Positions 1 through 64,000 of a DNA stretch of 64,000 nucleotides are shown piece by piece. A program made the translations under genes and the position numbers. The first letter of the stretch is position 1. Each line of letters starts with the position of its first letter. The notes beneath the pieces are model-generated. The model made no database searches and was not told the origin of the DNA. It worked only from the letters and a program-made list of their open reading frames with translations. Where the stretch lies: NCBI RefSeq assembly GCF_023707985.1, contig NZ_BRCF01000003.1:1-64000 (forward strand). The letters run 5' to 3'. Source of the stretch: Sporosarcina sp. NCCP-2716 (GTDB lineage: Bacteria > Bacillota > Bacilli > Bacillales_A > Planococcaceae).

Positions 1-23
1 AAAACAAGATGATTGGCAAGGAC

Positions 24-335
24 CTACATTTTTAATTGCCGAAACATACATTTTCTACTTGCCAAATACATAAAATAAGCTTTCAAATCCACAAACTTCA
101 ATTGCTTACTATCTTGAATTATCTTTTCCGTCAAATCCTCATCACTCCTTAATAATTCATCGATAGTGATATCAAACAGATTACTTAATTCAATTATCAC
201 TTCGATGCTGGGATAATTTTTACCAGTTTCCCATTTTGAAACTGACTGACGACTAACATATATTTTTTCAGCGAGATCAACTTGTGACCAATTTCTTTTT
301 TCTCTTTCCCTTTTCAATCGTTCGCCGAAAATCAT
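24..335 (-). CDS. XRE-family HTH transcriptional regulator (C-terminus possibly truncated)
   Basis: A 103-residue protein whose first ~65 residues form a Cro/C1-type helix-turn-helix (GERLKREREKRNWSQ, then SRQSVSKWETGKNYPS), so it should bind DNA as a dimeric regulator. The upstream ATG at 344 abuts the AAGGAG ribosome site with no spacer. The in-frame ATG at 335 has a 9-nt spacer and gives the usual N-terminus, so I chose 335. After QDSKQLKF the tail departs from what I expect of these small Bacillus regulators, many of which end in a hydrophobic membrane segment; here it ends in polar RKCMFRQLKM. A C-terminal frameshift or deletion is possible. Target genes are unknown. Confidence 0.8.
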   Translation of the reverse strand: MIFGERLKREREKRNWSQVDLAEKIYVSRQSVSKWETGKNYPSIEVIIELSNLFDITIDELLRSDEDLTEKIIQDSKQLKFVDLKAYFMYLASRKCMFRQLKM

Positions 336-429
336 AGTGTTCATCTCCTTTCCTTCTCCCAGTATTATTGGAGCAAGATGTTAAAGTAAAGATAGTTATG
401 GGTGCATCAAGGTGCAACACAAGGTTGCC

Positions 430-500
430 CCTCTCTTATCCCACGATATGGCCCGATTGCGATATTGGGGCATTTGCTTCTAAACAATTGCTCTCTTTTG
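430..500 (-). repeat. Intergenic repeat, copy A
   Basis: Read on the minus strand, this gap contains AAGAGAG, CAATTG, AAGCAAAT and then the core CCAATATCGCAATCGGGCCA. The same ordered blocks occur at 1058-1125 (copy B), and the CAATCGGGCCA/AGAGGGGG ends occur at 1630-1665 (copy C). Copy A lies between the P-loop kinase gene and the XRE regulator gene. Function unknown. Confidence 0.6.
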
Positions 501-535
501 TTGAAATGTACCACAATATTGTATTGAAATCCTGA

Positions 536-1033
536 TTATTCTTCTTCTCTAAACTCTAAAATATTTAAACCCTCAGACGCTTCTGGTGCTTCAAAAAAAT
601 TAGTAACATGAGTAAACACCGCTTCCGTGTCAAAGTCAGCTCTTTCAGGTTGTTCGTTACGTCTTCGTGCAATTTGGCGTAAACATTGCTCGGTATTTAG
701 ATTAAGGTAGACTAGTTGATGGCCAGAATTGACATCTAACACCATATCTAAAAACCATTTTCGCTGCTTTTGAGTGTTAGCTGGAAAATCCATGACTACA
801 TTTGTACCGACGCTTAACATATTTTGGACATGGTCTCTCACCAACGGTTTAATCTGCGCCGAAAACTTTAGATAATCCTCAAATGATTCGATTTGATTGG
901 GATAAAGAGATGAAAGCCACTCATCCTCAGATAATAATACTGCATGTTTATCTACTGCCATTTGTTTTGATTTAGTTGATTTTCCTGCGCCCATTTTCCC
1001 GCAGAAAAAGTATAACATCCCCAATTGTTTCAT
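536..1033 (-). CDS. Small P-loop kinase/ATPase (AAA_33/zeta-toxin-like)
   Basis: A 165-residue cytoplasmic protein with an N-terminal Walker A loop CGKMGAGKSTKSK (residues ~11-23) and a Walker B-like NVVMDFP (~80). This layout is typical of compact nucleoside/nucleotide kinases and zeta-like ATP-binding proteins. A lid-like basic stretch RQIARRRNEQPERADFD lies near residue 120. The ATG at 1033 has a good GGAGG site six bases upstream. Its substrate cannot be inferred. It sits alone between two copies of an intergenic repeat, with the ASCH gene upstream in the same direction. Confidence 0.75.
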   Translation of the reverse strand: MKQLGMLYFFCGKMGAGKSTKSKQMAVDKHAVLLSEDEWLSSLYPNQIESFEDYLKFSAQIKPLVRDHVQNMLSVGTNVVMDFPANTQKQRKWFLDMVLDVNSGHQLVYLNLNTEQCLRQIARRRNEQPERADFDTEAVFTHVTNFFEAPEASEGLNILEFREEE

Positions 1034-1057
1034 TCTATACCTCCAAGTTTTTTATTA

Positions 1058-1125
1058 GTTGCTGCTCCAACTGGCCCGTGTGCGATATTGGCGTGATTTG
1101 TTTGGCAGCAATTGCGCCCCTCTCT
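1058..1125 (-). repeat. Intergenic repeat, copy B
   Basis: Directly after the ASCH stop codon (minus strand) come AAGAGAGGGG, GCAATTGCT, AAACAAAT and CCAATATCGCA..CGGGCCA. These match copy A block by block over about 60 bases. The kinase ribosome binding site follows about 25 bases later. Confidence 0.65.
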
Positions 1126-1128
1126 TGC

Positions 1129-1593
1129 TTAAGACTCGACCGGCTGTTCATCATTTACATGAATTACTTCAAAGCGTTCACAAACAAGAAGCATATCCTC
1201 CGAAAATTCACGTTCAATTGAAATTAGTTCATTTCTAAAAAATTCCTCATGTGCTTCCCACCAATATCGGTAAGTCCTATCACCTTCGCCCTCCGCAATA
1301 GCAAACTCCTCACTAACCTTATTCATTGGAGTTATCATAACCTCTACAGTCTTAGTGATTACTACGGGCTTATCCTCACTATTTAAAATAATATTGTAAT
1401 CTTCCGTTGTTGGGAGTGGTTCGTTTTCGAGTTCATAGAAAATGTGGCCTGAACATGTTGCAGTCTTAATGCCTTCTGCTACTAAGCCTGCAAGGTAATC
1501 AGGGGAAGCCCCGAAATGCCATGCACTAACAGATTGCGGTTTCTCTTGATTCCCCCAATATTCATTCCAGTATGTCTGTGCAGCTTGATTCAT
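1129..1593 (-). CDS. ASCH domain-containing protein
   Basis: A 154-residue single-domain protein of the ASCH superfamily (PUA-like RNA-binding fold). Diagnostic parts are an N-terminal WHFGASPDYLAGLVAEGIKT followed by TATCSGHIFYELENEP (around 30-55), a VVITKTVEV strand, and a C-terminal GEGDRTYRYWWEAHEEFF helix before the closing MLLVCERFEVIHV strand. ASCH proteins are thought to bind RNA or modified nucleosides; the role here is unknown. A GTG 15 bases upstream is possible, but GGAGG sits eight bases before the ATG at 1593, so I chose that. It is flanked on both sides by copies of the left-end intergenic repeat. Confidence 0.85.
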   Translation of the reverse strand: MNQAAQTYWNEYWGNQEKPQSVSAWHFGASPDYLAGLVAEGIKTATCSGHIFYELENEPLPTTEDYNIILNSEDKPVVITKTVEVMITPMNKVSEEFAIAEGEGDRTYRYWWEAHEEFFRNELISIEREFSEDMLLVCERFEVIHVNDEQPVES

Positions 1594-1627
1594 ACTCCTT
1601 ACCTCCACTAGTTTTGTCTTTATCGGA

Positions 1628-1668
1628 CTGAATGGCCCGATTGCAAAGTAAGCCCCCTCTGAAGCTGC
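1628..1668 (-). repeat. Intergenic repeat, copy C (short)
   Basis: On the minus strand this gap carries AGAGGGGGC and, about ten bases later, GCAATCGGGCCA. These are the two outer blocks of copies A and B with the middle missing. It lies between the 1762-2607 acetyltransferase and the ASCH gene. Confidence 0.5.
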
Positions 1669-1761
1669 TTCTCGGCATGCACTCCGCCATTCCTTTTATT
1701 GTTACCCGTTGTATTGGAAGTCATTGCAAAGTGAAGAGAGTTCTACAGGGTTCTATAAATC

Positions 1762-2607
1762 TTATTCAAACACCAAGTGGACAGAATCCGCGATCCGGCG
1801 GTAGCCGATCTCCTGGTAGATTTTGTTGGATGTCGGATTGGCGAGGTCAGTGTACAGGACGCAGAAGTCATATTCCTTCAGCAGTTCCGCAGAACAGGCG
1901 GCGACCATCGTGCGGCCGTAGCCTTTCCGGCGTTCCTCTTTCGGCGTGTATACGAGTGAGACCGTGACGCCGTGCGCTGTCGGCCTCGCTTTTTTCATCA
2001 TGGACACGATTCTTCCGCCGTCTACCCATAGAAAGACTTCCCGGTTTCCGACGAATTGAGCGGCTTTGTCCCGGGCGACTTCCTTCAATGACATGGGCAG
2101 GCCGCAATCCTGCTCGAATTCCGTGAACCATTTTTCGACGAGCGGAAGATCCGGCTCCTCTGCATAGCGGAACCGGCCTGGACTGGGGACAAGCCCAGTC
2201 GTCACTTCGTCGAGCCGGTAAATCCCCTGATCCATCGCGACTCGGATGGATTGACCGGTCGTCCCCGCCCATTTTTCTGCCAGGGGACGAACGTAAGTGT
2301 TCATACCGATCATACCTGACGGATGGACACCGTTATCTGTCAAACCGCTCACGATTGTATCGATAACATCCTCTGTCCGGGTTTCCCTGGTCAGGACGAC
2401 TTGAAGTGGATGCGGCGGCGTCATCTGCAGCAATGCCGTCAAACGGCCGTCCTCTTCCACTGTAGCCTGAAAGTATTCCGGATACTTCCCCGCTTGGATC
2501 GCTTCTGACACTCCTTGCATCAGGCTCAGACTGTCTTCATGCTGCCGCAGGAACGGCATGCCTATCTCTGCGAAATCATCAGTGTTTTCATATACCGTCC
2601 ATTCCAT
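1762..2607 (-). CDS. GNAT family N-acetyltransferase (two-lobed)
   Basis: A 281-residue protein. The C-terminal ~120 residues hold a GNAT fold: VTVSLVYTPKEERRKGYGRTMVAACSAELL is the beta4-acetyl-CoA-loop-alpha3 segment (R/K-x-x-G-x-G/A), followed by LANPTSNKIYQEIGYRRI. The N-terminal half resembles the degenerate first GNAT lobe of double-domain acetyltransferases. The acceptor is unknown. The ATG at 2607 follows AAGGGGAG with a six-base spacer; an upstream in-frame start at 2634 is less well placed. It overlaps the end of the DUF4279 gene by 20 bases, suggesting translational coupling. Confidence 0.8.
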   Translation of the reverse strand: MEWTVYENTDDFAEIGMPFLRQHEDSLSLMQGVSEAIQAGKYPEYFQATVEEDGRLTALLQMTPPHPLQVVLTRETRTEDVIDTIVSGLTDNGVHPSGMIGMNTYVRPLAEKWAGTTGQSIRVAMDQGIYRLDEVTTGLVPSPGRFRYAEEPDLPLVEKWFTEFEQDCGLPMSLKEVARDKAAQFVGNREVFLWVDGGRIVSMMKKARPTAHGVTVSLVYTPKEERRKGYGRTMVAACSAELLKEYDFCVLYTDLANPTSNKIYQEIGYRRIADSVHLVFE

Positions 2608-3088
2608 CAGTGTCTCCCCTTCCCTGCATTGCAACCGGGCTGTCTACCGGATAGATATACATATCCACTTCTATTTCAGTCCCCGTCTCGTAACAGAACC
2701 GGATCACTTCTTCAGGAAACCGCAGCAGCGGTGGTTCCTCTCCGTGTATACTTGGCACAATCACCAGTGAAAACGAAACCTCGTATTGTTTTTTGATCTT
2801 CCGAAGCATTGCAATCTTATCTTCCAGGATTCGGACTATTTCCAGGCATTGCGCCTCGGCGTCCAGCCTTCCGGCAGATGACCGCACTGCGGACCAGCTT
2901 GAGAACAAGAAGATTGAGCCGTTCTTGCGCTGCTCTCCGTACGCATGTGAGCGGAAGGGCTGCAGCCTGAGCAGACTGGTGATTGCCTGCGGATCGAACC
3001 GGCCTTTCGCCGTTGCGACAAGTCCCCGGTGATCAATCACTCCCCTGCTGTCGATACCGAAATACGTGTAACTATTCGTATACTCCAT
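2588..3088 (-). CDS. DUF4279 domain-containing protein
   Basis: A 166-residue cytoplasmic protein. TYFGIDSRG at the start, the central AITSLLRLQPFRSHAYGEQRKNG segment, and the acidic C-terminal strand EIEVDMYIYPVDS match the DUF4279 layout. The molecular function of this family is not established. The start has a GGGGAGGC site about seven bases upstream. It is 18 bases downstream of the YbaK-type gene and overlaps the next acetyltransferase gene, so it sits in the middle of a run of tightly packed minus-strand genes. Confidence 0.65.
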   Translation of the reverse strand: MEYTNSYTYFGIDSRGVIDHRGLVATAKGRFDPQAITSLLRLQPFRSHAYGEQRKNGSIFLFSSWSAVRSSAGRLDAEAQCLEIVRILEDKIAMLRKIKKQYEVSFSLVIVPSIHGEEPPLLRFPEEVIRFCYETGTEIEVDMYIYPVDSPVAMQGRGDTDGMDGI

Positions 3089-3106
3089 ACGCTGCCTCCC
3101 CTGTCA

Positions 3107-3589
3107 TTATTCTGCAACAACCCGGATAACCTTCCCTTTCGTCATACCCGCCAATTCGTCAGGTGTCAGCTGGAACACGGCTTTCGGATGGCCGGCCGCT
3201 GCCCAGATGCAGTGGAACCGGAAGAGGTCTTCATCGATGAACGTCACGATCGGCTCGCTGTGGCCAATCGGAGGAACGCCGCCGATGACATATCCGGTAT
3301 GCTCGTTCACGAACGCTGCATCCGCTTTACCCAGCTTGCCATCTACATGGGCTTCCACCAGTTGCTCGCTGACGCGGTTGACGCCGCTTGCGACCGCCAG
3401 TACCGGGCGGTCAGACGGTTTCAGCCGGAAGATGATCGACTTGGCGATCTGTGCGACTTCACAGCCGATTGTATCGGCTGCTTCCTGCGCCGTCCGTGTA
3501 CTGTCAGGCAGCTGCTCGACTTGGTTGTCAAACCCCGACTGACGCAGGGTTTCCTGCACTTTTGCGACACTGCTGTGTAATTCAATCAT
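3107..3589 (-). CDS. YbaK/EbsC-type aminoacyl-tRNA deacylase
   Basis: A 160-residue single-domain editing protein. Family marks are AQIAKSIIFRL (with the conserved lysine), a DRPVLAVASGVNRVSEQLVE stretch, TGYVIGGVPPIGH, and a C-terminal WAAAGHPKAVFQLTPDEL. Such free-standing proteins hydrolyse mischarged tRNAs (for example Ala- or Cys-tRNA-Pro). The reading frame is open further upstream, but the ATG at 3589 has GGAGGA at the right distance and begins the domain (MIELHSS). That ribosome site overlaps the stop region of the HAD gene at 3592, so the two are probably translationally coupled. Confidence 0.85.
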   Translation of the reverse strand: MIELHSSVAKVQETLRQSGFDNQVEQLPDSTRTAQEAADTIGCEVAQIAKSIIFRLKPSDRPVLAVASGVNRVSEQLVEAHVDGKLGKADAAFVNEHTGYVIGGVPPIGHSEPIVTFIDEDLFRFHCIWAAAGHPKAVFQLTPDELAGMTKGKVIRVVAE

Positions 3590-3591
3590 CT

Positions 3592-4227
3592 TTATTCCTC
3601 CTCGTGTAATTTCAGCAGCTCCAGCACATCCACCGGCTGCTTTAAAATGTAATCTGCCGCTTCGAACCGTTCCGTCGTTTTGGATCCCCATAACGCAAGC
3701 GCGAAGGGGACGCCGGCGCTGTGTGCGCACTGCATGTCATAGATCGAGTCGCCGATGTAAAGCGCCCCTTCCTTCTCAGCACCGAGTGTTTCCAGGCACC
3801 GCAGCAGCGGGTCCGGATGAGGCTTATGCTTTTCCGTGTCACTCGCCGAAACGATACAATCGAAGTGAGGGCTCAGTCCGAACGGGTCGAATTCATGGCG
3901 GACTTCCTGTGCCGTTTTCGAGGTGACAATCCCTAAGCGCAGCGGACTCTCCGCCAGCTGTGCGACCACTTCCGCCGCTCCTTCAAACAGCCGCACGCTG
4001 TCCGAGAACTCCAGCACTGTCTCCGACCACGTCGCGAGGACGCGTTCAGGATTGGCAATCTCCAGCTGTTTCAGTGTGTCCATGCCCGGAATTCCGAGGG
4101 CAAACCGTAAATCGTCCTGTGAGTACGCATGTCCTTCTTCCTGCAGTACTTTCTGAAGTGAATTCAAAATAGCTTCTTCCGAGTCGATCAGTGTTCCGTC
4201 AACGTCAAAAACAATGGTAGTAAACAT
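3592..4227 (-). CDS. HAD-superfamily phosphatase (PpaX/Gph-like)
   Basis: A 211-residue cytoplasmic phosphatase. HAD motif I is FDVDGTLIDS (residues 7-16), motif II is LGIVTSKT (~108), motif III lysine lies in HKPHPDPLL (~142), and motif IV is YIGDSIYDMQCAHSAG (~165). The helical cap between motifs I and II has the length seen in pyrophosphatase PpaX and phosphoglycolate phosphatases. The substrate is unproven. It is the first gene of a tightly spaced run (HAD, YbaK, DUF4279, GNAT). Confidence 0.8.
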   Translation of the reverse strand: MFTTIVFDVDGTLIDSEEAILNSLQKVLQEEGHAYSQDDLRFALGIPGMDTLKQLEIANPERVLATWSETVLEFSDSVRLFEGAAEVVAQLAESPLRLGIVTSKTAQEVRHEFDPFGLSPHFDCIVSASDTEKHKPHPDPLLRCLETLGAEKEGALYIGDSIYDMQCAHSAGVPFALALWGSKTTERFEAADYILKQPVDVLELLKLHEEE

Positions 4228-4300
4228 ATGTATTTCCTCCCTTAGATGGAATTGAGGATTCAGCCGTCGTGTCCGCTATCCTTGTTGGAAGCATAGGCTT

Positions 4301-4984
4301 TCATCCCTTGGTTTCCAATGAAACGGTTTGGCTCAGTTGAGGGATAATGCCTTTCAACTCGAGCAGATCACGGATGACGATATCGGCATGGACCAGTTCA
4401 TCTTCTTGCGCGAAGTCAAACCGGCATCCGATCGCCGTCAGTCCATTGTCCTTGGCTGCGTTAATATCCGACAGACGATCCCCGACAACGGCGGCATCAG
4501 CCAAGCTGTATTTCTCGATGATTGCCCGGACAAGATCCGATTTACTGGATGAGTCGATTTGTTGAATGCTGAACGTCTCCGTCACCCACGTATCGAGCGC
4601 ATAATAGTGCACAATTGCACTCAAATACTCAACCAATCCATTGCTCGCAATGAAGATCGAACATCCTTGTTCTTTCAAAAAGCGGAGAGCCTCCAGAGCA
4701 TTCGGATACAGTGCCCCCTCCCCGCAGCGTATATTATCGATCAGCCGCTCAAGAAAATAAGCATCCGTATATGATCGTTCTTCAAGGGAATGATCAGGCA
4801 GCAGTGTTTGCCAAACTTGCGGAAGCGGCACACCCATAATGTCCCGATATTGAGCAAGAGGCGTTTCCCCCTGCCATTTTTGTAAGGAACGCAAATGCTG
4901 GAACGTGTCTTCCAGAGCATTTTCCAAAATCGTATCGGTTTGAAATAGCGTTCCGTCTATGTCGAAAATGATAGGTATGGTCAT
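4301..4984 (-). CDS. HAD-superfamily hydrolase
   Basis: A 227-residue HAD phosphatase: motif I FDIDGTLFQTD (7-17), motif II FIASNGLVEYL (~113), motif III lysine in SSSKSDLVRAII (~148), motif IV VVGDRLSDINAAKDNG (~166). A helical cap lies between motifs I and II. It is a different subgroup from the neighbouring HAD gene at 3592-4227, with little similarity outside the motifs, so this is not a recent duplication. Start ATG at 4984 follows AGGGGGA. Substrate unknown. Confidence 0.8.
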   Translation of the reverse strand: MTIPIIFDIDGTLFQTDTILENALEDTFQHLRSLQKWQGETPLAQYRDIMGVPLPQVWQTLLPDHSLEERSYTDAYFLERLIDNIRCGEGALYPNALEALRFLKEQGCSIFIASNGLVEYLSAIVHYYALDTWVTETFSIQQIDSSSKSDLVRAIIEKYSLADAAVVGDRLSDINAAKDNGLTAIGCRFDFAQEDELVHADIVIRDLLELKGIIPQLSQTVSLETKG

Positions 4985-5030
4985 GTTGTCCCCCTGATAT
5001 TTAATTAAGCCTATACACCGCTAATTCATT

Positions 5031-5588
5031 CTATAGTCGGAAATTATCCTTAATGAATGCGGCTACCTGCTCTGCACTTGTATCTGTATTATCGATTCGC
5101 AAGTAGTTCTCTTTTTCTATCTCGTTTTCATGAGAATTCAACCTGTATTGAGCCATCGATGCTTGTAATTCTTTCTCGGACCATTCAACATTTCTTTTCG
5201 AAGGCTTATGTTCAAGCCGGTTGTATGACTTATTACGCTCCAGGCGTGTGTCTGTCCCGGCTTCTAGCTCTACAAAATAAAGAGAAGCTTTTTGAGATTC
5301 AAAAATATCACATATTTCATTTACAAAATCCCAATCCTCCTGCTGGTCAAAAGCCCAGACATACGTGAAAATCAAGCCATAAATATTACTAGCAGCAGCT
5401 GTTTTGAAAATTTCTTTTCTGAAAAGGGTAGATAACTTCCAAAGACTTGGACTGAAACCGAAAATAGGTTCAAGCAGCTCGATGGTCATATGATTATGGA
5501 AGAGCTTTAGATTAGTTTTCTTAGCCAACTCTTGGCCGACTGTCATTTTGCCGACAGCTTGAGGACCAAAAATAAGAATAAATTTCAT
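5031..5588 (-). CDS. P-loop kinase-like ATPase (AAA family)
   Basis: A 185-residue cytoplasmic protein beginning with Walker A GPQAVGKMTVGQ (residues 8-19), followed by KLFHNHMTIELLEPIFG. This arrangement is common in small shikimate/gluconate kinase-like proteins of unknown substrate. A basic lid-like stretch (DTRLERNKSYNRLEHKPSKR) lies near residue 110. The serine/threonine after the lysine is preceded by methionine (GKMT), still a usable P-loop. The start has AGGAGG eight bases upstream. Confidence 0.7.
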   Translation of the reverse strand: MKFILIFGPQAVGKMTVGQELAKKTNLKLFHNHMTIELLEPIFGFSPSLWKLSTLFRKEIFKTAAASNIYGLIFTYVWAFDQQEDWDFVNEICDIFESQKASLYFVELEAGTDTRLERNKSYNRLEHKPSKRNVEWSEKELQASMAQYRLNSHENEIEKENYLRIDNTDTSAEQVAAFIKDNFRL

Positions 5589-5619
5589 GGAACTCCTCCT
5601 AATATGAAATTATATGAAA

Positions 5620-6078
5620 CTACAAATCCTGCGACAACCGGATCATATCACGGCAGTGAATGCCGTTTTCCATGATTTTCTCCGAATAATGCCTGATGAA
5701 GAAATCCTGATCCACTCCCACTATCCGAAACCCGCATTTTTGATAGAGGGCCAACTGGCTGACGCTTGAATTGCCTGTCCCGACTTCAAGTGTTTGACAG
5801 CCTCTTTTCGCCGCTTCCTGCACAGCATCCAGCACGAGCTGTTTACCGAACCCTTTGCCGTGATGCTCTTCGGCCACAGCCACATTCACAAGCTCTACAG
5901 TTCCGGGCCGTGTCGGCAGCAGCACATAGACGCCGATTGGCTGCTGGTCGAGTTCAGCAATGTAGCTGCTCCCCCTGCCGACGTACTCTTCAACGATATC
6001 CAGTGAAGGGTCTGCCAGCAGCAGCAGCTCCATCGGCGGCGTTTCGTGTTCCTTACATTTGCGGATCTGCAATGGCAT
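5620..6078 (-). CDS. GNAT family N-acetyltransferase
   Basis: A 152-residue single-domain acetyltransferase. The acetyl-CoA loop is VAVAEEHHGKGFGKQLV (residues ~67-83, pattern G-K-G-F-G), and the C-terminal half has NSSVSQLALYQKCGFRIVGVDQDFF. It ends in EKIMENGIHCRDMIRLSQ, a tail seen in YvbK-like Bacillus proteins. The start codon lies inside the end of the BAAT-type hydrolase gene (26-base overlap) and follows AGGAGGAGGC, so the two are probably co-translated. Substrate unknown. Confidence 0.85.
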   Translation of the reverse strand: MPLQIRKCKEHETPPMELLLLADPSLDIVEEYVGRGSSYIAELDQQPIGVYVLLPTRPGTVELVNVAVAEEHHGKGFGKQLVLDAVQEAAKRGCQTLEVGTGNSSVSQLALYQKCGFRIVGVDQDFFIRHYSEKIMENGIHCRDMIRLSQDL

Positions 6079-7384
6079 GTGTGCCTCCTCCTAACCTTTG
6101 TGAGTTGCTCATGGCAGCCGGATTCCCCGCCAGATGTGTTTGAAGAAAATGGACCAATTCGTGCCATGCCCGGTATTGTGCGGCGGCATTCGCTGCCGGT
6201 GTGCCTCCAAGCGAAAGCGTCATCCCGTTTCCATAGGAAGAAACGGCAGATTGACTCGTCGGCATACCCGGTACCCCGAGCGAGTGGCCTGCATCCGGAT
6301 AGCAGTTATGCACGGCATCGAAAGGATGATGGTATCTTTTCAACCGGTCAATCACTCGTTCAGACAGCCAATCTGCCGGCCATAATCGGTCATCCCCGCC
6401 GGATAGTAAAAGGACCGGGCCTTTGATTCGTTCCACTGGAATTTCAGCGGAAGTCTCTCCCGTTTCCCAGTACTTGTATGTATCCCGCCAGGAAATCGGA
6501 GTATTCTGCCGTTTCGCCCGCTGTACGTCTGCAGTGACTTCATCCGGCACCTTTCCATATGCAAAAGGAAGGGGCTCCCCGTTCACTTGCCAAGATGATC
6601 CCGGTGTCCGTCCAAGGCCCGGGTAGACCACGCCGCTCGGCACGAAGGCAGCAACGGCTTTGATTGCCGGGAAAAAAGAAGCACTCAACAGGGCCAGTTC
6701 TCCACCTTTTGACGTACCGACAACTCCGAGCTTCCCCATTTGGACATCGGGCTGACCGCGCAGCCATTCGATCGCTCTGCCGACAGTCTCGATCGGAACG
6801 TTGACGAGTTCTTCCGGCAGTCCCTCCAGACCGAAATAAGCGAGCGCCAATGCATTAAATCCATGGGAAGCTAACAGGGCGGCTGTACTTTCCCTCAAGC
6901 CGCCTTCGGAACCGCCGAGGACAACGATTGTCGGACGCAGATCGCCTGCAGCGTGCCGAAAGAACGTGCCGATAAGATCATCTTCGCGGACAGGAAGCCG
7001 CTCAATTCCCGGAGCAACCAGCTGACGGCTGACCGGTTCAGAAGCCAGAACTTTTCCCTCATTCATCAAAGTGAATTCCGTTACGAGCGCCTTTAAAGGT
7101 GTTCTTTCCCGACGCTCGGCATTCGGCACAGGTGTCATAGACCAAAACAGACCGGCCGCATCGGCAGACGAATACGAGCCGGCCAGCGGTTCTGCAGCTG
7201 CCAAGTCGATTTCCCCGTTGCCATCTGCTCTGTACTTCGCAGATGATTCCCATTTCGTGCCGAGGTTGTCATACATGGCGGCATGAATCGTGAAAACTCC
7301 GCCCGGTGTAAGATTACCTGCACGCAGCCACACAGGCGTGTCCAATAATGGACTGTCTTGACGCACGTGAATGAATGGCTTCAC
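6053..7384 (-). CDS. Acyl-CoA thioesterase / BAAT C-terminal domain hydrolase
   Basis: A 443-residue protein with an N-terminal beta-sandwich (acyl-CoA thioester hydrolase/bile acid-CoA:amino acid acyltransferase type, ~1-125) and a C-terminal alpha/beta hydrolase (~150-430). The nucleophile elbow is VVGTSKGGELALL (~220); the likely acid is in LLLSGGDDRLWP (~330) and the histidine in YPDAGHSLGVPG (~365). The family covers intracellular thioesterases and acyltransferases. No signal peptide is seen, so it is probably cytoplasmic. The start is GTG at 7384, eight bases after AGGAGG. Confidence 0.85.
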   Translation of the reverse strand: MKPFIHVRQDSPLLDTPVWLRAGNLTPGGVFTIHAAMYDNLGTKWESSAKYRADGNGEIDLAAAEPLAGSYSSADAAGLFWSMTPVPNAERRERTPLKALVTEFTLMNEGKVLASEPVSRQLVAPGIERLPVREDDLIGTFFRHAAGDLRPTIVVLGGSEGGLRESTAALLASHGFNALALAYFGLEGLPEELVNVPIETVGRAIEWLRGQPDVQMGKLGVVGTSKGGELALLSASFFPAIKAVAAFVPSGVVYPGLGRTPGSSWQVNGEPLPFAYGKVPDEVTADVQRAKRQNTPISWRDTYKYWETGETSAEIPVERIKGPVLLLSGGDDRLWPADWLSERVIDRLKRYHHPFDAVHNCYPDAGHSLGVPGMPTSQSAVSSYGNGMTLSLGGTPAANAAAQYRAWHELVHFLQTHLAGNPAAMSNSQRLGGGTHAIADPQM

Positions 7385-7409
7385 AACAGCTGCCTCCTAT
7401 CTGTTCCGA

Positions 7410-8381
7410 TCAATTGGGCTTCCCGACAATACCCGTCAGCCTTGCCAGTCCGGTTTCCGCCGTCTGAATCATGTTGTCAAAGAGTTCCTGAACCGTCGGA
7501 ATGTCATCGATCAGTCCGATCACCTGGCCGCCCCACCCGAAACCGGCTGTCTCATCGCCTTCATGGATGTAGTGGCAGTTTGCTTTTCCGCTGATCGATT
7601 CTTTCAGTTCTTCGTAGCCGGCACCTTGTTTCTCTTTTTCGATGATGCCTTCCGTAAACTCGGACTTCAGCACGCGTCCCGGCGCGCCAAGAGTCCTCTT
7701 GATAATGACCGTATCCGTCTCGGTCCCCTCGACAATCGCCTGCTTGTAGACATCGTGCGCATGGACGCATTCCTGAGTCGCGATGAACCGCGTGCCCATT
7801 TCAATTCCTTCCGCGCCTAACGCAAATGCAGCGAGCAGGCCGCGTCCGTCACCGATGCCGCCGCTTGCCAGGACGGGAATGGAAACCGCGTCAGCGACAC
7901 GAGGTGTTAGCACGACGGTACCGATATCTTCGCGTCCCAGATGCCCGCCGCCTTCCTGGCCGACCGCCATGACGATGTCCGCCCCCAGCTCCTCGGCTTT
8001 CTGCGCCTGCCGGACGCCTGCAACAAGCACGAGCGTTTTCATGTCCACGTCGCGGAGCCGCTCAAAAACAGGCTTCGGATTGCCGCCTGTGATCGATATG
8101 GCGGGCACCTTCTCCTCGATCGCCACTTCCAGCAGCTCTTCGTACTTACCGTCATGCCTGGCAATCGCGAAATTGACCGCAAACGGTTTATCGGTCAGCG
8201 TGCGGACTTTCCGGATCTCCTCCCGCAGCCTTTCAGGCGTCCTCAATGTAGCCGCCGTAATCTGTCCGAGACCGCCTGCGTTCGATACTGCTGCCGCAAG
8301 TTCCGCATAGGCCAAATACGCAAGCCCTCCCTGGACGATGGGATACTTGATGCCCAGAATTTCTGTCACACGTGTTTTCAT
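7410..8381 (-). CDS. Nitronate monooxygenase (2-nitropropane dioxygenase family)
   Basis: A 323-residue FMN-dependent TIM-barrel oxidase. The N-terminus KYPIVQGGLAYLA, the mid-part VMAVGQEGGGHLGREDIGT and VSIPVLASGGIGDGRGLLAAFALGAEGIEMGTRF (phosphate-binding part of the FMN site) are characteristic. These enzymes oxidise alkyl nitronates such as propionate 3-nitronate; some relatives (FabK) are enoyl-ACP reductases. The GHLGRED segment carries the catalytic-histidine region of nitronate monooxygenases. A good AAGGAG site precedes the ATG. Confidence 0.85.
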   Translation of the reverse strand: MKTRVTEILGIKYPIVQGGLAYLAYAELAAAVSNAGGLGQITAATLRTPERLREEIRKVRTLTDKPFAVNFAIARHDGKYEELLEVAIEEKVPAISITGGNPKPVFERLRDVDMKTLVLVAGVRQAQKAEELGADIVMAVGQEGGGHLGREDIGTVVLTPRVADAVSIPVLASGGIGDGRGLLAAFALGAEGIEMGTRFIATQECVHAHDVYKQAIVEGTETDTVIIKRTLGAPGRVLKSEFTEGIIEKEKQGAGYEELKESISGKANCHYIHEGDETAGFGWGGQVIGLIDDIPTVQELFDNMIQTAETGLARLTGIVGKPN

Positions 8382-8421
8382 TGGCTGAACACTCCTTTCA
8401 TATATACAGAAAATGAACCGC

Positions 8422-8970
8422 TCATTGCCAATCAGTATGCGGTTCGACTTGTCCCACAGTCATCCGTTCCGTCCGCTGCCGGATCGCATCCAGCACACCA
8501 TCGGAAATCTCCTGGTTAGTCAACCAGCGAGGATGGCCATTGTCGAGCACAAAGCCCAGTTGCACTTGCGAATACAAACAGTTAGCAGGCACAATCAAGC
8601 TTCGTTTGACCTCCTCCGCATTCGCCTGGCTGCCAAGAACGTGGTATAACTCCCAATTGTCATAATCCATTGAAACTTCCTGCAGAAGCAGCGGAAGAGC
8701 AGATACAGCGTCAGAGTGAATCCAAGCAACGACAGTCCCAATGGGGCCGTTTTGGTGAATGGCTTCCTTTATCTTCATGCGTAACAGAAGATCGTCTTTG
8801 TAATCGACGAGCAAAGGGGTAACCCGTTCTGAATTACTTACCCTTTTCACCAGCTCATTCATTCGTTCGGCGCTGCGAGCAATGATGGAGACATGGTAAC
8901 CGGCAGATACCAGCCATTGGGATACACCTGATAACATGCCGGTTCCGCCGACGACTAATGCATGTTTCAT
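8422..8970 (-). CDS. Short-chain dehydrogenase-like NAD(P)-binding protein
   Basis: A 182-residue Rossmann-fold protein. The N-terminus MKHALVVGGTGMLSGVSQWL carries a GGTGMLSG nucleotide-binding turn, and an arginine after the second strand (SIIARSAERM) suggests NADP(H). No Tyr-x-x-x-Lys catalytic pair is evident, so this may be a non-canonical or binding-only member. The ATG at 8970 is seven bases from GGAGG; a GTG nine bases upstream is less likely. Function unknown. Confidence 0.65.
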   Translation of the reverse strand: MKHALVVGGTGMLSGVSQWLVSAGYHVSIIARSAERMNELVKRVSNSERVTPLLVDYKDDLLLRMKIKEAIHQNGPIGTVVAWIHSDAVSALPLLLQEVSMDYDNWELYHVLGSQANAEEVKRSLIVPANCLYSQVQLGFVLDNGHPRWLTNQEISDGVLDAIRQRTERMTVGQVEPHTDWQ

Positions 8971-9050
8971 TGCAGTCACCTCCCGCTAGTTGTTGTCGCT
9001 TGTCCTGCCCTCTCATTTACATTTCAAGAACCCGATAGCTTTCAATAAGT

Positions 9051-9959
9051 TCACTCAAAAACTTTTAACGGTACAACTTTTTTCTGGTATGTAATCAACG
9101 TCGCGCAAGGCGCGAATGGAAACCGCTTCAGCACTTCCGTCGCATACGGATCCGTTGTATCGAATTCTCCTATAAGTGTGTGAATATGATGTATCGCTGC
9201 GTAATAAAGTTGGTGCCTCACCAGTTCAGAAAGGATGGAGGGATCCGCCTCCTTGATATAGCCACACCAGCCAAGTTCATAAGCGCCAACCTTTTCAGAG
9301 GTGTGAAGAAACGAATACGCGATGATTTCATCAGCTTTCGTATCCATCCATACGAAACTTCCATCTTCAATGGTGTCTTCCGCAAACACGACTTGTTCCC
9401 ATTCGGAAACCGATCTGTCGGCAGGTGGATTCACCTGATGTGTTTCTTCATAAATCCGCTTTGCTAAGGAAACAACTTGCATGCGTGCGTCTTCCGACAG
9501 TTCAGCAATCGATTGTACAGCCTGGCCGTCAAGTCGCTTTTCAGGCGGTTCCTCCAACGGCACATGGGATAAGAGAAGTTCCGGCATATACGTCCGTCTG
9601 ATTTCAGTAAATCCATTTCCGGTATAGACAGATTTCAATCCGGGCGCTGTTTCCCAGATGGACGTCTGCAATGGGTAGGAAAGAGCCTCGTAACGGTCCG
9701 CTTCCGCAAGAAGGCTGCTAAGCGACTCATCATCTGCCAGTTCAGGATCACTCACGGTTTTGATATACGTGCAATGGGGATGAAAGCGGCTTTTCCAGCC
9801 GAACAGGACAGCTGCAAGCTTTCCCTGCACCTCGGCTGAAAACGCAAACTCACACTTGTTATCCTGTAGCAACTCAAGCAAAGTCTCCTCTTCAAAAGAC
9901 AAATGAAACAACCGTGCTGCTTGCGCTTTATCTTGGGAGCTAAAACTTCGTATGATCAT
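9051..9959 (-). CDS. GNAT family N-acetyltransferase (double-domain)
   Basis: A 302-residue protein with two GNAT-like lobes. The N-terminal lobe includes TYIKTVSDPELADDESLSSLLAEADRYEA and GLKSVYTGNGFTEIRRTYMPEL. The C-terminal lobe includes IIAYSFLHTSEKVGAYELGWCGYIKEADPSILSELV. This bilobed layout is common in Bacillus acetyltransferases of unknown substrate. A TTG at 9968 is in frame but only two bases from AAGGAG; I prefer the ATG at 9959 (MIIRSFSSQ). Confidence 0.75.
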   Translation of the reverse strand: MIIRSFSSQDKAQAARLFHLSFEEETLLELLQDNKCEFAFSAEVQGKLAAVLFGWKSRFHPHCTYIKTVSDPELADDESLSSLLAEADRYEALSYPLQTSIWETAPGLKSVYTGNGFTEIRRTYMPELLLSHVPLEEPPEKRLDGQAVQSIAELSEDARMQVVSLAKRIYEETHQVNPPADRSVSEWEQVVFAEDTIEDGSFVWMDTKADEIIAYSFLHTSEKVGAYELGWCGYIKEADPSILSELVRHQLYYAAIHHIHTLIGEFDTTDPYATEVLKRFPFAPCATLITYQKKVVPLKVFE

Positions 9960-10022
9960 ACTGGGCAAATCTCCTTCCTATTTAAAAGTAAAGAAATGAA
10001 GAGGAGTATCCCGGACTTCCTC

Positions 10023-10607
10023 TTATTTGTCGTCCAATCGCTCCAAAAACAAAAGTACCCGCTCGATCATCTGTGCAGTCGCAGCAGAGTCGTAGCCTGG
10101 CTGACTGTTATCTGCGAAAAAATGCTGGTTCCCGGTATAGAGGAACAGTTCACCACTGTCCGATGTCTCGGTTATCTCCCGGGCCGCTTCCAGATCTCCT
10201 TCGTCTGCGAAAAACGGATCCTCCTTCATTCCATGGACTTGCAAGGGAAGTTTCGCAGGCCATGGACCGCCAAACTCCTCGGCAGGTGCGCACGAAGCGA
10301 TAAAAAGGGCACCTGCTGCGCCCGCTCTTGTCTGGGCAAGCTGCTGAGCGGCCATCACGCCGAGGGAGTATCCGGCATAGACGACAGACGGCTGCACATC
10401 TTCCGCTGCCTGCCGAACGCGCTCCATCAGAGTCTCAAATCCTATCTCTTTCACGAAAGCGAAGCCTTCCTCAATCGTTTCAAATATTCTGCCCTCGAAC
10501 AGGTCCGGGGTGTGAAGCGTGTGTCCTGCTTGTTCCAGTACTTCTGCCAAGTGCAGAATCCCGGCTGTACGCCCAAGTACATGGTGAAAAAGTAAAACGT
10601 CTGCCAT
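10023..10607 (-). CDS. Dienelactone hydrolase family protein
   Basis: A 194-residue alpha/beta hydrolase. The nucleophile elbow is YAGYSLGVMAAQ (~95-106), where dienelactone hydrolase itself has cysteine. Candidate acid and histidine lie in GMKEDPFFADEGDL (~150) and YTGNQHFFADN (~172). FHHVLGRTAGILHLAEVLEQ at the start matches the small single-domain branch of the family. Substrate unknown; cytoplasmic. The gene ends about 55 bases before the acetyltransferase gene at 9051-9959. Confidence 0.8.
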   Translation of the reverse strand: MADVLLFHHVLGRTAGILHLAEVLEQAGHTLHTPDLFEGRIFETIEEGFAFVKEIGFETLMERVRQAAEDVQPSVVYAGYSLGVMAAQQLAQTRAGAAGALFIASCAPAEEFGGPWPAKLPLQVHGMKEDPFFADEGDLEAAREITETSDSGELFLYTGNQHFFADNSQPGYDSAATAQMIERVLLFLERLDDK

Positions 10608-10652
10608 AGGACGGCCTCCTCTGTCTGATTCTGTTTTAAGTATTCATTCAAT

Positions 10653-11054
10653 TTAGACGAAAGGAAGATCCAGCTGCCAGGAAACGCCAAATCGGTCATT
10701 CAGCCAGCCAAACTTCCGGCTGAACCCGTAATCACCTAACGGCATGAGCGCCTGCCCGCCCTCCAACAACTTTTCGTAAAGCGTGTCGATCTCCGCCTCG
10801 GACTCACACGTTAGGAAAATGGAAAAGGACGGCGTAAAGTCGAACGCATGGCTCACGTTACTGTCAATGCACATGAACTCCTGACCTTTCAGGTGGAATA
10901 GCGCCCGCATGACAGTCCCTTCATCTCCCGCTTCGCCTGCTCCATAACGCACAATGTTCGTAATGCCTGACTCTTCGATAAGGGAAACATAAAAATTCAT
11001 CGCTTCCTCTGCCTGTCCTCCTTGGAACATCAAAAACGGAGTGACTTTCTTCAT
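10653..11054 (-). CDS. VOC family protein (PhnB-like)
   Basis: A 133-residue vicinal-oxygen-chelate protein of the 3-demethylubiquinone methyltransferase-like/PhnB group. Marks are KKVTPFLMFQGGQAEEAMNFYVSLI at the start, GTVMRALFHLKGQEFMCIDS in the middle, and the C-terminal DRFGVSWQLDLP. Such proteins are dimeric; catalytic activity is generally unproven. The start has AAAGGAAGATGCGGCA upstream. It is convergent with nothing and simply continues the minus-strand run. Confidence 0.85.
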   Translation of the reverse strand: MKKVTPFLMFQGGQAEEAMNFYVSLIEESGITNIVRYGAGEAGDEGTVMRALFHLKGQEFMCIDSNVSHAFDFTPSFSIFLTCESEAEIDTLYEKLLEGGQALMPLGDYGFSRKFGWLNDRFGVSWQLDLPFV

Positions 11055-11107
11055 TGCCGCATCTTCCTTTCTTTCTTTAAAGGATTAAAAATCGGTAGTT
11101 TCTTGAA

Positions 11108-11824
11108 TCATTTTACTGCATGGAATATAAAAGATTGCGATTTTGCAGTAGCTGGTTCAAACTGCCAGTCCGAGTATATTTCAATAGAAGAAAAGCCGGA
11201 CATTTGCAAGGACTCGCGAATTTCTTCCAGTGTACGGAACCGCAGCTGCATCCTTTCCCGTATTAGTGTTTCCCCAGTATGAACAGTTTTTACAGTTTCG
11301 TAGAACGTGAAGACGTCTCCTTCGAAGCCTTCGTAATCTGTCCAAATCTCAAGGGGATCTCCAGTTGTCATGTCATTCGCAACATCAGGCGTTAAGTCCT
11401 TTTCCCACTGTTCCCACGCTTTTGCCAATGGATTGCGAGTGTCGAAAATAAAATGTCCGCCGGGGTTCAGTGATCGATAAACATCCGAAACGACTTGCCT
11501 CCAACTTTCATCTGTCAGGAATACTTGCGCTACATTCGCAGTCATAACTACCGCATCATACGCACTTGCTTCCAGTTGCCTGCTGTCACCGACAATCCAA
11601 GTCACGTCATTTGCATACGTTTTTTTCTTCGCGTATTCAAGAGCCTCTTCGTTAGGATCGATCGCAGTGATCGTATAGCCTGCTTTAGAAAAATGGGTCG
11701 TCAGTCTTCCTGTTCCGCACCCTAGGTCAGCAATCTGGTCGGGGTTCACTTTCCGCAACAGATCCAAGAAAAATTCATCGTCTCTCGCCCACCTGTTGAC
11801 TTGGTCATAAACAATCGGAATCAC
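11108..11824 (-). CDS. Class I SAM-dependent methyltransferase
   Basis: A 238-residue Rossmann methyltransferase. Motif I is IADLGCGTGRLTTHFSKAG (residues ~31-49), an acidic residue ends the second strand (TAIDPNEEAL), motif II/III lies near YDAVVMTANVAQVF, and FIFDTRNPLAKAWEQW follows. The substrate is probably a small molecule. A longer frame with a TTG exists, but AAGGTG lies just upstream of GTG at 11824 (MIPIVYDQV), the better start. Confidence 0.85.
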   Translation of the reverse strand: MIPIVYDQVNRWARDDEFFLDLLRKVNPDQIADLGCGTGRLTTHFSKAGYTITAIDPNEEALEYAKKKTYANDVTWIVGDSRQLEASAYDAVVMTANVAQVFLTDESWRQVVSDVYRSLNPGGHFIFDTRNPLAKAWEQWEKDLTPDVANDMTTGDPLEIWTDYEGFEGDVFTFYETVKTVHTGETLIRERMQLRFRTLEEIRESLQMSGFSSIEIYSDWQFEPATAKSQSFIFHAVK

Positions 11825-11966
11825 GTGCTCACCTTCTTTTCTTGTATTCTTCAATTTCAGTCGTACGGATTTGTCGATCAGCGGCTATAGAGGTGAAGTG
11901 GAATGCTGAATGGCCGCCACTGTTTGTGTACAGGTTTTGCGGAAGATTCGCTTCATCGGTGGATAG

Positions 11967-12416
11967 CTAGCGGTCGTTTCTATTGGCTGAAAGCAAGTCC
12001 AATAGGTTTTCCGGCACAAGGCGTTTTCTTCCTGTCCGAAACGTCTGAATGGGAAGTCGTAGCACTTTAAAAACATGACCGTTATCCTCTATTCCTTCAA
12101 ACGATTCCTTCGTGTTGAATAAGTCATCGATAAAGGAAGCATCATAGACGCGAACAATCTCGTGACCTGTCCTTCCGTTGAATGTAAATATGTTTTCCAG
12201 TGTCCCTAAATAAGTAAGTTCGGTGACATCTGCGCCTAGTTCTTCTTTCATCTCCCGGATAAGTGCTTCTTCGCTGCTCTCGCCAAATTCAATGCCGCCT
12301 CCGATCGGACGATAAAAATGTTCCTTTTTCACCGGATCATACCCTTCTGCGACAAGAATGGTATCACCCTGACGGAATATACAAATAACGAGCGGCCGAA
12401 TACTCCCTTCTTTCAT
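11967..12416 (-). CDS. NUDIX hydrolase
   Basis: A 149-residue pyrophosphohydrolase. The NUDIX box runs from GGGIEFGESSEEALIREMK to EELGADV (~38-62), preceded by the IRPLVICIFRQGDTILVAEGYD strand pair. Such enzymes hydrolyse nucleoside diphosphate derivatives; the substrate here is not deducible. The frame is open upstream, but the ATG at 12416 starts the domain and has AAAGGAG 11 bases before it. Confidence 0.85.
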   Translation of the reverse strand: MKEGSIRPLVICIFRQGDTILVAEGYDPVKKEHFYRPIGGGIEFGESSEEALIREMKEELGADVTELTYLGTLENIFTFNGRTGHEIVRVYDASFIDDLFNTKESFEGIEDNGHVFKVLRLPIQTFRTGRKRLVPENLLDLLSANRNDR

Positions 12417-12478
12417 ACACTTCCCATCTCCTTTGATACCTGTATCCGCAAGATCATCCAGTGTTGGCGACAAAACGT

Positions 12479-12880
12479 TCAGGTAACCAATAGTTGTTTC
12501 ACTGTAATAGTATCGATCAGCTCATCAATAGAACCCGTACATTTCTCTACGTTTGATAAGTGATAAAAGGTACTTGTTGTTTCAAAATTATCGATAAGGT
12601 CATCAGGTGAGTAAAGATAAATCGTTTTACCTTGACCGAGTGCAAGGCCAAACTCAATATGGCTCCCTTTGCCGGCGGGCAACAATACGACAAGAAAATC
12701 AGCATTGATTACTGCCTGTTTTTCCTTGATTCCTATTTCTCGCAAATCCTCGATGGTTACAGCCCGGTCATTTGTTGTCCAATCATAGGTATGAACAAAC
12801 CCATTGTCTGTTAATCGCCTACTTACATGGCGAACTGCATCGATATTCGTCAAGCTCGATGCACAATAAAATGTTGTGAT
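12479..12880 (-). CDS. Nucleoside 2-deoxyribosyltransferase-like protein with apparent ATC start
   Basis: A 133-residue protein if translated from ATC at 12880. Family features are an N-terminal FYCASSLTNIDAVRHVSRRL (the strand and helix that open this fold), IKEKQAVINADFLVVLLPAGKGSHIEFGLALGQGKTIYLYSP with the conserved acidic HIEFG site. The first ATG/GTG/TTG in frame is a TTG at 12853, which would delete the first strand. A strong GAGGAGG lies seven bases before the ATC, and no other start codon occurs between it and the upstream in-frame stop. Either a rare ATC start or a mutated ATG. DUF4406/toxin-like relatives share the fold. Confidence 0.7.
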   Translation of the reverse strand: MTTFYCASSLTNIDAVRHVSRRLTDNGFVHTYDWTTNDRAVTIEDLREIGIKEKQAVINADFLVVLLPAGKGSHIEFGLALGQGKTIYLYSPDDLIDNFETTSTFYHLSNVEKCTGSIDELIDTITVKQLLVT

Positions 12881-12905
12881 CGAAAACCCTCCTCTCCTTA
12901 AAAAC

Positions 12906-13433
12906 TCAGCCTTTTGAACCGCACGTCATCTCCAGCTGATTCCAGCACGAAATGTCAGGATTAGTAAGGTCAGCCCAGTCCTCAAACCCAAATTGGTTAT
13001 CTAATCGATTGAGGAGCAACGCCAGCAGATTCCCGTGAGTAACAATCAAGGTGGTGGCCAAATGATTCCTAAAAGCCTCATCGACAACTGAGACAATCCT
13101 GACCGCCGCTTCTGCACTGGACTCGCCGCCGTCAAACTTCAAATCGGGATTATCGAACGTTTTCTTTAATTTATCCAGCCAATCGTGAAGTGGGACACCG
13201 CTGAGTCGTCGCTCTTCCAATCGGGCATCCGTTTCAATGACAAGTTGCTTTCGATCGGCGAAAGGCTGGACCGTTTGGATAGCTCGCTTGAACGGACTGG
13301 AAATAATGCGGTCCACTTGAAGGTTCCCGAAGAAATCAGCCAGATCCTCAGCTTGTACCCCCTCTTTTGTCAGCGGCGCCTCTGGTGACTGTCCCTCCGC
13401 TTGGCAATGACGAACCATATATATTCTCTTCAA
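12906..13433 (-). CDS. Histidine phosphatase family protein (phosphoglycerate mutase-like)
   Basis: A 175-residue member of the histidine phosphatase superfamily. The motif near the start is YMVRHCQAEG (RHC instead of the commoner RHG), with RIISSPFKRAIQTVQPF (~60) and the second catalytic histidine in TLIVTHGNLLALLL (~140). Substrate unknown. A longer open frame exists, but TTG at 13433 is placed seven bases after AAGGAGG and begins directly before the first strand (MKRIYMVRH), so I chose it. Confidence 0.8.
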   Translation of the reverse strand: MKRIYMVRHCQAEGQSPEAPLTKEGVQAEDLADFFGNLQVDRIISSPFKRAIQTVQPFADRKQLVIETDARLEERRLSGVPLHDWLDKLKKTFDNPDLKFDGGESSAEAAVRIVSVVDEAFRNHLATTLIVTHGNLLALLLNRLDNQFGFEDWADLTNPDISCWNQLEMTCGSKG

Positions 13434-13482
13434 CGGATTTCCTCCTTGTTTGCAATCAACACCTGAGAAATTAAGCGCCCTT

Positions 13483-13941
13483 CTATGGGGAGAGTACGCC
13501 GGAATCCCCCAAGCTTTTCGTGAAACAAACAATCCGGTTAGCTTCCTGGAATCCTAACTTCAGATGCATCGCAAGACTTCCTTCGTTGTCCAGTTCACAG
13601 TCGCTGGCGAATTCTTGGCAGCCTTTATGCTTGGCCCACTTCTCACACATAGTTATCAGCTTTTTCGCAATCCCCTGTTCGCGGAATTTTTCTTTCACGA
13701 ACAGTCCTTCCAAATAGCCGACCGGGCTGGAACTAGTGCCTTCCACGTAGTCATGGCGCAACTGGCATTGAGCAAAACCGACAGGCTGTCCATCATGAAG
13801 AGCGAGAAAAATTGCCGCATCGGATTGCGTGAGTATCTGCTCCATTTCTTCGCGAAGTTCCTCCCCCGTATGATCCGGCCAAAGCAGCAGCGCAAGCTCT
13901 GCTACTTCATTTGCGTCTTGTAAGGTTGCTTTTCTAATCAT
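13483..13941 (-). CDS. Aminoglycoside 6'-N-acetyltransferase-like GNAT protein
   Basis: A 152-residue GNAT protein. The second half, VGYLEGLFVKEKFREQGIAKKL followed by EFASDCELDNEGSLAMHLKLGF, closely follows the signature of AAC(6') aminoglycoside acetyltransferases, which acetylate the 6'-amino group using acetyl-CoA. The N-terminal LLWPDHTGEELREEM also fits. Whether it confers resistance here is inference: many chromosomal AAC(6')-like proteins are weak or have other roles. Start ATG has GGGAGG upstream. It lies 18 bases downstream of an LD-carboxypeptidase gene. Confidence 0.75.
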   Translation of the reverse strand: MIRKATLQDANEVAELALLLWPDHTGEELREEMEQILTQSDAAIFLALHDGQPVGFAQCQLRHDYVEGTSSSPVGYLEGLFVKEKFREQGIAKKLITMCEKWAKHKGCQEFASDCELDNEGSLAMHLKLGFQEANRIVCFTKSLGDSGVLSP

Positions 13942-13958
13942 ATTTTCCTCCCGGATGT

Positions 13959-14990
13959 TTACTTCACTGCGCTTTCTAGGATGGTAAAGGACGTTTGATC
14001 ACAGTCGATTTCCGTTAGTGCTCCATACGGCAGGATGAATTTTGGTTCGGTGTGGCCAAAATTCAAATTATAGAGGATCGGCAGCTCTTCCAAGTTGTAT
14101 TCTTTCATAACTTTGCTGATTTCCTCTTTGTACTCCTCATAATACTTCTCGTCTTGCGGCTTGCCGAAAATTATCCCGTTCGCTTGCTGTAAGATTTCCT
14201 GGGCTGCATAATTCCTCAGCCAATAGCGGATGAGGTCAGGTTTCGGCTTCTCTTCGGATGTTTCGAAGAACAAAATGCTGTTTTTCCAGTAGTCCATGTC
14301 CGGCCACAGTTCGGTTCCTTTTACAAATTCGAGCACCTCCATGCAGCCGCCGATCAGCCGGCCCTGCACCGTGCCGGAGCCCTGCAGCAGCTCAACCCCG
14401 CTGTTTTCCTGCATGTTTCGTCGTTTAGCTTTGTTCTCTTCGATCCATTCCAATCGCTCACTCGTCCACTGATCCGCTGCTTGGATCACGCCGACCGGCT
14501 CATCCGAAAACAGCGTCCGGTTTACCATTTCCACAGTGTAGGGGTCCATCTCCACGTTTTCCGCAAAGTCGGTCAGGATGGCAGGTCCGTACATCGAAGA
14601 CAACCCGGCTTTGTGACAGAACATATGTGAAACCGTAACATCCGAGTAGCCCATGAAAACTTTGGGATTGTCGCGGATGACGTCAAAATTCATGTACGGC
14701 AGAAGTCGGATGCTGTCCTCCCCGCCTATATTCGCAATGATTCCTTTGATAGTGTCATCCCGGAATGCAGTCATAATGTCTTCCGCACGTGCTTCCGGGT
14801 GGTCGTATAGATAGTCCCCACCCTTCAAACTGTTGGGCATCGGTACCACTTCCAAGCCGAACACTTCCTCCAGACGCTGTACTCCCTGCTCATACCGCCA
14901 GCGCAGCTGTGGATCTCCGGCGCCGCCCCACGAAGGGCTGACGGTTGCTATGCGGTCTCCTCGCTGTAACTTGTTTGGTTTGTTCAGCAT
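13959..14990 (-). CDS. S66 family LD-carboxypeptidase / MccC-like protein
   Basis: A 343-residue serine peptidase. Domain start GDRIATVSPSWGGAGD, then IKGIIANIGGEDSIRLLPYM and the nucleophile region KVFMGYSDVTVSHMF (~110-125). The C-terminal domain contains LIGGCMEVLEFVKGTELWP and GHTEPKFILPYGA with the catalytic histidine. S66 enzymes cleave LD-tetrapeptides in murein recycling; the MccF/MccC branch instead hydrolyses microcin C-type aminoacyl-nucleotides. This protein has the longer MccC-like layout. A second, different S66 gene lies at 21540-22529. Confidence 0.85.
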   Translation of the reverse strand: MLNKPNKLQRGDRIATVSPSWGGAGDPQLRWRYEQGVQRLEEVFGLEVVPMPNSLKGGDYLYDHPEARAEDIMTAFRDDTIKGIIANIGGEDSIRLLPYMNFDVIRDNPKVFMGYSDVTVSHMFCHKAGLSSMYGPAILTDFAENVEMDPYTVEMVNRTLFSDEPVGVIQAADQWTSERLEWIEENKAKRRNMQENSGVELLQGSGTVQGRLIGGCMEVLEFVKGTELWPDMDYWKNSILFFETSEEKPKPDLIRYWLRNYAAQEILQQANGIIFGKPQDEKYYEEYKEEISKVMKEYNLEELPILYNLNFGHTEPKFILPYGALTEIDCDQTSFTILESAVK

Positions 14991-15001
14991 ATGATTGCCT
15001 C

Positions 15002-15571
15002 CTACTCTCTCGATTCGATTTTCTGTTTCTCTGTATTAATATAGTGATCAATCTCAGCTGTTTCCGTCTCATAATTAATGCTGATTTCAAAATAGGGAAC
15101 GCCGGCCTGTACGCACCTCGTTTTGAATGCCCCGTGTTCTTCTATCATCTCTTCGAGTGTTCTTTCTTCTGGAGTGATGCGCTGCTCAATGGCATTTCTG
15201 AAAGTAACAATGTCTCCCTCATAATTTTCTCGAATATATTTTTCCGAAAACCCCATGAATACAGGAATGATTTCGTTTAAATAGAAGGGGTCCAAGTCGT
15301 GTAAGTAGTGCGGAAGGAAATAGCAGCCTTCAATGATCAGATGCTGCCTGTTCTCGATAGCCGTCATCGTTATTCCTTTTACGATAGGCCAAAGCCGATC
15401 GCCGATATGTTCTGTGCTGTCTAAAGGAGTAAAACCGCAATTTTCCTCACCCCTGTACAGCCCCATTTTCAAATGATCGAGAGACAAGTAAGGGATTTTA
15501 TAAGTTTCAAGCAGCCGCTGCGCCATTACGGTTTTGCCCGTACTTCCGACAGCGCTTAGGATAATGATCAT
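15002..15571 (-). CDS. P-loop ATPase/kinase-like protein
   Basis: A 189-residue protein with Walker A LSAVGSTGKTVMAQRL (residues 5-20) at its N-terminus and LIIEGCYFLP (~85) as a possible Walker B. YLSLDHLKMGLYRG after the first helix resembles small kinases that read a phosphorylated sugar or nucleoside. Substrate unknown. It is 11 bases upstream of the LD-carboxypeptidase gene and probably co-transcribed. Confidence 0.7.
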   Translation of the reverse strand: MIIILSAVGSTGKTVMAQRLLETYKIPYLSLDHLKMGLYRGEENCGFTPLDSTEHIGDRLWPIVKGITMTAIENRQHLIIEGCYFLPHYLHDLDPFYLNEIIPVFMGFSEKYIRENYEGDIVTFRNAIEQRITPEERTLEEMIEEHGAFKTRCVQAGVPYFEISINYETETAEIDHYINTEKQKIESRE

Positions 15572-15627
15572 CGTTTACACATCCTACTGTTTTATGAAGT
15601 AAATTCTGTCCTTCACATGTAAACAAC

Positions 15628-16146
15628 TTATAAATCTGAATATAAAAATAAAACCATAAGTTCTTCATCGAAATACATGTCGTTGATTTTTAAAGCATTT
15701 TTCTCTATCCCGAATGTTTCAAAGCCGAGGGAGGCATACAATTTTTTAGCTGGACCGTTTTGTGAAACGACGGCTAAGTATACTTGCTCGATATCCTCCA
15801 GCCCGCGTGCAGTTTCAATGATTTGTGTAAGCAGTGCTTTTCCGATGCCGCAACCACGGTTATCCGGCTTCGTATACATAGCCGTCACGTTCGCACGATG
15901 GCGTAATTTCAACCGTTGCTCACGGAACAAAGTGACAACACCGATGAGCTGATGGCTATCATCGTCGAACGCCCCATACGTAACTGTATGATCAGGTGCC
16001 GCGAACCTGTTTCTGTATTTTTCAGCCGTTTGATCTTTTTCTTCCTCAAAACTAGCTGCAAAACTGTCAGGATCGTTTTGGAGAGCTTCAAGTCGTAACG
16101 CTAGATATGCTTCTGCATCTTCGAGTTCCAATTGTCTGATTTTCAT
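15628..16146 (-). CDS. GNAT family N-acetyltransferase
   Basis: A 172-residue acetyltransferase with the acetyl-CoA loop ANVTAMYTKPDNRGCGIGKALL (R-G-C-G-I-G, ~85-105) and the C-terminal NGPAKKLYASLGFETFGIEKNAL. The layout matches small-molecule or peptide acetyltransferases of the YkwB/RimI-like broad group. The ATG at 16146 has GGAAGGGA upstream. Substrate unknown. Confidence 0.85.
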   Translation of the reverse strand: MKIRQLELEDAEAYLALRLEALQNDPDSFAASFEEEKDQTAEKYRNRFAAPDHTVTYGAFDDDSHQLIGVVTLFREQRLKLRHRANVTAMYTKPDNRGCGIGKALLTQIIETARGLEDIEQVYLAVVSQNGPAKKLYASLGFETFGIEKNALKINDMYFDEELMVLFLYSDL

Positions 16147-16214
16147 TGACCATTTTCCCTTCCTTACTATTAAACGGCGGTTTTATTACAGTTGAACCGT
16201 TCAATTTCGCATCC

Positions 16215-16670
16215 TCATAGAAGCTGTTCCTGGAAGATAGCAACCGGCCAGAATTCTTCTTTGATCAAACGATTTGCCAGTTGTTTCATCACTAGCGGGT
16301 TGCGCATCTCCCGGCTGTCGATAATGTCCAGGTCGGTCGGTTGAATCCAAGTCCACTCCGTGATTTCAGCTTCTTGGGGCTGTACAGCACCTTCCGTGAT
16401 TCGGCCGATAAAATGGAAAAGGATGACTTGGTCTTGTGTGTCACTTATGAAATTATAAACACCTGTGGTGTAAGTCAGTTCTATGTCCAACCCGGTCTCT
16501 TCCTTCACCTCCCGTTTGGCGGCCAGAAGGATGTCTTCCCCATATTCAATCCTCCCACTCGGCAAATTCCACTTGTTTCGGATACCCGGTCTGTCTTCCC
16601 TGATGAGGAGTACACTTCCTCTCTCGAGAATAGACACGCTGGCAACGAGCACGGTGTGTTGTGCAGTCAT
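16215..16670 (-). CDS. NUDIX hydrolase
   Basis: A ~151-residue NUDIX protein. The box runs from GRIEYGEDILLAAKREV to KEETGLDIEL, preceded by SVSILERGSVLLIREDRPGIRNKWNLPSG. This is the common MutT/ADP-ribose pyrophosphatase-like layout. Three closely spaced ATGs (16688, 16673, 16670) are possible; 16670 leaves a five-base gap after AGGTG. It lies directly downstream of the frameshifted serine hydrolase. Substrate unknown. Confidence 0.85.
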   Translation of the reverse strand: MTAQHTVLVASVSILERGSVLLIREDRPGIRNKWNLPSGRIEYGEDILLAAKREVKEETGLDIELTYTTGVYNFISDTQDQVILFHFIGRITEGAVQPQEAEITEWTWIQPTDLDIIDSREMRNPLVMKQLANRLIKEEFWPVAIFQEQLL

Positions 16671-16703
16671 CATTTCACCTGCCTTCATAGCGATTTTGAA
16701 TGA

Positions 16704-18523
16704 TCAAAAGTAAATTTCCCAATAAAGGGCATTTGCGCATAGAATTGATGCGGCGAGGATACTGCCTAAGTGACTCCATTTGCTGCGAGCGGACAACTTT
16801 TTGCTGTTCAGACCCGCAAGAAGCAACGAGCCGATGACGAGACTGAAACCGAGGCAAAGCAGATTTGCCGTAAGAAATGGCCGGAGAGACGAATAACTGG
16901 TCATGGCAGACGTCCTATAGAAGAGCCAGGCCACATTCAGCACCAACACCAGATTGGCAGTGTGCAGTGCAAAGATGAGGCGATGCAGACATTTTTGGCG
17001 ACGCAGCTTCTGTATAAGTGCAAAGATAACATAGATGAAAGAGTACAGGGTGGCCAGGGCAGCCAAAATGAGTCCTCCCCACTCCAGAAAATGGCGGATG
17101 AACGAGACTCGTAACAGGTCCGAATACGTATTCGACAACATGTTAGTAAATTGCGGATGGTCCGAGTAGACGTCCAGACTGTAAAGACTCTTCGTGTCTG
17201 GGTTCAAGTAGACGCTGGGGCCAAGCTGTGCATATCGGTATCCGCCTACTGCCAAGTCATTCAGTCCGCTCTGTTCCGTACGGCTTCTGACAAGCAGTCC
17301 GTACACTTTACTGAAACCGTGTCGGGCACTCGAGCCGGTTCATACATCCCTGTCCAGCGGGAAGCGTCCTCCAGGTCCGTTGCAATATCCGAATGGACGT
17401 ATTTCCCAAAGACGATTTCAGGGATTCCGGCGGTATACACGCTATCGTATTGGCTGTTTGTCAGAACGAGCACACCGATCTGGTCGTTCCGGTCAATATA
17501 AACGGCGGAACTGAACGCCTTGGTATTGCCGCCATGCCCAAAGACGTGCTGGCTTTCGGAAGGCAGATAAAATAAGCCACTGGCAATGCGCGGTATCTCG
17601 GTACCCGGATACATCAGACTTGGGGTCACCAGCTGATCGACTGTTCTTTTGTTTGTGAACAGCGGCCCGCCGCCTTTGGCTAACAATGACTCCAGCAATA
17701 TCTGCAGGTCACCGGCTGTCCCCATCGTGCTTCCCGCTGGGTAAAGAGGGATGAATAGCTGATTCGGCTTGATCAGCTGCCGGGATGAGGTATACCCTTG
17801 CACACGTCTCCGCTGTTCCTTCACCCAGTGATTGTCGTTTAGCGCAGGATCGATTGCGGTTTTCGTCATGTTCAGCGGGTCGAAGATGTGTTTTCGGACA
17901 TAATCCCGGTAGTCCATTCCGCTCACTTCTTCCACCACATACGCAGCGAGAGCACTCCCGTAATTGGAATACGAAACGACTTCCCCGGGAGGGAACACTT
18001 GTCGGACATCCGCTTGCTCTAAAACTTGACGCAACGAGAGGACATCAGCCTGCTGATTCAGGAAAAGATCGGTGAAACTGTCATCATATCCAGCGTTGTG
18101 GTGCATGAGGTTTGACAGCGTGACAGGTTTCGCAAATGACGACTTGGTGCGGAAATCGGACGGCAAATAGGACAGGATGTCTTCCTCGACATCCACTTTT
18201 CCTGACTCGGCTAACTGGAGGGTGCTGATCCATACGAGTAATTTCGAAACTGAGCCCCATTCAAAAATCGTGTCAGCATCCACAGGGATCTGTCTTTCGA
18301 TATCCGCAAATCCTTCCAGCCTGACGATAACACGGTCCTTTTGCAGGATGATCGCTGCCAGGCCGGCCATCTCGTCCTGTTGCTGCTTGAGATAGGCATC
18401 CAGCTGACTTTCCAGCAACTCCGGTTCCTCAGCTGCGTCTGCAGCAGACAGCGGAAGTCCAAGTGAAAAACAAAGAACGACGCATGCAATTGTCCGGTAC
18501 ACATAAGTATGACGAACATACAA
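16704..18523 (-). pseudogene. Serine hydrolase (class C beta-lactamase/PBP4* type) with C-terminal membrane domain, frameshifted
   Basis: The first part (18523 to ~17315) encodes a secreted serine hydrolase: signal peptide TIACVVLCFSLGLPLSAADA, S-x-x-K in EWGSVSKLL (~S91), Y-x-N in YSNYG (~185) and HGG in FGHGGNT (~335). The frame then ends 'RVPDTVSVKC...' while the other frame continues 'FSKVYGLLVRSRTEQSG' into a ~200-residue tail with three membrane helices. One extra G in ACGGTTTCAG near 17316 would restore DTGFSKVYG and a single ~605-residue protein, the length of Bacillus relatives with this tail. The start is TTG at 18523, after AAAGGAG. Either a genuine frameshift or a sequence error. 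Confidence 0.75.
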
Positions 18524-18585
18524 CGGCTTGTTCTCCTTTCCCGCTCTCATTTCGTGCACAAGCTATGCGGCACCTCTGCCTAGTG

Positions 18586-18627
18586 AAAACGGCACTTATC
18601 TCTCCAAACGAAGATAAGTGCCGTTCC
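18586..18627 (-). terminator. Intrinsic terminator after the M3 peptidase gene
   Basis: AACGGCACTTATC pairs with GATAAGTGCCGTT around a 12-base loop. On the minus strand the hairpin is followed by TTTTC, a few bases after the stop of the oligoendopeptidase gene. Confidence 0.8.
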
Positions 18628-18631
18628 CTGA

Positions 18632-20446
18632 TTATCTAACTCGTTCCGTTGTCAGTTCGATGAATTCTTCTGCGTCTTTACCGACAAGCTCAATCCCGGC
18701 TGACCAGAAGTCTTGTTTAGTAATATCGACGCCAAGATGTTTCTGTGCAAGGTCCTCGACTTTCATCGATCCAGTGTCTTGCAGCAGTGCGATATACTTT
18801 TCTTCGAAACCTTCCGGGTGCTTCAAGTATTCCGCGTAGATGCCGAGGCTGAATAAGTAGCCGAATGTATACGGGAAGTTGTAGAATGGCACGCGGTCAA
18901 TGAAGAAATGGAGCTTCGCTGCCCAGAAGTGCGGATGATACGATGACAGACTGTTTCCGAATGCTTCTTTCTGTGCTTCGGTCATGAGTTCATTCAGCCT
19001 TTTTTCTGACACGAATCCTTTTGCACGTTCGTTATAGAAGCTGTCTTCGAACAGGAAGCGGGCTCGGATATTCAGGAACATCGCCGTTGCGCCTTCCAAT
19101 TTCGTCGCAAGCAGTGCGATTTTTTCTTCATCTGATGCAGCGTTTTTCACCGTGGCATCCGCGATAATCGTTTCGGCAAACGTACTTGCCGTTTCCGCGA
19201 CATTCATCGCATAGCCCCGATTTTGACGCGGCACATCCTTCATGACATGGCTGTGGAACGAGTGGCCCAATTCGTGCGCAAGCGTACTCGTATCACTCGG
19301 GGAGCCTGTGAATGTCATGAAGATGCGGGATTCCTCGAACTCCGGCAGGCTTGTGCAATAGCCGCCCGGCCGTTTGTTCGGGCGATCTTCGGCTTCGACC
19401 CAGCGGTTTTCAAGCGCATGCTTGGTGAATGCCGTCAGCTTCGGTCCAAATGATTCGAAATGTTCGATGATGAAGTCACATGCTTCATCATATGTGTAGC
19501 GTGTCGGTTTTGATTCCCCAACAGAGACGGGGGCATCGACGTCCTGCCATCCGAGTTGTTCCATCCCAAGCAGTCGTGCTTTCTGATCCAGATAATCGAT
19601 GAACGTCTGTTTGTGTGAATCGACCGCTGACCACATCGCCGTGAGCGTGTCTTCGGACATCCGGTTGTACTCGAGCGGCTCTTCCATATGCCCTTGTCGT
19701 CCGTGGACTTCCTGCAGGGTCAGACGGTATCCTGCTAAGTGATTCAGAATATCGGCGAACACCGGGCCGAAATCGGTCCATGCTTTTTCCCAGCTTTCGA
19801 AGAGTGACGCGCGTACGTCTGCATCAGGATCTGCATACATCCGGTTCATCGCCTGCCCGACAGAAAGATCTGTGACCGTACCGTCTTTTTCAGTGTATGG
19901 GATCGTCATGATGGAAACCGTTGTGCTGTACAGATCGCTCCATGCGGCGAGGCCGTCCTTATTCAACTTGGCGATCAGTTTCTCCTCGTCTTCGGATAGG
20001 AGGCGTTTGCCTTCGTCGCGTGTTTCATTCAGCACGAAGCCGATCTCATTCAGTGGTTCTACCTGCAAAAGACTGTTCCACTGTTCATCCGGAATGGCGA
20101 CCAGTTTTTTCGTGAAGATTGTTGACAGCTGCTGGAGTTCACCGGCAAGCTCCATGACCTGACCTTTTACGACGCTCGCATGCTCGTCATTTGTAAACGC
20201 ATCGTGCCACATACTGACGAACGTTCTGACCTGGCCGAGTCCTTTGCCGATCGTTTCCTGCTGTTTCAAGATCCCTTGCAGTGCGGCGGCGTCATCCGGT
20301 GAATTGCTGTGCCATGCCTGCAGCTGATCTGCGTACTTTGCAATCTCCTCTTTCACCGTTGCCAGTTTCGCCTGGACTTCTTCTGAATTGGTGCCGCCTT
20401 CAAATATGATTTCCAAATCCCACGTGTCGTTGTATTTCATCCTCAT
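18632..20446 (-). CDS. M3 family oligoendopeptidase (PepF-type)
   Basis: A 604-residue zinc metallopeptidase. The catalytic site is LAHELGHSFHSH (HExxH, ~residue 390), followed about 25 residues later by NVAETASTFAETI, which supplies the third zinc ligand. The N-terminal ~200 residues form the helical oligoendopeptidase F domain (EEIAKYADQLQAW...). It cleaves short peptides in the cytoplasm; length matches the family. The ATG at 20446 is six bases after GAGGAG. It is 15 bases downstream of the DUF2332 gene, so the two form an operon. Confidence 0.93.
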   Translation of the reverse strand: MRMKYNDTWDLEIIFEGGTNSEEVQAKLATVKEEIAKYADQLQAWHSNSPDDAAALQGILKQQETIGKGLGQVRTFVSMWHDAFTNDEHASVVKGQVMELAGELQQLSTIFTKKLVAIPDEQWNSLLQVEPLNEIGFVLNETRDEGKRLLSEDEEKLIAKLNKDGLAAWSDLYSTTVSIMTIPYTEKDGTVTDLSVGQAMNRMYADPDADVRASLFESWEKAWTDFGPVFADILNHLAGYRLTLQEVHGRQGHMEEPLEYNRMSEDTLTAMWSAVDSHKQTFIDYLDQKARLLGMEQLGWQDVDAPVSVGESKPTRYTYDEACDFIIEHFESFGPKLTAFTKHALENRWVEAEDRPNKRPGGYCTSLPEFEESRIFMTFTGSPSDTSTLAHELGHSFHSHVMKDVPRQNRGYAMNVAETASTFAETIIADATVKNAASDEEKIALLATKLEGATAMFLNIRARFLFEDSFYNERAKGFVSEKRLNELMTEAQKEAFGNSLSSYHPHFWAAKLHFFIDRVPFYNFPYTFGYLFSLGIYAEYLKHPEGFEEKYIALLQDTGSMKVEDLAQKHLGVDITKQDFWSAGIELVGKDAEEFIELTTERVR

Positions 20447-20461
20447 GTCACTCTCCTCAAG

Positions 20462-21499
20462 TTATTGGGTTTTCGCCAGGCGCCACTCGAACCAGCGGCC
20501 ATGGCCATCTGTACTGCCGATCGTCTGCGGGTGCAGCGTACCGTTTTCATAATGATCCAGATGCAGCTGCGTATCGTGCATATTGTTGTAAATATGGAAA
20601 AGTTCGCGTTGTTCACCGATTGCGGCCAGTGTGTCTTCCAGCGCCTGCTTCGTGTCGTCAGGCAGCTGATTCGCGACATGCGTATGGAAGACGCAGAGTG
20701 CAGCTCCATCCGGTATTCTGTCTGCATGCGTCTTCAGCAGCTCGATGCCGTCTCCCTGGATGAGCTGAACCGGATTTGTTTTCAAGCAGGCCGCAGCTTG
20801 ATCGAACAATTCCCGCCGTTCACTGTGCTCCGGCCAGATGAGCGCTTTCATCCATATATAGTCATCGGGGTCGGACAAATCGCTCGGGTGCAGATCAAAT
20901 CCGATGCGGGAAGCGACTGGCGGACTTTTCGGCAGCAGAAACGGGAGCCGGTCCGCTTTCACTTCCGAACGGATTGTCAGGCACGCATCCCGGCTGCCGA
21001 AAGTCTCTCCTGTCCCGTAATCATAGCGGTACTGGTCCCACAGCAGCTGCAGCCCGGCGCTCGTGCCGATTTCGATCAATGCCAGCGGCCGTTCTGTTTG
21101 AGAATGAATCCACGAAAATGCGGGATACAAATACGCACACCGGCGGACTTCATTCGTCTGGACAAGCCGGTGCATGAGAAGCGGTTCCAGCTGATCGCGA
21201 TACGTCAGGCAAAAGTTTTTGAATAAGATGAATGCCTCAGCATCCGGCTGTTTCGGAGACACCGTCAAACTGGCATAGTAGTCTTTCAGCGGGTGTTCGG
21301 TCCCTTTCATCAAAAGGTACTGTACACCGGCAAACAGCAGATTCGGCACTGGCTGGCCTCGTGGGATCACTCGGCACAGATTGAGCAGTTCCTCGTCCTC
21401 AGCAATGCGTGTCGATAACAGTTCATACAGAGCACTGGACTCCCTGCACTCCATTTCGGCAAAACGCATAAATGAGTGAGCTAGTTGAGTAGGTCCCAT
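20462..21499 (-). CDS. DUF2332 domain-containing protein
   Basis: A 345-residue cytoplasmic protein matching the DUF2332 family: N-terminal FMRFAEMECRESSALYELL, middle RRCAYLYPAFSWIHSQTERPLALIEIGTSAGLQLLWDQYRY, and the C-terminal LCVFHTHVANQLPDD. The EIGTSAGLQLL segment resembles a methyltransferase glycine loop, but no reaction is established. It has an AAAGGAG site before the ATG and precedes the oligoendopeptidase gene. Confidence 0.8.
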   Translation of the reverse strand: MGPTQLAHSFMRFAEMECRESSALYELLSTRIAEDEELLNLCRVIPRGQPVPNLLFAGVQYLLMKGTEHPLKDYYASLTVSPKQPDAEAFILFKNFCLTYRDQLEPLLMHRLVQTNEVRRCAYLYPAFSWIHSQTERPLALIEIGTSAGLQLLWDQYRYDYGTGETFGSRDACLTIRSEVKADRLPFLLPKSPPVASRIGFDLHPSDLSDPDDYIWMKALIWPEHSERRELFDQAAACLKTNPVQLIQGDGIELLKTHADRIPDGAALCVFHTHVANQLPDDTKQALEDTLAAIGEQRELFHIYNNMHDTQLHLDHYENGTLHPQTIGSTDGHGRWFEWRLAKTQ

Positions 21500-21539
21500 C
21501 TGTTACTCCTTTCAGCTGCACGGTGGGCATTGCAGAAAG

Positions 21540-22529
21540 TTACAGCCAAGTTTCCGTGCACAAAACCGTTTTAGCATCTGCATCGAGATGAACCTTCTTG
21601 CCAATGGCAAGCGGATGCATCGGATGGGTGTGACACGTGTCAAATTCAGCCAAAATAGGAATCGTTAGCCCGTCAAGCTGTTCCATCAGCAGGTCAAGAG
21701 GCAGTTTGCCGGTACCTTGGTCGTCGAACTGCTCATGCTTTCCAAGAATGATACCGCCGGCTTTTTCGTAAATCCCGTGAGTTTTGAGCATTGCAAAATT
21801 CTTTTCCATCACCGATGCGGTTTTCATGCAGTCCTCGAGCAGCAGGATATCGCCGTGTTGGATGTCGGGAAAGTAAGGAGAGCCGATAAAGCCATACATC
21901 GTATTCAAATTCCCTCCAATGAGTCGGCCTTCCGCTTTTCCCCCGTGTCCTGTCACCCATTCGTTGGCGTACAGCGTCTTTTCTGTCGTCTTCTCCAGCC
22001 AATTGACCGGTTCGTCCGACCAGACATCCGGCATGGGAACTACGTATGGTACAGACGGTTCTTGCATGAAATAGTCTTCGAAATAACGGAAGGTCATATT
22101 GACGAGGGGTTCAAATTCGCCGAATGAAGGAACAAGCGCCGGCCCGTAATAGGTAGTCACTCCCGTTTTAGCGTAAAGGGCAAGCAACACAGCAGTGGCA
22201 TCCGAGTATCCGGTTATCAGTTTCGGCTGTTTTTCAAAGGCTTCATAGTCAATATACGGCAGCATACTGTTCGAATTCGTCCCGCCAATGACGGACATGA
22301 TCATGGTAACTTCCGGATCACGGATAAGTTCATTGAGTTCTTCGGCCCGCTCTTTCGGTGAACCGGACCGATACCCCTCTGACTTTCCTGTCAGTCTGCC
22401 CTCTTTCACGTTGAAGCCTTTTGACTCCAAAAACGCTTTAGCCCGCAAATACCGCGGTTTGGAATCTACCGATGCTGGAGAGGAAGGTGAGAAAATACCA
22501 ATTGTATCGCCTCGTCGTAACGGTTTCAT
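21540..22529 (-). CDS. S66 family LD-carboxypeptidase (MccC/LdcA-like)
   Basis: A 329-residue serine peptidase with GDTIGIFSPSSPASVDS at the N-terminus, VTMIMSVIGGTNSNSMLPYIDYEAF and the nucleophile region KLITGYSDATAVLLALYAKTG (~110-130). The C-terminal half has EGRLIGGNLNTMYGFIGSPYFPD and DTCHTHPMHPLAIGKKVHLD. It is only distantly similar to the 13959-14990 S66 protein. Its ATG overlaps the stop of a 54-residue membrane protein gene (ATGA), so translation is probably coupled. Confidence 0.85.
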   Translation of the reverse strand: MKPLRRGDTIGIFSPSSPASVDSKPRYLRAKAFLESKGFNVKEGRLTGKSEGYRSGSPKERAEELNELIRDPEVTMIMSVIGGTNSNSMLPYIDYEAFEKQPKLITGYSDATAVLLALYAKTGVTTYYGPALVPSFGEFEPLVNMTFRYFEDYFMQEPSVPYVVPMPDVWSDEPVNWLEKTTEKTLYANEWVTGHGGKAEGRLIGGNLNTMYGFIGSPYFPDIQHGDILLLEDCMKTASVMEKNFAMLKTHGIYEKAGGIILGKHEQFDDQGTGKLPLDLLMEQLDGLTIPILAEFDTCHTHPMHPLAIGKKVHLDADAKTVLCTETWL

Positions 22530-22690
22530 CGACCTTCTCCTATGTCGATCTTCCTTGAGATTTCCCGAAGCAATTCGTTCCGCTCTTTCTGCTGTTTCAG
22601 GAAGGTTACCGCAAACCAGATCAGGAGGACGAGCGGCAGCAAATAGATCAGAAGGGACAACAGCGGGAGGATGGCTACCATGCCATTCAT
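22526..22690 (-). CDS. Small single-pass membrane protein, 54 residues
   Basis: Starts MNGMVAILPLLSLLIYLLP with one strongly hydrophobic helix (~residues 4-31), then a charged tail KQQKERNELLREISRKID that could be a coiled coil. It ends by overlapping the ATG of the S66 peptidase gene (ATGA). The ribosome site is weak (AGAGGCG). I do not recognise a named family; many Bacillales genomes have such short membrane proteins. The overlap suggests it is genuinely translated. Confidence 0.6.
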   Translation of the reverse strand: MNGMVAILPLLSLLIYLLPLVLLIWFAVTFLKQQKERNELLREISRKIDIGEGR

Positions 22691-22915
22691 AGGTATCGCC
22701 TCTTTCTTGTAACGCGGGCTCTCAGATAATCGTCGTTCCGCAGTTTAGAATGTTGTTTCTTTTCACAGTTGTCATTATACCATAACTGGATTTCGGGACG
22801 CTTGCAATATAGCAATGGGACGGGCGGAAAGGGATAGTCAATTGTAATGCTGTGTTTATGTGCCGTTCATGTTGCGGGGGTACACTGAATGTATCGACTA
22901 ACGGAGGTGTTTGCC

Positions 22916-23950
22916 ATGCAAATGGCGTGGAAAGAAGTAAAGAAAAGTAAAATGAAATTCCTGATTCTCGGCTCGATCATCTTTTTGGTCAGCTTCCTGA
23001 CGTTCATCATCTCAGGTCTCGCTAACGGTCTTTCAGAAGATAATGCAGCGCTCATCAAGAACCTGCCGAACGGCCAGTTCTACCTGAACGAAGACGCAGA
23101 CCAGACGTACAACTTATCGAAAATCGATGAGAAACAGCAGGAAGACCTGCTGAAGAAATATACAGATGCGACAGCAATATCCATCCAGATGGGCTTCGTG
23201 AATGATGCAGACGACAAACAGTTCAGCGTCGCGTTCGTCACTGCGACGGACAGCAAGTTGTTCCCGAATGTCAAAGAGAACGAAATCGTGCTCGATTCCT
23301 CATTGAAGGATGACGGCATCAAAGTCGGGGACATCCTGAAGAACAACCAGTTCAGCGGTGAGTTCAAAGTGAAAGGCTTTACCGAAAAGCAGACTTACAG
23401 CCATGCGCCTGTCGCGTTCATCAACATGAAAAACTACCAGGAAATCTACCGGGTGATGGAGATGCAGACAGTGTTCATCCCAGGTTCGGACGCACCCGAT
23501 TCCATTAAAGGACTCGAATCGTTCAGCAACAAAGAATTCTTGAACACGATTCCGAGCTACGGTGCGGAACAGATGTCGCTCAACATGATCATCTGGTTCC
23601 TCGTCGTCATCAGCGGGATGCTGTTCGCGATCTTCTTCTATATGATGAACGTCCAGAAGATCGGCCTGTACGGCATCCTGAAAGCGATCGGTGTGAAGAC
23701 GAGCAAACTGTTCAGCATGATGTGGTACCAGATGCTGCTGATCACGGTCATTTCCCTGCTGCTGTCAGTCGGCTTGAGCCAAGTGTTCAGTATGGTCGCA
23801 CCTAGCGGCATGCCGTTCAGCCTGACGATGCAGACAACCTTGACATTATCCGCCGTGTTCCTCGTGATCGGGTTCATCGGCGCAACGATTTCCGGATTCC
23901 AGATCAAAAAAGTGGAGCCGCTTCAGGCGATCCAGCAAGGAGAGATGTAA
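22916..23950 (+). CDS. ABC transporter permease (FtsX-like, HrtB-type)
   Basis: A 344-residue permease with one N-terminal membrane helix (FLILGSIIFLVSFLTFIISGLA, positions given as residues ~13-34), an extracytoplasmic domain of about 190 residues, and three C-terminal helices (LNMIIWFLVVISGMLFAIFF, LLITVISLLLSVGL, LSAVFLVIGFIGATISG). This 1+3 architecture and the MAWKEVKKSKMKFL start fit the HrtB/DevC branch, which exports haem or toxic compounds. ATG at 22916 has GGAGGT eight bases upstream. It is directly followed by its ATPase (one-base gap). Haem as substrate is inference. Confidence 0.8.
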   Translation: MQMAWKEVKKSKMKFLILGSIIFLVSFLTFIISGLANGLSEDNAALIKNLPNGQFYLNEDADQTYNLSKIDEKQQEDLLKKYTDATAISIQMGFVNDADDKQFSVAFVTATDSKLFPNVKENEIVLDSSLKDDGIKVGDILKNNQFSGEFKVKGFTEKQTYSHAPVAFINMKNYQEIYRVMEMQTVFIPGSDAPDSIKGLESFSNKEFLNTIPSYGAEQMSLNMIIWFLVVISGMLFAIFFYMMNVQKIGLYGILKAIGVKTSKLFSMMWYQMLLITVISLLLSVGLSQVFSMVAPSGMPFSLTMQTTLTLSAVFLVIGFIGATISGFQIKKVEPLQAIQQGEM

Positions 23951-23951
23951 C

Positions 23952-24626
23952 ATGGCGATTTTTGAAATCGATGAAGTGAAGAAGTCCTTCAAGACAGGTG
24001 ACGTTACAGAGCAGATCCTGAAAGGTGTCGATCTGGAGTTGAAGCAAGGTGAAATCACAGCGCTCGTCGGGCCTTCCGGTTCCGGGAAGTCGACGATGCT
24101 CACCATTGCAGCCGGACTTCAGAGAGCTTCCGGCGGTCATGTGATGTTCGACGGAAAAGACATGACACAGATGAACCAGGAACAGATCCGCAAAATCCGT
24201 TCGAGCGAATTCGGCTTCGTATTCCAGTCGGCTCACCTCGTCCCCTTCCTCACTGTCGAAGACCAGCTGCTGCTCATGCTGGACGTCGCGGAGACAAAGA
24301 TGAACAAGAAACAGCAGAAACAGGAAGTGGCGAAAGTGCTCGACCTCGTCGGCATGAGCCACCGGAAAGACGCGTACCCTTCTTCCCTTTCCGGCGGGGA
24401 GCGCCAGCGGGTGGCGATTGCCCGGGCGATCATCCATCAGCCGAAAATGCTGTTCGCCGATGAACCGACTGCGAGCCTCGACTCGAAACGGTCCAAAGAA
24501 GTGATGGAAATCATCCGCAACCTGACGAAAACCTTGAAAATCACGACACTCATGGTGACGCACGACGAGGAAATGCTGCCGTATGCCGACCGGATCGTGA
24601 CAATGAAAGACGGGCTGCTCGCCTGA
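23952..24626 (+). CDS. ABC transporter ATP-binding protein (LolD/HrtA-like)
   Basis: A 224-residue ATPase: Walker [14 protein letters not shown] (~37-49), Q-loop VFQSAHLVPFLTVEDQ, signature [17 protein letters not shown] (~137-153), Walker B MLFADEPTASLD (~157-168) and H-loop LMVTHDEEML. The group includes MacB/HrtA-type ATPases that pair with FtsX-like permeases. The start lies one base after the permease stop, so the two form an operon ending in the terminator at 24632. Confidence 0.92.
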   Translation: MAIFEIDEVKKSFKTGDVTEQILKGVDLELKQGEITALVGPSGSGKSTMLTIAAGLQRASGGHVMFDGKDMTQMNQEQIRKIRSSEFGFVFQSAHLVPFLTVEDQLLLMLDVAETKMNKKQQKQEVAKVLDLVGMSHRKDAYPSSLSGGERQRVAIARAIIHQPKMLFADEPTASLDSKRSKEVMEIIRNLTKTLKITTLMVTHDEEMLPYADRIVTMKDGLLA

Positions 24627-24631
24627 ACACG

Positions 24632-24669
24632 AAACCTCCGCTCCCGACGTTCGGGACGGAGGTTTTTTG
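24632..24669 (+). terminator. Intrinsic terminator after the ABC exporter operon
   Basis: AACCTCCGCTCCCGA and TCGGGACGGAGGTTTTTT form a long stem with one bulge, followed by a six-T run, just after the ATPase stop codon. Confidence 0.9.
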
Positions 24670-24749
24670 GGTATTCTAGACAGTAACTGTATGTTTTTCC
24701 GAACGTTTGCGGAGAACCAATGGAATACTGTCTGGAAGGAGGCCGACCA

Positions 24750-26999
24750 ATGCATGCAATTTTTTCGATTTTCAAGCAGGATGTGCGCAACATCACGAGG
24801 AACTGGGTCGCCGCCGTGCTGATCGGCGGCTTGATCGTCCTGCCTTCGTTATATGCGTGGCTCAACATTTACGCATCCAGCGACCCGTATGGCAGGACGG
24901 ACAAACTGCCAGTGGCGGTCGTGAACGAAGACAAAGGGGCCGATGTGCAGGACAAACATATCGAAGTGGGAAAAGAGATCGTTTCTACGCTGAAAGCGAA
25001 TCCATCGATGGAATGGCATTTCGTGCCGAAGGAAGAAGCGATGGACGGCGTGGAATACGGTGACTATTTTGCCGTCATGGTGCTGCCGGAGGATCTCTCC
25101 GCCCAGCTCGCTTCCGTCGCATCGGGTAATCCGAAAAAGGCCGAAATCGATTACTATGTGAATGAGAAACTGAACTCGATTGCACCGAAAATCACGGAGA
25201 AAGGCGCCAGCGTCATCGTCGAGAAAGTGAGCAGCCAGTTCGTCTCGACGGTGAACGGTGTCATCTTCGATACGATGAATTCTCTCGGCATTGAACTGCA
25301 GGAGGATCTGCCGGATATCGAACGGTTCGAGAACTACGTCTTCGACGCGGAAAAGAGCCTGCCGGAAATCTACAGCCTGCTGAACCGCGGACTGACCGAC
25401 GCGACGGACGCGCAGGCAGTGATCCACGAAGCGCAGGGCAAACTGCCGGCCGCTGAAGAAGTGACAAAAAGCGGACTCGGGCAGATCGACCGCACGCTCG
25501 GTTACTTGACCGATGCGGAGAAGCGGCTCAACGAACTGTCGCCGAAAGTGAAGGCCGACCTGCAGAAAGTGTCGAAGATATCTCATGATGCGAACGATTT
25601 CCTGAAGAAGCTGCAGGGCATCCAGCTCGATTTTACGGCACTCGACAACGCGAAAAATGCACTGGATACGCGGATGACGGAAAGTATCAGCCGGGTCGAC
25701 GGCATCCAGCAGGATTTGACACGCCTGCAGGAACTGGCCGGACGGCTGCCTGCACAAGTGCCCGATCCGGACGCATCACCTGGAACGGATACCGGTCCGG
25801 AAGTTGACCAGCCTCTGCCGACCCCCACCCTGCCGGCACCCGATCTGTCGGGCAAGCTCGATGATGCCATTGTGAAAACGGGTGAACTGAGAGGTGTGCT
25901 GGAGGAAGCGCAGGCGAATGCGCGCACGGTCGACTCCGTCGTCAAAGGGAAAGCGCAGGAACTGGACCAGGCAGTCGACGACCTGCAGAAGATTGCTGCC
26001 AATACGTCCGTTGAGATTGATGCCTTCATGAAGGAATATGTGAATACCATCGAGCCGACGGTGCTGAAGGAGATCGCCGAAGCGAAACAGACGCTCGGCC
26101 AGGCGAAAGGCCTGCTGACAGATATCCAGGGGGCTTTGCCGAAAGTGCAGACGATTCTCGGCAACTCGGACCGCGACTTGAGCGAAGGGAAAGCGACGAT
26201 CGAAAAGGCGGTCGCCGAGTATCCGGTGATCTCCGGGAAAGTGAACCAGCTGGCGGAACGTATCCGTAATATCCAAGGAGAAACGGACATAAATGAAATC
26301 ATCAAGCTGCTGCAGAACGATCCCGGGGCTGAAAAAAGCTTCTTCGAGGAGCCGATCCAGCTGAAGGAAAACCGGTTATTCTCCATCGAGAACTATGGGA
26401 CCGGCATGACGCCATTCTATACGGTACTGTCATTATGGGTCGGCTGCCTGCTGCTCATCTCCCTGCTGTCAACCGACGTCCATGGCGACGGCTATACCGC
26501 CCGTCAAGTCTACTTCGGCCGCCTGCTGACATTCGGGGTGATCGGTCTGCTGCAGACACTTATCGTCGTCAGCGGAGATCTGCTGCTTCTCGATGTGCGC
26601 ATACGCGAGCCGTTCTGGTTCATCCTCTTCGGGGTGGTGATCAGCGTCGTGTTCATGTCCATCGTCTATACACTCGTTTCCGTGTTCGGTGACGTCGGGA
26701 AAGCACTGGCGATCGTCATGCTCGTCCTCCAGATCGCAGGCTCGGGCGGGACCTATCCTGTCGTCCTGCTCCCCGACTTCTTCGGCTACATCAACCCATT
26801 GCTGCCGTTCACCTATGCGATCGACGCCATGCGCGAAGCAGTCGGCGGCATCGTCTGGGCGCGGGTGGCGAAGGACTTATCGTTCCTTGCTGTCTGCGGT
26901 GCCGCGTTCATCCTCTTCGGCGCTTTGCTGAAAGAGAAAGTGAACCGCGGCACGAACAAACTGCTGAAGAAATCGAAGGAAGCCGGCATCTTCCACTGA
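24750..26999 (+). CDS. YhgE/Pip family membrane protein
   Basis: A 749-residue protein. One N-terminal membrane helix (AAVLIGGLIVLPSLYAWLNI, ~18-37) is followed by ~530 extracellular residues rich in heptad-like helices (SVV..KVS.., LQKVSKISHDANDFLKKLQ) and a proline/aspartate linker near residue 350. Six hydrophobic helices follow, including TVLSLWVGCLLLISLL, GVIGLLQTLIVVSGDLLLL and ILFGVVISVVFMSIVY. This layout matches phage-infection protein Pip and YhgE. Known relatives act as phage receptors or type VII-like envelope proteins. ATG at 24750 follows AAGGAGG. Confidence 0.88.
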   Translation: MHAIFSIFKQDVRNITRNWVAAVLIGGLIVLPSLYAWLNIYASSDPYGRTDKLPVAVVNEDKGADVQDKHIEVGKEIVSTLKANPSMEWHFVPKEEAMDGVEYGDYFAVMVLPEDLSAQLASVASGNPKKAEIDYYVNEKLNSIAPKITEKGASVIVEKVSSQFVSTVNGVIFDTMNSLGIELQEDLPDIERFENYVFDAEKSLPEIYSLLNRGLTDATDAQAVIHEAQGKLPAAEEVTKSGLGQIDRTLGYLTDAEKRLNELSPKVKADLQKVSKISHDANDFLKKLQGIQLDFTALDNAKNALDTRMTESISRVDGIQQDLTRLQELAGRLPAQVPDPDASPGTDTGPEVDQPLPTPTLPAPDLSGKLDDAIVKTGELRGVLEEAQANARTVDSVVKGKAQELDQAVDDLQKIAANTSVEIDAFMKEYVNTIEPTVLKEIAEAKQTLGQAKGLLTDIQGALPKVQTILGNSDRDLSEGKATIEKAVAEYPVISGKVNQLAERIRNIQGETDINEIIKLLQNDPGAEKSFFEEPIQLKENRLFSIENYGTGMTPFYTVLSLWVGCLLLISLLSTDVHGDGYTARQVYFGRLLTFGVIGLLQTLIVVSGDLLLLDVRIREPFWFILFGVVISVVFMSIVYTLVSVFGDVGKALAIVMLVLQIAGSGGTYPVVLLPDFFGYINPLLPFTYAIDAMREAVGGIVWARVAKDLSFLAVCGAAFILFGALLKEKVNRGTNKLLKKSKEAGIFH

Positions 27000-27007
27000 A
27001 ACAGCAC

Positions 27008-27049
27008 AAGCACTTCAGGTCCGTTTAGAAAACGGCTGAAGTGCTTTTT
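27008..27049. terminator. Bidirectional intrinsic terminator
   Basis: AAGCACTTCAG pairs with CTGAAGTGCTTTTT; the inner ACGG/CCGT also pairs. The plus-strand T-run ends the Pip transcript; the minus-strand gene at 27049 ends at the same place. Confidence 0.85.
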
Positions 27050-27492
27050 CATTTGGATCCAAGACGGCGGAAACCGATGCCGAGTAATGCGCCGAAAATA
27101 GCGTGGCCGATCAGCCAGTACAGCAAGGCGGTTCCATCCGTGATGGCAGGCGTCCTGTCCGATAAGGCGGTCGTCGGAAACAGCAGGATGCCGATAAGGA
27201 CGCTTACCGCTGTGCAGATCGGTACGGCGTGCCGATGCCATTGCGGCCGCAGCCTGTACATGAGAAGGAAGCCGAATGCGACGGCTACAGAGACGATCAA
27301 GTGGAAGGCGACTTCCAGCCATTCCGGGTAACTCACTTCCCCGAAGATCGGTATGTAGTCGACGTTGAGCAGGAGCGTATAGATTTTCTCTCCAGTGACA
27401 GCTTCCGTCCATTTGAAGAGGAACGTCAGGACGAGGCCGCTCAACAGGCCTATAACTGCAGCTGCAGTTACATTTTTCCGGTTGGCGGTCAC
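27049..27492 (-). CDS. Four-helix membrane protein (DUF1440/YagU-like)
   Basis: A 147-residue protein with four predicted membrane helices: VTAAAVIGLLSGLVLTFLF, LEVAFHLIVSVAVAFGFLLMY, AVPICTAVSVLIGILLF and LLYWLIGHAIFGALLGIGF. The TAAVIGLLSG start and the final ALLYWLIGHAIFGALLG resemble YagU/DUF1440 proteins, though it is shorter. Function unknown. GTG start at 27492 overlaps the photolyase stop (GTGA), so it is translated together with that gene. Confidence 0.6.
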   Translation of the reverse strand: MTANRKNVTAAAVIGLLSGLVLTFLFKWTEAVTGEKIYTLLLNVDYIPIFGEVSYPEWLEVAFHLIVSVAVAFGFLLMYRLRPQWHRHAVPICTAVSVLIGILLFPTTALSDRTPAITDGTALLYWLIGHAIFGALLGIGFRRLGSK

Positions 27493-28913
27493 CGGTTCCG
27501 CTCCTTGTGCCCCTTGACGCTGTCATAGGCAGCCAATGCGCGGCTTCGTGCGGTCTTGTGATCGACGATCGGAGCCGGATACGTCTCCCCGATGACGACT
27601 CCGCATTCGGCAAGCACGTCACCCGGTGAGTCGGCAGGCGCGTGGATGAATTTAGAAGGCAGCTGTGCCAGTTCAGGGACCCATCTCCTGATGTACAGGC
27701 CGTCGGGGTCGAACTTCTCTCCCTGGACGGTCGGATTGAAGATGCGGAAATACGGCGCGGCGTCAAATCCGGAACCGGCGATCCACTGCCAGCCGAGCGT
27801 ATTGTTCGCAACGTCGTAATCGGCAAGTGTCTGCCGGAACCACTCTGCACCGTTCCGCCAGTCGATAAGCAGATGTTTGACAAGGAACGAGGCGGCGACC
27901 ATCCGGACGCGGTTGTGCATCGTGCCGGTCTGCCACAGTTCCCGCATGCCCGCATCGACGAGCGGGTAGCCCGTCTCCCCCGCTTTCCAAGCGGCGAGTC
28001 CCGCAGCGTCATTCATCCACGGGAAGTGCTGGAATTCGGTCCTTAGAGGTTGGTCTGTGATGTGCGGGAAATGATGGAGTTGGTAGTAGGCGAATTCCCG
28101 CCACGCGAGCTGCCGCAGGAACGGTTCCGGCTGCTGCACATCCCCCTCTTCTTCGGCGCGCTTCACCGCGTGCCAGAGCGCACGGATGCTCATATTTCCG
28201 GATGCGAGGAAACCGGAGAGCCGGGACGTACCGTCGATGGCCGGATAATCCCGTTTCGTCTCATAGTCCTGGATGCCATTGTCCCGGAACATCTCCCACC
28301 GTTCGAAAGAGCCCTCCTCACCGGGCGTCCAATACTGCCCGAACTTCGCGCTCCAGCTCTGCCCATCGTTCAGGATGCTGCTGAGGCTGGATGACTGCAA
28401 AAAATCGGCTTCCCGCCAGGAAGACAGCGTATCAGGCGCAGGAACCGGCCAAGGAATCTTCTCCTGCTGGAGTGCTTTCCAGAAAGAACCGAACACTTTA
28501 AATGGAGTACCTGACTTGGTCAGCAAAACGTCAGGATCAAGCATCATATCGGGTTCAAACCGACTGATTTTGACGTTGTCCAGTCCGCCGAGTCCAAGCA
28601 GCTCCGTTTCTTCCTTCCGCGCCGCGGGATCGATCTGCCCGTTGAAAAACAGCGCATCCGCACCGGTATCTGCAGCAAGTCGCGCGAGCACCTCCGGCGG
28701 GCTGCCTTTTTGGATGACGAGCGGACTGCCGAGCGCAGCGAGCCGCTTGGACAGGGGCTCTAGTGACTTTGAAATCCACCAGTCCGAGGCGGTCGGCGGA
28801 CGATCCGGCAGCACAGCCACCGGCAGCACGGTACCTGATGCTGCCGCGGCGGCCAGCGCCGGGTGGTCGTGGATCCTCAGACCGTTCCGGAACCAGACAA
28901 TCGTTTTCATCAT
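27489..28913 (-). CDS. phrB: Deoxyribodipyrimidine photolyase (class I, cryptochrome/photolyase family)
   Basis: A 474-residue flavoprotein. The N-terminal Rossmann antenna domain starts KTIVWFRNGLRIHDHPAL; the FAD domain contains FLRQLAWREFAYY (~262), WKAGETGYPLVDAGMRELWQTGTMHNRVRMV (tryptophan and FAD contacts), LGWQWIAGSGFDAAPYFRIFNP and PELAQLPSKFIHAP. It repairs UV-induced cyclobutane pyrimidine dimers with light. The ATG at 28913 follows GGAGGG; an ATG three bases later is also possible. It is downstream of the EAL gene with a terminator between them. Confidence 0.93.
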   Translation of the reverse strand: MMKTIVWFRNGLRIHDHPALAAAAASGTVLPVAVLPDRPPTASDWWISKSLEPLSKRLAALGSPLVIQKGSPPEVLARLAADTGADALFFNGQIDPAARKEETELLGLGGLDNVKISRFEPDMMLDPDVLLTKSGTPFKVFGSFWKALQQEKIPWPVPAPDTLSSWREADFLQSSSLSSILNDGQSWSAKFGQYWTPGEEGSFERWEMFRDNGIQDYETKRDYPAIDGTSRLSGFLASGNMSIRALWHAVKRAEEEGDVQQPEPFLRQLAWREFAYYQLHHFPHITDQPLRTEFQHFPWMNDAAGLAAWKAGETGYPLVDAGMRELWQTGTMHNRVRMVAASFLVKHLLIDWRNGAEWFRQTLADYDVANNTLGWQWIAGSGFDAAPYFRIFNPTVQGEKFDPDGLYIRRWVPELAQLPSKFIHAPADSPGDVLAECGVVIGETYPAPIVDHKTARSRALAAYDSVKGHKERNR

Positions 28914-28925
28914 GTCTTCCCTCCT

Positions 28926-28953
28926 GAAAAAAGGACCGCATCGGATGCGGCCC
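28926..28953 (-). terminator. Intrinsic terminator after the EAL gene
   Basis: On the minus strand GGGCCGCATC and GATGCGGTCC pair, with one mismatch, followed by TTTTTT. It lies between the EAL stop (28969) and the photolyase ribosome site. Confidence 0.75.
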
Positions 28954-28968
28954 TTGATGATGGTTCCA

Positions 28969-29955
28969 TTATAGCGGGGATGGAGCGGGCTTACCAAAGT
29001 AATACCCTTGGAACAGTTCGTAACCCTGTTCTTTCAGCCAGAGGAAGTCCTCTTCTGCTTCAATCCCTTCAGCGAGCGGCACCGAACCGATCTCCTTCGC
29101 CTTCCGAAGGAAAAGTTGTGCACTCGCCTGTTTGTCCGCGTCGTTCGCCACCCCGTCCACGTAAGTGCGGTCGAGTTTCATGTAATGGGGCTGAAGATCC
29201 CCGAGCAGCTCAACAGTACTGTACCCTTCGCCGACGTCATCGAGAGCGTAGTGGAATCCTTTTTCCCGGTAATACTGCAGGATCGATTTCAAGTGCTCGA
29301 CATCCTCGACTTTATCGGTTTCGACAACTTCGAATACTAACTGATACGGATCGATGTTGAACTGCTCGGCGACAGCCACTGTCGATTGCAGGCAGAATTC
29401 AGGTGAATAGATCGAAGTCGGCACGAAATTGATGAACGCCTTCATATTGATAAGCGGTGCGGCGTGGCGGACTGCTGTAATTCGGCAGAGACGGTCCAGC
29501 GCATAGAGCCTGCCCCGGTTGCGAGCCGCGCTGAATGCTTCATTCGGATAGATCATCTCTCCTTCAGCTGACAAAAAACGCGCCAGAAGTTCGTAGCCGT
29601 AGACCGTACGTTCCCTGTCCACGATCGGCTGGTAATAGGAGATAAGACGCTCCTGCTGAATCAGATCATCGATCCAAAAGGATGAAAAAACGGTGTCCAG
29701 TTCCGAAAAAGGACGCCATGCCTCTTCCCCGGCAATCCGGAAGGCCAGTTCACTTTCCTGTAAATAATCTGCGGCGAAATCTGCCAGATCGTGCAAACCT
29801 GCTTCTGAAAGGGTGATGTACTCTGCTTCCTCCACTATTGAGCTGAGGGAAGTGAGCCGTCCCATATGGTGTTTGATCAGCTTACGTTCCCCGGGATCCG
29901 GGACGTTCACTTCAAAAGTTAAATCGGTTACAATGCATGCAGCTCGGCACCCCAT
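28969..29955 (-). CDS. EAL domain c-di-GMP phosphodiesterase
   Basis: A 328-residue cytoplasmic protein with a ~90-residue N-terminal region of unknown type and an EAL domain from ~95. The signature is YELLARF (ELL instead of EAL). Metal and catalytic residues are in place: N in FINFVPTS, E in VFEVVETDK, DD in YALDDVGEGYS (DDVG rather than DDFG), K in YMKLDRTYV, E in LAEGIE and Q in LFQGYYFGKP. It should hydrolyse c-di-GMP to pGpG. No GGDEF domain is attached. The start has GGAGG nine bases upstream. Confidence 0.88.
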   Translation of the reverse strand: MGCRAACIVTDLTFEVNVPDPGERKLIKHHMGRLTSLSSIVEEAEYITLSEAGLHDLADFAADYLQESELAFRIAGEEAWRPFSELDTVFSSFWIDDLIQQERLISYYQPIVDRERTVYGYELLARFLSAEGEMIYPNEAFSAARNRGRLYALDRLCRITAVRHAAPLINMKAFINFVPTSIYSPEFCLQSTVAVAEQFNIDPYQLVFEVVETDKVEDVEHLKSILQYYREKGFHYALDDVGEGYSTVELLGDLQPHYMKLDRTYVDGVANDADKQASAQLFLRKAKEIGSVPLAEGIEAEEDFLWLKEQGYELFQGYYFGKPAPSPL

Positions 29956-30065
29956 TGTCCAGCCTCCGTCCTATTTCGTATTCCGAATATATCAGGTTTA
30001 TCACCAATTGTAATCGATTACTCCCATGCAATGCAAGTGTCAGACAACTAAATGCCTAGCATGAG

Positions 30066-30110
30066 TAAAAAGGACAGCATGCCCTATTTTACTACTGGGG
30101 CATGCTGTCC
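30066..30110 (-). terminator. Intrinsic terminator after the APC permease gene
   Basis: GGACAGCATGCCC and GGGCATGCTGTCC are perfect 13-base arms around a short loop; the minus strand continues with TTTTT. Confidence 0.92.
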
Positions 30111-30129
30111 TAATCGTAAGGTGCAAAGG

Positions 30130-31659
30130 TCATGTAGGGATTCCTGTATTTGGAGACGGCGTCTTATTCGGTACCGGCGGAGCCGTTTCCACTCCAACGG
30201 ACGTATCCACTTCGGATTCAATCGACTTCCCGAGAATATAATACTCGGTCTCTTCCTGTGAAAGGCTGTTGTACTTATTGCGGATGGCTGCGTAGAACAC
30301 ACCGCCGAGTACTGCCCAGCCGATGAGGAGAACGTATGACGGTGTCGTCAGGGCTGCCGGTGAGAACGGAAGCAGCAGCAGCAGCAGAAATGCGGTGCTT
30401 GCGGCCATCCCGGTCAATGCGAGCCCTTTCTTCACAGGAGCGATTTCCCGGTTCGCCTCCTCTTTCCCCCATGCGAGCACTTTGTAGGCAGCGACGCACG
30501 TGAACAGGTACGCGACCGATACACCCGTCGACGACATATCGACGATCCACGAAAGCGCCTGCCGTCCGAACCAAGGCGTCGGCAGGGTGATCAATGTCAC
30601 GAACCAGATCCCCCAGACCGGCGTCTGGTTTTTCTTCGAAATCTTACGGAACATATCCGGCAGCGCACGGGCACGCGCCATCGAGAACAGCAGCCGGCTC
30701 GACGACATATAGAAACCATTCAATCCGGTGAAGATCCCCATCATGATGGCGACCGCCATGACGACGAGCCCGCCGAAGCCGAGCGCTGTATTCACGACTT
30801 CCCCGGTCAGCCAGAGATTTCCGTTGAGTGCGGCGCCCGCCGGGAATGTCCAGGCAGTCAGACCGATCATGATCGCGTAGATCAAAAACGATGTGAACAG
30901 CGAGGCGACGATTAGCATGGTCGCTTTCCGGGGCGAGAAATTGAATTCCTCCGCAGCTTGCGGCACGTTATCGAACCCTACATACGCCCACGGGGCAATC
31001 GCCAAGATGACGAGGATGGAAGTCAGGACCGACTGGCCTCCGCTGAACAGCGGCTTCATGTTTTCGAGCGGTGATTCTGAAGTGCCGAATGTAAACGCTC
31101 CCAAAATGACGACACCGGCGACGAGGAATACGCTGAAATAGAACTGGATCCTGCCCGAAATGTCCGTGCCGGTCGAGTTGACGACAGCAAACAGCAGGAT
31201 GATCAGTGAAGAGATGATGACTTCCGGTAAATAGACGTCCCATCCTGCGATAGAATATAAGTACATCTGCTTCATGAAGCCCGGTGCCAAGAACTTCAGG
31301 AGCAATGAGAATGCCGAGGCGTTAAGCGCCACGATCGATATGTATCCGAGGGATAGGAACCATCCGCAGATAAATGCCCATATTTTTCCGCTTGCTATGA
31401 AGGCATACGTGAACCCGCCGCCAGATACCGGGAATTTCTTGATCATCACGCCGTAGCTCGACGCAATCACCATCATTACGAGCGCTCCTATCAGCAAACC
31501 AATCATCGCCCCGAGCGGCCCGGATTCACCGATCCAGTCTCCCGGCAGGATGAACGCCCCCCATCCGACTGACGAACCGAGCGCAATCGCGAACACCCAC
31601 GATGGCTTCAAAGTTTTGGTGAGCTGCCTCCGTTTCTGGCCTGCTTTAACATGATCCAT
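30130..31659 (-). CDS. APC superfamily amino acid permease
   Basis: A 509-residue transporter with about 12 membrane helices. The first helix has the APC signature VFAIALGSSVGWGAFILPGDWI; others include LGAMIGLLIGALVMMVIASSY and the conserved IAPWAYVGFDNVPQAAEEF (helix 6 region). A hydrophilic C-terminal tail rich in glutamate and proline follows helix 12. It exchanges or imports amino acids across the membrane; the specific substrate is not deducible. Start ATG has AGGGGGA 7 bases upstream. Confidence 0.88.
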   Translation of the reverse strand: MDHVKAGQKRRQLTKTLKPSWVFAIALGSSVGWGAFILPGDWIGESGPLGAMIGLLIGALVMMVIASSYGVMIKKFPVSGGGFTYAFIASGKIWAFICGWFLSLGYISIVALNASAFSLLLKFLAPGFMKQMYLYSIAGWDVYLPEVIISSLIILLFAVVNSTGTDISGRIQFYFSVFLVAGVVILGAFTFGTSESPLENMKPLFSGGQSVLTSILVILAIAPWAYVGFDNVPQAAEEFNFSPRKATMLIVASLFTSFLIYAIMIGLTAWTFPAGAALNGNLWLTGEVVNTALGFGGLVVMAVAIMMGIFTGLNGFYMSSSRLLFSMARARALPDMFRKISKKNQTPVWGIWFVTLITLPTPWFGRQALSWIVDMSSTGVSVAYLFTCVAAYKVLAWGKEEANREIAPVKKGLALTGMAASTAFLLLLLLPFSPAALTTPSYVLLIGWAVLGGVFYAAIRNKYNSLSQEETEYYILGKSIESEVDTSVGVETAPPVPNKTPSPNTGIPT

Positions 31660-31798
31660 ATTGTTTTCCCCCTATAATTCTTTTTACCCGTATTCCCTCC
31701 ACAGGATAGATGAAACCTATCATGCGCCAAACAAAAAAACGAAAATCTCTCTTCCTAATTAAGCAGCGGCCGCCTTCTGCCATAACCCCGAGTGAAAG

Positions 31799-31823
31799 GT
31801 TTCAGAATAGACGACACGGGTAT
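31799..31823 (+). promoter_or_regulatory. Sigma-B type promoter for the stress protein gene
   Basis: GTTTCA, then a 13-base spacer, then GGGTAT. The Bacillus sigma-B consensus is GTTTAA-N12-15-GGGWAW, so five of six bases match in the -35 and all in the -10. Transcription would begin near 31830, 48 bases before the ATG of a YflT-type stress protein, a typical sigma-B target. Confidence 0.8.
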
Positions 31824-31877
31824 TCTCTGACTAGCACCGTATTCACTTACACTTACAAACCAGGAGGCGTTTTGAAA

Positions 31878-32360
31878 ATGGTAAAAAGACAAGTAGTCGG
31901 GTATTATAACAATGAAAATGAGGCAATCCGTGCAATCGAGGAACTGAAGCGCCAAGGGTATTCATCGGAAGAAATCTCAGTGATCAGTAAAGAACGCGAA
32001 CAGACGGAAGCAGTCGTCGAAGAAACAGGAACACACGCAACTGACGGCGCAGCGACCGGCGCAGCAACTGGCGGTGTGCTCGGCGGGCTCGGCGGCGTCC
32101 TTGCAGGTCTAGGCGCACTTGCCATTCCGGGAATCGGACCGATCATCGCAGCTGGACCGATCGTTGCCGGAATTACCGGTGCAGCAGCAGGAGCAGGTGT
32201 CGGCGGATTGGCCGGCGCATTGATCGGCATGGGAATCCCAGAAGAAGATGCCCGCCATTATAATGACCGTTTCGACGAAGGTAAGATCCTCGTTCTTGTG
32301 GACGGCGACTACCCGCGTGAAGGCGGTGGCTTGGACGAATACAACCGCACGCTTCTATAA
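31878..32360 (+). CDS. General stress protein (YflT/GSP17M-type)
   Basis: A 160-residue protein. The N-terminal ~45 residues form the YflT/heat-induced stress domain (VVGYYNNENEAIRAIEELKRQGYSSEEISVISK). A long Gly/Ala-rich hydrophobic block follows (~60-120; GGVLGGLGGVLAGLGALAIPGIGP), then GMGIPEEDARHYNDRFDEGKILVLVDGD. The glycine-rich part may sit in or on the membrane. ATG at 31878 is ten bases from AGGAGG; an in-frame TTG six bases upstream is possible. A matching sigma-B promoter precedes it. Confidence 0.88.
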   Translation: MVKRQVVGYYNNENEAIRAIEELKRQGYSSEEISVISKEREQTEAVVEETGTHATDGAATGAATGGVLGGLGGVLAGLGALAIPGIGPIIAAGPIVAGITGAAAGAGVGGLAGALIGMGIPEEDARHYNDRFDEGKILVLVDGDYPREGGGLDEYNRTLL

Positions 32361-32380
32361 GCGGTCAATGATACGCAACC

Positions 32381-32412
32381 GGCTCCCTTCCTGAAATGGA
32401 AGGGAGTTTTCC
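32381..32412 (+). terminator. Intrinsic terminator after the stress protein gene
   Basis: GGCTCCCTTCC pairs with GGAAGGGAGTTTT around GAAA-type loop sequence, 20 bases after the stop. Confidence 0.8.
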
Positions 32413-32484
32413 CCGTGATCGAAAAAGTCAGGAATCCGTGCTATACTAACGGAACGGCACATGACGAACGGAGGAATCATAACG

Positions 32485-32664
32485 ATGCAATACAACCAGC
32501 AGAAGATGGCGCAGCTCGTCAAGCAGGAACCCGAACTGACGAAGCGTCTGAAAGACATCATGAAGGAGCACGACTTGGAACGCCCCTATGCGTTAAAGGC
32601 GCTCTATCATGCAGAAGTGAAAGAGAGCGGCCGTTTCATGAAGCCGTATCAGGAAATGGATTAA
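32485..32664 (+). CDS. Small orphan protein, 59 residues
   Basis: MQYNQQKMAQLVKQEPELTK begins a highly charged, helical, soluble protein ending in MKPYQEMD. An upstream frame is open, but ATG at 32485 has GGAGGA nine bases before it, and a strong terminator follows at 32679. I do not recognise the family. The signals argue that it is expressed. Confidence 0.6.
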   Translation: MQYNQQKMAQLVKQEPELTKRLKDIMKEHDLERPYALKALYHAEVKESGRFMKPYQEMD

Positions 32665-32678
32665 GCAAGAAGCTGACA

Positions 32679-32728
32679 AAAACAGGCAGGAGACCGCGCG
32701 GATTGCGGGTCTTCTGCCTGTTTTTTTG
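32679..32728 (+). terminator. Intrinsic terminator after the 59-residue ORF
   Basis: AAACAGGCAGGAGACC pairs with GGTCTTCTGCCTGTTT with one G-T wobble, followed by a seven-T run. Confidence 0.9.
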
Positions 32729-32743
32729 TTTGGGAATAATGCG

Positions 32744-33090
32744 GGGGCAGTAAGGAGTGTCTCTAGTGACCGAGTGAGTTCGCTGGGGTTGGCTTCCGGG
32801 CAGTAAGAGCCTCTCTTAGTGACCGATGCACCGCTTTTTAGACTCTGCCGGGCAGTAAGGAGCGTCCCTAGTGACCGAATGAGTGCGCTGGATGGGATTC
32901 CGGGCAGTAAGAGTGTTCTTTAGTGACCGATTCACCGCTTTTTCGACTCTGCCGGGTAGTAAGAATCCCCCTTAGTGACCGTTTCAATGCCTTTACGCCT
33001 CTATCGGTCATTTAGACTCGCCCCTAGTGACCGTCCAAGCAATCGCCACTCTTCCCGGGCAATAAAGCCGCCCTCAATTGCCCGCGTCGC
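32744..33090. repeat. Seven-unit tandem array, 52-bp period
   Basis: Non-coding region after the small-ORF terminator. The motif GGGCAGTAAG...TTAGTGACCGA recurs with anchors (CAGTAAG) at 32748, 32801, 32853, 32905, 32957, 33009 and 33060, steps of 53, 52, 52, 52, 52 and 51. Each early unit can fold: GG-CAGTAAG against CTTAGTGACC. Units 1 and 3 share GAGTG..CGCTGG; units 2 and 4 share CACCGCTTTTT..GACTCTGCC, so a 104-bp dimer is repeated. Units 5-7 are degenerate. No ORF runs through it. Confidence 0.9.
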
Positions 33091-33113
33091 CATACGCACC
33101 CTCCCCTGCCCCA

Positions 33114-33144
33114 CAAAAAAACCGGCGCATGAAGCCGCGCCGGC
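33114..33144 (-). terminator. Intrinsic terminator after the DUF420 gene
   Basis: On the minus strand CCGGCGCGGC and GCGCCGG pair and are followed by TTTTTTTG, nine bases after the DUF420 stop. Confidence 0.85.
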
Positions 33145-33152
33145 CGGGTGTT

Positions 33153-33707
33153 TCAATAATAGGGAGAAATCAGGACATAGACAAGGACACCGGTGAAGCT
33201 GACGTACAGCCAGATCGGCATCGTCCAGCGAACGATCTTGCGGTGGCGTTCGATTTCGCCGTTCCATGCACGTGCGACACTCGTCAATGCGAGCGGCACG
33301 ATGGCTGCCGCCAGCAAGATGTGCGAAAACAGGATGAAATAGTAGAATCCTGCTAAAAAGCCGCTTCCGCCGAATGGTGTCGATTCCGACAGAAAATGGT
33401 ACATGACATACGTGATGAGGAAGAAGAATGTTGTCACGAATGCAGCGTAGATGAACCGTTTATGTACCGTCACGTTCCGCTTCTTGATGGCGACCAGCGC
33501 CCCGACAAGGAACAGGAATGTGAAGGTATTGAAAATCGCATTCATTAAAGGCAGGATCGTAATATCGAACGCATCGAAGTTCTCGACGCCCGGCATACCG
33601 GACAGCACACCGATCGCCCCGATCAGGATGATGGAAACCGTTATGATGAACGGCTTATAATTTCGTTTCTTGATAGGCCGTTCCATTGAAGAGATTGACT
33701 GTTTCAC
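33153..33707 (-). CDS. DUF420 membrane protein (YozB/CtaM-like)
   Basis: A 184-residue protein with about five membrane helices, for example FIITVSIILIGAIGVLSG, FNTFTFLFLVGALVAI, RFIYAAFVTTFFFLITYVMYHF and ILLAAAIVPLALTSVA. Conserved histidines occur in VHKRFIYAAF, VMYHFLSEST and LFSHILLA. Relatives (YozB in Bacillus, CtaM in Staphylococcus) are needed for haem-copper oxidase assembly; that role here is inference. GTG at 33707 has GGAG eight bases upstream; two other starts are possible. Confidence 0.8.
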   Translation of the reverse strand: MKQSISSMERPIKKRNYKPFIITVSIILIGAIGVLSGMPGVENFDAFDITILPLMNAIFNTFTFLFLVGALVAIKKRNVTVHKRFIYAAFVTTFFFLITYVMYHFLSESTPFGGSGFLAGFYYFILFSHILLAAAIVPLALTSVARAWNGEIERHRKIVRWTMPIWLYVSFTGVLVYVLISPYY

Positions 33708-33782
33708 TCCGTTCACTCCATTGCTAGCAATTTGTCGTGCCTTTCCAGTTTACCATATCCGGAAAACAACGACCATTGAACG

Positions 33783-34529
33783 CTAGCCGAGTGTGCGCGC
33801 CAAGAAGGCTTTTGTGCGATCTTGTGTCGGATTTGTTAACATCTCTGCAGGAATTCCTTCTTCGACAATGAGACCGTCCGCCATGAACAGCGCTTTTGTT
33901 GCGACATCTTTCGCAAACGACATTTCGTGCGTGACGACAATCATCGTCATGTCCTCTTCCGCCAATTTTTTCATGACATCGAGGACTTCCCCTGTCAGCT
34001 CGGGGTCTAGCGCTGACGTCGGCTCGTCGAACAGAAGGATTTCGGGCTCCATCATGAGGGCTCGGGCGATGGCGACACGCTGTTTCTGGCCGCCCGACAG
34101 ATTGGCCGGATAGGCGTCCGTCTTGTCGGAAAGTCCGACTTTTGCGAGCAGTTCTGCGATGCGGCTTTTCAGTTTCTCTTTCGGCTCCCCTTTGACGAGC
34201 CGCGGAGCAAGTGCCAAGTTCTGGCTCACCGTCAAATGCGGGAACAGATTGAAGTGCTGGAACACCATGCCGATCCGCCGGCCGATCGATCGGCACTCCG
34301 CAGGACCAGCATAGGCTCCATCCTTCACGAGTGCTTCCCCATCAATCCGGATAGTGCCCCCTTCAATCTCCTCGAGCTGGGCAAGGCTCCGCAGCATCGT
34401 GCTTTTTCCGGAACCTGAAGGCCCGATCACCGCGATCACCTCGTTCCTCTCAACGCCGAACGTAATCTGCTTCAACACTTCGATATCACCGAATGATTTC
34501 TCCATATTCACTACTTCTATCAACGCCAT
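33783..34529 (-). CDS. Polar amino acid ABC transporter ATP-binding protein
   Basis: A 248-residue ATPase: Walker [14 protein letters not shown] (~32), Q-loop [14 protein letters not shown], signature [17 protein letters not shown] (~140), Walker [16 protein letters not shown] (~160) and H-loop [13 protein letters not shown]. The [12 protein letters not shown] motifs are typical of GlnQ/HisP-class ATPases. It follows its permease (15-base gap) and binding protein genes in one operon. Confidence 0.93.
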
Positions 34530-34544
34530 GGTCCTTCACCGTCC

Positions 34545-35204
34545 TCATACATAATGGAAGCGCCGTTCCAGCCACTTGAACACGAGTGTTAAAACCGCCG
34601 TAATCAGCAAATAGATGATGCCTGCAAGCACGAACGGGACGATCGTGAAGTCCCGGTTGACCGCCGTCTGTGCAAAGTGGAGCAGTTCCGGCACCGCGAC
34701 CGCATACAGCAGCGCTGTGTCTTTCACTAAGGTGACGGACTCGTTGGCGAGCGCCGGCAGCGCAATGCGGATCATCTGCGGTATGACGATGCGTGTCGTC
34801 GTCTGCCACTTGTTCAGGCCTAGCACTTGCGCCGCTTCGTACTGCCCCTTGTCGATCGACAGCAGGCCACCGCGGAAAATCTCCGCGAAATACGCCGCGT
34901 AGTTCAGGATGAAAGCAAGTGCCGCAGCCGCGAACCGGTCGATGACGAGGTATTCACCAATCACCGGGATGAGCGGCAGTCCGAACACGAAGAATAGCAG
35001 CTGCAGGAGCAGCGGTGTCCCGCGCATCAAATAGATGTAAGCATTCGCTAGCCAAGACAGCGGCTTGAACTTACTGCCGACAGCGAGCGTCAGCAGAAAT
35101 CCGAGCGGAATCGAGAGGACAATGGCGATGACGAACAGCAGGATTGTTGCCTGTGCTCCCTGCAGCATCGGTTTCAATATGGATAGTAAATAATCTGGTG
35201 ACAT
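34545..35204 (-). CDS. Polar amino acid ABC transporter permease
   Basis: A 219-residue membrane protein of the HisM/GlnP class with about five helices (ATILLFVIAIVLSIPLGFLLTL, ALAFILNYAAYFAEIFRGGLL, ILAGIIYLLITAVLTLVF). The EAA-like cytoplasmic loop is EAAQVLGLNKWQTTTRIVIPQ (about residues 144-164). It forms the channel of the importer. ATG has GGAGGGA seven bases upstream. Confidence 0.92.
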   Translation of the reverse strand: MSPDYLLSILKPMLQGAQATILLFVIAIVLSIPLGFLLTLAVGSKFKPLSWLANAYIYLMRGTPLLLQLLFFVFGLPLIPVIGEYLVIDRFAAAALAFILNYAAYFAEIFRGGLLSIDKGQYEAAQVLGLNKWQTTTRIVIPQMIRIALPALANESVTLVKDTALLYAVAVPELLHFAQTAVNRDFTIVPFVLAGIIYLLITAVLTLVFKWLERRFHYV

Positions 35205-35237
35205 GATGTTCCCTCCAACCGGACGTAGACCCGCGAC

Positions 35238-36020
35238 TTAGTTCAATACTTTGTTCTCCCCGAACCATGTTTTCGAAATCTGAGCGGCTGTGCCGTCTTC
35301 ATTCATCGTATCGAGGGCTTTTTGCAGTTTCTGCAGCAATTCTTCGTTGCCTTTCTTCACGCCGACTCCGTATTCTTCAGGGGCAAGCGTTTCGTCGAGC
35401 ACTTTGAAGGTGCCCTCTTCTTTTGACATGTAGTAGTCGATGACGACTTCGTCGATGATGACAGCGTCGACCCGTTTGCTCTTCAAGTCGGAAAGTGCAA
35501 GTACGTTATCCGCGAACTCGGTCTTGTTTTTCACTTTGTCCGCAATCGGATTGGCTTCTAACGCATCTGCCGCAGACGACAGCGCCTGCAGGCCGACCGT
35601 CTTGCCTTCCAGATCGGACAGCGACTTGACATCCGAACCGTCCAGCACCGCGACAACTTGCGCGTTGCTCAAATATGGTTTCGTGAACAGCACTTTCTTC
35701 TTCCGTTCGTCAGTAATCGTATACCCATTCCAGATGAGATCGATGCGTCCGCTGCTCAGCTCGGTCTCTTTCGCTTTCCAGTCGATCGGCTGGAACTTCG
35801 CTTTCATGCCCATGTGCTCTGCAGCTGCCTTCGCATAGTCGATATCGAATCCGGTCAGTTCGTTCGACTCATCCCGGAAACCCATCGGTGCGAATTTATC
35901 ATCGACCCCGATCACCAATTCGTCATCACTTCCTGCTGCTTCCTTTGGCGTCCCGCATCCTGCGAGCAGTGCCATCACTCCGATTCCTGCCAATGCAACT
36001 TTCATCTTCTTGAGTTTCAT
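35238..36020 (-). CDS. Polar amino acid ABC transporter substrate-binding lipoprotein
   Basis: A 260-residue lipoprotein. The signal peptide ends in lipobox LLAGC (~18-22). The mature part is a class-F binding protein: DDELVIGVDDKFAPMGFRDE, LTGFDIDYAKAAAEHMG, IDLIWNGYTITDERKKKV, GKTVGLQALSSAADAL, and YGVGVKKGNEELLQKL. GF.D.DYA and I.NGYTIT.ER are ligand-loop signatures of the GlnH/HisJ/FliY class. Ligand not deducible. ATG at 36020 has GGAGGAG. First gene of the operon. Confidence 0.92.
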   Translation of the reverse strand: MKLKKMKVALAGIGVMALLAGCGTPKEAAGSDDELVIGVDDKFAPMGFRDESNELTGFDIDYAKAAAEHMGMKAKFQPIDWKAKETELSSGRIDLIWNGYTITDERKKKVLFTKPYLSNAQVVAVLDGSDVKSLSDLEGKTVGLQALSSAADALEANPIADKVKNKTEFADNVLALSDLKSKRVDAVIIDEVVIDYYMSKEEGTFKVLDETLAPEEYGVGVKKGNEELLQKLQKALDTMNEDGTAAQISKTWFGENKVLN

Positions 36021-36181
36021 CCGCTTCTCCTCCACTTCATCGCTTTAGTCTGTTAAAGTAATAATAGATTAACACATCCTATTCACATTGCAAAGCATTT
36101 ACTACAAGAATGTGAAAAAACTTGTGAAACCAAACCCGGCCGAATGACGTATACTTGGGAAAACAGAGAGGCGGTACTCCT

Positions 36182-36544
36182 ATGGATCCTTTTTCCCCGT
36201 TCTTTTTCGGCGGTTTCTCAATTGTGTTCACCATCATCTTCCTGCTGGTCGCCGGCACATTCCTATTTGTAATTGTCAAAGGGATCACCGAGTGGAACAA
36301 AAACAACCATTCCCCTCAGCTTACTGTAGCCGCTCACGTGAAAACGAAACGCACCGAAACGACAGGAGGAAGCGGCGACTCCTCCGCGTCCACATGGTAC
36401 TACGTAACATTTGAATACGAGAGCGGCGATCGCCAGGAATTCGGCGTGAACGGCCGGCAGTTCGGCATGCTGGCGGAAGGCGATTACGGGATACTGAGGT
36501 TCCAGGGCACCCGCTACCTTGACTTCGAGCGGTCTGCCGCATGA
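36182..36544 (+). CDS. DUF2500 domain-containing protein
   Basis: A 120-residue protein with one N-terminal membrane helix (FSIVFTIIFLLVAGTFLFVIV) followed by TVAAHVKTKRTETTGG, STWYYVTFEYESGDRQEFGVNG and the closing YGILRFQGTRYLDFER. This matches DUF2500, whose function is unknown. It is a single gene between divergent and convergent neighbours, with a bidirectional terminator directly after its stop. The ribosome site GAGAGGCGG is moderate. Confidence 0.8.
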   Translation: MDPFSPFFFGGFSIVFTIIFLLVAGTFLFVIVKGITEWNKNNHSPQLTVAAHVKTKRTETTGGSGDSSASTWYYVTFEYESGDRQEFGVNGRQFGMLAEGDYGILRFQGTRYLDFERSAA

Positions 36545-36583
36545 AAAAAAACGGTTCTCCATCCGCTGGAGAACCGTTTTTTT
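36545..36583. terminator. Bidirectional intrinsic terminator
   Basis: AACGGTTCTCC and GGAGAACCGTTTTTTT are perfect arms. The A-run on one side and the T-run on the other serve both the DUF2500 gene and the convergent MFS gene. Confidence 0.93.
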
Positions 36584-37767
36584 CATGCCGATACAGGTTT
36601 TTTGTTCCGCGCGATCAGCAAGTAGAGCACAAGCGCTGCTACAATGAGACCGGATAAAATCAGATACAGCTCTCTGTATCCGTACGCTGTTGCGACACCG
36701 CCAAGCACATACGGACCGAAACCGAATCCGAAATCGAGGAAAATATAGAATGTCGACGTCGCGATGCCGATCCGTTTGATCGGTACGCCGAACAGGGCGA
36801 TCGCCTGGGCGCATGATTGGAAGTTCCCGAATCCAAACCCGATCACCGCACCTGCAACGAGCAGCATAAGACCGGTAGCCGTATTGCTCAGCAGCAGCAG
36901 ACCGCCGGCGAACAGAATGAGCGACGGAATAATGACGAACGGGCCGCCTTTCCGGTCGAGCAGTTTCCCTGAAAACGGCCGGGAAACGAGGATGGCCGCA
37001 GCGTAGACGAGGAAGAAGAAACTTGCCGCGCCGACCAGTCCTTCCTCTTTCGCGAAGAACGACAGGAACGACAGCACGCCCGAATAGCCGACGCCTGCGA
37101 GAAGGGTGATCACTGCAATCGGCAGCGCGGATTTCTCAATGTAATTCGCAAGTCCTTTCGGTGCGTCCGCCGGCTCGCTGACCTCGTGCCCTTCTTCTTC
37201 GGGACGTTTCTCCACGAAGAAGAACATCGCAAGACCGATGATCCCAAGTACGAGACTGAACACGAACAGCCACGTGAACGTGACGTGCTGGCTCAAGTAG
37301 ATGCCGAAAAACGGACCGATTGCCGTCGCCAGCACTGTGCTCAAACTGAAATAACCGATCCCTTCCCCGCGCCGCGACGGCGGAATGATCTGTGCAATCA
37401 TCGTACCGGTCGCAGTGGACGCAATACCAAGGCCGATTCCGTGAATGAAACGAACGATCAGCAGAAGCGGAAGTGATCCAGCCGCAAAGTAAAGTGCCAC
37501 CGCGATTACGGACAGCACGAGACCGATCAGCAGGATCTTCCGGCTTCCGATACTTTCAATAACCCGCCCCGTCGCCAAACGTGCGGATAATGTCCCGATG
37601 ATAAAGATCCCTGACACGAGTCCCGCCATACTTGCAGAGGTGCCGTATTCCTCAACCGCAAATGGCGCGATCGTCACCATCAGCATGTACATGACGATCA
37701 TCAGAAAGAAATTGATGATTGAAATGAAAATGAAGTCCTTTGTCCATAAGTTCTGGTTTTCTTCCAT
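36583..37767 (-). CDS. MFS transporter (drug-efflux type)
   Basis: A 394-residue transporter with 12 predicted helices. The loop after helix 2 carries LATGRVIESIGSRKILLIG (MFS motif A), and GIASTATGTMIAQIIPPSRRGEGIGYF is the antiporter-type motif C region. A long acidic central loop (EKRPEEEGHEVSEPADAP) separates the halves. It is a probable small-molecule/proton antiporter. It lies 15 bases after a MarR-type regulator gene, suggesting regulated efflux. Confidence 0.87.
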   Translation of the reverse strand: MEENQNLWTKDFIFISIINFFLMIVMYMLMVTIAPFAVEEYGTSASMAGLVSGIFIIGTLSARLATGRVIESIGSRKILLIGLVLSVIAVALYFAAGSLPLLLIVRFIHGIGLGIASTATGTMIAQIIPPSRRGEGIGYFSLSTVLATAIGPFFGIYLSQHVTFTWLFVFSLVLGIIGLAMFFFVEKRPEEEGHEVSEPADAPKGLANYIEKSALPIAVITLLAGVGYSGVLSFLSFFAKEEGLVGAASFFFLVYAAAILVSRPFSGKLLDRKGGPFVIIPSLILFAGGLLLLSNTATGLMLLVAGAVIGFGFGNFQSCAQAIALFGVPIKRIGIATSTFYIFLDFGFGFGPYVLGGVATAYGYRELYLILSGLIVAALVLYLLIARNKKPVSA

Positions 37768-37782
37768 ATATGACCCTCTCCA

Positions 37783-38202
37783 TCAGTTCATAAGATTTTG
37801 ATACGCCTGATCCAGCAGCCGTTTCGCAGACTCGATCTCTTCCCTCGGGATCCCTTCAAGGATCCGCTCATACAGCGGAAGCAGTTTTTCCTGGATGGCC
37901 TCCGTCGTGCGGCGTCCTTCTTCGGACAAACGCAGCAGTTTCTCCCGCTTATCCTGCCCTTGTGTCACCTCTATATAACCCATCTCATGCAGCCGCTTGA
38001 CAATCTTCGTGATCGACGGCTTCTCCACCATCTGCTCCTCAGCAATTTCCGCGGAGGTCATTTCCCCGCATCGCGACAGCAGGCTCAGCACCGTCCATTG
38101 CGCATTGTACAAATCATAATGTTGCAGCTGCTTATTGAGCTGATTCACAAGCGGCCGGTGCAGTTTCACGAAACTCCGGACGAACTCAAGTTCCAAATGC
38201 AC
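37783..38202 (-). CDS. MarR family transcriptional regulator
   Basis: A 139-residue winged-helix regulator: N-terminal dimerisation helix LELEFVRSFVKLHRPLV, recognition region CGEMTSAEIAEEQMVEKPSITKIVKRLHEMG (~46-76), wing VTQGQDKREKLLRLSEEGRR, C-terminal dimer helix. GTG start with GGAGG seven bases upstream. An AT-rich palindrome at 38234-38252 overlaps the predicted transcription start, so it probably represses its own operon including the MFS gene. Confidence 0.9.
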   Translation of the reverse strand: MHLELEFVRSFVKLHRPLVNQLNKQLQHYDLYNAQWTVLSLLSRCGEMTSAEIAEEQMVEKPSITKIVKRLHEMGYIEVTQGQDKREKLLRLSEEGRRTTEAIQEKLLPLYERILEGIPREEIESAKRLLDQAYQNLMN

Positions 38203-38233
38203 GTCTCCACCTCCATTTGAATGAGTTTAAATG

Positions 38234-38252
38234 ATTAATTAACCTAATTAAC
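38234..38252. promoter_or_regulatory. Probable MarR operator
   Basis: The imperfect palindrome ATTAATTAACCTAATTAAC lies just downstream of the -10 of the marR-MFS promoter and covers the expected transcription start. Size and AT-richness match MarR-type operators. Confidence 0.6.
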
Positions 38253-38258
38253 TATTAC

Positions 38259-38287
38259 AGTATACGCCGATCAAGTTCTGCTGTAAA
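38259..38287 (-). promoter_or_regulatory. Sigma-A promoter of the marR-MFS operon
   Basis: On the minus strand TTTACA, a 17-base spacer and TATACT. The start would fall in the palindrome at 38234-38252. Confidence 0.7.
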
Positions 38288-38368
38288 GGGCTGTAATCGT
38301 AAAAAGCTGTCCGGCCCTGCCCAGTTGCACGGTATCGCCTCCCCAGGTGTCAACACTGTCCGAAAGAG

Positions 38369-38397
38369 TTGCCCTCGCTGCAGACATGCCGTATACT
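38369..38397 (+). promoter_or_regulatory. Sigma-A promoter of tRNA-Arg
   Basis: TTGCCC, a 17-base spacer and TATACT, about 20 bases upstream of the tRNA 5' end. Confidence 0.65.
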
Positions 38398-38415
38398 AAT
38401 AGAGTTCGATCTCAT

Positions 38416-38488
38416 GTCTCAGTAGCTCAGGGGATAGAGCAACAGCCTCCTAAGCTGTAGGTCGCAGGTTCGATTCCTGCCTGGGACG
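38416..38488 (+). tRNA. tRNA-Arg (anticodon CCU)
   Basis: Complete cloverleaf: acceptor stem GTCTCAG/CTGGGAC, D-arm AGCTCAGGGGATAGAGC, anticodon stem ACAGC/GCTGT with loop CTCCTAA (anticodon CCT), and T-arm GCAGG-TTCGATT-CCTGC. No CCA is encoded. It reads AGG codons. It is followed by its own terminator and then by a 20-bp tandem array. Confidence 0.96.
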
Positions 38489-38494
38489 TCAGAA

Positions 38495-38536
38495 AACCCC
38501 CTTGCAACGTAATTTGTTGCAGAGGGGGTTTTGTTT
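38495..38536 (+). terminator. Intrinsic terminator after tRNA-Arg
   Basis: AACCCCCTTGCAAC and GTTGCAGAGGGGGTTTTG form a long stem with a small bulge and T-rich end. Confidence 0.9.
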
Positions 38537-38558
38537 TAGTCGGATTTATGGTGGAATT

Positions 38559-38738
38559 GCTCATAAACTTGGGAAAACGCTCATAAATCCTCAAAAGCGC
38601 TCATAAACTGGTGAAACCGCTCATAAATTCCCAAAAGCGCTCATAAACCGGCGAAACCGCTCATAAATTCCAAAAACCGCTCATAAACGGGTGAAAACGC
38701 TCATAAATCACAAAAACCGCTCATAATCCCGCGACTCT
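38559..38738. repeat. Nine-unit tandem array, 20-bp period
   Basis: GCTCATAAA starts at 38559 and recurs exactly every 20 bases eight times, with a degenerate ninth unit (GCTCATAAT at 38719). Odd units continue with C (for example GCTCATAAACTGGTGAAACC), even units with T (GCTCATAAATTCCCAAAAGC), giving a 40-bp dimer. It fills most of the gap between the tRNA terminator and the SRPBCC gene. No ORF, no cas genes. Confidence 0.95.
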
Positions 38739-38752
38739 ACACTCACACACCA

Positions 38753-39148
38753 TCATTCCCCAAGATATGCCGGCAGCTTTTCATTCACGATGACGTCCCA
38801 GCCGCCTTCCATCGTTGTAAAAAACCTTTCCTGATCAGGAGTCCAACCCGAATGGGTCACGCTGAAGCGGGTTTCGCTGGCACCGACTTCTTCCAACTCG
38901 ATCAGCAAGTGCCAATGTTTGTCCCAGTCAAAGCCGACAACCCGCTGCGTCTCCAGCTCAGTTACGGTACATGGTGAATCGCCGAAAGGTTCTGCACGCA
39001 AGACAAATTGTTTACCGAGGACCGGCTCGAATGTATTGGCCATCCACCAGGCTGAAAGCCCCTCTGAAGTGGATATCGCCTTCCAGACTTTTTGGACAGG
39101 CGCGCTCAATAAAATTGTTTTCTTAATTTCCTTTGTTTGATATTCCAT
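38753..39148 (-). CDS. SRPBCC family protein (AHSA1-like)
   Basis: A 131-residue START/Bet v1-fold protein of the activator-of-Hsp90 ATPase homologue 1 group. Marks are IKKTILLSAPVQKVWKAISTSEGLSAWWM, ELETQRVVGFDWDKHWHLLIELEEVG and the closing FFTTMEGGWDVIVNEKLPAYL. These bind hydrophobic ligands in a central cavity; the specific role is unknown. ATG at 39148 begins the domain; an open frame continues upstream without a good ribosome site. Confidence 0.85.
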   Translation of the reverse strand: MEYQTKEIKKTILLSAPVQKVWKAISTSEGLSAWWMANTFEPVLGKQFVLRAEPFGDSPCTVTELETQRVVGFDWDKHWHLLIELEEVGASETRFSVTHSGWTPDQERFFTTMEGGWDVIVNEKLPAYLGE

Positions 39149-39273
39149 GTAAATTCTCTCCCCCTTCTCGATTCTCCGTTTCACTATCAATATACCACGT
39201 GAGAGTGATCAGGATCCGGTTCACCCTGTAACTTTCCGCCGTCCTCCCCGTCTGATGAAGCAGGAGGGATTCC

Positions 39274-39798
39274 ATGAAGAAAATCACAGTTCTTTTCATC
39301 GCCATGGTGGCCGTCCTGGCTGCCGGATGCGGGACGGACAAGAGCGGTGCGTCTGAACCGGATGAAACGGTGCGCCTTGTCGCTTCCGAACCGACGCTGC
39401 CATCCGACTTCGAACAGATGAGCGTCGCGCAGAAAACACGCGGGTTCCTTGCGGTGTCGGTGAATGAGCAGGACGCGTTCGAGACAGCGTGGACTGATTA
39501 TGGCATGGAGGATGGACGGCCGGAGCTTGACTTCAAGGAAGAGGCCGCCATCTTCATCAGTCTTCAGGAGTCCAGCAGCTGTCCGAACAGACCGGAATCA
39601 TTCGATACGACAGCGGAATCCGGGGAGCTCGGGGTGCACTTTGAGCCGCTTCCCGACGTCTGCACCGCTGATTTGGCTCCTCGGACCCTTGTCATTTCGG
39701 TGAAGAAAGAAATCGCCGGGGATTTGAAAACGATCCGCCTGTATCTTCAGCAGCAGGAAGTTTCCGTTCCGTTACTCGGGCTGCAAGTCGAATATTGA
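39274..39798 (+). CDS. Lipoprotein of unknown function
   Basis: A 174-residue lipoprotein: signal KKITVLFIAMVAVLAAGCG with lipobox LAAGC (16-20). The mature part contains FLAVSVNEQDAFETAWTDYGM, EEAAIFISLQESSSCPNRPESF and TLVISVKKEIAGDLKTIRLYLQ, resembling a beta-rich extracellular domain. I do not recognise a named family. AGGAGG lies 8 bases before the ATG. It converges with the alpha/beta hydrolase gene across the terminator at 39832. Confidence 0.75.
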   Translation: MKKITVLFIAMVAVLAAGCGTDKSGASEPDETVRLVASEPTLPSDFEQMSVAQKTRGFLAVSVNEQDAFETAWTDYGMEDGRPELDFKEEAAIFISLQESSSCPNRPESFDTTAESGELGVHFEPLPDVCTADLAPRTLVISVKKEIAGDLKTIRLYLQQQEVSVPLLGLQVEY

Positions 39799-39831
39799 AG
39801 CAGCGTGATGGCAAGGCACTATTTGCTCATG

Positions 39832-39867
39832 AAAACACCCCCTCTTCAACAGAAGGAGGGGGCGTTC
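39832..39867. terminator. Intrinsic terminator between convergent genes
   Basis: ACACCCCCTCTTC and GAAGGAGGGGG pair. On the minus strand the hairpin is followed by GTTTTC, ending the alpha/beta hydrolase transcript. Confidence 0.75.
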
Positions 39868-40833
39868 TCAGTCCATCGTGTTTTCTAGAAACTGCTTCAC
39901 TTTCGCTTTGTAGACGTCCGGCTCTTTCGCGTATGATTCGCCGTGGTTCGCACCGGCGAAGAGTAGCAGTTCCGTACTGCTCGACGTGTTCTCGTACAGT
40001 TCGATCGCATTTTTGACCGGGACGAACGTGTCCGCCTTTCCGTGGATGTACAGGATCGGCACGTCCGTGTGCTCCACTTCCTTCAATGAATTGGCTTCAC
40101 GGAAAAAGTAGCCGGCCCGCAGTCGGGTGATGATACTCGTGCTGTCGAGCAGCGGGAATGCCGGCAGGTGGAACATCCGCTTCATCTGATAGGCGAACAG
40201 CTGGTAAACCGAGCCGTACGGGCTGTCAGCGATGATGGCATTTACCTGATCGGGCAGCTCCTCTTCCCCGCTCGCCATTAGGACAGTCGCCGCGCCCATC
40301 GACAGGCCATGATAGGCAATTTTCGTTTCGCTGCCGAGTTTGTCCAGTAAGAGGGTCGTCCAGTCGATAAGGTCCAGGCGGTCGGGCCAGCCGAATCCAT
40401 AATAGGTTCCCCCGCTTTTGCCGTGACCCCGTGCATCCGGCAAGAAGATGTCATAGCCGAGCTCTTGGTAATAAAAGATGCCGAAGAGTCCCATCTGCTT
40501 GGCGTTCCCTAAGTAGCCGTGCGTCAGGATGACCAGTTTGTCCGTCGGCTTTTCGGCTGAGAGATAATAGCCGTTTAGCTGGAGCCCGTCGCGGGAGGTC
40601 ATCGTCAGCTGTTCGAATGGCTGTTCACTGACCCATTCTGTCCAATCCCCGTGTACGTACAGGTCCATCGTTTCGTCTGACACTTCCAGATCGGCGTTGT
40701 TTTGGAGGAATTCCTTCGGTCCCCGTTTGATGGCCAGCTCATAGAAGAAAATACCGCCGAGCAATTGGACAACGACAAAGACACCGGCCGCAGCCAGCGC
40801 TGTCTTCTTCCAGTTCCGTTTGATCCACTTCAT
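39868..40833 (-). CDS. Membrane-anchored alpha/beta hydrolase (YqkD-like)
   Basis: A 321-residue serine hydrolase. One N-terminal anchor (LAAAGVFVVVQLLGGIFFYELA, residues ~12-33) places the domain outside. The nucleophile elbow is IAYHGLSMGAATVLMASG (~155), acid in LYIHGKADTFVPV (~268) and histidine in FAGANHGESYAKE (~298). Related Bacillus proteins (YqkD, YfhR) are esterase-like with unknown substrate. ATG at 40833 chosen (AGGGGAT site, KWIKRNWKK start). A palindrome lies in its promoter spacer. Confidence 0.83.
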   Translation of the reverse strand: MKWIKRNWKKTALAAAGVFVVVQLLGGIFFYELAIKRGPKEFLQNNADLEVSDETMDLYVHGDWTEWVSEQPFEQLTMTSRDGLQLNGYYLSAEKPTDKLVILTHGYLGNAKQMGLFGIFYYQELGYDIFLPDARGHGKSGGTYYGFGWPDRLDLIDWTTLLLDKLGSETKIAYHGLSMGAATVLMASGEEELPDQVNAIIADSPYGSVYQLFAYQMKRMFHLPAFPLLDSTSIITRLRAGYFFREANSLKEVEHTDVPILYIHGKADTFVPVKNAIELYENTSSSTELLLFAGANHGESYAKEPDVYKAKVKQFLENTMD

Positions 40834-40867
40834 GTAATCCCCTACTGTCTGTGCAGTCATTTCTTCC

Positions 40868-40897
40868 ATTATACAGCATATGCTGAATTGGCAACAA
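40868..40897 (-). promoter_or_regulatory. Promoter with a 12-bp palindrome in the spacer
   Basis: On the minus strand TTGTTG, an 18-base spacer and TATAAT. The spacer contains the perfect palindrome CAGCATATGCTG (40874-40885), directly abutting the -10. This placement is typical of repressor operators. It drives the alpha/beta hydrolase gene. Confidence 0.6.
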
Positions 40898-40928
40898 ATC
40901 CGGTTGTACAAGTATGTATGCGGCACTG

Positions 40929-41024
40929 CTGGGCAGTCCCCAGTCGGATCAGGCCGGGTATTCTTTTCCACTTTCCGGCGAAAGTGCCCCCTGCAGGCGG
41001 GACAGAGTCGTGCCGCGGCTCTGT
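40929..41024. other. Intergenic stretch with several short hairpins
   Basis: CTGGG/CCCAG (40929-40943), CACTTTC-CGGC-GAAAGTG (40969-40986) and ACAGAG/CTCTGT (41002-41024) lie in sequence in an otherwise featureless gap. No promoter or ORF is convincing. It precedes the 21-bp array. Confidence 0.4.
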
Positions 41025-41152
41025 GTGTACTAGTATATGCAAGGTGGTGCCTGTTTATACATGTCGTAGCAAAGAAAGATAGATACCGGCAGACCCCCGT
41101 CCGTTTGCGTGAAAGTCCCGAGCCGATCGAAGCGGCGAATTGTGTCTGTTTG

Positions 41153-41278
41153 CCGATAAATTAGTGCATCTGGCCGATTCAGCGCTTCATTAGGCCGATA
41201 TCTCCTACCATTCGGCCGATTCCATACGTCATTCGTCCGATAACGCGTCCCATTTATCCGATTCAGCGCCGCTGCACC
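41153..41278. repeat. Six-unit tandem array, 21-bp period
   Basis: CCGAT occurs at 41153, 41174, 41195, 41216, 41237 and 41258, exactly 21 bases apart, each followed by a variable block and usually CATT..G. The base after CCGAT alternates A, T, A, T, A, T, so the array is built of 42-bp dimers. It lies between the alpha/beta hydrolase promoter region and the YqcI/YcgG gene and contains no ORF. Confidence 0.9.
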
Positions 41279-41368
41279 GCCACCCCAGACGAACACAATT
41301 TGTTTCACTTTCCCCGATCAGGGAATTAGGCAATAGAATAGAGGAAGCAGACGAGAGGATGACATAGT

Positions 41369-42112
41369 GTGATTGAAACGAAGCGCGCGCTACTGACAAA
41401 AGAGGATTTTGCCGAAAGGGACGACCTGCCCGGCTGGCTGCTGAAAGAATATCAGACATTCCATGACACGGTGACCGATAAGACGTTTCCGTGTTATTTC
41501 GGCATGGGCGGTGAGCTGAAAGGCGAGCTGCGCTATGCCTATGTAACTAAGGACGACTGGAGCCGGCTGCCACAGGCGTTGACGGAGTTCCTGGCCCTGT
41601 TCGACAATCCAAAGCATAAGCGGCACGGGCTGTTCGTGTTCGTTGAACCTTTCGAAACGGAAGGCACGCTGGATGAATACCGCGAGCAGTTCTGGGACAT
41701 TCTGCAGTATTTGCATGACGTCGACGAAGTCGAGTGGCCGGAAGAGAGTCCGCGGGATCCCGATCATCATCTGTGGGACTTCCGTTTCCACGGGGAGCCG
41801 ATCTTCGCGTTCGGCAATACGCCTGCTTACAAACAGCGGAAGACGCGTGATCTCGGCAACGCGATGGTCATAGGGTTCCAGCCGCGGAAGATCTTCGAAG
41901 GCCTGAAAGGGACCGAAAAAGGCGGGATCATGTCACGGGAAAAGGTGCGGGAGCGTGTCGAGGAATGGGATCACCTGCCGAAGCATCCGGACATCAGCCA
42001 TTTCGGTGATCCCGATCATAACGAATGGAAACAGTTTTTCATCGGGGACGACAGCGAACCGATTGTTGGAAAGTGCCCGTTCACCCATAAGGAACAGAAA
42101 AAGCCGTCCTGA
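41369..42112 (+). CDS. YqcI/YcgG family protein
   Basis: A 247-residue cytoplasmic protein. PCYFGMGGELKGELRYAYVT, HKRHGLFVFVEPFE, WPEESPRDPDHHLWDFRFHGEPIFAFGNTPAYKQRKTRDLG and the final EPIVGKCPFTHKE match the YqcI/YcgG family. Clusters of histidine, cysteine and tryptophan suggest a haem or metal site, but no activity is established. GTG start with GAGAGGATG upstream. Its stop lies inside the following terminator stem. Confidence 0.85.
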   Translation: MIETKRALLTKEDFAERDDLPGWLLKEYQTFHDTVTDKTFPCYFGMGGELKGELRYAYVTKDDWSRLPQALTEFLALFDNPKHKRHGLFVFVEPFETEGTLDEYREQFWDILQYLHDVDEVEWPEESPRDPDHHLWDFRFHGEPIFAFGNTPAYKQRKTRDLGNAMVIGFQPRKIFEGLKGTEKGGIMSREKVRERVEEWDHLPKHPDISHFGDPDHNEWKQFFIGDDSEPIVGKCPFTHKEQKKPS

Positions 42113-42127
42113 CAGGGCGGCTTTTTC
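42098..42127. terminator. Bidirectional intrinsic terminator
   Basis: AAAAAGCCGTCCT and AGGGCGGCTTTTT pair with one mismatch. It ends the YqcI/YcgG gene and probably also the convergent pst operon. Confidence 0.85.
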
Positions 42128-42151
42128 TGTTCTCTCGACTGTGAAGCTGGC

Positions 42152-42934
42152 TCAGCCGAATTTTCCGGATATGTAATCTTTCGTTTCCTCGTATACCGGG
42201 CTGTTGAAGATCATCTCTGTCCTTCCGGTCTCCTTCACTTCGCCATTCAGGAAAAAGGCGGTGCGGTCCGAGATACGGGCTGCCTGCTGCATATTATGAG
42301 TGACGAGGACGATCGTGAACTGGGTTTTCAGTGACTGGATGAGCCGTTCGATCTTCGCACCTGATATCGGGTCAAGGGCGGATGTCGGTTCGTCCATGAG
42401 CAGGATGTCCGGTTTTGTTGCGAGCGCGCGGGCGATCATAAGCCGCTGCTGCTGACCGCCGGACAGGCTGCCGGCCGGTTTGTTCAAGGTGTCTTTCACT
42501 TCATCCCACAGCGCGGCAGACTGGAGGCACGACTCGACGAGTTCATCCAGTTCAGCTTTTCGCACTTTTCCGTGGATGCGCGGACCGTAGGCGACGTTGT
42601 CGTAGATCGAGAAAGGAAATGGGCTTGCGTGCTGGAACACCATGCCGACCTGTTTCCGCAAGGCAACCGTATCCTCTGCAGGTTTCGTGATATCTTTCCC
42701 GCCGATCCAGATTTCGCCGGCGGTTCGTGTGTCCGGGATGAGGTCGTTCATGCGGTTCAGCGACCGCAGGAACGTCGATTTCCCACAACCGGAAGGACCG
42801 ATCAGTGCGGTGATCTCGTTCTGTTCGACGGAAAGCGTGATGCCTTTCAGCGCTTCATGGCTGCCGTAATAGAACCGAAAGTCTTCCGTCCGTATAGCGG
42901 GTGTCAAGATATGCTCAGCGGCTGCTTGTCTCAT
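42152..42934 (-). CDS. pstB: Phosphate ABC transporter ATP-binding protein PstB (second copy)
   Basis: A 260-residue ATPase: Walker [26 protein letters not shown] (given in parts; ~40-55), Q-loop [25 protein letters not shown], signature [19 protein letters not shown], Walker [17 protein letters not shown]-loop [18 protein letters not shown]. The [11 protein letters not shown] and MQQA.R.SD strings are PstB hallmarks. It is the last pst gene, 11 bases after the other PstB. Bacillus subtilis likewise has two adjacent pstB genes. Confidence 0.95.
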
Positions 42935-42945
42935 AACGCTTCCTC

Positions 42946-43776
42946 CTATCCGATCTGTCCGGAGATGTATTGCCGGGTCTGTTCGCTCCGGGGATTGCTG
43001 AAGATTTGTTCGGTCGGTCCGTGTTCGACCATCCGGCCCATATAGAAATATGCCGTCTCGTCCGAGATCCGTCTCGCCTGCTGCATGTTATGGGTGACGA
43101 TGATGATGGTGATCTCCTTTTTCAGCTGTCCGATCAATTCCTCTATCTTCGCTGTCGACACGGGGTCGAGGGCGGATGCCGGTTCGTCCAGAAGCAGGAC
43201 GTCGGGCTGCATGGCGAGTGCGCGGGCGATGCAGAGACGCTGCTGCTGACCGCCGGAGAGCCGGAGTGCAGACTGGTGCAGAAAATCTTTGACTTCATCC
43301 CATAAGGCTGCTTTCCGCAAGCTGTCTTCGACGATCCGGTCGAGTTCTTTCTTCTTTTTCACGCCATGGCGTATCGGTCCATAGGCGACATTCTTGTAGA
43401 TCGACTTCGCGAAGGGCACGGGACGCTGGAACACCATGCCGATCTGTTTGCGGACTTCGAGCACATTCACCTGCCGGCTTTGCAGCTCGATGCCGTCGTA
43501 GCGGATCTCCCCTGCCATCCGGCAGCCTTCGATACTGTCGTTCATCCGGTTGAGTGCACGCAGGAAGGTCGACTTGCCGCATCCTGAAGGTCCGATGAGT
43601 GCTGTAACTGTGTTCTTCTTGAACGTCAGGCAGACGTCACTGACCGCCTGATGGTCTCCGTAGAAGACGGAAAGCCGGTCAGTTTCCAGTTTGGGGCGTG
43701 TCAGTTCCGGTCCGGTCAGTGCTGTGACGTGTGTCTGTGAACTTAGTACGCGGCTTGGGACTGCAACTGTCTGCAT
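42946..43776 (-). CDS. pstB: Phosphate ABC transporter ATP-binding protein PstB (first copy)
   Basis: A 276-residue ATPase with an N-terminal extension of about 25 residues. Walker [22 protein letters not shown]-loop [21 protein letters not shown], signature [19 protein letters not shown], Walker [16 protein letters not shown], and H-loop [30 protein letters not shown] at 43776 has GAGGAG eight bases before. It is 14 bases after pstA. The two PstB copies differ enough to be an old duplication. Confidence 0.95.
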
Positions 43777-43790
43777 AATGATTCTCCTCT

Positions 43791-44678
43791 CTAGCTTGCA
43801 CTCATTTTCTTGAAGACGAACCGGCCGACGAACCGTGCCGACAGGTTGAACAGCAGGATCGACAGGATCAGCAGCGCGGCGGCACCGTCCGAGATGGCGG
43901 ATGCGTCCGGCATGATGCCTTCCCCGTTGATCTTCCAAATATGTACGGCCATCGTTTCGGCAGGGCGGAACGGGTTGAGCGGTGACACGGGCGAAAGAGG
44001 ATTCCAATCCGTGAAGTCGAGCGCCGGCGTACTCATGCCTGCCGTATAGATCAGTGCAGCTGCTTCTCCGAATACGCGGCCTGCCGCCAGGATGATCCCT
44101 GTTATGAGGCCGGGAAGTGCTGCAGGCAGGACGATGTTTGTGATCGTTTCCCACTTCGAGAAACCGAGCGCCCATCCTGCTTCCCGCTGAGTGCGCGGCA
44201 CGCTCTGGATCGATTGTTCAACGACCCGTACGAGCAGCGGCAAGTTGAACACGGACAATGCGAGTGCCCCGGAAATGATTGAGAACCCCCATCCCATGTA
44301 GATGACGAAGAACAGGAATCCGAACAGTCCGACGACAATGGACGGCAGCGATGACAGCACTTCAACTGAAATCCGGATGCTGCGCGTCAACCAGTTGTCC
44401 TTCGCATATTCCGCCAGATAGATCCCTGCCCCGAGTGCGACAGGCAGCGAAAAGACGAGCGTCAGTACAAGCAGGTAGAACGAGTTGAACAGCTGCGGCC
44501 CGACTCCTCCGCCCCCTTTGAAGATCTGCGGCGGTGAGGTGATGAATTGCCAGCTGAGCATCGGGAACCCCTTGACGAACACATAGCCGAGAAGTCCGGC
44601 GAGCAGCGCGAGGATCACCCCGGCTACAGCGTATAATCCGGCAGTCGCGAGCCGGTCGGCCTGTTTTGCAGACATCAT
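43791..44678 (-). CDS. pstA: Phosphate ABC transporter permease PstA
   Basis: A 295-residue permease with about six helices ([40 protein letters not shown], and others). The cytoplasmic EAA-like loop is [22 protein letters not shown] (~residues 175-195). The final region [15 protein letters not shown] closes helix 6. ATG at 44678 overlaps the pstC stop (ATGA), so translation is coupled. Confidence 0.95.
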
Positions 44679-45607
44679 TGCGGTTTCCCCCTTCCGATCC
44701 ATCGGACAGCGATCGTGAATGCGAGTGACATGAGGAGCAGGATTAGTGCCAGTGTCCAGAGTGCATTGTTCTCAGCGGTACCAAGCACGGTATAGCCCAT
44801 ACCCATCGTCAGGATGCTCGTCAGCGTTGACGCCGGCTCGAACAGCGAGTGAGGGATCACCGAAGCATTCCCGATGACCATCTGGACGGCAAGTGCTTCA
44901 CCGAACGCGCGCGCCATCCCGAAGATGACCGCCATCAGAAGTCCGGGTTTCGCTGTTTTCAGGATCACTTTATAGATCATCTGCCAGCGCGTCGAACCGA
45001 GTGCAAGCGATGCTTCACGCAACGAGCGCGGGACTGCCTGGATGGCATCGAGTGCGAGGCTCGTGACCGTCGGCAGGATCATGACGGACAGGACGATCGT
45101 ACCCGCCGCGATCCCGAATCCGCTTCCCGTTACATGATCCCGCAGAAGCGGGACGACAACACTGAGACCGATGAATCCATAGACGACGGAAGGGATGCCG
45201 ACGAGCAGTTCGATGACCGGCTGCATCACTTTCCTGCCGGCTTTCGGTGAGATTTCACTCATGAAGAGCGCTGCCCCGATCGCAAGCGGCGTACAGATCA
45301 GTGCAGACAGACCTGTTACGGCAAGGGAGCCGGTGAGGAATGGCAGTGCTCCGATGATCGGGCTGCCTCCTTCGTGTTTCTGACCCGGGTTCCACGTGCT
45401 TCCCGTGAAGAATTCCTTGACACTCCCGCCGTTCACGAAGAACGTCGAGAGCCCTTTCGAGATGACGAGGAAGAAGATTGCTGCGGTCAGAAGTGCGGTC
45501 AGCAGAACGGCGGCAAAGGTGAGCCCTTTGCCGAACCGTTCTGTCCGCAGTTTGCTGCTTTTCTTGAATAACGGATGTTCCGTTTCCTTTACCAGCTTGG
45601 CCATCAT
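44675..45607 (-). CDS. pstC: Phosphate ABC transporter permease PstC
   Basis: A 310-residue permease with six helices (FAAVLLTALLTAAIFFLVIS, LAVTGLSALICTPLAIGAAL, LLVGIPSVVYGFIGLSVVVPLL and more). The EAA-like loop is LREASLALGSTRWQMIYKVILK (~195-215). GARAFGEALAVQMVIGNA is a PstC hallmark, here as GMARAFGEALAVQMVIGNA. It follows pstS by 40 bases. Confidence 0.95.
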   Translation of the reverse strand: MMAKLVKETEHPLFKKSSKLRTERFGKGLTFAAVLLTALLTAAIFFLVISKGLSTFFVNGGSVKEFFTGSTWNPGQKHEGGSPIIGALPFLTGSLAVTGLSALICTPLAIGAALFMSEISPKAGRKVMQPVIELLVGIPSVVYGFIGLSVVVPLLRDHVTGSGFGIAAGTIVLSVMILPTVTSLALDAIQAVPRSLREASLALGSTRWQMIYKVILKTAKPGLLMAVIFGMARAFGEALAVQMVIGNASVIPHSLFEPASTLTSILTMGMGYTVLGTAENNALWTLALILLLMSLAFTIAVRWIGRGKPQ

Positions 45608-45646
45608 CCGTTCTCCTTTCTGTAGTGCGTATACGTCTTCATGTAA

Positions 45647-46555
45647 TTATTTTTTGTCGATTTTACCTTCTGCATCCCGTTCGACTTTCATACCTGTCAC
45701 TGGCAGATAGCCCATTTCAGGAAGCAGTTCATCTTGCACGTCTTTCGAGAGGATGTAATCGATCAGCTCTTTCGCGAGTCCATCCGCTTCACCGTTCGTA
45801 TACATATGCTGGTATGCCCAGATTTCCCAATTGTTCGTTTCGACTTCTTCCTGTGTCGGGGAGACGCCATTCACTTTCAAAGCGGTGACCGAGTCATCGA
45901 AATACGAGAATGCGAGGTAGCTGATGGCGCCTGGTGTTTCACTTACAATCTTCTTCACAGTTCCGGAAGAGTCCTGCTCCTGTGCTTCGATCGGCTCTTT
46001 CCCCTGCAGTCCGAATGTTTCGAAGGTTGCCCGTGTTCCTGAACCCTGTGCGCGGTTGATCACGGAGATATCCTGGTCTTTCCCGCCGAGCTCTTTCCAG
46101 TTCGTGATCTTGCCGGTGAAGATGTCAATCAATTCTTCCGTAGTGACATCTTCAACACCTGTCTCCGGATGGACGACTGGGCCCATTCCGACGACCGCTA
46201 CTTTATGGTCAACAATTTTACTTGCATCGATTCCGTCTTTTTCTTCAGCGAAGATGTCAGAGTTCCCGATATCGACAGCGCCTTCACTGATCTTGCTGAG
46301 TCCGGTCCCGCTCCCTCCGCCTTGTACGTTAATGACAGCTCCGGGGTGGTCAGCCGCGTACTGTTGGGCAGCTGCTTCGACCAGAGGCTGAAGGGCGCTT
46401 GAGCCGACTGCTGTAATCGTGCCTGTCTGTTCTGCAGGTTTGTTCGCATCCGCTGTGTTATCGGCTTCGTCCGCTTTTGTCGAACTGCAGGCTGATGCCA
46501 GTCCGGCACACAATAGAATGCTTGCTGCAAATGATAGACGATTTCTTTTCTTCAA
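45647..46555 (-). CDS. pstS: Phosphate-binding lipoprotein PstS
   Basis: A 302-residue substrate-binding lipoprotein. The signal RLSFAASILLCAGLASACSS carries lipobox LASAC. Ligand segments are GTITAVGSSALQPLVEAAA, VQGGGSGTGLSKISEGAVDIGNSD, and INRAQGSGTRATFETF, all PstS marks, together with VDHKVAVVGMGPVVHP. TTG at 46555 chosen: GAGGTGG lies eight bases upstream; the GTG at 46567 is too close to that site. First structural gene of the operon, behind a Pho box. Confidence 0.93.
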   Translation of the reverse strand: MKKRNRLSFAASILLCAGLASACSSTKADEADNTADANKPAEQTGTITAVGSSALQPLVEAAAQQYAADHPGAVINVQGGGSGTGLSKISEGAVDIGNSDIFAEEKDGIDASKIVDHKVAVVGMGPVVHPETGVEDVTTEELIDIFTGKITNWKELGGKDQDISVINRAQGSGTRATFETFGLQGKEPIEAQEQDSSGTVKKIVSETPGAISYLAFSYFDDSVTALKVNGVSPTQEEVETNNWEIWAYQHMYTNGEADGLAKELIDYILSKDVQDELLPEMGYLPVTGMKVERDAEGKIDKK

Positions 46556-46604
46556 TCTGAATCCCACCTCGAAAGTTTTTTTACAGCTGTCCGATCTGCT
46601 GTAC

Positions 46605-46662
46605 CTTTACTGTAACGGCTGAACGTTAAGGACAAGTGGAGGCTCTGTAAAGACTATGTAAA
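46605..46662 (-). promoter_or_regulatory. Pho box and promoter of the pst operon
   Basis: On the minus strand TTTACA, TTTACA, TCCACT and TTAACG begin exactly 11 bases apart (plus-strand positions 46657-46662, 46646-46651, 46635-46640, 46624-46629). This is the phasing of the PhoP box (TTAACA-like direct repeats). A TACAGT -10 follows at about 46613-46618, giving a start near 46605. Confidence 0.75.
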
Positions 46663-46687
46663 GATTCAGTTTACGAGAGTTTACATA

Positions 46688-46715
46688 GAAAAAACCGCCG
46701 TGGCAGGCGGTTTTG
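46688..46715 (-). terminator. Intrinsic terminator after phoP
   Basis: On the minus strand ACCGCC and GGCGGT with a short loop followed by TTTTTT. It separates the phoP transcript from the pst operon. Confidence 0.85.
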
Positions 46716-46743
46716 AAAGAATATGTATGTACAGATGAATAGG

Positions 46744-47448
46744 TCAGCTCTTGACCTGTTCCATTTTATAGCCGAACCCCCGTATGGTCTTGATGTACAT
46801 CGGCTGCTTCGTATCCGGCTCGATCTTTTCGCGTAAATGACTGATATGGACGTCGACGATCCGGGAATCGCCCGTATATTCGTAGTTCCAGACGGCATCG
46901 AGCAGCTGTTCCCGGTTCAGCACTTTTCCGCTGTGGCGGGCGAGATACAGCAGCAGTTCGAATTCCTTCGGGGTCAGGTCGATCGGCTGACCTGCCATTT
47001 TGGCTTCTATCCGTTCCGGGTAGATCATGAGCTGCCCGATGACGAACGGTGCGTCCTGTCCCTGCGGCTGGGCACCCTTCACGAGTTCGGAACGGCGCAG
47101 GATCGCTTTGACACGCGCGACGACTTCCCGGGGGCTGAACGGCTTCGTCAAATAATCGTCTGCGCCGAGTTCCAGTCCGAGGATCTTGTCGAATTCGTCG
47201 GTTTTCGCGGTCAGCATGAGAATCGGTGTATGGATTTTTTCCTGGCGCAGCGTTTTGCAAACGTCCATGCCGTCCATCCCTGGAAGCATAAGATCGAGGA
47301 CGAGTAGATCCGGCTGCTCTTCGTTCGTCATCCGGAGCGCTGTCTTGCCGTCATGGGCGACAATGACGGCGTAGCCGGCCTGTTCCAGATTGTACTGCAG
47401 CAGTGTGGCAATCGATGGTTCGTCTTCAACAATGAGGACTTTCTTCAT
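46744..47448 (-). CDS. phoP: PhoP/PhoB-type response regulator
   Basis: A 234-residue OmpR-family regulator. Receiver domain 1-120: acidic pair in LIVEDEPS, phospho-acceptor in LLVLDLMLPGMDG (D~52), threonine in ILMLTAKTDEFD, lysine in DDYLTKPFSPREV. C-terminal winged helix from ~135 with PKEFELLLYLARHSGKVLNREQLLDAVW and SRIVDVHISHLREKIEPD. The upstream position next to pst suggests phosphate control. No histidine kinase gene is in the window. ATG at 47448 follows AAGGAGCGG. Confidence 0.85.
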   Translation of the reverse strand: MKKVLIVEDEPSIATLLQYNLEQAGYAVIVAHDGKTALRMTNEEQPDLLVLDLMLPGMDGMDVCKTLRQEKIHTPILMLTAKTDEFDKILGLELGADDYLTKPFSPREVVARVKAILRRSELVKGAQPQGQDAPFVIGQLMIYPERIEAKMAGQPIDLTPKEFELLLYLARHSGKVLNREQLLDAVWNYEYTGDSRIVDVHISHLREKIEPDTKQPMYIKTIRGFGYKMEQVKS

Positions 47449-47566
47449 AACGATCCGCTCCTTCAGTGTTAGGTGTGCGATAAATCCCGTCTGTTCCATT
47501 CCACTGTAGCGGGTGACCGCTGAATTGTCCACTGAAATTCGCAAACGCCTGCCGGTCGTATATCGT

Positions 47567-48232
47567 TCATCGGTTTTCGAGCATGAGCAAGTGTGCTCTC
47601 AGTTCGGAATCGATATGGCCGAGCTGATAGACGCCGATCCTTCCATCCTTCTTGCTTATGAACGCTCTGCCCTCGACCGGAAACTGTTCCGTTTCCAGCC
47701 CGGGTGCCGACACTTCGACGACGGCATCGATTGTAAATTGGTTATCAGCTGTTTGTATATCACTTTGAGTGACCTCCAGCTTTACCGGTTTCATCTCAAA
47801 AACTGCATCGTTGAAAAAATCATATTGGAAAGCTCCTGCTGAGATGAACTGGTTGAGTGCATCTTCCGTAAAAAAAGGACCGTATACCTGTTTCACATAG
47901 GCTTTGTAGATCATTATGTTCTCCTGCTGTTCAACAGCCGTGTTATCTACCCCTTCCATGACCGCCTGCATCAGCTCCTGATACTTCTTATCGGGGCCAG
48001 TCAGCTCGAGTCTTGTGACTTGTTCGATATGCTGGACGGCAGTCTCCCTGGTGAAGCTGACTTCCGTCTTTTCCGGCGCTTTCACTTCCGGCTTCTCATC
48101 GACCTTCTCATCGACCTTCTTTTCTATCGTCTCTTCCCCGCGTTCCTCTTCCGCAGGTGAACAGCCCACTGCCGCTAAACAGATGCTCAGCATACCGGCC
48201 AGCATAAACCCTTTACACACAAACCCTGGCAT
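47567..48232 (-). CDS. Lipoprotein of unknown function
   Basis: A 221-residue lipoprotein. Signal FMLAGMLSICLAAVGCSP has lipobox AAVGC near residue 24. A lysine/glutamate-rich linker with repeats (KKVDEKVDEKPEVKAPEK) follows, then a folded domain ETAVQHIEQVTRLELTGPDKKYQELMQ...YVKQVYGPFFTEDALNQFI. The last residues are LRAHLLMLENR. Family not recognised. Single gene upstream of phoP. Confidence 0.75.
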   Translation of the reverse strand: MPGFVCKGFMLAGMLSICLAAVGCSPAEEERGEETIEKKVDEKVDEKPEVKAPEKTEVSFTRETAVQHIEQVTRLELTGPDKKYQELMQAVMEGVDNTAVEQQENIMIYKAYVKQVYGPFFTEDALNQFISAGAFQYDFFNDAVFEMKPVKLEVTQSDIQTADNQFTIDAVVEVSAPGLETEQFPVEGRAFISKKDGRIGVYQLGHIDSELRAHLLMLENR

Positions 48233-48331
48233 AGCAATACCTCCTTCCTATTCGCTCTCCCTCTGATGAAGCATCCATCAGGAACACGCTTTGCCAGGTG
48301 GAAAGGTTTCAATATTTCGTCATTTGCAGAC

Positions 48332-48363
48332 AAAAAAAACCCGACGTCCGTAGACACCGGGCT
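48332..48363 (-). terminator. Intrinsic terminator after the NSS transporter gene
   Basis: On the minus strand AGCCCGGTGTC and GACGTCGGGTT pair (two G-T wobbles) and are followed by TTTTTTT. Confidence 0.8.
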
Positions 48364-48370
48364 GCGTGGT

Positions 48371-49693
48371 TTATAGGTCGATCGCCCACGCCAGGAAAAT
48401 GATGACGATGGCCGCCGGGACGATATAGCGGATCAATGCTTTCCAGATTTTATGGAGCAGCGGGTTCATCTGCAATTCTTCAGCGGTGTCGCGGCTGCTG
48501 AGTACATAACCTGCGAACAGCGATACCGCAAGCGCACCGATCGGCATTGCGATCCGGCTCGTCAGCAGGTCGGCGAAATCGAATATCGATCCGCCGAACA
48601 GCTGGATGCCGCTCAACTTCCCGAATGACAAGGCACTCGGAATGCCGACGACGAAGATAAGTCCGCCGAACATCCAGGCGGCCCTTCTCCTCCGGTCGTG
48701 CCTGCTGCGGATGCCCGTCGAGACGACGATTTCGAGCATCGCAATCGCTGACGTCAGTGTGGCGAACAGCATGAGAATGAAGAACACGATGAGGAAGAAC
48801 GAGCCGAACGGAATTTCGTTGAAGATGGCCGGCAGCACGACAAATATGAGGCCGGGGCCTTCTGCCGGGGACTGGCCGAGCGCAAATACCGCCGGAAAGA
48901 TCACAATCCCCGCCAGCAAGGAGATGATGATGTTCAGTAAAGAGACGTTCAGCGCAGATTGGCCGAGCCGTTCATCCTTCTGTAAATATGACGCGTAGGT
49001 CATCATCGCCGTCACCCCGACACTGAGGGAGAAGAACGCCTGGCCAAGCGCCAGCAGTCCCGTTTTCCAAGTCAAATAGGACCAGTCCGGGACGAACAGG
49101 AATCGGATACCTTCCATCGCGCCGTCCAATGTCAGGGAGCGGATTGCAAGGACGATAAAGAAGACGAACAGCAGCGGCATCATCCACCGGCTTGCCCGTT
49201 CCACACCGCCGCGGATCCCGCTTTGGACGATCCAGATTGTCAGCGCGAGGAACGCCGCCTGTGCAACCAGCACCTCGAACGGATCCGCGATGATCCCCTC
49301 GAACAGCGCACCGTAATCGTTCCGGGTCAGGCCGCCTGTCAGCGATCGAATCAGATACGACAGAATCCAGCCGCCGACCACACTGTAGAATGACAGGATG
49401 ATGAAGGACGCAGCAAGGCCGATCCATCCCACCCAGTTCCACCGTCTGCCCGCGGACAAGCGTTCGAACGAAGTTACGGCATCCGCTCCGCCCCTCCTGC
49501 CGATGACAAATTCAGCAAGGAGGATCGGCAGGCCGATCGCCAGTGTGCTCAGTATGAACAGCAGCACGAATACGCTGCCGCCATTCATCCCTGCCATGTA
49601 TGGAAATTTCCAGATGGCGCCGAGGCCGATCGCACTGCCCGCCGCCGCCAAAATGAATCCTATCTTCGAAGTCCATTGTTCCCGTTCGTTCAT
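48371..49693 (-). CDS. Sodium-dependent transporter (NSS/SNF family)
   Basis: A 440-residue transporter with about 11-12 helices. The first helix carries the sodium/substrate site WTSKIGFILAAAGSAIGLGAIWKFPYMAG (in parts), followed by NGGSVFVLLFILSTLAIGLP. Other marks are LAEFVIGRRG, FSLSVGVTAMMTYASYL (helix 6) and a conserved LFATLTSAIAMLEI (helix 8). It is of the YocR/YhdH/LeuT type, importing amino acids or similar with sodium. Start ATG has GGGTGA upstream. Confidence 0.9.
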   Translation of the reverse strand: MNEREQWTSKIGFILAAAGSAIGLGAIWKFPYMAGMNGGSVFVLLFILSTLAIGLPILLAEFVIGRRGGADAVTSFERLSAGRRWNWVGWIGLAASFIILSFYSVVGGWILSYLIRSLTGGLTRNDYGALFEGIIADPFEVLVAQAAFLALTIWIVQSGIRGGVERASRWMMPLLFVFFIVLAIRSLTLDGAMEGIRFLFVPDWSYLTWKTGLLALGQAFFSLSVGVTAMMTYASYLQKDERLGQSALNVSLLNIIISLLAGIVIFPAVFALGQSPAEGPGLIFVVLPAIFNEIPFGSFFLIVFFILMLFATLTSAIAMLEIVVSTGIRSRHDRRRRAAWMFGGLIFVVGIPSALSFGKLSGIQLFGGSIFDFADLLTSRIAMPIGALAVSLFAGYVLSSRDTAEELQMNPLLHKIWKALIRYIVPAAIVIIFLAWAIDL

Positions 49694-49724
49694 CTTTCAC
49701 CCTCGCTTCAAGCAAACCGGCAGT

Positions 49725-50978
49725 CTACAAGTCATTTAGATTTTTCAGTACGCCTGTCACCGCGTCGACACATTGGTCGGAATCGAGCAGGCCGCACAGC
49801 TTATACCGGCGGTCTCCCTGATCGTATACATACACTGGATCCATTGTGATGAACGACACCATTTCGTCGAAGGCTTCTTCCTGCGTCACTGTCGCGATAC
49901 GCGGCTGTGTGAAGCCTTCGAAAAGCTGGGCCATTTCGTTGGAATCCATATAGTTGAGTACTTCGAATGTCTCCGGTTCAAGCAGCAGGACCAGCTTGCG
50001 GCGCAGCGGACCGGGAATCTCCCCGATCTTGCGGCAGACTGCTTCGATGATGCCTGGCTGGCGGAAGACACGATACAGCTCCCAATCGCCGGATTCATTT
50101 GCCGCCTCGGCGGACAGGAACCGGATGGACGACTCGGTCACATGCCGCAAGGTCGTTTCATCCAACACGGACGGCGCCTGCGCAGCGATGCTGAACGCTT
50201 CGTCCGCACTCACATGGGCGCGGAAGGGCTCCACCGGCTGCCGTTCGAATCGTTCGTCGGAAGGAGCTTCCCAGGACAATAGCGTGCCGGGAAATTGTGC
50301 GCCCTGTTCCTCCGTGAAATAAGGCAGTACGGTTCCGTCCTGTGCGATGTGCACTTCGTCGATCGCATAGTAATCGGCGAACCGCTCCTCTTCCTCGATC
50401 GGCAGGCGGATGAGCGTCAGCTGCTGACGGACGAGCGGCTCGACCGCTTCCAGCGACAGGTCGAACTGTGAAGACTCGAACTCGTCAGAACCTCTGAGCG
50501 GCAGCATAGCTGTCAGCAGACGGCCGTCTGCATCCCACTCGACCTGCAGCTGGGATTCCGTGCTGACAGGAAATCCGCCATAAGACAGCACGGCTTCGAA
50601 GCCCGTTTCCGTCCGGTTCGTCACCGTGAGCGTCTCACCGAACGTCAGCCCGGTCTGCATTTCTGCCCATTTCCGGAAGAACACAGCTTTATCGGTATCC
50701 TCCGTCAGCGGCACCGCGCCGGATACACCACCGGTAGTCACTGCGAGAATGAGCTGCCTGAACCGAATCGAATAATCGACGGATACGGCACCTACCGGCA
50801 TAAGTTCCTCTTCACCCGGGGATGCAGCCCCTTCCGGCAGCCAGACTGCGGACAAAATGATGTCCGATCCGCCGAAAGCGGACGGTCTTTCGAAAAAGTC
50901 ATATGTGTGCAGGCGGCATCGTTGCAGGCCTGCAGCAGATGACACCTGTTCCAGTATCGCTTTAGTTCGTGGATCCAA
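49725..50978 (-). CDS. YcdB/YcdC-like protein (DUF4901)
   Basis: A 417-residue soluble protein of beta-rich composition. The C-terminal FITMDPVYVYDQGDRRYKLCGLLDSDQCVDAVTG and the internal AFDEMVSFI repeat resemble YcdB/YcdC domains; HVSADEAFSIAA suggests PepSY-like repeats. No signal peptide is seen. TTG at 50978 has GGGGAGG nine bases upstream. Function unknown. Confidence 0.55.
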   Translation of the reverse strand: MDPRTKAILEQVSSAAGLQRCRLHTYDFFERPSAFGGSDIILSAVWLPEGAASPGEEELMPVGAVSVDYSIRFRQLILAVTTGGVSGAVPLTEDTDKAVFFRKWAEMQTGLTFGETLTVTNRTETGFEAVLSYGGFPVSTESQLQVEWDADGRLLTAMLPLRGSDEFESSQFDLSLEAVEPLVRQQLTLIRLPIEEEERFADYYAIDEVHIAQDGTVLPYFTEEQGAQFPGTLLSWEAPSDERFERQPVEPFRAHVSADEAFSIAAQAPSVLDETTLRHVTESSIRFLSAEAANESGDWELYRVFRQPGIIEAVCRKIGEIPGPLRRKLVLLLEPETFEVLNYMDSNEMAQLFEGFTQPRIATVTQEEAFDEMVSFITMDPVYVYDQGDRRYKLCGLLDSDQCVDAVTGVLKNLNDL

Positions 50979-50998
50979 ACCGAAAACCTCCCCGCTGC

Positions 50999-51382
50999 TT
51001 ATTCGAAAAATACTTTGTCCGTATTGTATTTTGCGCGCTGCGTGTTGATAATGTATGTTTCGTAAATTTCACGTTCCATCGCATCTTCGACGAGGATGAC
51101 ACCGATCTTGTTCACTTCGTCGCGGTGCGCTTTCAAAGGAGACACGTTGTCTTCCAAGTGCTTTTTGACGCGCGGTCGCAGCTTACGTGCTTTTCCGACG
51201 AACAGCAGCTCGTCCTGTTTGTTGTAGAACAAGATGATGCCGCCTTTGTCGCGCGGGATTTCGTGCAGGTCGACAAACCCGTTCACCGGGATGATCGGTG
51301 CTTCGGTTGCAGACTGCTTCTGCAGCCGCTGTTCAATTTTTACGTCTACTTCAGGAATTGTAATAGTGATCAATACAGTCAC
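50999..51382 (-). CDS. GIY-YIG-type nuclease-like protein (YurQ-like, catalytic tyrosines replaced)
   Basis: A ~127-residue single-domain protein resembling the UvrC N-terminal nuclease: KGGIILFYNKQDELLFVGKARKLRPRVKKHL and EREIYETYIINTQRAKYNTDKVF. In UvrC the first strand reads G-V-Y-L-F and the second YVGKA; here they are G-I-I-L-F and FVGKA, so both catalytic tyrosines are lost, while the arginine and the later glutamate remain. It may be a non-catalytic or altered relative. Start at 51382 (GTG) or an internal TTG is uncertain. Confidence 0.75.
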   Translation of the reverse strand: MTVLITITIPEVDVKIEQRLQKQSATEAPIIPVNGFVDLHEIPRDKGGIILFYNKQDELLFVGKARKLRPRVKKHLEDNVSPLKAHRDEVNKIGVILVEDAMEREIYETYIINTQRAKYNTDKVFFE

Positions 51383-51455
51383 GTCCTATCTCATTTTGTT
51401 AGTAATCCTACCACACATTTCCCGAGAATGCGATTTGTCATTACTTTGCGACGTC

Positions 51456-51486
51456 AAAAAGCCGCCTCTTCTGTCAGAGACGGCTC
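51456..51486 (-). terminator. Intrinsic terminator after the VLRF1 gene
   Basis: On the minus strand GAGCCGTCTCT and AGAGGCGGCTTTTT form a stem-loop with one wobble. Confidence 0.85.
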
Positions 51487-51498
51487 GTGCGCAGCCGA

Positions 51499-52293
51499 TC
51501 AGCTGCCGAAAACTTCATGGAGCACTTTATCGGCACTCGAGTTGTTCAGATTCTTATGGATGAGGCTGTCCGGTTTGTTCGGCAGTGCCGAAGCGAACGA
51601 TTGGGAGTATTCGGCTTCTCCGACAACATGGATCTCGTCCCAGTGGCGCTCTTTCTTCATCTTACCGATATCATTGGCAAGTGATTTGTAGAACCGCTCC
51701 AAGTTCTCTTTCAGGCGGTCGTCCAGATCATCGACATGGCTTCCTCCGGTCCCACGGTTGCCGGAAGGGTTCAGCCCTTTTTGTTCGCGCCAGACGTCGA
51801 GCCCCGAGTCGAACGTATACGTGAAATCGTCGGCTACATAGCCCATCGCCGTATCGAGGAAGCGCACATTTCCGAAACTCGGCATGATGATCCCTGAATT
51901 CGGATACGCTTTCAGCATGTTCTCCAGTTTGTCGATCACCGGATGGTCCTCCCAGTAGAAGTCCGTTTCAATTGCAATCTTTACATAATGGACAGAGAAA
52001 AGTTCAGGATTGGATGAAGCAAAAATAACGACTCCTTTTTTCAAGTCGTTTTGGTTGTTTTCAATTTCTCGTACGACAAGCTCTTTCGCTTTTTTGAAGG
52101 ATGCCATCTCCTCTTTGTCGTTCGATGCCTGCAAATATTCTTCGAGCCTCTTGAAGCCTGATTTCAATTGGATCTTCCAGGCCCCTTTCTGCTGATCGGG
52201 ATCTGCCGGGTTCGTGTTCAAGTACACGCTGAGTACACAGCGCTTGTCGCAATGAAAGTCTTTCAGAGTTTGAAGTTCTTCGCCTACTGACAT
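51499..52293 (-). CDS. VLRF1-type release factor-like protein (bacterial aeRF1)
   Basis: A 264-residue protein of the bacterial aeRF1/VLRF1 group. Marks are VLSVYLNTNPADPDQQKGAWKIQLKSGFKRLEEYL at the start and, in the C-terminal domain, DLDDRLKENLERFYKSLANDIGKMKKERHWDEIHVVGEAE. The long loop SGNRGTGGSHVDDLDD in the middle fits the family. Known relatives act in ribosome rescue or release; the exact job here is inference. GGAGG lies 13 bases before the ATG. Confidence 0.8.
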   Translation of the reverse strand: MSVGEELQTLKDFHCDKRCVLSVYLNTNPADPDQQKGAWKIQLKSGFKRLEEYLQASNDKEEMASFKKAKELVVREIENNQNDLKKGVVIFASSNPELFSVHYVKIAIETDFYWEDHPVIDKLENMLKAYPNSGIIMPSFGNVRFLDTAMGYVADDFTYTFDSGLDVWREQKGLNPSGNRGTGGSHVDDLDDRLKENLERFYKSLANDIGKMKKERHWDEIHVVGEAEYSQSFASALPNKPDSLIHKNLNNSSADKVLHEVFGS

Positions 52294-52423
52294 ATTCGCT
52301 TCGACCTCCTCATGATTTGCTTCACTTATCTGATTACCCCCGACCGGAGAAAGTAAACGGAAAAACCGTCAAAATGTCGAAATATACGTAACTTTCAATC
52401 GTCTGCTGTTGCGCTGTCATCTG

Positions 52424-52452
52424 TTGTTCAGAATTTTTCAGAGTGCTATACT
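52424..52452 (+). promoter_or_regulatory. Sigma-A promoter of the HAD gene
   Basis: TTGTTC, a 17-base spacer and TATACT; start expected near 52459, 28 bases before the ATG. Confidence 0.6.
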
Positions 52453-52486
52453 CAGGACAAACTACAATGGACAGGTGATGGTTGTT

Positions 52487-53188
52487 ATGAAGTATGATGT
52501 GTTCCTTTTCGATCTGGATGATACGCTGCTTGAATTCGAAACGGGTGAGCGGAATGCTTTCAAGCGGGCATTCACGGAAGCCGGACTCGCGGAAGGGCTT
52601 GACGCCTACCGGTCGGAGTACCGAGCGATCAGCAATGTACTGTGGAGAGAGCTGGAAGAAGGGAAAGCGACGATGGCCGAACTGAAAGTGAACCGGTTCC
52701 GTCAGCTGTTCGCGAAATTCGGCATCAGCTTGGATGCAGATGAGTTCTCCGAAGCTTACCTGGAACAGCTCGGCAAAGAAGCCCATCTGATCGACGGCGT
52801 CATCGACATGCTGGACTCGCTCGGGGATGCCCGGCTTGCGATTGTGACGAATGGCTTCGTCAAGGCCCAGATCGCCCGGATCGCCTGTTCTCCGCTGAAC
52901 AGACGCTTCGAAGTGATCCTCTCTTCCGAAGAGGCGGGCTATCAGAAACCGCGTCCGGAAATCTTCCATGCGGCGCTCGATCGTCTCGGTGTGACCGACA
53001 AATCCCGTGTTCTGATGACGGGTGATTCGCTCACTTCCGATATCCGCGGCGGGAACCGGTTCGGAATCGACACGTGCTGGTACAATCCAAATGGGCTGGA
53101 AAACGAAACGGATGCCGTGCCGACTTATGAAATCGCTTCTTGGAACGAGTTCACGTTCGGGAAATCAGCCGCCGGTCTCCGGAGTTGA
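52487..53188 (+). CDS. HAD phosphatase, YjjG family
   Basis: A 233-residue phosphatase: motif I LFDLDDTLLEFE (~7-18, DxDDT form typical of YjjG), motif II LAIVTNGFVKAQ (~115), motif III lysine in SEEAGYQKPRPEIF (~150) and motif IV LMTGDSLTSDIRGGNRFG. A helical cap lies between motifs I and II. YjjG-type enzymes are pyrimidine 5'-nucleotidases that remove non-canonical nucleotides. The gene is monocistronic with its own promoter and terminator. An ATG 9 bases upstream is less likely. Confidence 0.88.
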   Translation: MKYDVFLFDLDDTLLEFETGERNAFKRAFTEAGLAEGLDAYRSEYRAISNVLWRELEEGKATMAELKVNRFRQLFAKFGISLDADEFSEAYLEQLGKEAHLIDGVIDMLDSLGDARLAIVTNGFVKAQIARIACSPLNRRFEVILSSEEAGYQKPRPEIFHAALDRLGVTDKSRVLMTGDSLTSDIRGGNRFGIDTCWYNPNGLENETDAVPTYEIASWNEFTFGKSAAGLRS

Positions 53189-53189
53189 T

Positions 53190-53240
53190 AAAAAAAGCAG
53201 TCCTGCAGTGTGTAAGAAAACACTGCAGGACTGCTTTTTC
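53190..53240. terminator. Bidirectional intrinsic terminator
   Basis: AAAAGCAGTCCTGCAGTG and CACTGCAGGACTGCTTTTT are perfect 16-base or longer arms; ends the HAD gene and the convergent SEC-C gene. Confidence 0.95.
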
Positions 53241-54231
53241 ATTTGTGTTCGTGCATGCGTTCTGCATATTCGGCGAGCCCCGCATAGTAGCGGTTCAGAG
53301 AAGACGGTGAGACCCCGAACTGCTCGGCGATCGCCTTGACCGTCAAGCCGAGTGGTTCGAACAGTCCATTCTCCTGGCCATACCGGATAGCGCCTGCCGC
53401 GATCGCCACGTCTTTCCGCGCGTTCGGCTGCTCTTCGACCAGATAGTCCTCCACCAGTTCGAGCAGACGGCCGCTCGTTTGGCCGTGCTCTTCGAGAAAC
53501 GCGGCAACCCGGGCAAGGACCCCCTGCTCGAAATGGGTGAACTCCTCCCCTTCATAGCCGTTTGCAGCGAGCGACTGCCACATTTGCACTGCATGCTGCT
53601 GCATGAAAGGCTCAGCGTCCGCGGCCGATCCCGTGAACAATCCGATGAATTCATCGAAAACGGACTGCTGATCGACCGGGAAGAAGATGAGGGTCGACAC
53701 TGCGAGGACCCCGCCGGCCTCTGTTCCTTCCGGCAGCGTGAAGCACCAGAGATGGACACCGTCCGGAATCGGCTTCTCGGATTCCCGTCGGAGGCGTACT
53801 TCCTTGTTGCGCAGCCGGTCCAATACAGTGATGGCGTGTTCGTCAGTGCCTGTCACCTGTCCGAGCAGCGTCTCCGGCACCGCCCAGCTTTCAAGCAGCT
53901 GGATGACTGCCGGCCGGATCGTCTTGCGCAATTGCTTTTTCACGAAACCTTCCCAAATATCCGGGCGGTGATGAAAAAAGAATTCATCGAGCGCGATAGC
54001 TTCGATCATCTCCACGTTGTACGAACTGCCGAGCGGGGTTTTCCACTCTGCTGCAAATTCCCGGTAATCATCGAAATCCTTCCGCTTCGGATACTCGTCG
54101 TAGAACGACTGCAGAATCCGTTCGATTTCTTCCGACTGGACGGCTTCCACGGTCACTTCCTCTTTTTTTGCACAGCACTTCTTATACTTCTTACCGCTGC
54201 CGCATGGGCATGGGTCGTTTCTTCCTATCAT
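53239..54231 (-). CDS. SEC-C motif protein with C-terminal HTH-like segment
   Basis: A 330-residue cytoplasmic protein. It begins with the SEC-C zinc motif IGRNDPCPCGSGKKYKKCC (C-x-C-x8-C-C). The middle ~250 residues are helical without recognised domain. It ends LTVKAIAEQFGVSPSSLNRYY, a helix-turn-helix-like segment. Proteins of this type occur in Bacillus; function unknown. It is convergent with the YjjG-type gene. Confidence 0.78.
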   Translation of the reverse strand: MIGRNDPCPCGSGKKYKKCCAKKEEVTVEAVQSEEIERILQSFYDEYPKRKDFDDYREFAAEWKTPLGSSYNVEMIEAIALDEFFFHHRPDIWEGFVKKQLRKTIRPAVIQLLESWAVPETLLGQVTGTDEHAITVLDRLRNKEVRLRRESEKPIPDGVHLWCFTLPEGTEAGGVLAVSTLIFFPVDQQSVFDEFIGLFTGSAADAEPFMQQHAVQMWQSLAANGYEGEEFTHFEQGVLARVAAFLEEHGQTSGRLLELVEDYLVEEQPNARKDVAIAAGAIRYGQENGLFEPLGLTVKAIAEQFGVSPSSLNRYYAGLAEYAERMHEHK

Positions 54232-54300
54232 CTGTCAACACCTGTTTCTCTATAAGCTGTTGTACAGTTTACCATTGTTTCGCCGAATCGGAAAGAGCCG

Positions 54301-55890
54301 TCAGACGGAAGCGGTCCTGTCGCTGGCGCTGACCACCCGGTTGCGTCCGGTTTCTTTCGCCTCGTACAGGCACTCATCCGCCAGTTCGATCAGCTTGACA
54401 ATATGGTCGGCGTGGACAGGGAACTCGGCCACGCCTGCTGAAAATGTTACCGGCCGGCCTACCGGGCTCACTGAAGATGAAATATCAATTCTTAATCTGT
54501 CGGCAAATCGTGCGGCAGCCAGACTCTCCATTTGCGGCAGTACAATGACAAACTCCTCGCCCCCATAGCGATAGCAGGAACCGTCACTGCCTGTCTGTGC
54601 TTTCATCTTGTCAGCAAGGAACTTCAGCACTTCATCGCCCGCTGTATGGCCGAACGTGTCGTTGACCAGCTTGAAACGGTCGATGTCGAGGATGATCAGC
54701 GAAAATCCGACTTCCTGTTCCGTGAATACTCGTACCTGTTCTGACAGAGCCCGCCGGTTCAGCAGGCCCGTCAGCGCATCGGTCGAAGACTCCTCGATGA
54801 AGTGCTCAACTTTTTCCTTGTATTTACTGAAACTGTCGGTAAGCGCCCGGTCGAGCTGGATCGCTTCCCGGTACCAGGCGCCGCTTTTCAGTGCTGTATG
54901 GTCGCCGCCGTTCATCTGGCCATCTGCGAAGCTGGCGAGACGGACGAGCGGCTTGGCGATTTGCGATGCCAGAAAGAGTACCAGCAGTGCAGAAGCGATC
55001 AGGAACGGCAATGATTTGAGGACCATTTCAAACACCATCTGTCCCGATGGCGCGAGCGCCTTTTCCGTCGGCCGCTGCGACACGACTCCCCAGCCGGTGA
55101 GCGGGATGACAGCATAGCCCGCAAGCATATCGCGGCCGGTGCTGTTCAATAGCTGCATGCTGCCGCTGTTGCCCTTCTTCAGCTGTTCGATGACCGGGTT
55201 GCCGGCTGTATGCTCACCGACACGCTCCGGCTGGATGTGGTACATGAGCATCCCGAACCGGCTGACTACATACACATAGGATCCGTCTTCGTAGAAATGC
55301 TGACCGAGTATGTTATACAGCACATTCTCCTCAGACAGGTAGATACTCCCGCCGATCAGCCCGGCAGTCCTTCCGTCGCTGTTCACTATCGGCGTGCTGA
55401 TGAACACGATGAGCCGGCCGGTCTGCGAAACGAACGGTTCACTGATCTCCGGCATGCCCGTATGCAGCGATTTCGTCGTTTCCAGACCTTGGAGCGGCTG
55501 CCCGATCAGCCCTTCCACCCTTTTAGATGAGCCCCGGATGATCCCCCGCTGGTCCGTGATCACTACGGAACTGAGCGATTCGGACTGGATGGCAAGCCGT
55601 TCCGCTTCCCGGTTCAGTAATTCGGTAGATTGGGTATCCAGCGTATCTTTCAGGGTATCGGCGGAATAGGCAAGCGTCCTTTCCGTACGGAGCAGGTACT
55701 CCTCAGTCACTTTCGCCAGTTTTTGCGCATAGGCGGAATTTGTCTCAAGCGTGATATTCTTCAATGCTTCCTGATCGGCGCGGTATCCAGCATAGAGACT
55801 GCTTGCAAGCGTGAGTGTTATGGATAACAGTGCTATCAGCAGCAGCAATTGTTTTATCGACATCTTCATCACTGAACACCGCCCTGTCAT
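54301..55890 (-). CDS. Diguanylate cyclase with extracellular double-Cache sensor
   Basis: A 529-residue membrane protein. First helix LLLLIALLSITLTLASSLYA, then an extracellular ~260-residue Cache-type sensor (ending about residue 285), second helix LPFLIASALLVLFLASQIA, a HAMP-like linker and a GGDEF domain from ~370. The active site reads YRYGGEEFVIVLPQ (GGEEF). I site: four residues before, R-x-x-D-like (KLVNDTFGHTAGDE). It synthesises c-di-GMP. An EAL phosphodiesterase gene is 25 kb away in the window. The first of two possible ATGs (55890 and 55869) was used. Confidence 0.9.
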   Translation of the reverse strand: MTGRCSVMKMSIKQLLLLIALLSITLTLASSLYAGYRADQEALKNITLETNSAYAQKLAKVTEEYLLRTERTLAYSADTLKDTLDTQSTELLNREAERLAIQSESLSSVVITDQRGIIRGSSKRVEGLIGQPLQGLETTKSLHTGMPEISEPFVSQTGRLIVFISTPIVNSDGRTAGLIGGSIYLSEENVLYNILGQHFYEDGSYVYVVSRFGMLMYHIQPERVGEHTAGNPVIEQLKKGNSGSMQLLNSTGRDMLAGYAVIPLTGWGVVSQRPTEKALAPSGQMVFEMVLKSLPFLIASALLVLFLASQIAKPLVRLASFADGQMNGGDHTALKSGAWYREAIQLDRALTDSFSKYKEKVEHFIEESSTDALTGLLNRRALSEQVRVFTEQEVGFSLIILDIDRFKLVNDTFGHTAGDEVLKFLADKMKAQTGSDGSCYRYGGEEFVIVLPQMESLAAARFADRLRIDISSSVSPVGRPVTFSAGVAEFPVHADHIVKLIELADECLYEAKETGRNRVVSASDRTASV

Positions 55891-55965
55891 GTTTCATCCT
55901 CTATATGACTATTATACCACGCTCGCTGTCTGATTTGCCGGATAACTAAAAAAATTGTCTGACTG

Positions 55966-56886
55966 CTACGCCTTTTGACGGATGGTGGGATAACAGAGAG
56001 CGGGCATGCTCCGTTCCGCCAGAAACAGCCCTGCCGCCCGTTTGCCGCTTTGGACGAGTGTTTCTTTGTCCTCTTCACTCAGATCGAACTGAACTGCAGA
56101 GATTCCTTCTGTAGGAATGAAAAGAATGTCCTTTTCCAGCTGTTTCGGGATATGTTTTTCGTCGTGTGCATCTTTCATCGTTGTAAAGAGGGCTTCGTAC
56201 AGGTTGAGCCCGTTCCGGATAACTGTTTTCTTTTTCTGGATAGGGTCATGGCTCAGCTTCATGCCGATGACAGGGCGTCGAGTTCTTTCCGTGGATTCAC
56301 CGAATACCCACAGCGGGAAATTGCTGAGGACGCCGCCGTCGACCGTGACTGAGTTGCCGGCGAGGGAATGCAGGACGACCGGCTCGAAAAAGAAAGGAAT
56401 GCTTGTGCTCATCCGCAGCGCTCGGGCGACCGGGAAAAATTCCGGCCGCAGTCCGTATTCCTCCAGGTCATCCGGCAGAATGACGAGCTTGCCGTTCGTC
56501 AGGTCGGAAACGATGATTTTCAGGGAGCCGTCCGGCAGATCGGCGAATGTGTACACTCCTCTGTCGGCCAGCACGCTGCTGAACCAGTTCTCAAGCGCTA
56601 CTCCCTTGTAAAGGCCCATTTTCCAATAAAGCTGCAGCCATTTCATGAAAGGCACCGGCATCCATGTTTTCCTGGCATCGAGAAGGCTCGGAAAGTCCTG
56701 CTCGAACAGGATATCCTCCATTTCACCAGCGGTATAACCGGACGCGAGCAGGGCGGCGACAATCGCACCGGCACTCGTACCGATCGTATTTTTGAACGTA
56801 TACCCTCTTTCTTCAAACACTTTGCATGCGCCGACAAGCGCGAGACCCTTCAGGCCTCCTCCGGAAAAAACGCCGTCAATTTCCAT
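55966..56886 (-). CDS. Patatin-like phospholipase
   Basis: A 306-residue lipid acyl hydrolase. Oxyanion GGGLKG (~7-12), nucleophile GTSAGA (Gly-x-Ser-x-Gly, ~39-44), and catalytic aspartate in VTVDGGVLSNFP (DG[GA], ~198). The C-terminal part is helical. It cleaves acyl groups from lipids in a Ser-Asp dyad mechanism; localisation probably cytoplasmic. ATG at 56886 begins the fold (MEIDGVFSGGG). Ends about 100 bases before the diguanylate cyclase gene. Confidence 0.9.
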   Translation of the reverse strand: MEIDGVFSGGGLKGLALVGACKVFEERGYTFKNTIGTSAGAIVAALLASGYTAGEMEDILFEQDFPSLLDARKTWMPVPFMKWLQLYWKMGLYKGVALENWFSSVLADRGVYTFADLPDGSLKIIVSDLTNGKLVILPDDLEEYGLRPEFFPVARALRMSTSIPFFFEPVVLHSLAGNSVTVDGGVLSNFPLWVFGESTERTRRPVIGMKLSHDPIQKKKTVIRNGLNLYEALFTTMKDAHDEKHIPKQLEKDILFIPTEGISAVQFDLSEEDKETLVQSGKRAAGLFLAERSMPALCYPTIRQKA

Positions 56887-56960
56887 CGCAGTATTCCTCT
56901 CCCCTCTCCTACTCACTGTAAGAACGACTAGAGGAAAATAGAACAGTTTCTCAATCTCTA

Positions 56961-56989
56961 TTGACAAAGAACCAATACCCGGTTATAAT
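56961..56989 (+). promoter_or_regulatory. Perfect sigma-A promoter
   Basis: TTGACA, a 17-base spacer and TATAAT: both hexamers match the consensus. Start expected near 56996. No ORF follows on this strand before the terminator at 57237. Confidence 0.9.
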
Positions 56990-56995
56990 AAATAA

Positions 56996-57267
56996 GTTAA
57001 CACACGTTTTGCTGATTGTTGAATACTGGCATTCTGCGGAATGTTTACCGATAATACGTATTCACACTGGCGCGGCTACAGGGCCGCAAGGACGCAAAAG
57101 TAGGTAGGGTTTGCGTTGCTTATGTTAGGAAACACCTGCTGGACAACGACCGCGGCAAATGATCGTTGTGACAGATCACAAATTCGAAACCAATCTTTCA
57201 TCATTGACTATTCGATAATCGGCGAGACAACCTAACAAAGGGACACCCATAACCGGGTGTCCCTTTT
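56996..57267 (+). ncRNA. Candidate structured non-coding RNA, about 270 nt
   Basis: Between the perfect promoter and the terminator, no open frame longer than a few codons with a ribosome site is seen. Hairpins: CATTC-TGCG... (57030-57043), GCGGC/GCCGC (57072-57087), ACGCAAA/TTTGCGT around an 11-base G-rich loop (57092-57116), ACAACGA/TCGTTGT (57143-57169), and the long-range pair TGTTAGG (57123-57129) with CCTAACA (57231-57237) enclosing the last. I compared it by eye with 6S, tmRNA, RNase P, SRP and common riboswitches and found no fit. Novel or unrecognised RNA is inference. Confidence 0.65.
57237..57267. terminator. Bidirectional intrinsic terminator
   Basis: AAAGGGACACCC and GGGTGTCCCTTTT are perfect arms around ATAACC. 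Ends the candidate RNA (plus) and the MFS gene at 57277 (minus). Confidence 0.92.
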
Positions 57268-57276
57268 CCAATGCAT

Positions 57277-58479
57277 TCATTCGCTTTCCTTGTCCCCTAT
57301 CAGCAGCGCCAGTACGATCATTCCTATGAACAGCAGGGCGAACAGGGTGATCGTCACCTGGTGTCTGCCCGTCCGGTCATACAGGACACCAATAAGCAGA
57401 GGCAGCGTCCCGCCGATAATGAATCCGCCCGTCTGCATCATCGCAGTCCACGTATTCGTTTCCGCTGCGTTCTTCGTTTCGTCGAGCGGCAGCACGAGAG
57501 CAATCGGGAACATCCCGCCGAGCGGCAGCCCCATCAGCAGGGCACCGACCCAGAGAAGCGGGATATTGCCTGTGTAGAAAAGACCAACGGCGACCAGGCC
57601 GATCGACAGGATGAATAGCAGCCACATCCTCCGGCCGGGGTACTTCTCCATCATGAGCGGTATGGCGATGTTCAGGACGATCTGCACCGCTGTCATGAGA
57701 CTGACGAGAGTTCCTGCCTGCACGATCGACATTCCTTTTGAAACCGCAATGGGCGCAAGCCAGATGACGATCGAGAAGAAGGCCGCCGACTGCAGGCCGA
57801 AGAACAGCAGGAACAGCCAAGCTTTGCCCGTCCGCCACGGTGAACGTCCGGCGTCGGCGGCTGAGGTCTGTTCCACCGGCTGCCGTACAGATTGGCGCAC
57901 GAGCAGCATGTCGTTTGCTGAGACGAGCCAGGCTGCGAGACCGATGAATGCGAGGACAGCCCATATACTCAGCGCAAACGGATAGGATGCCGTCTTTTCA
58001 TAAAAGTAGGCGGACAGGCCGGTGCTGAGCGTCGCCCCTGTCCCGAGACCGAATGAATAGATACCGATCACCGCACCTGCGCGCGTCGGGAAGTTCTGTT
58101 TGATCATCGCGGACAGCAGCGGGCCTGCTATTGCGATAGCGATTCCAACGCCGATCGACGACGCGAGGAGCACCTTGTACGTCGGGAGGAACTCGCGCAC
58201 CGCCGTCATGACACCAATCATTAGGATCATGGCGACCATCGTTGCGTTCAGGCCGAGACGCCTGTTCAACACGGGAGCAAGTGATGCAAATACGCCCATA
58301 CAGACGATCGGCAGTGCTGTCAGCAGGCTCACTTGTGCGTTCGAGAGTTCCAGGTCGGTCCGTATCGTATCGAGCAGCGGACCGATCGACGTCACTGCCG
58401 GCCGCATGTTGAGCGACACAGCAAAGATCGCGAGGATCAGCATATACATTTGTTTGGTCGAAAGTGAGTTGGAATCCAT
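57277..58479 (-). CDS. MFS transporter, CynX/NimT family
   Basis: A 400-residue transporter with 12 helices. NMRPAVTSIGPLLDTIRTDLELS after helix 1, GVGIAIAGPLLSAMIKQNFP and GLGTGATLSTGLSAYFYE are CynX/NimT (cyanate/2-nitroimidazole) marks. The central loop lies near LLVRQSVRQPVEQTSAAD. Substrate unknown. ATG at 58479 follows AAAGGA; an upstream start is possible. Transcribed towards the candidate RNA. Confidence 0.87.
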   Translation of the reverse strand: MDSNSLSTKQMYMLILAIFAVSLNMRPAVTSIGPLLDTIRTDLELSNAQVSLLTALPIVCMGVFASLAPVLNRRLGLNATMVAMILMIGVMTAVREFLPTYKVLLASSIGVGIAIAIAGPLLSAMIKQNFPTRAGAVIGIYSFGLGTGATLSTGLSAYFYEKTASYPFALSIWAVLAFIGLAAWLVSANDMLLVRQSVRQPVEQTSAADAGRSPWRTGKAWLFLLFFGLQSAAFFSIVIWLAPIAVSKGMSIVQAGTLVSLMTAVQIVLNIAIPLMMEKYPGRRMWLLFILSIGLVAVGLFYTGNIPLLWVGALLMGLPLGGMFPIALVLPLDETKNAAETNTWTAMMQTGGFIIGGTLPLLIGVLYDRTGRHQVTITLFALLFIGMIVLALLIGDKESE

Positions 58480-58511
58480 AGAATGTCCTTTCTGACTAGG
58501 GGTCATCGAAC

Positions 58512-58540
58512 TTGCGTTTGCGTTTTGCGCCGGGTATAAT
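58512..58540 (+). promoter_or_regulatory. Sigma-A promoter of a small ORF
   Basis: TTGCGT, a 17-base spacer and TATAAT, ending 22 bases before the ATG at 58563. Confidence 0.7.
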
Positions 58541-58562
58541 TTTCCATGAAAGGATGACGCTC

Positions 58563-58814
58563 ATGAGAATACTCCACTGGTCGTATACGCGGAAATACCA
58601 AGTGAAAACCGTATTCGATCTTTTTCCTGACACCGTCGTAATCTTCCGGCAGATCAATGGATATTATTTCATCCGGACCATGAAAGGTCTGGATCCTGTC
58701 GCTTTACCCGAACGCAGACATTATGTACAGATGGAATATTGCATTAATAAAGAACTCGGCACACTCCCCGCTTATAAGAGCCGAAAAGCGCTCCATAGCC
58801 GGGAGAGTTCCTGA
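58563..58814 (+). CDS. Small orphan protein, 83 residues
   Basis: MRILHWSYTRKYQVKTVFDL begins a basic, aromatic-rich soluble protein with INGYYFIRTMKGLDPVALPE in the middle. AAAGGA lies before the ATG, and a good promoter is upstream. No family recognised. It is divergent from the MFS gene. Confidence 0.55.
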   Translation: MRILHWSYTRKYQVKTVFDLFPDTVVIFRQINGYYFIRTMKGLDPVALPERRHYVQMEYCINKELGTLPAYKSRKALHSRESS

Positions 58815-58903
58815 GTTTCACATATACTAAAGTACTTAGCTGTATTGTAAGCCTGCCGGGTGAATTATGCCACCGGGAACTGTTCCAAATAGGACGCATT
58901 CCA

Positions 58904-58912
58904 TGCTATAAT
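58904..58912 (+). promoter_or_regulatory. Extended -10 promoter of the ABC-F gene
   Basis: TGCTATAAT, an extended -10 element; the -35 is weak (TTCCAA-like). It is 30 bases upstream of the ATG. Confidence 0.5.
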
Positions 58913-58942
58913 GGGCAAAGTGTGAATTTTAGGAGGTCAATC

Positions 58943-60550
58943 ATGTTAGCAGTGAGTAATGTAAGTCTTCGTTTCGGAGATCGCAAACTTTTTGAAGATG
59001 TTAATATACAATTCAACCCGGGGAACTGTTACGGACTCATCGGTGCAAACGGCGCCGGCAAATCCACTTTCCTGAAGATCCTGTCCGGCGAACTCGAACC
59101 GCAGACAGGCAACGTCATCCTGAACAACGATGACCGTCTTGCCGTCCTGAAGCAGGACCACTTCCAGTTTGAAGACGAAATCGTGATGGACACGGTGATC
59201 ATGGGGCACAAGCGCCTGCATGATATTATGACCGAGAAAAATGCAATTTACATGAAGGAAGACTTCTCTGACGAGGACGGCATGCGTGCCGCTGAGCTGG
59301 AAGGTGAATTCGGCGAACTGAACGGCTGGGAAGCTGAGTCAGAAGCGGCCATCCTCCTGCAGGGGCTCGGTATTCCGGAAAGCATGCACAGCATGAAGAT
59401 GGCGGAACTGTCAGGGTCAGACAAAGTTAAAGTGCTCCTGGCACAGGCACTGTTCGGCAAACCGGACGTCCTTCTGCTGGATGAGCCGACCAACCACCTT
59501 GACTTGAAAGCGATCCAATGGCTGGAGGAATTCCTGATCGGTTTCGAGAACACCGTCATTGTCGTATCCCATGACCGTCACTTCCTGAATAAGGTATGTA
59601 CCCATATCGCCGACCTGGACTTCAGCAAGATCCAGATCTACGCAGGGAACTATGACTTCTGGTATGAATCGAGCCAGCTTGCCTTGAAGCTGTCCCAGGA
59701 ACAGAACAAGAAGAAGGAAGAGAAAGTGAAGGAACTCCAGGCGTTCATCGCGCGTTTCAGTGCGAATGCCTCGAAGTCGAAGCAGGCGACATCACGGAAG
59801 AAGACGCTCGATAAAATCGAGCTGGACGACATCAAACCGTCTTCCCGCCGCTATCCGTATGTCAATTTCCAGATCGGCCGGGAAATCGGGAACGATGTCC
59901 TTATGGTGCGCGATTTGTCCAAAAAGCAGGATGGTGTCCAGTTGCTGAAAGATGCGACGTTCACATTGAACAAAGAAGACAAGGTCATTCTGATCGGCAA
60001 TCCGCTCGCGAAGACCGCCCTCCTCGATATTCTCGCTGAGGAGACGGAACCGGATGCAGGAACTGTCAAATGGGGTGTGACGACAACACGCTCGTACTTC
60101 CCGATTGACAACTCCGAGTTCTTCGAAGGCGATGAAAAGACACTCGTCGATTGGCTCCGTCCGTATTCTCCTGAAGATGAGACCGAGACATTCCTCCGCG
60201 GTTTCCTCGGAAGAATGCTGTTCTCGGGCGAAGAAGTGAACAAGAAGCCATCTGTCCTTTCAGGCGGCGAAAAGGTGCGCTGCATGCTTTCAAAAATGAT
60301 GCTGAACAACGCCAACGTCCTGCTGCTGGATGAGCCGACGAACCACTTGGACCTGGAATCGATCCAGGCGCTGAACAACGGGCTTATCGCCTACAAAGGC
60401 GCCATGCTCTTCACTTCGCATGACCATCAATTCATCCAGACGATTGCGAACCGTGTCATTGAGATCAATGAGGACGGCACGATCTTCGACAAGATGATGG
60501 GCTATGACGAGTACTTGGAATGGAAAGAAGCACAGCCTGCCGGCAATTGA
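58943..60550 (+). CDS. ABC-F family ATPase (YkpA/YbiT-like)
   Basis: A 535-residue cytoplasmic protein with two ATPase domains and no membrane helix. First domain: Walker A GLIGANGAGKSTFLKIL (~32), LLLDEPTNHLDLKAI (~180). Second domain: GNPLAKTALLDIL as a degenerate Walker A (~350), signature LSGGEKVRCMLSKMML (~435) and LLLDEPTNHLDLESIQ (~455). The interdomain linker is lysine-rich (EQNKKKEEKVKELQ). ABC-F proteins act on the ribosome (translation factors or antibiotic protection). This one resembles the YkpA/YbiT class. Confidence 0.92.
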   Translation: MLAVSNVSLRFGDRKLFEDVNIQFNPGNCYGLIGANGAGKSTFLKILSGELEPQTGNVILNNDDRLAVLKQDHFQFEDEIVMDTVIMGHKRLHDIMTEKNAIYMKEDFSDEDGMRAAELEGEFGELNGWEAESEAAILLQGLGIPESMHSMKMAELSGSDKVKVLLAQALFGKPDVLLLDEPTNHLDLKAIQWLEEFLIGFENTVIVVSHDRHFLNKVCTHIADLDFSKIQIYAGNYDFWYESSQLALKLSQEQNKKKEEKVKELQAFIARFSANASKSKQATSRKKTLDKIELDDIKPSSRRYPYVNFQIGREIGNDVLMVRDLSKKQDGVQLLKDATFTLNKEDKVILIGNPLAKTALLDILAEETEPDAGTVKWGVTTTRSYFPIDNSEFFEGDEKTLVDWLRPYSPEDETETFLRGFLGRMLFSGEEVNKKPSVLSGGEKVRCMLSKMMLNNANVLLLDEPTNHLDLESIQALNNGLIAYKGAMLFTSHDHQFIQTIANRVIEINEDGTIFDKMMGYDEYLEWKEAQPAGN

Positions 60551-60563
60551 CCGGTACACTGCC

Positions 60564-60612
60564 AAAAGACACGGATCCGCCAGATTTCCTGGCCGGATCC
60601 GTGTCTTTTTTT
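60564..60612 (+). terminator. Intrinsic terminator after the ABC-F gene
   Basis: AAAAGACACGGATCCG and CGGATCCGTGTCTTTTTTT are perfect arms, 14 bases after the stop. Confidence 0.95.
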
Positions 60613-60671
60613 CTGTCATGCACATAGTTATCGGAGAATCGGAAATACTGGTAAGAAAGGAGCGGATCACG

Positions 60672-61421
60672 ATGAAACGAATCACCGGAAAGCTGCTGCT
60701 GCTCATTCCCCTTCTTCTTATGCCGGCGTGTTCCAAGCTGAATGGCCAGGATGTCACGACGCCCGACAATTCAGGCAACAGCGGAGAACGGACCCCGATT
60801 GACAATGGCAAGGACACCGGCGGGAAGGAAAACCAGGCAGATAATGGAACAGGCACTGATGAAAAAAAGGATGAAGCCGGTTCAGACAATCGCGTGCAGA
60901 ACCCCGAAATGATGGCGTACTTCCTGCCGCACGGATCGAAAGTCCACTACGAAGGCAAGGGAAACGAATACGCAGAGATGGACATGCAGATCTACCATCC
61001 ATATAAGGATATCGTCATGGTGTATGAAAACAATGGCGGAGCCCTGATTCGCAAACTGTATAAAGTTGAAAAAGACAAGATCCTCCGGCTGGACGAGTCC
61101 CCTGTAGACACCGAATCGAATGCCCCTCCGCTTGACGACATTAAGAAAATGGAACCGACAGGCATCTATCTGCAGCTGCCATTCGAGAAAGGGGCCTCCT
61201 TTGAACGGTGGACGGTCACCGACACGGACGCAACTGTCGAAACCCCGTATAGGACCTTTGAACATGCGGTCGTACTGGAAGAAAAGGACGAAGACTTCGT
61301 CAACAGGCGATATTTCGTGGAAGAATACGGCGAGGTGAAACGGGAATCTGTCATGAGGACGAAAGAGATGGAGGAACACGTAATCAGCTCATCCATGGAG
61401 TCCGTTACAAAACCGGATTGA
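60672..61421 (+). CDS. Lipoprotein of unknown function
   Basis: A 249-residue lipoprotein with signal KLLLLIPLLLMPACSK (lipobox LMPAC, ~16-20). A low-complexity Asn/Asp/Gly/Lys-rich linker (~22-75) precedes a folded domain from ~75: MMAYFLPHGSKVHYEGKGNEYAEMDM, VYENNGGALIRKLYKVEKDKILRL, and RRYFVEEYGEVKRESVM. Family not recognised. AAAGGAG precedes the ATG at 60672. Earlier in-frame starts lie inside the ABC-F gene and are not used. Confidence 0.75.
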   Translation: MKRITGKLLLLIPLLLMPACSKLNGQDVTTPDNSGNSGERTPIDNGKDTGGKENQADNGTGTDEKKDEAGSDNRVQNPEMMAYFLPHGSKVHYEGKGNEYAEMDMQIYHPYKDIVMVYENNGGALIRKLYKVEKDKILRLDESPVDTESNAPPLDDIKKMEPTGIYLQLPFEKGASFERWTVTDTDATVETPYRTFEHAVVLEEKDEDFVNRRYFVEEYGEVKRESVMRTKEMEEHVISSSMESVTKPD

Positions 61422-61454
61422 AAAAAACGAGGCCCCGCATAAGCGGGGCCTCGT
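61421..61454. terminator. Intrinsic terminator between the lipoprotein and csp genes
   Basis: CGAGGCCCCGC and GCGGGGCCTCG are perfect arms. The minus strand follows with TTTTTTT, ending the cold shock gene; the plus-strand side lacks a good T-run. Confidence 0.85.
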
Positions 61455-61464
61455 CATTCAGTTA

Positions 61465-61665
61465 TCAGAGTTTAATAACGTTAGCAGCCTGGAGACCGCG
61501 GTTGCCTTCTACGATTTCGAATTCAACCTGCTGTCCTTCGTCCAAAGACTTGAAACCTTCGCCTTGGATAGCTGAGAAGTGTACGAATACGTCGTCTTCT
61601 CCGTCAACCTCGATGAAACCGAACCCTTTTTCTGCGTTGAACCATTTTACTGTACCTTGTTTCAT
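61465..61665 (-). CDS. Cold shock protein (CspB/CspD-like)
   Basis: A 66-residue OB-fold protein: [20 protein letters not shown] with RNP1 (KGFGFI) and VFVHFSAI (RNP2). It binds single-stranded RNA/DNA and acts as an RNA chaperone. Size and sequence match the Bacillus Csp group. A long leader with a perfect inverted repeat precedes it. The ribosome site is TGGGGG, 10 bases before ATG. Confidence 0.95.
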
Positions 61666-61722
61666 GGACAAAAACCCCCAAATAATAATTGCTAATACAT
61701 GAACTCCCCTCAAATGAGAAAA

Positions 61723-61778
61723 ATTCACGTATTACAAAAAGTACCGACGCAGCCGATCACTCTCTGTAATACGTGAAT
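61723..61778 (-). promoter_or_regulatory. csp leader with 14-bp inverted repeat
   Basis: ATTCACGTATTACA (61723-61736) pairs perfectly with TGTAATACGTGAAT (61765-61778) around a 28-base loop, in the ~150-base 5' leader of the cold shock gene. Leaders of csp mRNAs regulate translation by temperature-dependent folding. Confidence 0.7.
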
Positions 61779-61817
61779 CGTTTTCCGTGGTGAGCACTTG
61801 CTATTAACCTTACCTAC

Positions 61818-61845
61818 ACTATACCATACCGCTAGTATTTGTCAA
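61818..61845 (-). promoter_or_regulatory. Sigma-A promoter of the csp gene
   Basis: On the minus strand TTGACA, a 16-base spacer and TATAGT, about 155 bases upstream of the csp ATG. Confidence 0.8.
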
Positions 61846-61871
61846 CGGAACCTAATGAAATATTCACATTA

Positions 61872-62174
61872 TTATTCATCCAGAAAAGGAACCGGTTTTT
61901 CACCGGACATTACAAATACGCCGTGGTACAGCTGCAAGTCCTCGTCACATCCGTCACAATAGGTCCGTTCCCCGGGATTCCAGAAAGCGATGAAGGTCTG
62001 TTTGCGCGTTCTCTCTTTTGCAAACTGTTCCCGCATACCGGCGATCAGGGATACTGCATAAGCAGCCGCTTCCCCGTAATCGGTAAATTGTTTGCGGCAG
62101 CGCACCATCTCCTCCCACCCTTCGAACATCCACCAAGGTTCATAATCGGCTTTCATATAGATGACTTCGTACAT
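61872..62174 (-). CDS. DUF1033 family protein
   Basis: A 100-residue protein: MYEVIYMKADYEPWWMFEGW at the start, then AFWNPGERTYCDGCDEDLQLYHG near the end, with two cysteines and conserved tryptophans. This matches DUF1033, a small Bacillales family of unknown function, occasionally linked to natural competence loci. ATG at 62174 has AAGAGG upstream. Confidence 0.85.
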   Translation of the reverse strand: MYEVIYMKADYEPWWMFEGWEEMVRCRKQFTDYGEAAAYAVSLIAGMREQFAKERTRKQTFIAFWNPGERTYCDGCDEDLQLYHGVFVMSGEKPVPFLDE

Positions 62175-62380
62175 AGTGAAACCTCTTTTCCTCTTTCGAG
62201 CACAATTATACAAAGCACCTGCTTTTTTTCCAAGCAATCCGTTTTGAAGCCATGTCAAAAATTCGTTTCCTCCGCAAGAGTGCGGTATAATTGGGAAAGA
62301 AACACGAACCGTGAAACCTTTCGGCCATCGCGTTCGTAGTAAAGATAACTATCCTAATAACGAAGGAGGGCGGTTTTCCG

Positions 62381-63058
62381 ATGAATAAAGTGAAACAGTT
62401 CTTTGTTCGGCACTTCATCACGGCGCCCATCAGTTTCGGAACGTACTTCTTTCTCCTGCTTGGTATAGGGATGAACTTCTTCGCCGCCACCGGCATCCTC
62501 ATCGCACTGTATCTCGGCGGCACGTTCGGTATCAAGCAGTTCCAGATCGGTTCAACCGTGAAGGAGCTCGGAATGACGCGTTCCGAATACCAGCATATCC
62601 AATACCAGATCGAAGAAGCGAAACGGAAAGTCAAACGACTCGGCAGCCTCTACGGACAAGCCCGGTCGGTCCAGGCTTTCCGCCAAGTATATGAGCTGAG
62701 CAGCCTGGCGCGCAAAGTCGTCAATATCGTCAGGAACGATCCGAAGAAATTTTATCAGACCGAGCAGTTCTTCTATGCTCACCTGGACTCCGCCGTCGAA
62801 TTGACGTCGAAATACGCACTGCTAGCCAACCAGCAGCTGAAGGACAAAGACGTGAGGATCGCTCTGCAGACGACGAGAGAGACGCTCACAGATGTGACCC
62901 AGCAGCTCGAAAGTGATCTGCAGGACGCATTGGCAACGGATCTTGCTGCGCTGCAGCTCGAATTGGATTATGTGGATGTGACGATGCAGCGCAGGAAACA
63001 GCTGCCGACTACAGAGGAGGAACTACTCGATGACCGAAAACAAGCCAACGACCGATGA
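62381..63058 (+). CDS. xpaC: XpaC-family protein (5-bromo-4-chloroindolyl phosphate hydrolysis family)
   Basis: A 225-residue protein with two N-terminal membrane helices (ISFGTYFFLLLGIGMNFF, TGILIALYLGGTFGI) and a ~170-residue cytoplasmic helical domain rich in charged residues (IQYQIEEAKRKVKRLGSLYGQARSVQAF). XpaC was named for hydrolysis of a phosphate substrate, but its activity is not settled; it is usually adjacent to telA as here. The stop overlaps the telA start by 29 bases. Confidence 0.82.
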   Translation: MNKVKQFFVRHFITAPISFGTYFFLLLGIGMNFFAATGILIALYLGGTFGIKQFQIGSTVKELGMTRSEYQHIQYQIEEAKRKVKRLGSLYGQARSVQAFRQVYELSSLARKVVNIVRNDPKKFYQTEQFFYAHLDSAVELTSKYALLANQQLKDKDVRIALQTTRETLTDVTQQLESDLQDALATDLAALQLELDYVDVTMQRRKQLPTTEEELLDDRKQANDR

Positions 63059-64000
63059 TGTGATGTCATTCGACGACTTACTGAGCACCCCGTTCGACCG
63101 CAGCGAGCCGCTGCTTCCGGAAGAGATGCAGACGAAACAGCCTGACGCCGCGAAACCGGTGCAGCTCATGGAGCGGCTGACGGAAGAGGAACAGCAGAAA
63201 GCGCGGGAACTGGCAGCGCAGATACCTGTCGGCGATTACGAAGCGATCCTTACGTACGGCGCCAGTGCCCAGAACCAGCTGTCCAGCTTCTCGCATAAGA
63301 TGCTCGACCATGTCCAGAGCAAGGATATCGGACCGGTCGGCGATGTGTTGAATGATCTGATGGGCAAGCTTTCAGAGATCGATCCCGACGATCTGTCGGA
63401 GAAGAAGAAAACCGGGCTCAGCCGACTGTTCAATAAGGCGTCCCGCTCCATCCAGGAAATGATGACGAAATACCAGAAACTGAGCACCCAGATCGACCGG
63501 ATCGGTGTCCAGCTTGAACACTCGAAGCGGGGTCTGCTGGAAGACGTCCATATGCTCGACAACCTGTATGAGCAGAACAAAGTCTATTTCCAGGCACTCA
63601 ATGTCTACATCGCCGCAGCGGAACTCAAGCGCGACGAACTGGTGCAGCAGGTCATCCCCCAAATGCAGACAGAGGCCAAGCAGTCGAATGACCAGATGGC
63701 GATCCAGGAAGTGAATGATATGATGCAGTTCGTGGACCGGCTGGAAAAACGGCTGTATGATCTGCAGCTGTCCCGCCAGCTGACCATCCAGAGTGCACCG
63801 CAGATCCGGATGATCCAGCAGACGAACCAGACCCTTGCGGAAAAGATCCAGTCGTCGATTATGACGTCCATCCCGCTCTGGAAAAACCAGATCGCGATCG
63901 CCCTGACGCTCAACCGGCAGAAGAAAGCGGTCGAGTCACAGCGCCTCGTGACGAAAACGACGAATGACCTGCTTCTCCGCAACTCCGAAATGCTGAAGAT
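63030..64000 (+). CDS. telA: Toxic anion resistance protein TelA, partial at window edge
   Basis: At least 323 residues, running off the right edge. Starts MTENKPTTDDVMSFDDLLST; the middle LMERLTEEEQQKARELAAQIP and YGASAQNQLSSFSHKMLDHVQSKDIGPVGDVLNDLM, and later NLYEQNKVYFQALNVYIAAAELK, match TelA/KlaA. These proteins are helical, cytoplasmic, and linked to tellurite or envelope stress resistance. GAGGAGG lies nine bases before the ATG at 63030, inside the xpaC gene. Confidence 0.9.
   Translation, partial: MTENKPTTDDVMSFDDLLSTPFDRSEPLLPEEMQTKQPDAAKPVQLMERLTEEEQQKARELAAQIPVGDYEAILTYGASAQNQLSSFSHKMLDHVQSKDIGPVGDVLNDLMGKLSEIDPDDLSEKKKTGLSRLFNKASRSIQEMMTKYQKLSTQIDRIGVQLEHSKRGLLEDVHMLDNLYEQNKVYFQALNVYIAAAELKRDELVQQVIPQMQTEAKQSNDQMAIQEVNDMMQFVDRLEKRLYDLQLSRQLTIQSAPQIRMIQQTNQTLAEKIQSSIMTSIPLWKNQIAIALTLNRQKKAVESQRLVTKTTNDLLLRNSEMLK

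Follow-up and report, generated by a model that had tools for sequence, protein, structure and literature searches.

A conserved structured RNA at the bsrC locus is predicted on the strand opposite to the Rfam BsrC model in Sporosarcina and other Bacilli

In a 64-kb stretch of Sporosarcina sp. NCCP-2716 DNA (hereafter the window, meaning the whole stretch that was analysed), an exact consensus promoter points into a region that lacks a plausible ORF, which raises the question of what is transcribed there, from which strand and with what role. A sequence-only reading of the window had proposed a novel structured non-coding RNA behind this promoter. Our analyses bear out the structured RNA but not its novelty, since the locus is homologous to Bacillus subtilis bsrC.

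A consensus promoter precedes a transcription unit without a plausible ORF

A promoter scan of the window identified TTGACA-17-TATAAT, consensus at 12/12 positions, at 56961..56989 (+). This is the sole exact occurrence in the window, where 0.01 would be expected by chance, and one of four copies in the whole 3.05 Mb assembly. We place the start of the RNA six bases downstream of the -10 box, by analogy with a published Paenibacillus riograndensis transcript (see below). The features of the locus are:

56961..56989 (+), promoter TTGACA-17-TATAAT, 12/12 (66/71 family loci have a promoter-like site in this position)
56995..57272 (+), predicted RNA from start to conserved tail, ~275 nt (start inferred)
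57006..57025 (+), closing stem P0, 5' strand, 20 bp (fold and partner-swap test)
57209..57228 (+), closing stem P0, 3' strand, 20 bp (fold and partner-swap test)
57028..57045 (+), 5' hairpin within a conserved TGGCATTC...AATGT block (sequence conserved; hairpin from the constrained fold)
57056..57060 (+), helix P1, 5' strand, ACGUA (covariation, constrained fold)
57061..57071 (+), junction strand UUCACACUGGC linking P1 to P2, near-invariant (alignments)
57072..57087 (+), hairpin P2, GCGGC/GCCGC (covariation, constrained fold)
57091..57117 (+), hairpin P3, GACGCAAA/UUUGCGUU (covariation, constrained fold)
57099-57109 (+), P3 loop AGUAGGUAGGG (= AGTAGGTAGGG), 11-nt, purine-rich and conserved (alignment, constrained fold)
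57121..57125 (+), helix P1, 3' strand, UAUGU (covariation, constrained fold)
57149..57157 (+), conserved ACCGCGGCA block, absent from B. subtilis-type copies (alignments)
57237..57266 (+), terminal hairpin, perfect 12 bp (constrained fold; relatives have a hairpin in this position too)
57264..57272 (+), conserved tail UUUUCCAAU, which includes the foot of the hairpin (73/74 relatives)
57042..57129 (-), match to Rfam RF01410 (BsrC), on the strand complementary to the predicted RNA (61.9 bits, gathering score 38)

The longest ORFs wholly within the predicted transcript encode 39 aa (+) and 42 aa (minus), and a 48-aa frame (+) would begin within the -35 box. Both genes flanking the RNA, which the sequence-only reading putatively named as patatin and transporter genes, lie on the minus strand, such that the next gene downstream is convergent and no co-oriented csp gene directly follows. 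The RNA sequence occurs once in the genome. The sequence-only reading was correct in describing a consensus promoter, no plausible ORF and flanking genes in the opposite direction. About 4.2 kb from the RNA, the Rfam cspA thermoregulator RF01766 matches at 61424-61787 (minus) with 108.7 bits.

The Rfam BsrC model lies on the opposite strand

Among 4227 Rfam families, the covariance model RF01410 (BsrC) matches the locus at 57042-57129 on the minus strand with 61.9 bits against a gathering score of 38. No second family matches at E up to 1, a result that includes 6S, tmRNA, RNase P, SRP RNA and known riboswitches, to none of which the RNA had been assigned on first inspection. The accompanying claim that the RNA has no known match does not hold. 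A confident Rfam hit, which that inspection had named as evidence against its proposal, formally exists by score, but the model sits on the opposite strand and spans only 88 of the ~275 nt. Because the match exceeds the gathering score but lies on the other strand, we class the RNA, by sequence, as a homologue of the bsrC locus and not as the RF01410-strand RNA.

When 71 loci from the window's family were compared, 66 had their best promoter-like site where one would be expected upstream of the core, on the strand opposite to RF01410; in 64 loci this site matches at least 9/12. On that same strand, a hairpin at least 120 nt downstream is found in 62 of the 71 loci, mostly 165-190 nt downstream of the core start; the nine loci that lack it include two divergent second copies (L002 and L003). 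The pattern of G-U pairs also distinguishes the strands. Across 67 distinct rows of 69, the plus-strand consensus has 1134 of 1139 cells paired, with 153 G-U and 1 A-C, whereas the minus-strand consensus has 717 of 737 cells paired, with 0 G-U and 19 A-C.

A published transcript provides a further indication. Table 4 of PMC5670726 lists a 322-nt P. riograndensis SBR5 RNA-seq transcript, labelled BsrC, that runs from 688,067 to 687,745 on the minus strand. Our model R1, built for the strand of the RNA described here, matches genome G1104 at 687,820-687,950 (minus), and the RF01410 match in this genome lies on the other strand than the published transcript. Upstream of 688,067 is TTGCAA-17-TATAAT, with the reported start at the sixth base after it, and the reported end at 687,745 falls before the hairpin that we take as the likely 3' end. 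We take G1104 and PMC5670726 to share a coordinate frame because the SRP RNA (130,370-130,638 plus in G1104; 130,367-130,639 plus as tabulated in PMC5670726) and the RNase P RNA (6,001,666-6,002,081 minus; 6,002,090-6,001,625 minus as tabulated) agree in position.

The arrangement in Bacillus is similarly informative. In Bacillus halotolerans and Bacillus tequilensis, two B. subtilis relatives, RF01410 matches between two genes that we take to be ydaG and ydaH by their sequence and the published locus, and these copies carry the homologous core together with a promoter and U-rich terminator, all on the same strand as the genes. Further copies are found at ydeB-cspC in B. subtilis relatives; for B. 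subtilis itself, the BSGatlas entry gives an additional RF01410 site between cspC and ydeB. The literature cites bsrC as expressed in the vegetative phase of B. subtilis and places it in the first row, with a ratio of 53.6, among the rows listed of a B. subtilis Hfq co-immunoprecipitation table. A B. subtilis tiling study (PMC2784878) did not call a segment of its own for bsrC, and a BsrC homologue was not detected in Bacillus amyloliquefaciens FZB42.

The promoter and hairpin positions, the G-U asymmetry, the ydaG-bsrC-ydaH layout and the published Paenibacillus transcript thus lead us to conclude, with little room for doubt, that a conserved structured RNA is encoded on the plus strand. The locus itself is not new, but its strand, extent, fold and spread are, as far as the literature was searched: the portions of the BsrC, csp-leader and Bacilli small-RNA literature covered contain no description of the plus-strand fold or of a reversal of RF01410. 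The terms BsRC and BSRC in PMC11805744 and PMC6425571 refer to something else.

A long closing stem encloses a covarying three-way junction

The plus strand at 56996-57269 folds at -90.2 kcal/mol (z -5.0 vs shuffles), as compared to z -3.6 for the minus strand of the same region. A fold constrained to the supported helices reaches -87.7 kcal/mol, a cost of 2.5 kcal/mol relative to the free minimum.

The core of the RNA is a three-way junction of helices P1, P2 and P3, identified in an alignment of 50 loci (A2) that was built with a model containing P2 and P3 and lacking P1. In A2, 94.8% of 893 junction cells are paired, 15 of 18 pairs have changed on both sides and the covariation score is 0.553, compared with 0.241 (sd 0.012) for shuffled and at most 0.145 for slid controls. 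P1 alone, which the alignment model did not contain, scores 0.526 vs 0.192 shuffled; its window sequence, ACGUA/UAUGU, is ACUUA/UAAGU in many relatives. The junction strands are the near-invariant UUCACACUGGC and AAGGA, and the P3 loop differs in length by one base between lineages. The local hairpins first seen by inspection hold up (P2 and P3 covary and the fold supports them), and P1 to P3 are kept and covary among relatives.

Long-range pairing is supported for the closing stem P0, in which 57006-57025 pairs with 57209-57228. Native duplexes average -15.4 kcal/mol, compared to -10.3 kcal/mol when partners are exchanged; of the 74 tests, 37 fall within the best 5% and the other half outside it. 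The long-range pairing proposed earlier, TGTTAGG/CCTAACA (57123-57129 / 57231-57237), is not supported: it overlaps and competes with the 3' strand of covarying P1, most relatives have GTTAGAA there and no conserved partner is apparent by eye.

A CACUGG/CCAGUG(G) pairing is attractive in most rows of alignment A1 but is likewise unsupported, since CACUGG is fixed and its proposed partner is variable (as in L001, L022, L032, L039 and L049). A minus-strand peptide, suggested by an ATG-started short frame seen by eye in carD-linked copies, was rejected; there is no ATG at that place in the window and family copies, and the one-base variation of the P3 loop and the covarying helices further rule it out.

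The ACCGCGGCA block is near-invariant in the window's family and present in some other families. By eye, CCGCGG within it has no covarying partner.

The predicted 3' end combines a perfect hairpin with a conserved tail

The sequence-only reading had the RNA end at a perfect intrinsic terminator. The hairpin part of this claim stands, as the terminal stem is a perfect 12 bp; the terminator part is less secure, as the U-tract that follows is short (CCCTTTTCC, with only CCCUUUUCCAAU after the 12-bp hairpin) and a terminator scan of the window did not list the hairpin. Elsewhere in the window, U-runs are longer in most of the hairpins that have a terminator-like tail. The terminal hairpin is followed by UUKUCCAAU, and a TCCAAT-like sequence is found in 73 of 74 relatives. 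The hairpin foot plus tail (CCCUUKUCCAAU) is better conserved than the stem above it, and similar tails can be seen by eye in other families. A pairing of the tail with UGGC is a candidate by eye.

The RNA is widespread within class Bacilli

In the order, RF01410 matches 250 of 261 genomes (all from a single family) and all 19 genera, with a single copy in 247 of the 250. The remaining 11 genomes are also empty for R1, on which basis the RNA may be dispensable; this search had no positive control, so an empty result shows nothing. Model R1 matches 181 of 398 genomes and 67 of 145 genera of the class, and in a phylum sample it matches 14 of 398 genomes, all 14 within class Bacilli. Within single genera, R1 matches were found for g44 in 73 of 75 genomes (E up to 0.001) and for g21, to which G1104 belongs, in 98 of 100 (E up to 0.01). 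Some genomes (e.g. G294, G350, G438 and A. pseudofirmus) contain two copies in differing arrangements.

The core was also present on two contigs titled Pseudomonas sp. ISL-84 (L154 and L172), one of which (L172) has it beside a carD-like gene, as in Bacillus records. The Pseudomonas record name is probably wrong.

Gene context differs between lineages

Around the window's family, surroundings vary. Among 52 distinct loci, 34 are followed by a convergent ORF of at least 100 aa and 17 by a co-oriented one that lies within 600 nt; one locus has no such ORF. Elsewhere, three arrangements recur, in which the RNA is free-standing, near carD or within csp leaders. Of 220 loci, 27 lie within 2.5 kb of a carD-like ORF, 30 of a csp ORF and 17 of a DEAD-box helicase ORF, where the carD, csp and helicase labels were assigned by sequence motif and by eye.

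A csp gene lies within 700 nt of none of 99 family-context loci (L001 and L004-L101, with 86 distinct cores; three of the 99 loci are from another family of the class), of 7 of 40 loci in a second set and, among the matches listed, of 15 of 119 in a third. Shifted windows of these same 119 loci gave 15 of 319 among the matches listed. Co-oriented csp genes at +120 to +450 are found in 3 of 40 loci and in 10 of 119 among the matches listed; the 119-locus set comes from a pattern scan that favours one sequence type, and its fractions are not unbiased. Copies within csp leaders are found in Brevibacillus, Metabacillus, Sporolactobacillus and Bacillus species, and also in A. pseudofirmus.

The carD-linked copies (L184, L160, L192, L002 and others) are a second copy type, located ~170-300 nt downstream of a carD-like gene. 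They share ~160 nt of conserved upstream DNA that includes TTGAAG-18-TAAAAT, and no clear terminator was observed. In Brevibacillus centrosporus, a c-di-AMP riboswitch (RF00379) is found at L178:1589-1743, about 0.6 kb from the RF01410 match.

A docking role in trans and its alternatives

Because the next gene is convergent in most loci around the window's family, we consider it very likely that the RNA acts in trans in Sporosarcina sp. NCCP-2716, although the 17 loci with a co-oriented ORF within 600 nt count against this. Comparison shows a free-standing gene, single-copy and homologous to bsrC, whose structured RNA (predicted at ~275 nt) is encoded on the plus strand; on the whole, we favour an RNA that would act in trans by docking. 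The strong promoter would drive transcription, the long closing stem would tie the 5' and 3' parts together in a closed fold that protects the RNA and the terminal hairpin with its conserved UUKUCCAAU tail would end the unit. The three-way junction would display the purine loop, which is near-invariant, along with its own strands UUCACACUGGC and AAGGA, and together these may form a docking surface for a conserved partner. A single antisense target would be a less plausible partner than a protein that binds RNA or belongs to an RNP, and we give a protein-docking or RNP mode about as much weight as its converse.

Copies that neighbour csp, carD or DEAD-box helicase genes, or that lie within the csp leaders of some genera, hint at RNA-chaperone or cold-shock biology, as does the first place of bsrC among the listed Hfq co-immunoprecipitation rows. 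The cold-shock link is weak and lineage-bound, given that csp is found near 0/99 loci in the family set and near 15/119 loci vs 15/319 shifted windows among the matches listed. We thus regard a link to this biology as tentative.

The best-surviving alternative, which we nonetheless find unlikely, is a trans-acting antisense sRNA in which the 11-nt purine loop is a seed for pyrimidine-rich target stretches, with or without Hfq, and the junction does no more than display it. Binding of another RNA by the loop, suggested in the sequence-only reading, is possible, as the loop is exposed and near-invariant, and bsrC comes first (ratio 53.6) among the Hfq rows listed. Yet conservation is equally high in the junction strands, for which a simple seed would have no use, and loop length differs by one base between lineages. 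By eye, a CsrA-like site (CAAGGAUG) and an anti-Shine-Dalgarno pairing by the loop are further candidates.

An improbable alternative is that the RNA is at root a cis-regulatory csp leader that senses temperature, a ligand or Csp, the free-standing copies being orphans akin to riboswitch-controlled sRNAs. The co-oriented csp genes described above, including that of A. pseudofirmus, fit this account, but no family locus has csp within 700 nt, the window's next gene is convergent and the ydaG-ydaH copies carry their own terminator before ydaH. The earlier statement that the RNA is not the leader of a gene thus holds for the window and its relatives in the family. Finally, the RF01410 strand could be the right one, with a functional minus-strand BsrC and plus-strand signals that are coincidental or serve an antisense partner, but despite the curated Rfam strand and good minus-strand scores, the G-U asymmetry, the promoters and hairpins of relatives, the published transcript and the ydaG-ydaH layout make this highly improbable.

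Beyond the docking role favoured for the window, the RNA could be a class-wide large structured RNA with a function of its own (as an RNP component, protein decoy or ligand-binding RNA), overlooked through Rfam's short wrong-strand piece, with a core that acts in cis in csp-linked lineages. We are evenly divided on this broader proposal.

Significance and comparison with known systems

Annotation by homology to RF01410 places the RNA on the wrong strand, and strand-specific data may therefore miss or misread it. The RNA so affected is kept by nearly all genomes of the window's family and of the two further genera examined in depth (g44 and g21). B. subtilis carries the locus, which makes its role directly testable there, and the corrected strand, fold and extent mean that functional experiments can be designed now.

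The RNA can be compared with three kinds of known system. The csp 5' leaders with cold shock boxes described for B. subtilis in PMC8307031 are paralleled in some genera, where the core lies upstream of csp and co-oriented with it, whereas in the window and its surrounding family the RNA is free-standing. The RF01410 BsrC entry represents a homologous locus (61.9 bits vs 38), which most genomes of the order carry once. The RNA described here is nevertheless on the opposite strand and ~275 nt in length, compared to 87 nt for the entry, and it has a closing stem, three-way junction and terminal hairpin that the entry lacks.

Lastly, 6S and OLE are large free-standing structured bacterial RNAs. 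No Rfam family beyond RF01410 matches the RNA described here, which resembles RNAs of the 6S/OLE kind in its strong promoter of its own, long closing stem, wide conservation and lack of an ORF, and differs from them in a three-way-junction core and sequences that are peculiar to it.
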